A DNA stretch of 23,832 nucleotides from a virus: the IMG/VR virus record IMGVR_UViG_3300030099_008064, positions 1-23,832 of that record; one strand, written 5' to 3'. Shown here piece after piece: positions 1 to 23,832 of this stretch. The notes beneath the pieces are model-generated. The model did not search any database. It was not told the origin of the DNA and was given only the letters and a program-made list of their open reading frames with translations. The translations under genes and the position numbers were made by a program. How positions within the stretch are numbered: position 1 is the first letter of the stretch; the number at the start of each line of letters is the position of its first letter.

Positions 1-1232
1 CCCTATCTGCAGGTGTAGACAAGATGTATGTAGGTGCGAAAGAAGAACCAGAGGATATAGAGTACGCTAACGAATATGTTAGGCAAGTTACTGAGGAAAC
101 CTATGGATTTCTAATTTTTCAAGAACAGATTGCCATGTTGGCACATAAGTTGGGCAAAGATCTTTCTCTAGATGAGGGCAACAAGTTAAGGAAATTGTTG
201 ACAAAGAAAGGCACAGGATCAGTGCAGGCAGAAAAAGATAAGATTTATGATAAGTTTAAGAGAGGTTGTCTGGAGAAGGGGATGAGGTCCCATGAAGCAC
301 GAGAGTTATGGGAGAAGTTTGAATACTTTTCTGGATATGGATTTAATAAGTCACACGCAGTATCTTATTGTGTCTTGTCTTTCCAGTGTGCTTATTTGCT
401 AAATTACTACCCAGAGTGCTGGTTGGCAGCATTTCTAGACAAGGAACCGGACAAGAGAAAAGAAAGGGCGATTAATGTCGCAAAGTCCTATGGTTACAAG
501 ATCGAACCACTCAATGTAAATACTTCAGGGGTTCGATGGGAAATCAGTGAAGATGGCAAAACACTAATACAACCGCTATCATCAATCAAGGGACTTGGTT
601 CGACCGCAATTGAGCAAATAATAAAAAATCGACCTTTTCACACGGTGGAGGAGTTTTTGTTCAATGAGGATATAGTATACTCCAAACTAAACAAGAAAGC
701 TATCGATGCTCTTTGTAGGAGTCAGGCACTTAACTGCTTGATGGATTCTAGGTTTTCTGGATTGAAACACTTTTGGTCCGCCATTGCTGTTGACAGACCG
801 AGAAAAGAAAAAAACCTAATTGAAAATATAGAAAATTATCAATTAGAGGGGGATTTCACAGAAGAAGAGAAGTTGCAGTATCTTGTGGATTTGGTGGGTA
901 TTTTCCCCATTAGTGCTGTTATGAACGAAGCGCTACAGTCCAAGATTGACGAATTGATGATCCCTCCAATATCCGAGTTTGATCAGGAATTGCAGGTTTG
1001 TTGGTTTATACCAAGGGAAGTTCTAATTAAAAAGACAAGGAATGGTAAAACCTTTTACCTCGTTAAAGTTATTGATTCTAATTCTGAAGAGAATAAAATC
1101 AAATGTTGGGGTGCCGATCCTGATAGGGACAGGATCTATGTAAATAGACCATATATGGCAAGACTTAATTGGGATCCGCAGTGGGGATTTAGCACAAGAT
1201 CAGTTCGAAAGACTTTTAAAATGTTAGCATAA
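1..1232 (+). CDS. dnaE: DNA polymerase III alpha subunit (family C), C-terminal part; 5' end outside window
   Basis: This is the replicative DNA polymerase catalytic chain, cut by the left edge: the frame is open from base 3 and continues through the Met codon at 24, so that Met is not the start. Numbered from it, ETYGFLIFQEQ (25-35) and GYGFNKSHA (104-112) are the conserved palm/finger blocks of bacterial DnaE. They are followed by a helix-hairpin-helix region (IKGLG, about 188-192) and an OB-fold-like stretch (about 325-375, with the typical K-x-R-N-G-K lead-in). The PHP domain and the catalytic aspartates lie upstream and cannot be checked. The protein ends soon after the OB fold, so the beta-clamp and tau-binding tail of cellular DnaE looks short or absent. 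A good ribosome site for the next gene lies 12 bases downstream. The family is certain; the symbol is by analogy with the cellular gene. Confidence 0.93.
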   Translation, partial: LSAGVDKMYVGAKEEPEDIEYANEYVRQVTEETYGFLIFQEQIAMLAHKLGKDLSLDEGNKLRKLLTKKGTGSVQAEKDKIYDKFKRGCLEKGMRSHEARELWEKFEYFSGYGFNKSHAVSYCVLSFQCAYLLNYYPECWLAAFLDKEPDKRKERAINVAKSYGYKIEPLNVNTSGVRWEISEDGKTLIQPLSSIKGLGSTAIEQIIKNRPFHTVEEFLFNEDIVYSKLNKKAIDALCRSQALNCLMDSRFSGLKHFWSAIAVDRPRKEKNLIENIENYQLEGDFTEEEKLQYLVDLVGIFPISAVMNEALQSKIDELMIPPISEFDQELQVCWFIPREVLIKKTRNGKTFYLVKVIDSNSEENKIKCWGADPDRDRIYVNRPYMARLNWDPQWGFSTRSVRKTFKMLA

Positions 1233-1244
1233 GGAGGAAGCATA

Positions 1245-1904
1245 ATGTCTAGATTAACGGGACTTTCTGCCAGAATGATGGTGGATCAATATAAAAGAGT
1301 GTTGACTAACATGGGTTACGCCTTTTTTGAAAAAGGCGACTATAACTTAAACATAGTTGGTGTCAGAAATGAATCAGGAGACGCGTCAAAATTTGATGAT
1401 TTTCTTAAAGTCTTCTACAAAATAGATGGAGATTGGGTTGTTGATGTATATCCCGCAACAACAGAACCGGGACCTAGTATCTTAAGGAGACCGTTAAAGA
1501 GCGTGAGACATAAGGGGACAGCAATTTTGAAACCAAACCAGTACAGGTCGGTTTATCAGATAGGAACCCATGGAGGCAAAAGAAAGTATACGGCACTTGT
1601 TCAGCGAGGCGGACCAGTAGAGGTTATTCGTGATAACGATAGGGACTCTCAAGCGGATATAGAGGGCAACCCTATTGAGAGGGGGATGTTTGGTATCAAC
1701 ATTCATCGTCACTGGGGTTCCGACGAAAGAGAGTATACGGGTGGTGTTAGTGCTGGATGTCAAGTTTTTCAATCTAGTGTTGACTTTTATGAGTTTATGG
1801 ACACCTGTAACAAATCGGCCGATGCATGGGGTAACGGATTTACTTATACTTTGCTTGATGAGATCGACGTTAAAAAGCACGGTTTAGAATATGACATTGT
1901 ATAA
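1245..1904 (+). CDS. Conserved phage protein with a YkuD-like H...S-x-GC signature (function unproven)
   Basis: A 219-residue protein without a signal peptide, started by ATG behind a strong AAGGAGG. The second half carries FGINIHR (His154) and then SAGCQ (Ser169, Cys172). This His followed by S-x-G-C order resembles the catalytic signature of L,D-transpeptidases (YkuD family), which act on peptidoglycan through a cysteine. The N-terminal half (NIVGVRN near 36-42, KGTAIL near 90-95) looks like a block I recall from other phage hypothetical proteins. If it is a YkuD-type enzyme, it could be a cell-wall hydrolase or transpeptidase that reaches the wall without a signal of its own. It could also be an unrelated fold with a chance S-x-G-C. 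It sits between the polymerase and dUTPase genes, which does not support a lysis role. Confidence 0.75.
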   Translation: MSRLTGLSARMMVDQYKRVLTNMGYAFFEKGDYNLNIVGVRNESGDASKFDDFLKVFYKIDGDWVVDVYPATTEPGPSILRRPLKSVRHKGTAILKPNQYRSVYQIGTHGGKRKYTALVQRGGPVEVIRDNDRDSQADIEGNPIERGMFGINIHRHWGSDEREYTGGVSAGCQVFQSSVDFYEFMDTCNKSADAWGNGFTYTLLDEIDVKKHGLEYDIV

Positions 1905-1921
1905 TAAAAAAAGGAGTAACA

Positions 1922-2374
1922 ATGAGTGAGAAAGTTAAAGTTTACAAAACAAGACCAAGCGCAAAAATGCCCACCAGGGCACACAACACTGACGCGGGAA
2001 TCGATCTGTACTTCTGTCCTGTGGACGATGCGATTCAGCGCATAACCCCAGGCAGGAGCAGTCTTCTTGAAACGGGGGTGAAAATTCAGGTGCCACCAGG
2101 TTGTATGCTTCAAATTATGAATAAGTCTGGTATTGCTACAAAAACACAATTGGTGACGGGCGCCTGCGTCGTCGACGAGGGATACAATGGTGAAATATTT
2201 GTGAACCTACAAAACATAGGAAGAGAGACGCAATACATTGAACCGTATCAAAAGATCGCCCAGGCAGTTTTTATTCGTATCGAGAAACCAGATTTTGACT
2301 TGATAGAGGAAGATAATATTTACGGTTCTGAAACGTCTAGAGGGTCCGGTGGGTTTGGTTCAACGGGTGTGTAA
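1922..2374 (+). CDS. dut: dUTP diphosphatase (trimeric dUTPase)
   Basis: Hydrolyses dUTP to dUMP and pyrophosphate, which keeps uracil out of new DNA and feeds dTMP synthesis. It acts in the cytoplasm, normally as a homotrimer. All five family motifs are present in order: AGIDL (25-29), NKSGIA (67-72), VVDEGYNGEI (83-92), KIAQAVF (111-117) and the C-terminal glycine-rich arm RGSGGFGSTG (140-149) that closes over the nucleotide. At 150 residues it has the normal single-domain length. ATG follows AAAGGAGTAAC. Its stop codon shares a base with the next ATG at 2374, so the two are translationally coupled. Motif II reads NKSG where most bacterial enzymes have PRSG; viral variants differ here too. 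Placement beside a polymerase and a purine enzyme fits a nucleotide-supply block. Confidence 0.96.
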   Translation: MSEKVKVYKTRPSAKMPTRAHNTDAGIDLYFCPVDDAIQRITPGRSSLLETGVKIQVPPGCMLQIMNKSGIATKTQLVTGACVVDEGYNGEIFVNLQNIGRETQYIEPYQKIAQAVFIRIEKPDFDLIEEDNIYGSETSRGSGGFGSTGV

Positions 2375-2649
2375 TGGGACTCGAAAGAAAACTAAAGAGA
2401 ACAAAACAAAAAAAGTTTAAAAAAGATGTAAAAACTTTTATGGGACTTTATGACAAAATACCAAATAAGTGCTTGACTTGCGATGCACCTTATGATAAAA
2501 ATAATAAAGAACATGTTAAGACTTGGTCTGTCGCCGTCAGGGAGAAGCAAGGGAAGGTTAACCTCTATTGTCCTACCTGCTGGAATAAGGCAAAGAGTCT
2601 TTTAGATGAAATTAGGAGAGATTTAAATGATGAAAAGACCGACCAATAG
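2374..2649 (+). CDS. Small basic zinc-ribbon-like protein
   Basis: A 91-residue hypothetical protein. The first 25 residues are very lysine-rich. CLTC (33-36) and CPTC (67-70) then form a CxxC...CxxC pair about 30 residues apart, the spacing of a four-cysteine zinc ribbon. A short charged helix ends the protein. Basic tail plus zinc ribbon suggests nucleic-acid binding, but no specific role can be read. It starts one base inside the dUTPase stop and overlaps the next gene by 23 bases, so it sits in one translational unit with dut and the IMPDH/GMPR gene. Confidence 0.8.
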   Translation: MGLERKLKRTKQKKFKKDVKTFMGLYDKIPNKCLTCDAPYDKNNKEHVKTWSVAVREKQGKVNLYCPTCWNKAKSLLDEIRRDLNDEKTDQ

Positions 2650-3628
2650 TTTTGATGATGTACTGTTAGTGCCACAGCACAGCGATATCAAATCTAGAAC
2701 AGAGATAGACATATCAAGAACATTAGGCGCCCAGACATATGAAATCCCGATCATATCCAGTCCTATGGATACTGTAACGGGACTGGATATGGCAAAGACC
2801 TTTTCTACCTTGGGTGGCATGTCTGTAACTCATAGATATTGTAGTATGCAAGAGCAATCTAGAATGACACCCGCCACCAGCGCTGCTGCAATTGGTATCA
2901 ATGGTGACTTTATGGAAAGGATTGATTATCTAAATAAAACTTCGAACGTAAATGTATTTTGTTTAGATGTCGCTCACGGACACCATGTGTTGATGGAAAG
3001 GGCGCTTAAGTCTATAAAAGATAAGTATGGGGATGATTTCACGTTAATTGCAGGAAACGTCGCGACCCCCCAGGGTTACGTATCGCTATCAGAGTGGGGC
3101 GCTGACGCGGTAAGGATTGGAATAGGTGGAGGATCGATATGTTCCACGAGAGTTCAGACTGGTCATGGTGTTCCAACATTTGAATCGGTGCTTACATGTG
3201 GGTACGAGGATGGGGCAACAATTATTGCTGACGGTGGCATCAAGTCTGCTGGTGATATTGTTAAAGCACTCGCCGCCGGCGCAGATTTTGTCATGCTTGG
3301 GTCAATGCTGGCAGGCACAGACGAAAGTCCGGGACAGGTTTTTCAAAGTTCTGATGGTGGAAAGTATAAGGTTTATAGGGGTATGGCTAGCGTTGAAGCA
3401 CAGAGGGACTGGAGAGGAAAGGCAAAATCACTGGAGGGTATTTCTACGACGATACCCTATAAGGGTTCGGTGGTGCCCATTGTAGAAAACCTAATACAGA
3501 ATATAAAATCTGGTCTGTCTTACACAGGCGCAAGAAACATAACCCAGCTACAATCTAGAGCAGAATTCATACTTCAAACCCATGCAGCGCAGATAGAGAG
3601 TAGCACCCACATACTTAATAAAAGATGA
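2627..3628 (+). CDS. IMP dehydrogenase / GMP reductase family enzyme, without CBS domains
   Basis: A 333-residue TIM-barrel purine enzyme. It carries the nucleotide loop and catalytic cysteine block GIGGGSICST (Cys172), ADGGI (201-205, phosphate binding), YRGMAS (250-255) and a C-terminal flap with PYKG (277-280). The CBS (Bateman) module inserted in most cellular IMP dehydrogenases is missing, giving a GMP-reductase-like length. The flap wording (EGI...PYKG) and the ESSxH tail near 324-328 look more like IMP dehydrogenase. The region that normally carries the Arg-Tyr dyad of the dehydrogenase is shortened and reads QRDWRG, so the direction of the reaction (IMP to XMP, or GMP to IMP) cannot be settled by eye. 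AGGAGA lies 7 bases before ATG 2627; ATG 2630 is an alternative. It either raises guanine nucleotides for replication or recycles host GMP. Confidence 0.93.
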   Translation: MMKRPTNSFDDVLLVPQHSDIKSRTEIDISRTLGAQTYEIPIISSPMDTVTGLDMAKTFSTLGGMSVTHRYCSMQEQSRMTPATSAAAIGINGDFMERIDYLNKTSNVNVFCLDVAHGHHVLMERALKSIKDKYGDDFTLIAGNVATPQGYVSLSEWGADAVRIGIGGGSICSTRVQTGHGVPTFESVLTCGYEDGATIIADGGIKSAGDIVKALAAGADFVMLGSMLAGTDESPGQVFQSSDGGKYKVYRGMASVEAQRDWRGKAKSLEGISTTIPYKGSVVPIVENLIQNIKSGLSYTGARNITQLQSRAEFILQTHAAQIESSTHILNKR

Positions 3629-3951
3629 GTTACGGAAAGCAACAAAAATCGATTTTCTTCTCAGATACAGATAAGCGTCATGCGGATTTGATACTAAAAC
3701 TGAGAAGAGATGGGTTAACGCAGTCGCAATTCTTTAGGTCGATGGTTACTGGTTATATAAATAACGATCCGAATGTGGTTTTATTTATAGAAAAGATAAA
3801 AGAGGGAATCGGTCGAATCGGCAAAAAGAAGATAAAGAGGACATCGCAAGAGATCAGAGAGGGGACAAGTGTCCTCGATCATCTAGGTTTTTCAGAAGAA
3901 GATGTAGACTTTGTCTTCGATTTAATTGAGCGAGGAGAAGACGAAGCATAA
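3625..3951 (+). CDS. Hypothetical protein, possible ribbon-helix-helix-like N-terminus
   Basis: A 108-residue protein that I do not recognise. Residues 8-45 (a short strand, then a D-K-R-H-A-D helix, then the turn G-L-T-Q-S-Q-F and a second helix) look like a ribbon-helix-helix DNA-binding unit. A basic patch KKKIKR is in the middle, and the tail from about 88 (EEDVDFVFDLIE) is acidic with regularly spaced hydrophobic residues, like a protein-docking peptide. It overlaps the previous stop (ATGA) and shares one base with the next start, which is a sigma-region-4-like gene. A regulator acting together with that neighbour is a reasonable guess, but unproven. Confidence 0.78.
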   Translation: MSYGKQQKSIFFSDTDKRHADLILKLRRDGLTQSQFFRSMVTGYINNDPNVVLFIEKIKEGIGRIGKKKIKRTSQEIREGTSVLDHLGFSEEDVDFVFDLIERGEDEA

Positions 3952-4232
3952 TGAGTTTTTTGCCAGAATGTGCACAAAAATGTAATAAGTTAAATGTAGA
4001 GTGTCCAAACAATTCTTGCAGGATGTGGATAGACTATGGGCAGGATAAAAACTGCTGCTTGATTTCTATAGAAGAGAAGGGCAAAGATGGGTCAGACAAG
4101 GGACTCACTTTGCATGAAGTGGCGGATAGATTGAAAATCAATTATCTCAAAGTTAGGCAAATAGAAATCAATGCAATAAGAAAGCTTTCTACCAGGAGAG
4201 AACTTAAAAATGCCGTCAAAGGCGAAGGGTAA
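3951..4232 (+). CDS. Cysteine-cluster protein with sigma-70 region 4-type helix-turn-helix
   Basis: A 93-residue protein with two parts. The N-terminus has Cys7, Cys11, Cys18, Cys23, Cys35 and Cys36, likely a small metal-binding knuckle. Residues 52-79 read LTLHEVADRLKINYLKVRQI and then E...AIRKL. This is the classic sigma-70 region 4 recognition unit (LTLxEVGxxLGVTRxxVRQIExxALxKL), which contacts the -35 element and the beta-flap of RNA polymerase. Sigma regions 1-3 are absent, so it is more likely a transcription accessory or late-gene regulator than a full sigma factor. It shares a base with the preceding stop codon and is the last gene before a 73-base gap. Confidence 0.85.
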   Translation: MSFLPECAQKCNKLNVECPNNSCRMWIDYGQDKNCCLISIEEKGKDGSDKGLTLHEVADRLKINYLKVRQIEINAIRKLSTRRELKNAVKGEG

Positions 4233-4252
4233 TTTAAATATTCTTTTTATAA

Positions 4253-4290
4253 AACAGTATTCTATTTATTACTGTTAACAAATTTTTTTT
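4253..4290 (+). terminator. Weak terminator-like hairpin plus T tract
   Basis: In the 73-base gap, AACAGTA (4253-4259) and TACTGTT (4270-4276) form a 7-bp stem with a 10-base loop, followed after six bases by eight Ts (4283-4290). The stem is AT-rich and the T tract is offset, so termination would be inefficient. It could instead be a leader structure of the next gene. Confidence 0.3.
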
Positions 4291-4305
4291 CACAAGGAGA
4301 ATGAC

Positions 4306-4938
4306 ATGTCACAAGAAAAAAAGAAAAAGGCGCTTCTAAACGAACAAACAACTAAAAGATTTTGGAAGTTGGCCGGACTACAACCAATTCACGAGAAGGC
4401 ATATGTCTTCGAAGAAGAAGATATTGACGAAAATATCGATGAGAATGATGACCTCGACGAAGGCATGCGAGGCAAGAAAGAGGATGACCTCGACGAAGGC
4501 ATGCGAGGTAAGAAAGAGGATGACCTTGACGAAGGCATGCGAGGTAAGAAAGAGGACGAAGAAGGTCGCGGCCGCAAAAAGGTGGAAGAGGTCGAAGATC
4601 TAGAAGAGCGAGGCATGATGATGGCCGATGAGGACGAAGAACCAGAAATGGATGCTGCCCCTGAAGAAGATCAGGAAGTTGAGGTTGATGTTCCGGAAGG
4701 CGACGTCGATTCCCTAAGAACTGCTCGCGATATTTTGGACCAGATTCTTTCTGCTGTCGAAGGCGGCGGAGGTGACGAAGATCCAGAGATTGATATGGAA
4801 GAAGAACCACCTGCAGATGATGTGGAGGATCTCGAAGAGACTGATACTTTAGGTCTTGATGAGACTGGGTTGGAAGAGATCGCCGAACGTATAGCTACCC
4901 GTATCACAAAGCGAATCACCGAAGCAAATAAAAAGTAA
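4306..4938 (+). CDS. Very acidic repeat-containing protein, possible scaffold/core-type protein
   Basis: A 210-residue protein dominated by Asp and Glu. The N-terminal 30 residues are basic and then hydrophobic (LLNEQTTKRFWKLAGLQPI), resembling the start of small T4-like phage core proteins that I recall. Residues 48-83 are three tandem copies of DDLDEGMRGKKE. A long acidic low-complexity segment follows. The last 25 residues form an amphipathic helix (LEEIAERIATRITKRI). Acidic, helical and repeat-bearing proteins of this kind are typical of prohead cores or nucleic-acid mimics, but no head gene is nearby, so the role is open. AAGGAGAATGAC provides a good ribosome site. Several overlapping reading frames on both strands here are by-products of the repetitive composition. 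Confidence 0.85.
   Translation: MSQEKKKKALLNEQTTKRFWKLAGLQPIHEKAYVFEEEDIDENIDENDDLDEGMRGKKEDDLDEGMRGKKEDDLDEGMRGKKEDEEGRGRKKVEEVEDLEERGMMMADEDEEPEMDAAPEEDQEVEVDVPEGDVDSLRTARDILDQILSAVEGGGGDEDPEIDMEEEPPADDVEDLEETDTLGLDETGLEEIAERIATRITKRITEANKK
4447..4554 (+). repeat. Three tandem 36-base in-frame repeats
   Basis: Units at 4447-4482, 4483-4518 and 4519-4554 each encode DDLDEGMRGKKE. They differ by single silent changes (GGC/GGT, CTC/CTT). A fourth, degenerate half unit (GACGAAGAAGG) follows. Near identity at the DNA level suggests recent slippage expansion in a structurally tolerant, disordered segment. Confidence 0.97.
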
Positions 4939-4954
4939 TTTATCTGCTTTTCAC

Positions 4955-4983
4955 TTTACATTACGATTAAGACCTGATATATT
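4955..4983 (+). promoter_or_regulatory. Sigma-70-like promoter (TTTACA-17-TATATT)
   Basis: The -35 TTTACA is at 4955-4960 and the -10 TATATT at 4978-4983, with a 17-base spacer. Transcription would start near 4990, which is the first base of the next ATG, so the message may be leaderless. Confidence 0.6.
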
Positions 4984-4989
4984 AAAAAT

Positions 4990-5316
4990 ATGGAAATGAT
5001 GATTACATTGTTATGGTTTATGGCAGGAGCAATTTCCTGCCTAATCGTAAAAAATCTTTTACACTTCAATGAACAAAGAAAAATCTTTATTAATATAGTA
5101 AGTGCCTATATTCCCTTGATTTGGGACATGAAGAACCAAATTGCTGTATCTATCACCATTAAAGAACAATTTTTGATTGATGCTGGAATGTCTCAGCAGG
5201 ATATCGAGGCGTCTTTAAAGGACGACAGAGAGTTGTTAGAAAATTGGGAGATGTTGGCAACAACTATATTGATCGGTTCGGTACCTAAAAAATTTCACAA
5301 ATATTTAAAATCATGA
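4990..5316 (+). CDS. Small membrane-anchored hypothetical protein
   Basis: A 108-residue unknown. Residues 4-22 form one hydrophobic segment (ITLLWFMAGAISCLIV core) that would anchor the N-terminus in the inner membrane, and the rest is a soluble, mainly helical domain. ATG codons at 4990, 4996 and 4999 all serve the frame, and no Shine-Dalgarno precedes the first; GGA at 4992-4994 is too close to help. Together with the promoter just upstream, this fits initiation on a leaderless or very short leader. Confidence 0.75.
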   Translation: MEMMITLLWFMAGAISCLIVKNLLHFNEQRKIFINIVSAYIPLIWDMKNQIAVSITIKEQFLIDAGMSQQDIEASLKDDRELLENWEMLATTILIGSVPKKFHKYLKS

Positions 5317-5331
5317 GAAAGGAAAAGAAAT

Positions 5332-5625
5332 ATGAAAGTTACCGCCTGGAGACAGGAAAGAAATGAAGATAAAACCGTAGTGTGTAGAATTCAGTTAAGA
5401 TATAGTGACGGCAGAAAGATGCGCACTCTGCTTAGATCTTTGCAGGATTGGGAAAAATGTGGAGAAGGATTTTCTCCTACTAGCAAAGAAAATATAATGA
5501 TTCTACAAAAGCAGTTTGAAAGCGATGTTTTTTGGAAGAGATTTTTAAGAAAATTTCCATGTAGAATCGTAGAAAAAACACCAAACAACAAGGAAAGAAC
5601 ATATAATGCTAAAAAAGTCGTCTGA
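5332..5625 (+). CDS. Hypothetical basic protein
   Basis: A 97-residue protein not recognised. It is basic (about a quarter Lys/Arg) and has a strand-rich N-terminal half (VVCRIQLRYSDGRKMRTLL) and a helical middle; no signal or membrane segment is visible. AGAAAGGAAAAG precedes the ATG. It overlaps the ClpP-like gene start by 20 bases and is probably co-translated with it. Confidence 0.72.
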   Translation: MKVTAWRQERNEDKTVVCRIQLRYSDGRKMRTLLRSLQDWEKCGEGFSPTSKENIMILQKQFESDVFWKRFLRKFPCRIVEKTPNNKERTYNAKKVV

Positions 5626-6277
5626 CAAAAAAAAGAAGAAGAAGCAAAAAAAAGAAGAAGTTACGATAGATTCCAAACAACCGATATATATTATTAATAA
5701 CATCGCTAGTCGTGCGGATGATAAAGATGAAATAAGAACTATTAATTGTTATGGCGATATTGGAGAGAGGATGGCGTCAGAAATTATCCACGCTATGCTT
5801 TACTTTAACCACACCAGGGAAGAGATTGTCGAAAAGGAAGACGGCAGCGCCGAGCAGAACATTAGACCATTTAAGATGTATATTTCGACTCATGGCGGCG
5901 TGGTCTCCGATATGTTTTCAATACTTGATGTAATGGATATGGTAAAGAGGGACTGTGAAATTGAAACAATCGGAATTGGAAAGGTAATGTCTGCCGGTGT
6001 TTTGTTGCTTGCAAGCGGCACCAAGGGTAGTAGAAAGATCGGTAAAAATTGCAGGGTTATGTTACATAGCGTAATCAGTGGGCATCACGGTTCCTTCCCC
6101 AATATTGAAAATGAAATGAAGGAAACTAAGGAGTTACAGGACATGTATTTTGACTATCTTTGTTCCTGTACCAAACTAACAAGAACCAAGATTAAAAAAC
6201 TACTTTTAAACAACGTTGATGCCTATTTATCTGCAGAGGATGCAATTAAGTATGGCATTGCAGATGAATATCTATGA
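5606..6277 (+). CDS. clpP: ClpP-like serine protease
   Basis: A 223-residue member of the ClpP/crotonase-fold serine proteases, which form barrel-shaped oligomers and cut unfolded or tagged proteins. Visible features: a 20-residue lysine-rich leader; STHGG (94-98), matching the oxyanion SPGG block; GKVMSAG with nucleophile Ser129 (GQAASMG in cellular ClpP); RVMLHS with His154; and NNVDAYLSAEDA with Asp205 as the third residue, ending YGIADEYL like the YGLID end of ClpP. The triad is intact. Roles in phages include host-protein turnover and, in some, prohead maturation; no head genes adjoin, so turnover is the better guess. It would need a host unfoldase such as ClpX or ClpA. The basic N-terminus replaces the usual short propeptide. 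It overlaps the genes on both sides. Confidence 0.93.
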   Translation: MLKKSSDKKKKKKQKKEEVTIDSKQPIYIINNIASRADDKDEIRTINCYGDIGERMASEIIHAMLYFNHTREEIVEKEDGSAEQNIRPFKMYISTHGGVVSDMFSILDVMDMVKRDCEIETIGIGKVMSAGVLLLASGTKGSRKIGKNCRVMLHSVISGHHGSFPNIENEMKETKELQDMYFDYLCSCTKLTRTKIKKLLLNNVDAYLSAEDAIKYGIADEYL

Positions 6278-7542
6278 ACACCGCCCAATCTCTTGATAAC
6301 ATCATTGACATGATGGGTTCAGTAAGGACACCAGAAGAAATCAATGAGATGACTTCAGTTGTCAGGAGATCGATTTTGTTGTATTACGTGCAACCGAAGC
6401 ACTTATCCAAAACAAGATTAAGAAAAATATACGATTATCTAAAAAAAAACCTAGACAAAAGCGTCAAGAAAGCAAGTGACCGACAGATTTCTAACTATCT
6501 TAAGGGCAGAATATATGCAAAACAGATAGCGAAGGAAAACGACAGTTTGGAATTTGAATTTTACGTAACAAAGAACAAGTACGATGGCATTGATGTGGTG
6601 AGAATGGTTAACACTAAAGGTATCACCAATCCAAAATTTCTAAAGTCGGGAAGCGCATACAAAATTGATGAAGAGATCATATCGCTTTCTGGCAAAACCC
6701 CAGGCGATTCAGTGCGTATGTTTAAAACTAGTCGTCGGTTCGACCAGATAGAGGACGAATTTTTACAACAGTTTCAGGAGGCGTTACAAAAAGTTGGACT
6801 GGGAACCAGAACTAGGACTGTTATTGTTGGCGGCAAGGTCTTTTACAACGTTGCCAATATCATCAAAAAACCTGGTCGTGCAAACGATCCAGGTGCCGAC
6901 TTTGTTTTCGTCGATGTGGATGGTAAGGTTGTTCCTGAATCGGGTATTTCACACAAGGGGCAAGTATTTAGGTCATATGGAGGCATAAGAAATCTATCAT
7001 CTCAGATTAAACTGCTTGAATTGAAGTCCTTTATAGAGGATGTGAAAGAGGAGTGGAAGAAGGTGATCCGTTCTGGTCGCACACCAAGCGAGGTTGGATT
7101 TATAAGGCATCTGCCCGACGATGTCATTAGTAAGATTTTATACAAGGGGGACATAAAGTTTGTAGTTATAGGAAATTTAAAATTTGACTACGACGGAAAA
7201 AAAGAAGCAGTAATTATTTCAGGTCCCGGACTGCACCAGGAACCTAGTATTCCAGACAAGGAGTATAGACCGGTCCTGAAAAGTATATATGGCACAGGTG
7301 GCACAAAGTTTCAGTATGGACTCGCAGCAGATCTCTATTTCAACCTTTCTGAGATGGGTGATATGAACCTTGTGTCTGCATCTATGGAGGAAAAGATACT
7401 TTCTATGAAGATGGAACCGGTTAAAGATAATATAAGCGAGATACCGGAGGTTGCTGACGTCGTCATCGCAGCAAAATTACCAATCAGGTTGGAGTGCGTG
7501 CCTAGCAACAAGGCAAGAAGCAAGCGCTTGAAAAAAATATAA
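6274..7542 (+). CDS. Conserved hypothetical protein with SHK...YGG block
   Basis: A 422-residue protein without a membrane segment or known catalytic signature. It has a helical N-terminus (1-90), a mixed alpha/beta middle, and the block DVDGK (214-218)...ISHKGQ (225-230)...YGGI (235-238). I recall a similar ADxxLVDxxGK...SHK...F..YGG arrangement in other large marine phage proteins of unknown role. The D...K arrangement is faintly nuclease-like but lacks a clear (D/E)xK. It overlaps the ClpP stop by four bases (ATGA), is the last gene before the groEL promoter and ends in a basic tail. A function cannot be assigned. Confidence 0.85.
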   Translation: MNTAQSLDNIIDMMGSVRTPEEINEMTSVVRRSILLYYVQPKHLSKTRLRKIYDYLKKNLDKSVKKASDRQISNYLKGRIYAKQIAKENDSLEFEFYVTKNKYDGIDVVRMVNTKGITNPKFLKSGSAYKIDEEIISLSGKTPGDSVRMFKTSRRFDQIEDEFLQQFQEALQKVGLGTRTRTVIVGGKVFYNVANIIKKPGRANDPGADFVFVDVDGKVVPESGISHKGQVFRSYGGIRNLSSQIKLLELKSFIEDVKEEWKKVIRSGRTPSEVGFIRHLPDDVISKILYKGDIKFVVIGNLKFDYDGKKEAVIISGPGLHQEPSIPDKEYRPVLKSIYGTGGTKFQYGLAADLYFNLSEMGDMNLVSASMEEKILSMKMEPVKDNISEIPEVADVVIAAKLPIRLECVPSNKARSKRLKKI

Positions 7543-7550
7543 AAATTCAA

Positions 7551-7579
7551 TTGACAAACAACATATACTTGTTTATAAT
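7551..7579 (+). promoter_or_regulatory. Consensus sigma-70-type promoter for groEL (TTGACA-17-TATAAT)
   Basis: TTGACA (7551-7556) and TATAAT (7574-7579) are both perfect consensus with a 17-base spacer. The expected start is near 7586, giving a leader of about 20 bases containing AGCGAGG before ATG 7607. Confidence 0.9.
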
Positions 7580-7606
7580 ATAATCATCATCACAAAGCGA
7601 GGTAAA

Positions 7607-9184
7607 ATGAAACAATATTCTAATGGTGAAGAACTGCATCACCTGATGCTGCAGGGGGTTAATAAACTTGCAGACAACGTAGCGTCAACCTATGGACCTA
7701 AAGGCAGGAACGTCATTTTAAAAGGTTTGGATAAGCGACCAATAATTACGAAAGATGGTGTAACCGTCGCAAGGTTTGTCACTCTAGACGATCCATTCGA
7801 GAACGCTGCTGTGGAGATAGTTAAGCAGGCATCCGAAAAGACAAACTCCGATGCTGGTGATGGCACCACCACGTCAACCATCTTGGCACGTTCTATTTTC
7901 TCCAAATCAGTAGAACTAATTGAGCGCGGAATCGACCCGGTGGAAGTAAAGAGGGGGTTGGATAAGGTTTGCGAACTGGTTTGTGCTGAAATATCTAACT
8001 CTTCCAGACCAGTTTCCAGTCTTGAGGATATTGCCTTCGTGGCAAAAATTTCAGCAAACAATGACCCTATAATTGGCGACCTGGTTGCGACTGCGGTGGA
8101 TAAGGTTGGAAAGATGGGGTCGGTGACAATCCAGGATGGACGATCGATGGAGACAACCCTTGATTTGGTAGAAGGTTTTAGGATTCAGTCAGGGTACGCA
8201 TCAAATTATTTTGTTACAGATGAGAGAAGAAATGTTTGCAAGTATGAAAATCCTTTAATTTTCTTATGTGACGCACAGGTGGAATCAGTGCAGACCATAC
8301 TCCCTGTTCTAGAGGTCGCTGCCCGAGAGCAGAAACCCATAATTTTGGTTTGTGATGATATAGAGGGGCAAGCACTTTCTGCCCTCATTATGAATGCTGT
8401 TAGGGGGTCAATGAAGGTCGCCGCAATAAAATCTCCAAAGTATGGAGAAGAACGAAGATCGATTATGGAAGACCTCGCCATTGCAACCGGTGCAAAGTAT
8501 TTTAAAACTATGTTAGGTGATGATCTGAAGCAGATTGACATTAACGATCTTGGCGTTTGCAAGACAGTAGAGATATCCAAATATGGAACAATCTTTGTTG
8601 GCGGCGGTGGCGACCCAGACAATATGCTTCAGAGGATTGAGGACTTGAACCAGCAAGTAAAAGAGGCAGAATCTTTAGTAGATGCGCAACAAATTCAAGA
8701 AAGGGTGTCGAGGTTGTCTAGCGGGGTTGCTATAATTAATGTTGGTGCACCAACCGAAATAGAAATGATTGAAAAAAAGCATCGAATTGAAGATGCCCTA
8801 GAGGCAGTCCGTTCAGCGCAGCAGCAAGGCATAGTTCCTGGCGGTGGGTTAACGCTTTATAGAATTTCAAAGCAGGTGCCAACCATCATAGAAGATCTTG
8901 ACTTAACTGAACATCAGCAATATGCAGCAGGAATATTCTCAGATGTGCTTCAGTCGCCGTTAAGGCAGATGTCCGCCAACGCTGGATTTGACTATGAGGA
9001 AATTGATTGTGACCTCGCAAACGAGGAAGAGGCGGTAGGGTTTGATTTTCTTAGCGGAAAGAAGGTTGACATGTATGAGTCGGGGGTTATTGACCCTGCA
9101 AAAGTAACAATACAGGCACTTCGAAATGCGGTTTCTGCATCCGGAACCTTACTGACTACTAATTACGCTATTATTGAGCAATAG
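7607..9184 (+). CDS. groEL: Chaperonin GroEL (60 kDa Hsp60)
   Basis: A full-length group I chaperonin of 525 residues, which forms the ATP-driven folding cage. Visible features: TYGPKGRNV (28-36), TKDGVTVA (48-55), the ATPase loop DAGDGTTT (82-89), VEGFRIQSGYASNYF in the apical hinge, and IEDALEAVRSAQQQGIVPGG with the ATPase aspartate. The C-terminus stops right after the last equatorial helix (TTNYAIIEQ), so the flexible Gly-Gly-Met tail of most bacterial GroELs is missing. Apical and intermediate segments diverge, as expected for a phage chaperonin that takes selected clients. No GroES/gp31-like gene is visible in this window, so it must use the host GroES, one encoded elsewhere, or none. 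It has its own consensus promoter directly upstream. Confidence 0.97.
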   Translation: MKQYSNGEELHHLMLQGVNKLADNVASTYGPKGRNVILKGLDKRPIITKDGVTVARFVTLDDPFENAAVEIVKQASEKTNSDAGDGTTTSTILARSIFSKSVELIERGIDPVEVKRGLDKVCELVCAEISNSSRPVSSLEDIAFVAKISANNDPIIGDLVATAVDKVGKMGSVTIQDGRSMETTLDLVEGFRIQSGYASNYFVTDERRNVCKYENPLIFLCDAQVESVQTILPVLEVAAREQKPIILVCDDIEGQALSALIMNAVRGSMKVAAIKSPKYGEERRSIMEDLAIATGAKYFKTMLGDDLKQIDINDLGVCKTVEISKYGTIFVGGGGDPDNMLQRIEDLNQQVKEAESLVDAQQIQERVSRLSSGVAIINVGAPTEIEMIEKKHRIEDALEAVRSAQQQGIVPGGGLTLYRISKQVPTIIEDLDLTEHQQYAAGIFSDVLQSPLRQMSANAGFDYEEIDCDLANEEEAVGFDFLSGKKVDMYESGVIDPAKVTIQALRNAVSASGTLLTTNYAIIEQ

Positions 9185-9228
9185 CAAGATTAATGAACTA
9201 GTTAGTCTGTAATCGAGGAGGTTTCATC

Positions 9229-9501
9229 ATGTCTGATTCAGAATTGTCGAAGGATTTAGTTATAGAGTTGTCAAGAAAGATAGATAAGTTATGTATTACC
9301 ATTGAAACGGTAAAGGAACGCCAGGATGAGATGCTCGAAAATGTTGCTAAAATAAAAGAGGCAGTGTATAATCCAGACGAGGGGTTGTATGCTAGGATCA
9401 GGGCCCTGGAAGCATGGAAAGACTCCTCATCTAAAATAATATGGACGCTCTTTACGGCAGTTATTGGTCTTGGTAGCGCATTGGTTATAAAACTTTTTTA
9501 A
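9229..9501 (+). CDS. Coiled-coil protein with C-terminal membrane anchor
   Basis: A 90-residue protein. Residues 5-70 are heptad-like, and the last 20 form one hydrophobic helix (IIWTLFTAVIGLGSALVIKL). This tail-anchored layout resembles phage XhlA/haemolysin-like accessory proteins, but the similarity is architectural only. The ribosome site is unusually strong (GAGGAGG 8 bases before ATG), suggesting high expression, perhaps by read-through from the groEL promoter. Confidence 0.82.
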   Translation: MSDSELSKDLVIELSRKIDKLCITIETVKERQDEMLENVAKIKEAVYNPDEGLYARIRALEAWKDSSSKIIWTLFTAVIGLGSALVIKLF

Positions 9502-9513
9502 AAAGGGAAAAAA

Positions 9514-9822
9514 ATGAGAGTTAAAGTTTCACACACGGTTGAGTTTGAGAACATTCCAAACGTAATTCGGGGACTCATTCAAAAGTCGCAAGACACTCTT
9601 AATGAATTAAATGAGATCAGTGAATTTATTTTATCTGGCGATCTTGGTCCAACATGTCACAATAAATTGTTAAAGGCAATTGATTTAGTGGCATTGTTGG
9701 ATGAAATTTATGAAGATTCGGAGGGAATCACAAAGGCGTATTTGCTAAACTCTGCTGCCGCAATGAATGTCGAACAACCCTCCCTGCAAGACACCAAAGA
9801 AAGGAAACAGAGCGATGATTAA
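9514..9822 (+). CDS. Hypothetical helical protein
   Basis: A 102-residue protein with a short N-terminal strand (VKVSHTVEFENIP) followed by three helices and a polar, disordered tail (QPSLQDTKERKQSDD). I recall this type of start from other marine phage small proteins, without a known role. AAAAGGGAAAAAA precedes the ATG. Its last codons overlap the next gene by 8 bases. Confidence 0.76.
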   Translation: MRVKVSHTVEFENIPNVIRGLIQKSQDTLNELNEISEFILSGDLGPTCHNKLLKAIDLVALLDEIYEDSEGITKAYLLNSAAAMNVEQPSLQDTKERKQSDD

Positions 9823-10117
9823 AATTAAAGAGGTTACTATGGAATCTATTTACGATGGCGCACAGGTTCGAGATAGATATGTTACGGCACCACTGTACTT
9901 AAATGAAAAGACGATTGTATCGATCAGACCACTGGATTCTTGGCAGACTATTAAGGAGGTCAACAACACCCCAGTCAATCCAGGTGCCCTTACGGAGATA
10001 GTGTATTCTGTTGGTTCGAATTCCAAAAGGGTTATTGTGCTTGGAGAGTTTACGAAACTAGTCGAATTGATAAATCGGGGTGAAAACAATTCGAAAAGAG
10101 AGTTGTTGAATGGATAA
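9815..10117 (+). CDS. Hypothetical beta-rich protein
   Basis: A 100-residue unknown. The start at ATG 9815 is preferred because AAGGAAAC lies 9 bases before it; an upstream ATG in frame (9767) would run deep inside the previous gene. Alternating hydrophobic strands (APLYLNEKTIVSIRPL, TEIVYSV, RVIVLGEFTKLVELI) suggest a small beta barrel with one helix. It overlaps the glutaredoxin gene by 8 bases. Confidence 0.74.
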   Translation: MIKIKEVTMESIYDGAQVRDRYVTAPLYLNEKTIVSIRPLDSWQTIKEVNNTPVNPGALTEIVYSVGSNSKRVIVLGEFTKLVELINRGENNSKRELLNG

Positions 10118-10370
10118 CAGGAATTATGAAAATAGATACATAGTTATTGGCAGATCAAGTTGCCCCTACTGTAAATTGGCAGTAGATTTCCTAGAAGACA
10201 TGGTCTTTCAGCACGAGTTTTTGGACTATGTCGACTCAACAGATATTCTGGAGGATTATAAGACTTTTTACAAACAAGACACGGTGCCCATAATACTGTC
10301 TAACAATATCAAAACAGGACTTACAAGAAAGATAGGTGGATATTCTGACCTAATGGAGTATATGAAATGA
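10110..10370 (+). CDS. grx: Glutaredoxin
   Basis: An 86-residue thioredoxin-fold reductant. The active site CPYC is at 18-21 after the first strand (YIVIGRSS), the cis-proline loop TVP at 58-60, and the glutathione-binding GGYSDL at 76-81. All match dithiol glutaredoxins, and the length is typical. In phages such proteins pass electrons to ribonucleotide reductase for dNTP synthesis, which fits the dUTPase and polymerase upstream; no reductase gene is in the window. It is coupled to both neighbours by overlaps (8 bases before, ATGA after). Confidence 0.93.
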   Translation: MDNRNYENRYIVIGRSSCPYCKLAVDFLEDMVFQHEFLDYVDSTDILEDYKTFYKQDTVPIILSNNIKTGLTRKIGGYSDLMEYMK

Positions 10371-10759
10371 TTAAGTGCGATTTACGACCCGTGGGTGAGT
10401 ATGGAAGCATCGTAACAGGGAACAAAAAGAAAAAATTTGGCAAATATCACGGCAGTATGTTTTGGGATGTGCCCAATTTTGGCAGCAAAAAGTGGGTTGT
10501 AGGAGTTAGGATTGATATAGGAGAGTATATTGATCTTGATATGGAAGATGAGGAGGTGGTAATGCAATGTGTTGACTACATTAACTCGCCCCCACCAAGG
10601 AAAAAGTTTGAAAAAAGAAAAAGAAAACCAAAGTTTGGGCAATTTGAGGTGCATAGTGCTAAAGTCCATAGAACAACATCGGGCAATTATATTTCTGCCC
10701 TTTTGATTACTGAAAACAGAAATAGTAAGCATTTTTGGGGCAAGGGAATTGTCATCTAA
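10367..10759 (+). CDS. Hypothetical basic protein
   Basis: A 130-residue unknown that starts in the glutaredoxin stop (ATGA). It is rich in Lys and aromatic residues, with a strand-like first half and a basic linker (PPPRKKFEKRKRKPKFG, 85-101) before a last strand pair. The linker could contact nucleic acid. There is no signal, cysteine cluster or catalytic motif. Confidence 0.74.
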   Translation: MIKCDLRPVGEYGSIVTGNKKKKFGKYHGSMFWDVPNFGSKKWVVGVRIDIGEYIDLDMEDEEVVMQCVDYINSPPPRKKFEKRKRKPKFGQFEVHSAKVHRTTSGNYISALLITENRNSKHFWGKGIVI

Positions 10760-11084
10760 TATAAAATTTACCGCCGATGCGCTTGCCGAATTTAAAAAAA
10801 AAGCAACACAATATAAAAAAATAAGTGACCACCTTTGTAGGATGGTTATATACGAACAAATTTCTTATGAAGAACCTGTGCTGGTAGAGATATCGAGGAT
10901 AGGAATCAATTCCTATATATTTGAAGAGTATTTGGACAAAATCATGGGGTTTGTAATTTCAGGTCCTGATGAGTTGATGGAACTTAATGATGCCGAATTG
11001 GAAAACATATATAAGTGCATCAAAGCATTGTCCGACTCTAAGTTAAAATTATTAGAGTCATCTATAAGCGTGGAATTGCATTAA
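10749..11084 (+). CDS. Hypothetical protein (TTG start)
   Basis: A 111-residue unknown read from TTG 10749, 11 bases inside the previous gene; GGGGCAAGGGA lies just before it. No ATG lies early in the frame, so the TTG is the best start, though the spacing is tight. The N-terminus (IKFTADALAEFKKKA) recalls A-type iron-sulphur carriers, but the conserved cysteines are missing, so that reading is not supported. The C-terminal half is helical. Its stop shares a base with the next ATG. Confidence 0.72.
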   Translation: MSSNIKFTADALAEFKKKATQYKKISDHLCRMVIYEQISYEEPVLVEISRIGINSYIFEEYLDKIMGFVISGPDELMELNDAELENIYKCIKALSDSKLKLLESSISVELH

Positions 11085-11425
11085 TGAAATACTTGTTTTT
11101 TGGGGTCTCTCTTTATTTGTTGGGGCAGACCTTGGGATGGTTTCAATTAAACGCCCAAAATCTATCGAAGTGGTGGAGCACTCGCCCACTGGCCTCTGCG
11201 ATTGTTTTTGGTATTCCTTGCTCTATGTTGTTTTGGTATGCTTGGAAAATCATCACTGAACATACTGGTTCGGCATGGACAGCAAGATTTATAGGATCCA
11301 GCGCTGGATTGATGGTCTTTCCGGTGTTGACTTGGTACTTGTTGGGCGAATCAATGTTCACGTGGAAAACGATGATTTGTTTTTCTCTCGCACTTTTAAT
11401 ACTTTTTATTCAAATTTACTATTGA
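11084..11425 (+). CDS. Four-helix inner-membrane protein
   Basis: A 113-residue integral membrane protein with hydrophobic segments at about 2-20, 38-56, 66-88 and 92-112, similar in size and layout to small multidrug-resistance/DMT-type half transporters. The phrase TLGWFQLNAQ and an RFIGSSAGLMVFP helix resemble a membrane family I recall from marine phages with unproven function. No charged residue typical of SMR pumps (Glu in helix 1) is present, so transport of cations is not supported. It starts in the preceding stop codon and ends at the hsp20 promoter. Confidence 0.85.
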   Translation: MKYLFFGVSLYLLGQTLGWFQLNAQNLSKWWSTRPLASAIVFGIPCSMLFWYAWKIITEHTGSAWTARFIGSSAGLMVFPVLTWYLLGESMFTWKTMICFSLALLILFIQIYY

Positions 11426-11450
11426 CATTTTGGGTATATGTGTTTATAGT
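11422..11450 (+). promoter_or_regulatory. Sigma-70-like promoter for hsp20 (TTGACA-17-TATAGT)
   Basis: TTGACA (11422-11427) overlaps the end of the preceding gene; TATAGT (11445-11450) follows a 17-base spacer. The predicted start near 11457 gives a 68-base leader. Confidence 0.85.
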
Positions 11451-11457
11451 ATAGATC

Positions 11458-11516
11458 ATGGGACAAACGCTTTTTGAGGAATGTCCCATTTAAATGTAAC
11501 TTGCTTAATAAGGAGG
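11458..11516 (+). promoter_or_regulatory. Candidate ROSE-like RNA thermometer in the hsp20 leader
   Basis: The leader has two parts. Hairpin 1 is a perfect 8-bp stem, ATGGGACA (11458-11465) with TGTCCCAT (11482-11489). Hairpin 2 is TTGCT (11501-11505), loop TAATA (11506-11510), then AGGA of the AGGAGG ribosome site (11511-11516). TTGCT pairs with AGGA only if the G is bulged, which is the signature of ROSE thermometers (U-U/C-G-C-U against the Shine-Dalgarno). ROSE elements are known before small heat-shock genes in bacteria. That this one melts with temperature is inference. Confidence 0.5.
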
Positions 11517-11524
11517 ATAATAAC

Positions 11525-11959
11525 ATGAATACAATAGCATTACATAGACCAGGACTTCTAGGTCACAAATATTTAAGTGAAGTTTTCGACAATCTGTTTG
11601 GCGATCAGCACTTCATGGATGGCGCAATCACCGCCACAACAAAGGGTTACCCTGTTGCTGATGTTTACAGGGATGATGATGGTTCCACGGTTTTGGAATT
11701 TGCCCTTGCGGGTTTTAAACGAGAGGAATTGAAGGTAGACGTTAAACCGGGAGAGAAAACCATCACCATTACAGGCACTGCAGAAGAGGATAATGACAAG
11801 AGATCTCGCATCGCAAGAAGAAACTTTAGTCGCACTTATATCAATTATGATAACAATCTTGACCTTGCCAAAGCGGATGCATCTTTTGAAAATGGATTGC
11901 TTTCTGTGAGGGTGCCCCAAAGACCCGATGCGCAACCATTGTCAATTAACATTCAATAA
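11525..11959 (+). CDS. hsp20: Small heat-shock protein Hsp20 (alpha-crystallin family)
   Basis: An ATP-independent holdase that binds unfolding proteins and passes them to ATP-driven chaperones such as GroEL. The 144-residue protein has an N-terminal arm (1-40), an alpha-crystallin domain (41-132: PVADVYRDDDG, LEFALAGFKREELKVDV, ITITG, ARRNFSRTYI, ASFENGLLSVRVPQ) and a C-terminal I-x-I anchor (INI, 141-143). The start is ATG 11525 with AAGGAGG 9 bases upstream; an in-frame TTG at 11474 would run through the leader hairpins and is unlikely. It has its own promoter and a structured leader. Similar genes are common in marine T4-like phages, where they are thought to help virion assembly. Confidence 0.96.
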   Translation: MNTIALHRPGLLGHKYLSEVFDNLFGDQHFMDGAITATTKGYPVADVYRDDDGSTVLEFALAGFKREELKVDVKPGEKTITITGTAEEDNDKRSRIARRNFSRTYINYDNNLDLAKADASFENGLLSVRVPQRPDAQPLSINIQ

Positions 11960-12016
11960 TTGATCTTCATTTAACTTTGAGGAAACTAATTAGTTAAGAC
12001 TTGAAAAGGTATTAAT

Positions 12017-12406
12017 ATGGACAATTCTGAGATACAAAGATATTTTGACTCTTTAGTTTCCGAAAAGGAAGATCGATCAAGACAGCACGGTGTATATCAA
12101 TTTTATTTGATGTTGGGATACAGCGCTGAACAAAGAGGTCAATCCGGATGGCGAGGGTTGGAGGACATTGTCGCTGATATAAGAGCAATTCCTAGCGTAA
12201 CCGTGGTGACAATTATGGTAAAAAACCAAAGGATTTCGGAAAAAGACTATGTGGCAGGACTAAAAATAAAATTTATACCAAGTCTTCCAGGCATTCTTCG
12301 CACACCCGAAGACGCCAAATTAAAAATAATGAGATTAATAAAGAGAGTAAAGGGTGTTAGAAGGATATTTAAGGTTTCACAGGGTTTTGAAAAGAGTACA
12401 GTATGA
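12017..12406 (+). CDS. Conserved phage protein, ferredoxin-like pattern
   Basis: A 129-residue protein of unknown role. The core IVADIRAIPSVTVVTI (near 49-64), with a later YVAGLKIKFIPS strand and two C-terminal helices, gives a beta-alpha-beta order like small ferredoxin/ACT-like folds; I recall similar proteins in large marine phages. GAAAAGGTATTAAT precedes the ATG. It overlaps the next gene by four bases (ATGA). Confidence 0.8.
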   Translation: MDNSEIQRYFDSLVSEKEDRSRQHGVYQFYLMLGYSAEQRGQSGWRGLEDIVADIRAIPSVTVVTIMVKNQRISEKDYVAGLKIKFIPSLPGILRTPEDAKLKIMRLIKRVKGVRRIFKVSQGFEKSTV

Positions 12407-12957
12407 ACAAGGACCTCGCCTGGAAGTTTATCAGAGAGTATGTACCAGATCCAATATCGATAATTTTAAATAGTTATTCTTCATGCGAAGACTTTAATCA
12501 AACCAGTATCAACATAAAATTAACTGTTAACGACAAACCTGTTGAGATCGAGGGTGTTGGCGTTGGGTTGGTCGACGCCGGATTTAACGCTTTCGTTGGG
12601 TTTTTTGCAAGAGAGTATGCTTCGCTTTCAACCATCAGGTTAAGTGACGTCTTTTTTCAGATAGATACTAACCATGGTCGATCTCTAACGTTAAAATCGA
12701 AAACAGTGATGAAGTTGGAGTTTGAAAATGCTAGTAAAAACAAGACTCTCTTTGAGAGTAAGACAAGTTCGATAGGGTTGACTGCAATAAACGTTTTGAG
12801 TAAGGCGATGCAATTTTATATTAATTGTGAAATTCTGTTTAAGCGGGTGAAATATTTGCTGAAGGACGCAAAGTCTAGAAATAGATCAGATATTGCATCT
12901 AGGTATGAATATGTCTTGACAAAAGTGGTAGAAGTAACTAACTATAAAGATGTATAA
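12403..12957 (+). CDS. Possible stand-alone LeuA-type regulatory domain protein
   Basis: A 184-residue protein. The segment VEIEGVGVGLVDAGFNAF (47-64), then SLSTIRLSDVFFQID, then TSSIGLTAINVLSKAMQFYIN (about 121-141) follows the order of the C-terminal allosteric (dimerisation) domain of 2-isopropylmalate and citramalate synthases: G-x-G-x-VDA helix, DY/DF strand, then the S-S-x-x-A helix. That domain normally senses the amino-acid end product on a catalytic TIM barrel. No barrel is present here and none is adjacent, so if the match is real this is a detached sensor or a subunit that could bind a host enzyme. The match is by eye only and may fail. It overlaps the upstream gene (ATGA) and the following small frame. 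Confidence 0.8.
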   Translation: MNKDLAWKFIREYVPDPISIILNSYSSCEDFNQTSINIKLTVNDKPVEIEGVGVGLVDAGFNAFVGFFAREYASLSTIRLSDVFFQIDTNHGRSLTLKSKTVMKLEFENASKNKTLFESKTSSIGLTAINVLSKAMQFYINCEILFKRVKYLLKDAKSRNRSDIASRYEYVLTKVVEVTNYKDV

Positions 12958-13108
12958 TAATTTTTTTCAAAACGCATCGCTACACTTTTGGGCACTCGTG
13001 TTAACCTGCGCAGTGTTTTATGTTAAGCATGTATATATTGACCCTGCATCAGAAAATCAATCAAAAGAAAATGTCATTGAGGAATGTGTAAAGAAGCGAC
13101 CTAATTAA
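12950..13108 (+). CDS. Small membrane peptide (52 residues)
   Basis: An ATG at 12950 opens a 52-codon frame that overlaps the previous stop by 8 bases. Residues 11-30 are hydrophobic (LHFWALVLTCAVFYV core) and the tail is polar, so it is a single-pass membrane protein. There is no strong ribosome site; coupling to the upstream gene would be needed. Frame and composition fit the many similar tiny genes nearby. Confidence 0.55.
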   Translation: MYNNFFQNASLHFWALVLTCAVFYVKHVYIDPASENQSKENVIEECVKKRPN

Positions 13109-13111
13109 AGT

Positions 13112-13354
13112 GTGGTATATGAATTTAATGACAGCAAGGTGCCAAGGGTCGGTGATCTAGTTTGTCATTACATATATCCAAAAACCGAATGGTTGGCGAT
13201 AATATTAGAAACAACGGACTTAACCGAAAACTATAAAAAAGGAAAATCATTTGTGAGAATGATTCCAGGGATAACAGAGGAGTATTTCTTTCCTCACAAG
13301 AATAGGTCTGGTTGGGTTTACACAAAATGGTTATGGGTTTTGAGTAGATCGTGA
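13112..13354 (+). CDS. Small SH3-like 'GDLV' protein (GTG start)
   Basis: An 80-residue protein of the short SH3/KOW-like type that recurs in this window: VGDLVCHYIYP (13-23) followed by alternating strands and a tryptophan-rich end (SGWVYTKWLWVLSR). Proteins of this shape often bind nucleic acid or other proteins, but no target can be read. The only early start in frame is GTG 13112, four bases after the preceding stop, with no clear Shine-Dalgarno. Confidence 0.72.
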   Translation: MVYEFNDSKVPRVGDLVCHYIYPKTEWLAIILETTDLTENYKKGKSFVRMIPGITEEYFFPHKNRSGWVYTKWLWVLSRS

Positions 13355-13362
13355 AATATTAT

Positions 13363-13391
13363 TTGACTTTACAATCACAATATAGTAGAAT
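13363..13391 (+). promoter_or_regulatory. Sigma-70-like promoter for uvdE (TTGACT-17-TAGAAT)
   Basis: TTGACT (13363-13368), a 17-base spacer and TAGAAT (13386-13391) lie in the 64-base gap before the UV endonuclease gene. A second -10-like TATAGT at 13381 is only 12 bases from the -35 and is less likely. Confidence 0.68.
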
Positions 13392-13418
13392 CAAAAAAAA
13401 CAAAGAAAGGCACTAAAT

Positions 13419-14357
13419 ATGAATCTTGGGTATGCTTGTATAAACATGGATCTGTCGACCCGCCCGAAGTCACAAAGAGTAACCACTAATCGGTCAATGA
13501 TCAAGAGAACGTTCCAACAACGTGGAATCGAATATGCATCTGAATTGGCATTGCAAAATTGCCGTGACCTTTTAACTATTTTTAGATGGAACGAACGAAA
13601 TAATATTAAATTTTATCGCATGTCTTCGGATCTGTTTCCTTGGTCTTCGGAATACAATTTGAGCGACTTACCAGATTATGAAGACATCTGTTACTATCTT
13701 AACGAGGCAGGATTGTTTGCAGAATTGAATGATCATCGTATTACAACGCACCCAGGACCATTCAATGTACTGGGGTCTCCCAACGAAAACACGGTACGTA
13801 AGACAATTAAAGAGTTGGAAAATCATTCGGAAGTTTTTGACCTGATGGGATTGCCCCAAACGCCATACGCTAAGATTAACATTCATGTTGGTGGTACATA
13901 TGGAGGGGACTTTGCCGGCACTGCTGATAGGTGGTGTCGTAATTTTTTGAAGTTATCTACAAATTGTCAAAACAGGATCACGCTTGAGAACGATGATAAA
14001 GCAAGCATGTGGTCGGTTAAACACCTGTATGAATATATTTACAAAGTGGTGCGAGTACCGATTGTTTTTGATTATCATCATTATAAGTTTTGTACCGGTG
14101 GGCAAACAGAGGAAGAGGCATTAAAGATGGCGGCATCAACATGGGGAGATATAAAACCAGTTGTTCATCTATCAGAATCACGCCGCGAGGAGTACAGGGA
14201 CCCCAAAATTAGACACCAGGCTCATTCTGATTTTATTTGCAATCCTGTAGAAAATTATGGTGTTGAGTATGATATGATGTTGGAGTGCAAGATGAAGGAG
14301 ACCGCACTTCTGAAGTACAGGAAGATATTGCAAAAACTTAAGGAGTCCACGACTTGA
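13419..14357 (+). CDS. uvdE: UV-damage endonuclease UvdE (UVDE)
   Basis: An ATP-independent repair nuclease that nicks DNA directly 5' of UV photoproducts. The 312-residue TIM barrel matches the family: LGYACIN at the N-terminus, FYRMSSDLFPW (65-75), HPGPFNVLGS (111-120), KINIHVGG (152-159), RITLENDD with metal ligand Glu190, VFDYHHYKF (His220, His221), VVHLSES (His250) and AHSDFI (His269). All metal ligands I would expect are present. ATG follows AAAGAAAGGCACTAAAT, and a promoter lies 28 bases upstream, so it heads an operon with the secreted hydrolase and later genes. For a phage living in sunlit water this protects infecting or replicating DNA; that setting is inference. Confidence 0.96.
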   Translation: MNLGYACINMDLSTRPKSQRVTTNRSMIKRTFQQRGIEYASELALQNCRDLLTIFRWNERNNIKFYRMSSDLFPWSSEYNLSDLPDYEDICYYLNEAGLFAELNDHRITTHPGPFNVLGSPNENTVRKTIKELENHSEVFDLMGLPQTPYAKINIHVGGTYGGDFAGTADRWCRNFLKLSTNCQNRITLENDDKASMWSVKHLYEYIYKVVRVPIVFDYHHYKFCTGGQTEEEALKMAASTWGDIKPVVHLSESRREEYRDPKIRHQAHSDFICNPVENYGVEYDMMLECKMKETALLKYRKILQKLKESTT

Positions 14358-15253
14358 AATCATTAAAGTACTATATCGCAGTATTGTCTGCGCTATTTGT
14401 GTCAACGCCGGTGTTATCACAGGCAATACACTCTGTCGAATGGGAAGGTGGAGTAAACATAAGGGTTGTTAAAGAGTGGTCTGATTCCCTCAACAAAGTT
14501 AGTGATGTTGGTTCGGTAACTTACATAAGAAAGAAATCGGGAGGCAAAGATAGTTTACATAGAGTGGGGCATAGAGATGTTATAATTTGGGTGCCAGGAA
14601 CAACAGACTTGTCTAAGGCATTTACAGTGGTTATCTGGTTTCATGGTCACTATGGTTACGTGCCCCATAGAACGTTTGAAAATAGAACGTTAAAACAGTT
14701 TGTTCCCCTCGCTGCTGACAAAAATTTTGTTGTAATTATACCAGAGATGCCATGGTCTGTACACACAAAGACTCCAGTGAAAAGAAACAGCAAGTTGTGG
14801 ATGAAACCAGGTCAATTTATTAGTTTTGTAAAACAGGTCGAGTTGGAATTAATTCAACATTGGATGATGCAGACTAAAACTGTTCCGATTTCGGATCTTA
14901 GAATAGGAAAAATAGATTATCGCATAGTTGGTCATTCCGCCGGAGGCAGCACCATAAAGCGTCTTGCTATGACAGGCGACTTGTGCAAACTGGAACCCTC
15001 AAAGATTGTCTGGTCCGATTCTTCTTATGGCGAGTGGTTGGATCATGCTTGGGGTGGGTGCCTCAAGAATACTAAGATACCTGTTGAGGTTTTCGTGGTG
15101 AGGGGGGACTCCCCCTGGAGGAACGCAAAGAGGTTTATGGCAAAATTTAAGACCCCTCCATCGAATGTGCATGTGCATGTAATGAAGCGCCCACGGTGGT
15201 CCCATAAACTAATAGGCAATAATATAGTTAATCTGTCGGGATTGTTGGATTGA
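14354..15253 (+). CDS. Secreted alpha/beta hydrolase (esterase-like), TTG start
   Basis: A 299-residue exported serine hydrolase. A Sec signal peptide is clear: MKSLKYY, hydrophobic core IAVLSALFVSTPV, cleavage near LSQA (about residue 24). The mature part has VVIWFHGHYG (oxyanion loop, 92-101), the nucleophile elbow GHSAGG (Ser195), an acidic candidate in VRGDSPW (Asp252) and RWSHKLIG with His284 near the end. The full triad order is therefore present. The substrate is unknown; periplasmic envelope esters are the simplest idea, by analogy with phage esterases that help lysis. It begins at TTG in the UvdE stop (TTGA) with AAGGAG 11 bases before it, so translation is coupled to a DNA-repair gene, an odd partnership. 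Confidence 0.88.
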   Translation: MKSLKYYIAVLSALFVSTPVLSQAIHSVEWEGGVNIRVVKEWSDSLNKVSDVGSVTYIRKKSGGKDSLHRVGHRDVIIWVPGTTDLSKAFTVVIWFHGHYGYVPHRTFENRTLKQFVPLAADKNFVVIIPEMPWSVHTKTPVKRNSKLWMKPGQFISFVKQVELELIQHWMMQTKTVPISDLRIGKIDYRIVGHSAGGSTIKRLAMTGDLCKLEPSKIVWSDSSYGEWLDHAWGGCLKNTKIPVEVFVVRGDSPWRNAKRFMAKFKTPPSNVHVHVMKRPRWSHKLIGNNIVNLSGLLD

Positions 15254-15684
15254 TTTATAAATATAACGTAAAGGTGGGCGATGTAGTAGTGACTAATATT
15301 GGTAGTGGACTGCTGATTGGAGAAACTAGACAAAAGTGGTTCTATGTGATGAACAATAGAAAAAGCAGCATGTCTAAAGATGAATTTTGGAATCTTGTCG
15401 ATTTGGGACAGATGAAGATTCAATACGCAGAAGATAAAAAATACAGGAGATTAAAGAAGTCGGGTCGTATATTAAACTTGACGGATGTAAAGGTCAACGA
15501 CTGGGAGAGATCATTGGAAGAGTTTGTAAAGTTTGTTAGATTGCCGTTTCAGATTGCAGTAAGCGACGAAGATTTACAAAATCTAAAATATGATTTTTTG
15601 CTTGAAAAAATTAGAGATTTAAATTATGATTTTTCCATTGATGGAAAATATCGAGAAACTATATTTATAAAAGTTACAAAGTAA
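15250..15684 (+). CDS. Hypothetical protein with SH3-like N-terminus (TTG start)
   Basis: A 144-residue protein starting at TTG in the preceding stop (TTGA). Residues 5-35 (VKVGDVVVTNIGSGLLIGET) have the GDxV strand and glycine turn of the short SH3-like proteins in this window. The remaining 100 residues are a helical, charged extension not shared by the others. No catalytic motif is visible. TATAAATA at 15256-15263 lies inside codons 2-5 and is not counted as a promoter. Confidence 0.76.
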   Translation: MIYKYNVKVGDVVVTNIGSGLLIGETRQKWFYVMNNRKSSMSKDEFWNLVDLGQMKIQYAEDKKYRRLKKSGRILNLTDVKVNDWERSLEEFVKFVRLPFQIAVSDEDLQNLKYDFLLEKIRDLNYDFSIDGKYRETIFIKVTK

Positions 15685-15730
15685 CGTAATAAAATCTTAA
15701 CCAGATAACATATAAAAAAAGGAGAATAAC

Positions 15731-16168
15731 ATGGGTAAGAGAACAATCGCAAAGGTCGGAAGGGAAGTTAGGGTTCATTACAAGGGTACGTTTGCCGACG
15801 GTACTGTTTTTGACAATTCGTACGACAGGGGCGAAACAATCGGGTTTACGGTCGGTGGTGGCGACATGATTCCTGGATTCGACAATGCAGTCAAAGGCAT
15901 GAGGGTCGGAGAGACAAAGACAGTCATGCTCACGTCAACAGACGCCTATGGACCAAGAAATCCAGATGGGGTCCAGCAGGTGAATAAGGAATATTTTCCT
16001 GATGATTTTGATTTTGCACCCGGACAGACCGTTGAAGGTCAGGTTGGCACTCAACCAGTTCGAGGAATTATTAATGAAGTCGACGATGATACGGTCACTA
16101 TTGACTTTAATCACCCGTTGGCAGGTAGGGATCTAAATTTTCAAATTGAGTTGGTTGAGGTAAGTTAA
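15731..16168 (+). CDS. slyD: SlyD-like FKBP-type peptidyl-prolyl isomerase
   Basis: A 145-residue prolyl cis/trans isomerase and folding helper. The FKBP core is at 10-68 and 126-145 (VHYKGTFADGTVFDNS, IPGFDNAVKGMRVGE). The SlyD-type insert-in-flap chaperone domain lies between (about 69-125: AYGPRNPDGVQQV, FAPGQTVEGQ, GIINEVDDDTVTID), closing with FNHPLAGRDLNFQIELVEV. The histidine-rich metal tail of cellular SlyD is absent. AAAGGAGAATAAC is a strong ribosome site, and a 46-base gap separates it from the upstream gene. Together with GroEL, Hsp20 and the ClpP-like protease it extends the protein-quality set of this region. SlyD is a host factor for some phages' lysis proteins, which gives one possible reason for carrying it. 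Confidence 0.95.
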   Translation: MGKRTIAKVGREVRVHYKGTFADGTVFDNSYDRGETIGFTVGGGDMIPGFDNAVKGMRVGETKTVMLTSTDAYGPRNPDGVQQVNKEYFPDDFDFAPGQTVEGQVGTQPVRGIINEVDDDTVTIDFNHPLAGRDLNFQIELVEVS

Positions 16169-16204
16169 CCTAACATAAAATGTTTTTTGTTCACTATCTA
16201 TTGT

Positions 16205-16405
16205 GTGAGCGAAGAAGACTTAAAAAAGGGTGATTACGTTTATATCACCGACTTTCCACACGGCCGCCCAATCAATGCAGCAGGTAAAATTGTTGCTGCG
16301 TTGGGCGGCGATTTTTATAATGTTTTGATGGATGTGGGACTCAATGAAGGTAAGATTATAAAATTTAAGTATTGGAGTTTAATTAAGTGCAAGAAGAAAG
16401 TGTAG
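16205..16405 (+). CDS. Small SH3-like 'GDxV' protein
   Basis: A short protein with KGDYVYITDFP near its start, then AGKIVAALGGDFYNVLMD and a final KFKYWSLIKC strand: the compact strand order of the other small SH3-like proteins here. The start is uncertain: GTG 16205 is chosen because it puts the GD motif near residue 9, as in its relatives; TTG 16187 is the alternative, and neither has a clear Shine-Dalgarno. Confidence 0.68.
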   Translation: MSEEDLKKGDYVYITDFPHGRPINAAGKIVAALGGDFYNVLMDVGLNEGKIIKFKYWSLIKCKKKV

Positions 16406-16665
16406 AAACCAGAAAGGGCAATGGTTATTATTGGACCATTATATCTGGCGGAAGTTACACTGAGTATCGTGTTGAAGGATTCACCATAGATAATCTGGAC
16501 ACTAAAAGTTTTGAAGATGCGGGTAATGATTTCGAGAGAATTTTTATAGAAATCAGAGAGGGACTGAAAAGTCTTGAGTCTTATTGTTTAGATGACGATG
16601 CCAACCGACTTCAATTGTGCCACAGTCTTGCACGCCGCCTATCGGTAAAGTTTAAGAAGAAATGA
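16387..16665 (+). CDS. Hypothetical protein (GTG start)
   Basis: A 92-residue unknown with a strand-rich first half (GYYWTIISGGSYTEYRVEGF) and an amphipathic helical second half (FERIFIEIREGLKSLESY). It overlaps the gene before by 19 bases and the one after by 4 (ATGA), so it is part of one translated string. GTG 16387 is the only early start. Confidence 0.68.
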   Translation: MQEESVETRKGNGYYWTIISGGSYTEYRVEGFTIDNLDTKSFEDAGNDFERIFIEIREGLKSLESYCLDDDANRLQLCHSLARRLSVKFKKK

Positions 16666-16853
16666 AACTAAGAAAGAAAGATCTTTACAGGGGTAAATTG
16701 GTTAAGTTGAATCCTAAGAATTATTTTGATTTTATTGACACAGATCAGTTGGGTGTTGTGATGGGTTGGCAAGGCAAAGAGATCGATATTGCGTTTTGCA
16801 ATGGTACGAGAGATTGCGTGTGGTTATGGAATTTAATTGATCCATATAAATAA
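16662..16853 (+). CDS. Small SH3-like protein
   Basis: A 63-residue protein with RGKLVKLNPKN, DQLGVVMGWQGKEIDIAFCNG and a last WLWNLIDPYK: three to five short strands with a glycine turn, matching the small SH3-like set. Here the usual GDxV reads GKLV. It starts in the preceding stop (ATGA). Confidence 0.7.
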   Translation: MKLRKKDLYRGKLVKLNPKNYFDFIDTDQLGVVMGWQGKEIDIAFCNGTRDCVWLWNLIDPYK

Positions 16854-16858
16854 TTTAC

Positions 16859-16887
16859 TTGACTTGAGTGGAATGGTATGTTAGCAT
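16859..16887 (+). promoter_or_regulatory. Sigma-70-like promoter (TTGACT-17-TAGCAT)
   Basis: TTGACT (16859-16864), a 17-base spacer and TAGCAT (16882-16887). The -10 matches four of six positions, so it is weaker than the others. It lies in the 65-base gap before ATG 16919. Confidence 0.5.
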
Positions 16888-16918
16888 TAATCATACAAAT
16901 AAGGAAGCAAGGAAAACA

Positions 16919-17170
16919 ATGACAAACTTCACAAAGGGCGAAGTGGTTGTGTTTACGGATCACTATGATCTTTTTGACATTGATATGAAGGACAAAGAGG
17001 GTATGTTTTACAAAATGACAATGAAAAATAAATGCCTAGTATTAGATCCTATCTCTGAGGAGTGGGCAGAACCTTGCATTTCAATTTTAAAGCAAAAAAA
17101 ACCTGGACATGTCCCAAAAAAATATGCTAAACTTTGTGCTAGGATTAAGACAATGGTAATTACATATTGA
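16919..17170 (+). CDS. Small SH3-like protein
   Basis: An 83-residue protein. ATG 16919 is preferred over an upstream in-frame GTG (16868) because AAGGAAGCAAGGAAAA stands before it and the predicted promoter overlaps the longer version. KGEVVVFTDHY (6-16) and CLVLDPISEEWAEPC are the strands. A basic, lysine-rich tail follows. It is a member of the short SH3-like group by pattern only. Confidence 0.7.
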   Translation: MTNFTKGEVVVFTDHYDLFDIDMKDKEGMFYKMTMKNKCLVLDPISEEWAEPCISILKQKKPGHVPKKYAKLCARIKTMVITY

Positions 17171-17313
17171 AATACGGACAATTTAAATTATTGAGTGTCG
17201 ATACGGTTGTGTTGTTGGCACCGTTGGTAGCAGCATCTGTTTTAACCATCGGTTTATTTGCTACACAAACAGCATTTAAGCAGGCAAAGGATTACTTATG
17301 TTCAAAAAAATAG
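17167..17313 (+). CDS. Small membrane peptide (48 residues, TTG start)
   Basis: TTG at 17167 within the preceding stop (TTGA) opens a 48-codon frame that ends at TAG 17311-17313. Residues 13-35 form a single hydrophobic helix (VVLLAPLVAASVLTIGLFA core), followed by a short basic tail ending CSKK. It overlaps the lipoprotein gene by 16 bases. There is no separate ribosome site, so it relies on coupling. Confidence 0.55.
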   Translation: MKYGQFKLLSVDTVVLLAPLVAASVLTIGLFATQTAFKQAKDYLCSKK

Positions 17314-17519
17314 TTTTTTCATTTTTTTTAATTATGATGACGGGATGCTTTGTCATTATTGATGATGATTGTGATTTTCGCCATCCAAGATATTCGCACG
17401 TTGAGCAAGATTGTTACTATGACGATGAGGTCGTTAGTGTGTGTGATAGGTATGGGTATTGTTGGCGAGAATCAAGAACAGAGTATGTCTGCGAAGACGT
17501 CTATGTTTGCCACTATTAG
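17298..17519 (+). CDS. Cysteine-rich lipoprotein
   Basis: A 73-residue exported protein: MFKK, a hydrophobic core (IVFSFFLIMM) and a lipobox ending TGC, with lipidated Cys17. The mature part is acidic, tyrosine-rich and holds six further cysteines in a regular CxxxxxxC-like run (DCDF, DCYY, VCDRYGYCW, VCEDVYVCHY), suggesting disulphides in the periplasm. The +2 residue is Phe, which does not signal inner-membrane retention. It overlaps the small membrane peptide upstream. The role is unknown; envelope stress, superinfection exclusion and a lysis accessory are possible. Confidence 0.8.
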   Translation: MFKKIVFSFFLIMMTGCFVIIDDDCDFRHPRYSHVEQDCYYDDEVVSVCDRYGYCWRESRTEYVCEDVYVCHY

Positions 17520-17543
17520 TGGGATTGGTGGAGGTAGTTTCTT

Positions 17544-18044
17544 GTGACTCAAGTTATTAAAAAAATCTCTTTTCTATACAAAGATGAAAGGGTAATAGTA
17601 CCCTCCGCTAATAACGGGACCTTTAGAGTTCCTGTTAGTGAGGTTGTTAATGGCAGGGTTAAAACTAGTTATAAAAATTTAACTGCTAGAGAAATCATCG
17701 AACATGACGTAATAAAAGAGTGCGATCCCGTATTGACTTTAAAGTCGGGAGAAAAGATCAGGGTTTTTGACGGCGGTGATTCGAGTTATTTGCCTGCCAT
17801 GTCGGATGGCATTATAACAAAGCACGATAGTGAACAAATCGACTCTGCAAAAAGCAAAGATGTAAAGAACATAAAGAACAAGAATTTACACAAATCATCC
17901 TCACCAAAGAAGCGCAGAACCACCGCAAAGATGACTATTAAAAATAATAAGGTGATAATTCCACCACTTAAGTATGGTGGAGATCCAAGTGATACTATTG
18001 ATGATGATTTTGACTATCCCTGGGACGACGACTACTACGATTGA
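17544..18044 (+). CDS. Hypothetical protein with acidic C-terminus (GTG start)
   Basis: A 166-residue unknown. The first 90 residues are strand-rich (FLYKDERVIVPS, PVLTLKSGEKIRVFDGGD), then comes a lysine/serine linker (KDVKNIKNKNLHKSSSPKKRR), and the end is almost purely Asp/Tyr (DDDFDYPWDDDYYD). GTG 17544 stands 10 bases after GGAGG, and no ATG serves the frame early. The basic linker next to a strongly acidic tail is unusual and could be self-shielding or a binding tail. Confidence 0.72.
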   Translation: MTQVIKKISFLYKDERVIVPSANNGTFRVPVSEVVNGRVKTSYKNLTAREIIEHDVIKECDPVLTLKSGEKIRVFDGGDSSYLPAMSDGIITKHDSEQIDSAKSKDVKNIKNKNLHKSSSPKKRRTTAKMTIKNNKVIIPPLKYGGDPSDTIDDDFDYPWDDDYYD

Positions 18045-18286
18045 TTATGATCAGACAAGAATTTGATATAGGTGATCTTGTTGAATTGGTGACACCATAC
18101 AGCACGGAAGATTCCAGGAATGGATCTATTGGATTGATCACAAAGAGTAAAAAAATCACAGAACAACCAGCAGGCGAATATCGTTGGCACAGGGACGAGT
18201 ATCATTGTTTGGTCAGCATGCCTGGCGGATCTTCAGAGTGGGTTCGTGCCAAATTCTTAAAAATGATTTCACGTGCAAAAAAATAG
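18041..18286 (+). CDS. Small SH3-like 'GDLV' protein
   Basis: An 81-residue protein with IGDLVELVTPY (10-20), GSIGLITKSKKI, a central acidic/His loop and a WVRAKFLKMI end: the clearest example of the small SH3-like pattern in the window. The start may be TTG 18041 (TTGA overlap with the preceding stop) or ATG 18047; no Shine-Dalgarno is visible, so coupling is likely. Confidence 0.76.
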   Translation: MIMIRQEFDIGDLVELVTPYSTEDSRNGSIGLITKSKKITEQPAGEYRWHRDEYHCLVSMPGGSSEWVRAKFLKMISRAKK

Positions 18287-18315
18287 TTGATTAATTTAAC
18301 AACATAATATATATT
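18287..18315 (+). promoter_or_regulatory. Sigma-70-like promoter for the tRNA/small-gene unit (TTGATT-17-TATATT)
   Basis: TTGATT (18287-18292) and TATATT (18310-18315) are spaced by 17 bases, just downstream of the preceding stop. It would drive the 29-residue peptide, tRNA-Lys, tRNA-Arg and perhaps the methylase. Confidence 0.65.
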
Positions 18316-18342
18316 GATTTTAGATTTTTAAAAGGAGAAAAA

Positions 18343-18432
18343 ATGTTAGATATTTTGGTACAAATTGTCGTTTTATCGGCAGCAATCTTTATTGGTAGCG
18401 CTGCTTTTCATTGGTGGCGAACCAATAAGTGA
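18343..18432 (+). CDS. Membrane micropeptide (29 residues)
   Basis: A 29-codon frame with AAAAGGAG 6 bases before its ATG and its own promoter. Residues 3-22 are hydrophobic (DILVQIVVLSAAIFIGSAAF) followed by HWWRTNK, a single membrane helix with a positively charged, tryptophan-rich end. The strong ribosome site is the main argument that it is translated. It ends six bases before tRNA-Lys. Confidence 0.6.
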   Translation: MLDILVQIVVLSAAIFIGSAAFHWWRTNK

Positions 18433-18438
18433 ATCGAC

Positions 18439-18510
18439 GGGTCGCTGGCGCAATGGTAGCGCATCGGACTTTTAATCCGCTGGTTCCGAGTTCGAGTCTC
18501 GGGCGACCCA
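18439..18510 (+). tRNA. tRNA-Lys (anticodon TTT)
   Basis: A 72-base cloverleaf: acceptor GGGTCGC/GCGACCC, D arm GCGC-AATGGTA-GCGC, anticodon loop CTTTTAA with anticodon TTT, T arm CCGAG-TTCGAGT-CTCGG. Discriminator A; CCA is not encoded. It reads AAA/AAG, codons frequent in these genes. Confidence 0.96.
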
Positions 18511-18514
18511 CTCT

Positions 18515-18588
18515 GCCCCGGTAGCTCAGATGGATAGAGCAACAGACTTCTAATCTGTGGGTCATAGGTTCGAATCCTATCCGGGGTG
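18515..18588 (+). tRNA. tRNA-Arg (anticodon TCT)
   Basis: A 74-base cloverleaf, four bases after tRNA-Lys: acceptor GCCCCGG/CCGGGGT (last pair G-T), anticodon loop CTTCTAA with anticodon TCT, T arm ATAGG-TTCGAAT-CCTAT, discriminator G. It reads AGA/AGG, the main arginine codons here and often rare in hosts. CCA is not encoded. Confidence 0.96.
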
Positions 18589-18603
18589 CTTTTTGGAGTT
18601 AGA

Positions 18604-18678
18604 ATGATTGGGTATATTGTTATTGTTTATATTGCTCTATATCTAATTGGCAATGTATTATACGGAGAATTAGATTGA
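18604..18678 (+). CDS. Membrane micropeptide (24 residues)
   Basis: A 24-codon frame with TTGGAG 5 bases before ATG 18604. Nearly the whole product is one hydrophobic helix (IGYIVIVYIALYLIGNVLY). It overlaps the methylase TTG start by four bases (TTGA), so it may serve mainly to couple translation. Confidence 0.5.
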   Translation: MIGYIVIVYIALYLIGNVLYGELD

Positions 18679-19574
18679 CAAAACTAAAAACACCACTTCG
18701 TTATCCGGGTGGCAAATCAAGAGCGATTAATAAATTAAAGGTCAACGTCCCCGCAGGCATCAAGGAATTTAGAGAACCATTCTTGGGTGGTGGATCTATG
18801 GCACTGCACATTACCCAGGAGCGCAAAGATGCAGAAGTGTGGGTTAATGATGCCTACTATAATTTATATAATTTTTGGGTTCAATTGCGTGATCGTGGAC
18901 AGGACTTGCAGGATGAGTTGACAAGAATCAAAACACCGATTGAGTATATCTCTAAACCATTACGTAAGAAGAAAGTAGAAAAATCTAAATGGGATAAATC
19001 AATCATAGAAAATATTGAAATCCATAGAGAGTTATTCAATAAGGCGAAGCAGGATATTGATACAGTTGACAATTTTACTAAAGCGGTGTACTTTTTTATC
19101 TTAAATAAGTGTAGTTTTTCTGGGTTAGGCGAGAGCAGTTCCTTCTCGGAGCAGGCATCAGAACAAAACTTCAGCATGAATGGTATCAGTAAACTTTCGG
19201 ACTATTCAAAGATTATACAAAACTGGAAGATCACTAATCTAGACTATGAACAGGTTATGAACGCCCCAGGTACTCGTTGTTTTGTGTTTTTGGATCCTCC
19301 CTATGATATAAGGGATGATCTTTACGGTAAAAATGGAAATATGCATTCGGGTTTTGACCACATGAGATTTTATGAGGATGTGGTAAGGTGCCCTCACGCA
19401 TGGATGATAACTTACAATTCAAATGAAGTTTTAAAAAAACGCTTTTCGGATTATAATTTTAATGATTGGGACTTGACATATACAATGCGATCCAGTAAGG
19501 TATATACAGAAGCGCAAAAAGATCGCAAAGAATTGTTAATAACAAACTATGAGAGGATTAATAGGGATGATTGA
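18675..19574 (+). CDS. dam: Dam-type DNA adenine-N6 methyltransferase (TTG start)
   Basis: Transfers a methyl group from S-adenosylmethionine to adenine N6, for Dam relatives usually in GATC. The 299-residue protein has the alpha-class order: LRYPGGK (8-14), EPFLGGGS (34-41, AdoMet-binding motif I), VNDAYYNLYNFW (57-68) and the catalytic DPPY (207-210), followed by the HSGFDHMRFYE loop. The length is close to T4 and E. coli Dam. TTG 18675 is preferred: TACGGAG lies 7 bases upstream and MTKLKTPLRYPGGK then matches the family N-terminus. It shares eight bases with a PD-(D/E)XK protein downstream, which suggests a modification-restriction pair rather than a lone methylase. GATC is frequent in the window, so the phage does not avoid that site. 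Confidence 0.95.
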   Translation: MTKLKTPLRYPGGKSRAINKLKVNVPAGIKEFREPFLGGGSMALHITQERKDAEVWVNDAYYNLYNFWVQLRDRGQDLQDELTRIKTPIEYISKPLRKKKVEKSKWDKSIIENIEIHRELFNKAKQDIDTVDNFTKAVYFFILNKCSFSGLGESSSFSEQASEQNFSMNGISKLSDYSKIIQNWKITNLDYEQVMNAPGTRCFVFLDPPYDIRDDLYGKNGNMHSGFDHMRFYEDVVRCPHAWMITYNSNEVLKKRFSDYNFNDWDLTYTMRSSKVYTEAQKDRKELLITNYERINRDD

Positions 19575-20094
19575 TCTTAAGAGAGAGGTAAATTGGTCAA
19601 AAGTTTTTGGTGTTATTAATTCGGTCAATACCATGAAAAGAAATCAGACATTACCACTGCGTACAGAGATTGTTGAAATGGCAATTGACAGGTATAGTGG
19701 CGGCAAACTAAAGTATGTTGGCGACACAGCAGATGGTATGGATTTTGAAGGTACAGACGGTCTTCGATATGAGTGCAAGATGCAAAATAGTATCTTCCAA
19801 CCCAGGACACCGCACACTGCTAAGGTTATACTGAAAAACCACAGAGGTCGCGACCTTGGTCACCCTCCGAAGACTTTTGATAAAATGATCTTCATTGATA
19901 CCGGTAAAAGAAAAGTCGGCGTCGTTGACTTCGAGGATTTAACCATGTTCAAAAACGATGCCAACGTAACATGCAGGGTGGAAAATCAGGAAAACATAAA
20001 CGTGGTTGCAGACAACGTGAAACCAGATAAGGTTTATGATAATGTAAACATGGAAAAAGTTATTTTTGAAGCAATTCAAAAAAATCTAAAATAA
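19567..20094 (+). CDS. Candidate PD-(D/E)XK endonuclease (restriction-type) coupled to Dam
   Basis: A 175-residue protein, read from ATG 19567 with GAGG upstream; ATG 19549 in frame would lie deeper in the methylase. GMDFEG with Asp59 and YECKMQ with Glu69 and Lys71 give D-x9-E-x-K, the metal-binding core of PD-(D/E)XK nucleases, preceded by a helix (TEIVEMAIDRY) and strand (KLKYVGD) as in type II restriction enzymes. The size fits a homodimeric type II enzyme. Overlap with an adenine methylase gene is the usual layout of restriction-modification genes. It does not look like a known family by eye, so target and activity are unproven; a phage-type nuclease that degrades unmodified host or rival DNA is the working idea. 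Confidence 0.82.
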   Translation: MIDLKREVNWSKVFGVINSVNTMKRNQTLPLRTEIVEMAIDRYSGGKLKYVGDTADGMDFEGTDGLRYECKMQNSIFQPRTPHTAKVILKNHRGRDLGHPPKTFDKMIFIDTGKRKVGVVDFEDLTMFKNDANVTCRVENQENINVVADNVKPDKVYDNVNMEKVIFEAIQKNLK

Positions 20095-20097
20095 TTC

Positions 20098-20126
20098 TTG
20101 ACAATAGATTTAAAAAAACATACAAT
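20098..20126 (+). promoter_or_regulatory. Sigma-70-like promoter for the RNA ligase gene (TTGACA-17-TACAAT)
   Basis: TTGACA (20098-20103), a 17-base spacer and TACAAT (20121-20126). The expected start is near 20133, with GAAAAGG before ATG 20160. It begins four bases after the nuclease stop. Confidence 0.85.
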
Positions 20127-20159
20127 ATTAATACAACAAACTAGAAAAGGACATAGAAT

Positions 20160-21320
20160 ATGTCAGTACATTCTAATGTGCAGAAGATTGTCAAACTCAT
20201 TACTTCAGAAATTAGAACACTGGAGGATAAAAAAGAGAAGTGGGCATCGTTTAAGAGAAAAAACGCAGAAAAAATTAAGAAACTGCTATTGCTTGAACAT
20301 ACAGACTTTGAAAATCCAGGTGAATTGTTTGGATTTGATATTGATGAAGATAGGCAATTAATCCTTATTAATTATACAGGACAAGCACACAATGTGCTGC
20401 ATGAAGTAGATCGTGGTTGGTCACAACCACTTCGTGATATGCGAGGTATGATCTATGACTTTGGTGTGGAGGAACCGGTTCTCGTTAGTCGTGGTTTTGA
20501 AAAATTCTTTAATTATAACGAGTTACCAGAAAACTCTTATGCAGAATTGACCAGGAAATATGGCGACAACAAATATACTGTCAGAGAAAAGGCAGATGGG
20601 CATATGATTGAGTATTTTGTCCATAACGGTGAACTGTGTTCCTCCACACGAGGCAAATTTGGAACGGTAAGTGCGGAAATCGCCAGCGATATGTTGACTC
20701 TTTCGGACTTTCAGCAGGTAGAAAAGACAGTAGGAAAAAGTTTAATGACGATTGTAGTGGAATTGGTCCACCCCTACACGAAAGTCTTTGTTGATTATGA
20801 CAATGCCGAAGCGCTCTATCTGTTGAATGCGTATGACTCCGATGGAGAGAACCTCAATCTCTCAGAGTTGGAACATATTTGTAGTGCTATGCCGCATCTT
20901 TTTATTTCGCCCGAGAATCGTGAGATGACATTGAATGAGATGATTGAGGAAGTGTCAAGTCGATCGGTGTCAAATCACGAGGGTTGGGTGGCTAACTTTA
21001 ACGGCGAGCAAATTAAGTTTAAATACATAAACTACATCGGTGAAATGGTGAAAAGTAAACTTAGTTATAAGTATATAATGAATTGCATGATCAAGGGAAG
21101 ACTTGACAAAATGATGATGATGTTACCGGAAGAAGTGAGAGATCACGCATATGGCATGGTCGAACAGGTAAAGTCAGCAACCAATTCGGATTACAAGAGT
21201 CTCTACCAGTTGTACAATGACAACGAGGGTGGACAAAATTATTACAGGACGGTTTGCAGGAATTACTGGAGAAATGTTCAGCAAAAACAACAAAATACAA
21301 CAATTAGTGCTGTCGCCTGA
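20160..21320 (+). CDS. rnlA: RNA ligase, T4 Rnl1 (RnlA) family
   Basis: An ATP-dependent ligase that seals RNA 5'-phosphate and 3'-OH ends. The 386-residue protein carries all nucleotidyltransferase motifs: MRGMIYDF (94-101), SRGFEKFFNYNE (110-121, as in T4 Rnl1), motif I REKADG with lysine 144, motif III/IIIa VVELVHP (199-205), motif IV NHEGWVA (272-278) and motif V IKFKYINYI (285-293), then the helical C-terminal domain that in T4 recognises tRNA. T4 Rnl1 is 374 residues. Its known job is to repair tRNA cut in the anticodon loop by host defence nucleases, usually with a polynucleotide kinase/phosphatase, which is not in this window. Five tRNA genes flank it on both sides, which fits. It has its own promoter. 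Confidence 0.96.
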   Translation: MSVHSNVQKIVKLITSEIRTLEDKKEKWASFKRKNAEKIKKLLLLEHTDFENPGELFGFDIDEDRQLILINYTGQAHNVLHEVDRGWSQPLRDMRGMIYDFGVEEPVLVSRGFEKFFNYNELPENSYAELTRKYGDNKYTVREKADGHMIEYFVHNGELCSSTRGKFGTVSAEIASDMLTLSDFQQVEKTVGKSLMTIVVELVHPYTKVFVDYDNAEALYLLNAYDSDGENLNLSELEHICSAMPHLFISPENREMTLNEMIEEVSSRSVSNHEGWVANFNGEQIKFKYINYIGEMVKSKLSYKYIMNCMIKGRLDKMMMMLPEEVRDHAYGMVEQVKSATNSDYKSLYQLYNDNEGGQNYYRTVCRNYWRNVQQKQQNTTISAVA

Positions 21321-21334
21321 TTGGTGGTGCTTCA

Positions 21335-21511
21335 ATGAATTGGGAACACTTATTGTTATTAGTTTGCTTTACCTATTCAATATCTAGGATAGTTAAGTTT
21401 CTTACTAAAGCAAATGAGATCTCTCTCGAAAGAGAGAGGTTAGAAAAAGAACACAAAGAAAGGCAAAGAAGGGTTGACGCTTTGTATGGCAGATCAGCGG
21501 ATAAAAAATAG
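21335..21511 (+). CDS. Small membrane/coiled-coil protein (58 residues)
   Basis: A 58-codon frame from ATG 21335. Residues 5-22 are hydrophobic (HLLLLVCFTYSISRIV), and the rest is a highly charged helix (SLERERLEKEHKERQRR). The layout of membrane anchor plus coiled coil resembles small phage inner-membrane accessory proteins. GGTGG 8 bases upstream is a weak ribosome site. It overlaps the next gene by 26 bases. Confidence 0.6.
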   Translation: MNWEHLLLLVCFTYSISRIVKFLTKANEISLERERLEKEHKERQRRVDALYGRSADKK

Positions 21512-21998
21512 AATCGAAAATTATCTAACTGATGTTATCGAGGCACGAAGACCGGAATTTAGTAATATGCCGGTCTGCCCCTTTGCTAAAAGTGAAAGGT
21601 TGTCAGGTCGTCTGCTGATTGGGGTTTTTGACCCCGGCGCTGTTGACTTTGAAGATTTGGTTTTAGATATGGAAAGGCGGGGTTATGATTCGGGACTTTT
21701 TGCAGTTTATCAGGGAGACATACCGGTAGAAATCTCAGCAGCAGATACGAAAAAAATGCAAACATTTTTGAACAAAACACTTAGAATTGCAGGAATGAAA
21801 AGATATAAAACTATATGCTTTAACCCAAATGATGACGCTTCTGTTGGTGGTTTTAACCCTCGTTCCCTTTCGCCACATTTTTTAGTGAATGTAGCAAAGA
21901 GAGAAGTTTTACAATCAGCGAGAAACTCCTTGATAAAAACAAAATACTATGATAACTTGTCTCAAAAATATAGAGAATTTTTAAAAATGGACCTGTAG
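21486..21998 (+). CDS. Conserved hypothetical protein with CPFA motif
   Basis: A 170-residue unknown. The start at ATG 21486 is favoured; TTG 21474 is possible and would add four residues. MPVCPFAKSERLSG (28-41) is a signature I recall from other phage hypotheticals; the CPFA box also resembles the DUF1415-type motif, but the rest does not match clearly. After it come FDPGAVDFEDLVLDMERRGY and a helical C-terminus. The stop codon (21996-21998) lies inside the 5' end of the following tRNA gene, so messages that carry this stop and mature tRNAs exclude each other. Confidence 0.8.
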   Translation: MADQRIKNRIENYLTDVIEARRPEFSNMPVCPFAKSERLSGRLLIGVFDPGAVDFEDLVLDMERRGYDSGLFAVYQGDIPVEISAADTKKMQTFLNKTLRIAGMKRYKTICFNPNDDASVGGFNPRSLSPHFLVNVAKREVLQSARNSLIKTKYYDNLSQKYREFLKMDL

Positions 21999-22061
21999 CT
22001 CAGGGGTTAGAGCAGTCGGCTCATAACCGATCGGTCCACGGTTCAAATCCGTGCGGGTCCA
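21989..22061 (+). tRNA. tRNA with anticodon CAT (Met elongator or Ile2)
   Basis: A 73-base cloverleaf: acceptor GGACCTG/CGGGTCC, D arm with GGGGTTAGAGCA, anticodon loop CTCATAA (22020-22026), T arm CACGG-TTCAAAT-CCGTG, discriminator A. The first pair is G-C, so it is not initiator tRNA. C4-G69 and C5-G68 are the pairs TilS uses to recognise Ile2, and the whole sequence is closer to Ile2 than to elongator Met, so it may be modified to lysidine and read AUA. Its first ten bases overlap the preceding coding sequence. Confidence 0.95.
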
Positions 22062-22072
22062 CTATTAAATAT

Positions 22073-22146
<74 letters not shown>

Positions 22147-22155
22147 TATTTGCCC

Positions 22156-22229
22156 CCTCCTCGGCTGGCTGGTAGTCAGGAGGCGTCTTATAAGCGTCTT
22201 TGAGCAAGGTTCAATTCCTTGGGGGAGGA
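22156..22229 (+). tRNA. tRNA-Ile (anticodon TAT), somewhat irregular
   Basis: A 74-base candidate: acceptor CCTCCTC/GGGGAGG (one T-G pair), GG at positions 8-9 in place of the usual TA, D arm CTGG-CTGGTAG-TCAG, anticodon stem GGCGT/GCGTC with two G-T pairs, loop CTTATAA giving TAT (22189-22191), T arm CAAGG-TTCAATT-CCTTG, discriminator A. It has two bases before the anticodon stem and a 6-base variable loop. TAT would read AUA directly and is rare in bacteria. Confidence 0.75.
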
Positions 22230-22251
22230 CTAAGTTTTGAGGAGTAAATCA

Positions 22252-22479
22252 TTGAGGATGAATAGACTAATAATGCAAAATCTTTCTATCACACAAGATA
22301 GGATTGATTTAGATATGCTTGTGAATAATGTTTTTCACGATATTAAACATTTTGATACTAATGTAGAATTGAAACATATTTACTCTGCAATTAAGTCACT
22401 GCACCATGAACAAGATTTATTTATTTTCAGCAATGGTACAGTATCAGGAACTAGAAAGGGACTCGTCAAATACAATTGA
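22252..22479 (+). CDS. Small hypothetical protein (75 residues)
   Basis: An unknown protein. GAGGAG (22239-22244) points to TTG 22252; ATG 22258 is the alternative with worse spacing. The product is helical and polar (ITQDRIDLDMLVNNVFHDI, ELKHIYSAIKSL) with an ending (FSNGTVSGTRKG) like a wing or turn. The helix-turn-helix and hairpin order hints at a small winged-helix type fold, but I cannot assign it. Confidence 0.62.
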   Translation: MRMNRLIMQNLSITQDRIDLDMLVNNVFHDIKHFDTNVELKHIYSAIKSLHHEQDLFIFSNGTVSGTRKGLVKYN

Positions 22480-22495
22480 GAATAGGGGTGGGAAG

Positions 22496-22651
22496 ATGCT
22501 GTCTAAAAAGTGGTGTTACTATTCTAGTCCTGAGTCTAATCAGTACAGCATTTTGCATGTAAGTCGTCCAATAACAAAAAAACAAGCAATATTTTTAATT
22601 AAAAAAAAGTTGAAAGTTTCAAAAATTTATTATATTGTAGATTGCAATTAA
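22496..22651 (+). CDS. Small basic hypothetical protein (51 residues)
   Basis: ATG 22496 follows GGGGTGGGAAG. The 51-residue product has two strands around one helix (SILHVSRPITKKQAIFLIKKK, then SKIYYIVDC) and is strongly basic. An upstream in-frame ATG (22406) lies inside the previous gene and lacks a ribosome site, so the short form is preferred. It ends 20 bases before the next ATG. Confidence 0.6.
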   Translation: MLSKKWCYYSSPESNQYSILHVSRPITKKQAIFLIKKKLKVSKIYYIVDCN

Positions 22652-22671
22652 GTTTTCGGAGTAAAAAAGAT

Positions 22672-23352
22672 ATGAAAAAACGAATTAGAAATTGCATGCA
22701 ACAAGTATTAAAAGCAACAGAGGTGGGTCTTCTCAATTCATCTCGCTCTGCGACTTATACTTCATTTTTAAAAAGCATTCTTTCGTACATTGACTTCCGG
22801 AATCTAACCCCGGCGCAAGTAGCATATTTTGAAAAAATAGAGAAGTCGTGCGAACCAGAGACGCTCGCCGAACACACCTCGTGGGTAAATAAATACGACA
22901 CTAAATTAAGAGAGGTGGCAATAATTTGTGCTGAGTATTATGCACACAATAGTGATTATTACCAATACATAAGTCAGAAAGTGTTGAGTGATCGTGAGGG
23001 GCACGTGTTGACGAAAGTGGAGTTCAACAAGATGTGCGCTAACAAGTATGCATACTCTGTTATTGAATCCTGGACATCAAAACCCAAGTATCACACAGGA
23101 CAGTTGATTCAGGTTAGAAAAAGCAACAGACTAGATATGTATAAAGACAGGTGGGGCAACCGCATTTCAAAGCAATACAAAACACACAAGAGGGCAATGG
23201 AGGGAGAGGATGTTACTGCCGTTGTTATCGAATCCAACGCTGCACCAGTATACCGTGCAGTGAAGGGCGGAAAGGTTTATAAGATTCTGCCCTTTGGGGA
23301 GGTTGAACCGGTGTTTGCATGCGAAAAAGACATAAAGAATTGTAGAAAATAA
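22672..23352 (+). CDS. Conserved hypothetical phage protein
   Basis: A 226-residue protein read from ATG 22672, 10 bases after CGGAG; an earlier in-frame codon at 22642 overlaps the preceding gene. The N-terminal 130 residues are helical (MKKRIRNCMQQVLK, LTPAQVAYFEKIEKSC, REVAIICAEYYAH), and the C-terminal 90 are strand-rich with many Lys and Tyr (GQLIQVRKSN, AVVIESNAAPVYRAVKGGKVYKILPFG), like a small beta barrel. I recall similar two-part proteins in large marine phages, function unknown. Helical DNA- or RNA-contact plus barrel is only a guess. Confidence 0.82.
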   Translation: MKKRIRNCMQQVLKATEVGLLNSSRSATYTSFLKSILSYIDFRNLTPAQVAYFEKIEKSCEPETLAEHTSWVNKYDTKLREVAIICAEYYAHNSDYYQYISQKVLSDREGHVLTKVEFNKMCANKYAYSVIESWTSKPKYHTGQLIQVRKSNRLDMYKDRWGNRISKQYKTHKRAMEGEDVTAVVIESNAAPVYRAVKGGKVYKILPFGEVEPVFACEKDIKNCRK

Positions 23353-23368
23353 AAATGGAGGATTAACT

Positions 23369-23452
23369 ATGCTAATTGGAGTAGGTTTTTGGGAAGCACT
23401 AATAAGAGGATTGAAGTTTTCCGAAAAGAAAAAGGAGAAAAGTAATGATTAA
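23369..23452 (+). CDS. Micropeptide (27 residues)
   Basis: A 27-codon frame, ATG 23369 preceded by TGGAGGATTAACT. The product is a short amphipathic helix (LIGVGFWEALIRGLKF) with a lysine-rich tail. It overlaps the next gene by 8 bases. The good ribosome site is the reason to list it. Confidence 0.5.
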   Translation: MLIGVGFWEALIRGLKFSEKKKEKSND

Positions 23453-23642
23453 AAAGCAAATTGCAATTGCATCGGCGGTAGGACTACTGACCGGTGCAGC
23501 GTTATGTAAGTGCACACCAGATTTTAAACCGTCGAAGGCGTCTGCTTTTTGTGATGATATGGAACAAACCCGGTTGGAGGTGGCGTTGCGACAGTGTGAC
23601 GATGCCGTACAAACCCTTGTGTGGGGCGACACTGATCAGTAA
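23445..23642 (+). CDS. Small exported protein
   Basis: A 65-residue protein with MIKKQ, then a hydrophobic segment (IAIASAVGLLTGAAL), then CKC (residues 21-23). LTGAALC is close to, but not a perfect, lipobox, so it is either a lipoprotein or a signal-anchored periplasmic peptide. The mature part is polar, with two further cysteines (Cys36, Cys51). GGAGAAAAGTA precedes the ATG. Confidence 0.66.
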   Translation: MIKKQIAIASAVGLLTGAALCKCTPDFKPSKASAFCDDMEQTRLEVALRQCDDAVQTLVWGDTDQ

Positions 23643-23653
23643 GGATAGAGCGT

Positions 23654-23832
23654 ATGCGAGAAATGAAAATTGGTGATTTAGTAACACTGTCTTCTTCCGG
23701 TAAAAAATTACATAGAACAAGGTGGGTTAAACCCGGCGACATTGGGGTTATCAAGTCTATAAGAGTATCACATTGGGAAAGTTACGAAATTCACTGGATG
23801 AATAGCACGTACGGCACACCGTTTGATTGGTA
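23654..23832 (+). CDS. Small SH3-like 'GDLV' protein, cut by the right edge
   Basis: ATG 23654 follows AAGGATAGAGCGT; the frame stays open to the end of the window, so the protein is incomplete (at least 59 residues). It reads KIGDLVTLSSSG and then PGDIGVIKSIRVSHWESYEIHWMN, the same strand-turn-strand order as the other short SH3-like proteins. ATG 23663 is a possible later start. Confidence 0.7.
   Translation, partial: MREMKIGDLVTLSSSGKKLHRTRWVKPGDIGVIKSIRVSHWESYEIHWMNSTYGTPFDW

Follow-up and report, generated by a model that had tools for sequence, protein, structure and literature searches.

The 67-nt leader (11458-11524) of an hsp20 gene of a marine phage, known from a virus record, is probably a short two-hairpin translational switch of the ROSE type. 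Its predicted two-hairpin anatomy is conserved and covaries among the sequences compared, and is linked near-universally to class-A genes for small heat-shock proteins (sHSPs) of phages; a translational stress switch appears, from these comparisons, to be standard equipment of these phages. The ROSE-like character that an earlier note on this DNA had proposed is supported by the motif rule, the bulged G, the two hairpins and the conservation of the leader.

The window, i.e. the whole stretch of DNA that was analysed and the source of the hsp20 leader under study, is a 23.8-kb virus record that carries five tRNAs; its features are collected in Table 1. Genes for folding and repair (Hsp20, Cpn60 chaperonin, FKBP isomerase, UvdE) are abundant in it. 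The cpn60 leader (7540-7606) has its own promoter-like TTGACA...TATAAT, and the ROSE motif is absent from this leader. The product of the hsp20 gene was identified as Hsp20 through Pfam (PF00011, 2.3e-12) and PHROG 432. In a tree of 109 proteins, the phage sHSPs, including the cyanophage ones, group with class-A IbpA proteins (support 100/97) and the cyanobacterial sHSPs are separate from this group; that cyanophage sHSPs are class-A proteins and stand apart from cyanobacterial sHSPs has been published before (PMC3827213). The gene is present in 505 phage records, mostly of T4-like cyanophages, widely cultured ones included.

Table 1. Position of the features of the hsp20 leader and of selected genes in the window.
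Feature	Position	Strand	Basis or remarks
Sigma-70-like promoter TTGACA-17-TATAGT	11422-11450	+	-35 at 11422-11427, spacer of 17 nt, -10 TATAGT at 11445-11450
Hairpin I	11458-11489	+	8-bp stem 11458-11465/11482-11489 in the MFE fold; 2x2 internal loop; inner bulged-G module
A/U-rich linker, hairpin I to hairpin II	11490-11499	+	sequence
Hairpin II, ROSE-type hairpin at the Shine-Dalgarno sequence	11500-11516	+	fold, motif conservation, covariance model match
Shine-Dalgarno AGGAGG	11511-11516	+	sequence
hsp20	11525-11959	+	144 aa, ATG at 11525; class-A (IbpA-type) small heat-shock protein
DNA polymerase III alpha-like gene	in window
Cpn60 chaperonin, FKBP isomerase, UvdE	7607-9184, 15731-16168, 13419-14357 (in the order listed)

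The promoter that had been proposed upstream of the leader is present and strong, agreeing with the consensus at 11/12 positions; TTGAC(A) and an A/T-rich -10-like stretch stand at the equivalent place in L002, L003, L005 and L006. Since the promoter ends at 11450, the mRNA is expected to start at about 11458, and the predicted start should thus coincide with or adjoin the first base of hairpin I. The perfect 8-bp stem, also as proposed, is formed by ATGGGACA and TGTCCCAT. Its inner part holds a bulged-G module, a feature missed in the earlier note, in which C11468 ^G11469 C11470 U11471 (caret, bulged G) face A11477 G11478 G11479 and C-G pairs flank the bulged G. The linker that follows is 4-17 nt long in nearly all relatives. 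TTGCT (11501-11505) can indeed pair with the Shine-Dalgarno (SD) sequence around a bulged G: in hairpin II, C11500 U11501 U11502 ^G11503 C11504 U11505 U11506 stand against A11510 A11511 G11512 G11513 A11514 G11515. The predicted MFE fold of hairpin II is the neighbouring register, with G11503 opposite G11513, and the single-bulge, ROSE-like register is equally available. On its own, this local pairing is weak evidence, because the 79-nt leader folds with z = -1.8 and the window has 8 matches to TYGCT-N5-AGGA when one mismatch is allowed, with 8 expected; the exact pattern is found only at 11501-11514. Comparison across relatives raises the leader motif, as a sequence pattern, far above chance.

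Relatives were selected by protein, as virus contigs through three queries (mostly marine and myophage-like) plus named phages; one of the loci, L001, is the window's own population and not independent evidence. The motif was defined as T[TC]GCT at 1-14 nt before the SD, and other ATG+SD genes of the same loci served as controls. It is present in 104/106 distinct phage hsp20 leaders versus 5/259 control leaders and, after removal of leaders with at least 75% identity, in 54/56 versus 2/169, where counts of leaders do not equal independent evolutionary events. Permuted motifs, with shifted copies of the real one excluded, were found in at most a handful of leaders. At the second motif position, 110 of 156 leaders have T and 46 have C, and A or G never occurs, as in the published U(U/C)GCU rule for ROSE elements. 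Named carriers are P-SSM2, P-SSM4, S-PM2, S-SSM7, S-CAM1, Syn30, ACG-2014d, Sf-FR1, pelagiphage Mosig and Agrobacterium phage Atu_ph07; Pseudomonas phage PAC2 has TTGCG instead of TTGCT, and Vibrio phage IBT_VpB-34 has TTGCT, but about 20 nt from the SD. L129 and L136 are the only two phage hsp20 leaders without the exact motif. The earlier note would have abandoned its idea if related phages kept the protein and lost the TTGCT/AGGA pairing; the pairing is kept down to about 30% protein identity. A blastn search of the region against named phages gave no match, and the named relatives were reached by protein search only. Campylobacter phage A11a (L137; MG065691.1, 74258-75420) was rejected as a carrier of a phage hsp20: this 'UNVERIFIED' record encodes E. 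coli IbpB with its leader, i.e. host contamination, and it was left out of the 106 phage leaders and kept as a positive control.

A blind scan of DNA for AACTTGCTNNNNNAGGAGRA, in which the protein was ignored, gave at least 120 matches in 2.9 million virus contigs; among the 120 matches listed, 61 are immediately followed by an HSP20 gene and six precede dnaK. When the anti-SD was scrambled (GC swapped to CG), none of the 120 matches listed was located before hsp20. The dnaK cases, AACTTGCT...AGGAG in six short contigs of the virus collection (L024, L055, L081, L088, L106, L122), suggest a ROSE-type switch on dnaK, mostly without a bulged-G hairpin I; at least some of these contigs may be cellular (SAR11-like) DNA. 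One contig (L051; start after 1631, + strand) has a full two-hairpin leader, CACAGU^GCC..GGGGCUGUG and CTTGCT...AGGAG, before a gene for a 69-aa protein with no Pfam match, and the candidate switch would therefore not be confined to chaperones. A glutamine riboswitch at gathering score (57 bits) was seen at 3859-3907 (- strand) of L100, a phage contig that also has the hsp20 switch.

Covariation in hairpin I was evaluated with 52 sequences that were chosen by the short core GCY-N4-RG, with stem pairing ignored; this sequence-anchored alignment is the fair test, whereas helix-I counts from a hairpin-selected seed alignment are biased. In this alignment 76.7% of the hairpin I cells are paired (56.4 when shuffled), 138 cells are changed on both sides yet paired (60.5 +/- 6.9 when shuffled), and the covariation score is 0.569 (0.226 +/- 0.020 when shuffled; at most 0.260 in slid controls). 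All four Watson-Crick pair types occur at the outer positions, and the core, Y-bulged G-C-Y / R-G, is fixed. A stem of at least 6 bp with exactly one bulged G occurs at hairpin I in 95/158 leaders, versus a shuffled mean of 3.0, and a bulged A, C or U at the same place is at background level. The ROSE core is, by predicted pairing, present twice, as hairpin I has its own Y^GCY/RGR bulged-G module. The closing pair of hairpin II (n = 140) is U-A in 123 leaders, A-U in seven and mismatched in 10 (Fisher p 2.9e-7); GGAGGU is found in 26/26 leaders with an extra U in the anti-SD strand (one clade) and in 0/114 leaders without it. Because most columns of the SD hairpin are invariant, the case for the predicted helix II is made chiefly by complementarity and by the Y rule.

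A covariance model (R1) of 20 leaders, with the window's closest family excluded, has its sole match in the window at 11478-11517 (32.3 bits, E 4.8e-7), with the score derived mostly from hairpin II. The model recovers the named phages (the Vibrio phage was missed and PAC2 was found weakly) as well as SAR11 and Comamonadaceae leaders, and gave no match in 521 kb of control loci, cyanobacterial hsp20 loci included. Over 96 alphaproteobacterial genomes two matched, a number that is no gauge of absence for a model that is tuned to phage/SAR11-like elements and run with strict filters. The sole match in 101 Cyanobiaceae genomes (L636, G408:C11:19467-19517; 27.1 bits, E 9e-4) is probably due to chance, since the T[TC]GCT-SD-ATG arrangement was not found there.

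The comparison with Rfam that the earlier note had suggested came out in part: the ROSE_3 model aligns in register up to the ATG and is the sole cis-regulatory family among the sub-threshold matches of the window, and no Rfam ROSE family reaches its gathering threshold in the window or in 14 relatives. Because ROSE_3 scores 17.3 bits against a cut-off of 43, the predicted element is ROSE-like and not a member of an Rfam ROSE family. As described for ROSE-like elements (PMC11182007, PMC3669281), U(U/C)GCU faces the SD, the anti-SD G is bulged (G11503 is invariant in the motif class and predicted to be unpaired), the number of hairpins is within the range of two to four with the SD in the 3' one, and the location is the 5'UTR of a heat-shock gene. 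UUUU facing the SD, as in fourU elements, is absent (no UUUU in 11490-11510), as is CUGCU with opposing bulged Gs, as in ROSE-G; the sequence is CUUGCU, and G opposite G is one of two registers.

The same two hairpins, bulge included, precede chromosomal hsp20 genes of SAR11 (16 genomes) and one Comamonadaceae gene. Among alphaproteobacterial loci chosen as class-A-like, the motif is present in 15/20 and the bulged-G hairpin I in 12/19. Hosts were counted from the picocyanobacterial family (a first cyanobacterial sample included many small genomes with sHSPs unlike those of marine picocyanobacteria): the motif was found in none of about 48 hsp20 leaders of host Cyanobiaceae, and any hsp20 at all in 55/121 genomes of the family, those of 1.3-1.9 Mb mostly being without. 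The class-A sHSP type of the phages is shared with SAR11, as is the leader, and in the sHSP tree the occurrence of the leader follows the class-A clade. The simplest reading of these distributions is that the phages carry a proteobacterial class-A sHSP together with its RNA switch, with no direction of transfer implied; this suggests that both may be exchanged as a single cassette between proteobacteria and phages and in this way reach cyanobacterial hosts as well.

For the function of the leader as a thermometer, the mRNA would start at hairpin I, and under low stress the U(U/C)GCU strand of hairpin II would pair with the SD around the bulged G and mask the ribosome site; a rise in temperature would melt hairpin II and free the SD, and the phage sHSP would be made without the need of a host heat-shock factor. 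That the SD is masked in vivo and exposed by heat we infer from the ROSE elements that have been validated (Pseudomonas, rhizobial and ABC-transporter ones). In the two-hairpin elements of Pseudomonas ibpA, heat melts hairpin II but leaves hairpin I folded (PMC3669281), and by analogy the SD hairpin of the phage leader is expected to open when warmed. In nearest-neighbour folding, the SD of the window leader has an unpaired fraction of 0.22 at 5 C and of 0.35 at 50 C, a mild change, and the method cannot decide thermal opening because the positive control, the E. coli ibpB leader, is equally flat (0.08 to 0.16, 5 to 50 C). Scrambling of the anti-SD (TTGC) in silico left the SD 0.95 unpaired, and deletion of the bulged G locked it (about 0.01 unpaired). 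Points against a thermometer are the shortness and low stability of the SD hairpin (-2.3 kcal/mol at 37 C), the modest thermal change predicted for it, and the ROSE_3 score far below the cut-off. Ocean temperature changes little during one infection, and a pure thermometer is for this reason less compelling than a sensor of stress or aggregates.

As an autogenous sensor of aggregates, the phage sHSP would bind its own leader (at the hairpin I module and/or hairpin II) and repress translation, and unfolded or aggregating proteins would titrate the sHSP during infection, with temperature acting indirectly. We regard this as a real possibility that falls somewhat short of an even chance; it is compatible with thermal melting, and leader binding via Arg93, relieved by unfolded protein, would likely be an addition to the thermometer. 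Residues are numbered after what we take to be the sequence of E. coli IbpA. This sequence agrees with Y34, R83, R93, R97 and K98 as named in the study that gives the precedent, i.e. self-repression of E. coli IbpA through the ibpA 5'UTR via an irreplaceable Arg93 (PMC10474464). The window sHSP keeps the IbpA-type Arg at the aligned site (IARRNF), as do 183/186 distinct phage sHSPs, the exceptions being those of L129 and L136, whose leaders are without the exact motif, and the E. coli IbpB of L137; Gly is found at this site in 18/18 cyanobacterial host proteins and in 27/29 other alpha sHSPs. That the leader follows the class-A clade also argues for such a sensor, as does the fixed bulged-G core on a freely covarying stem in hairpin I, which is like a protein site. 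On the other hand, Arg93 is a class-A trait that was possibly kept for other reasons, L129 and L136 also encode the most divergent proteins, L136 retains CUUGC facing GGAG, and binding of the phage sHSP to the leader is putative. A more speculative and slightly less probable combination of both functions is a dual sensor of two tandem bulged-G ROSE cores, in which hairpin II would be melted by heat and the Arg93 loop of the sHSP would read the hairpin I core, so as to sense temperature and unfolded protein; a proteobacterial cassette of this kind would have been carried by myophages into cyanobacteria, whose own hsp20 genes lack the switch and whose small-genome (1.3-1.9 Mb) members are mostly without hsp20.

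TAAATA, which resembles a T4 late promoter, is present upstream of the hairpin I core, in most cases by 12-17 nt, in 79/98 phage leaders, and it is present in 13/259 controls; given this box just before hairpin I, hsp20 is probably a late gene in these phages, with a transcript that would again begin at hairpin I. A 5'-terminal hairpin in this position could protect the mRNA, and the leader might be kept for transcript stability, ribosome standby or general phage late-gene translation, and not as a sensor. This is improbable, as it would account neither for the U(U/C)GCU rule, the bulged G and the complementarity to the SD nor for the fact that the link is exclusive to hsp20 (and a few dnaK) genes and that ibpA leaders of SAR11 and alphaproteobacteria have the element as well. 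Clearly less probable again is the action of a RegA-like phage translational repressor at the leader: in S-PM2, S-SSM7, S-CAM1 and Sf-FR1 (L131, L133, L138, L141) the gene next upstream of hsp20 is regA, but the element is also found in bacteria and in phage loci with a non-regA neighbour. Control of hsp20 by a regulatory upstream frame is hardly credible: the 11-codon ATG frame (11458-11493) that the earlier note had weighed as a competing explanation for part of the leader does exist at the predicted +1 and overlaps hairpin I, but it is not conserved in relatives (L003 has no ATG there, and the ATG of L002 opens a frame that continues into hsp20 without interruption), an SD is impossible ahead of an ATG at +1, and the changes in the stem are compensatory and not synonymous. 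The hairpin I ATG of L002 (upstream of 3001) possibly gives hsp20 a 22-codon N-terminal extension.

Read as a ROSE-type switch, the phage leader has in common with the ROSE-like element of Pseudomonas ibpA (PMC3669281) that there are only two hairpins, that hairpin I is stable, that U(U/C)GCU lies on the SD in hairpin II, and that the element directly precedes a class-A sHSP gene. It differs in being phage-borne, in a shorter hairpin II without the flanking G-C pairs described for Pseudomonas, in the conserved copy of the bulged-G ROSE core in hairpin I, and in its promoter, which is sigma-70-like in the window and T4-late-like in many relatives, in contrast to sigma-32 in Pseudomonas. The Rfam family ROSE_3 (RF02523) is matched on the right strand and in register (model positions 1-69, ending at the ATG), as it is, also below threshold, by Atu_ph07 (L135, 28.0 bits) and Sf-FR1 (L141, 20.7 bits), whereas the scores of phage leaders, 17.3 to 28.0 bits, compare with a cut-off of 43. 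ROSE-G (PMC12857270) shares the double-G arrangement with the MFE fold of hairpin II in the window, and differs in having CUGCU versus CUUGCU here. In the autorepression of E. coli IbpA (PMC10474464), too, the sHSP is of class A and has the Arg93 that is essential there, and the SD lies within a structured leader; the difference is that binding of the leader is putative for the phage sHSP.

What appears to be new is the combination of a ROSE-like and phage-borne element in which the bulged-G core is duplicated; a search of the open-access literature, subscription papers being outside its scope, gave no earlier account of a ROSE element in a phage. To our knowledge, published descriptions of ROSE do not include a sequence-specific bulged-G hairpin I, and none of the earlier phage RNA thermometers (lambda cIII, SPbeta blyA, Caudoviricetes sigma-70) is of the ROSE type; those of blyA and sigma-70 stem from studies of fourU elements, and lambda cIII switches between two conformations. 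These thermometers have in common with the hsp20 leader that phage genes are placed under RNA-thermometer control, and it has been suggested that more may exist in phages (PMC11182007). The role of the phage sHSP becomes testable, i.e. a chaperone supply that would be tuned to heat or to the phage's own protein-folding load, independently of host sigma-32. Very few phage RNA thermometers are known, and to these the hsp20 leader adds a conserved and testable candidate of the ROSE type.
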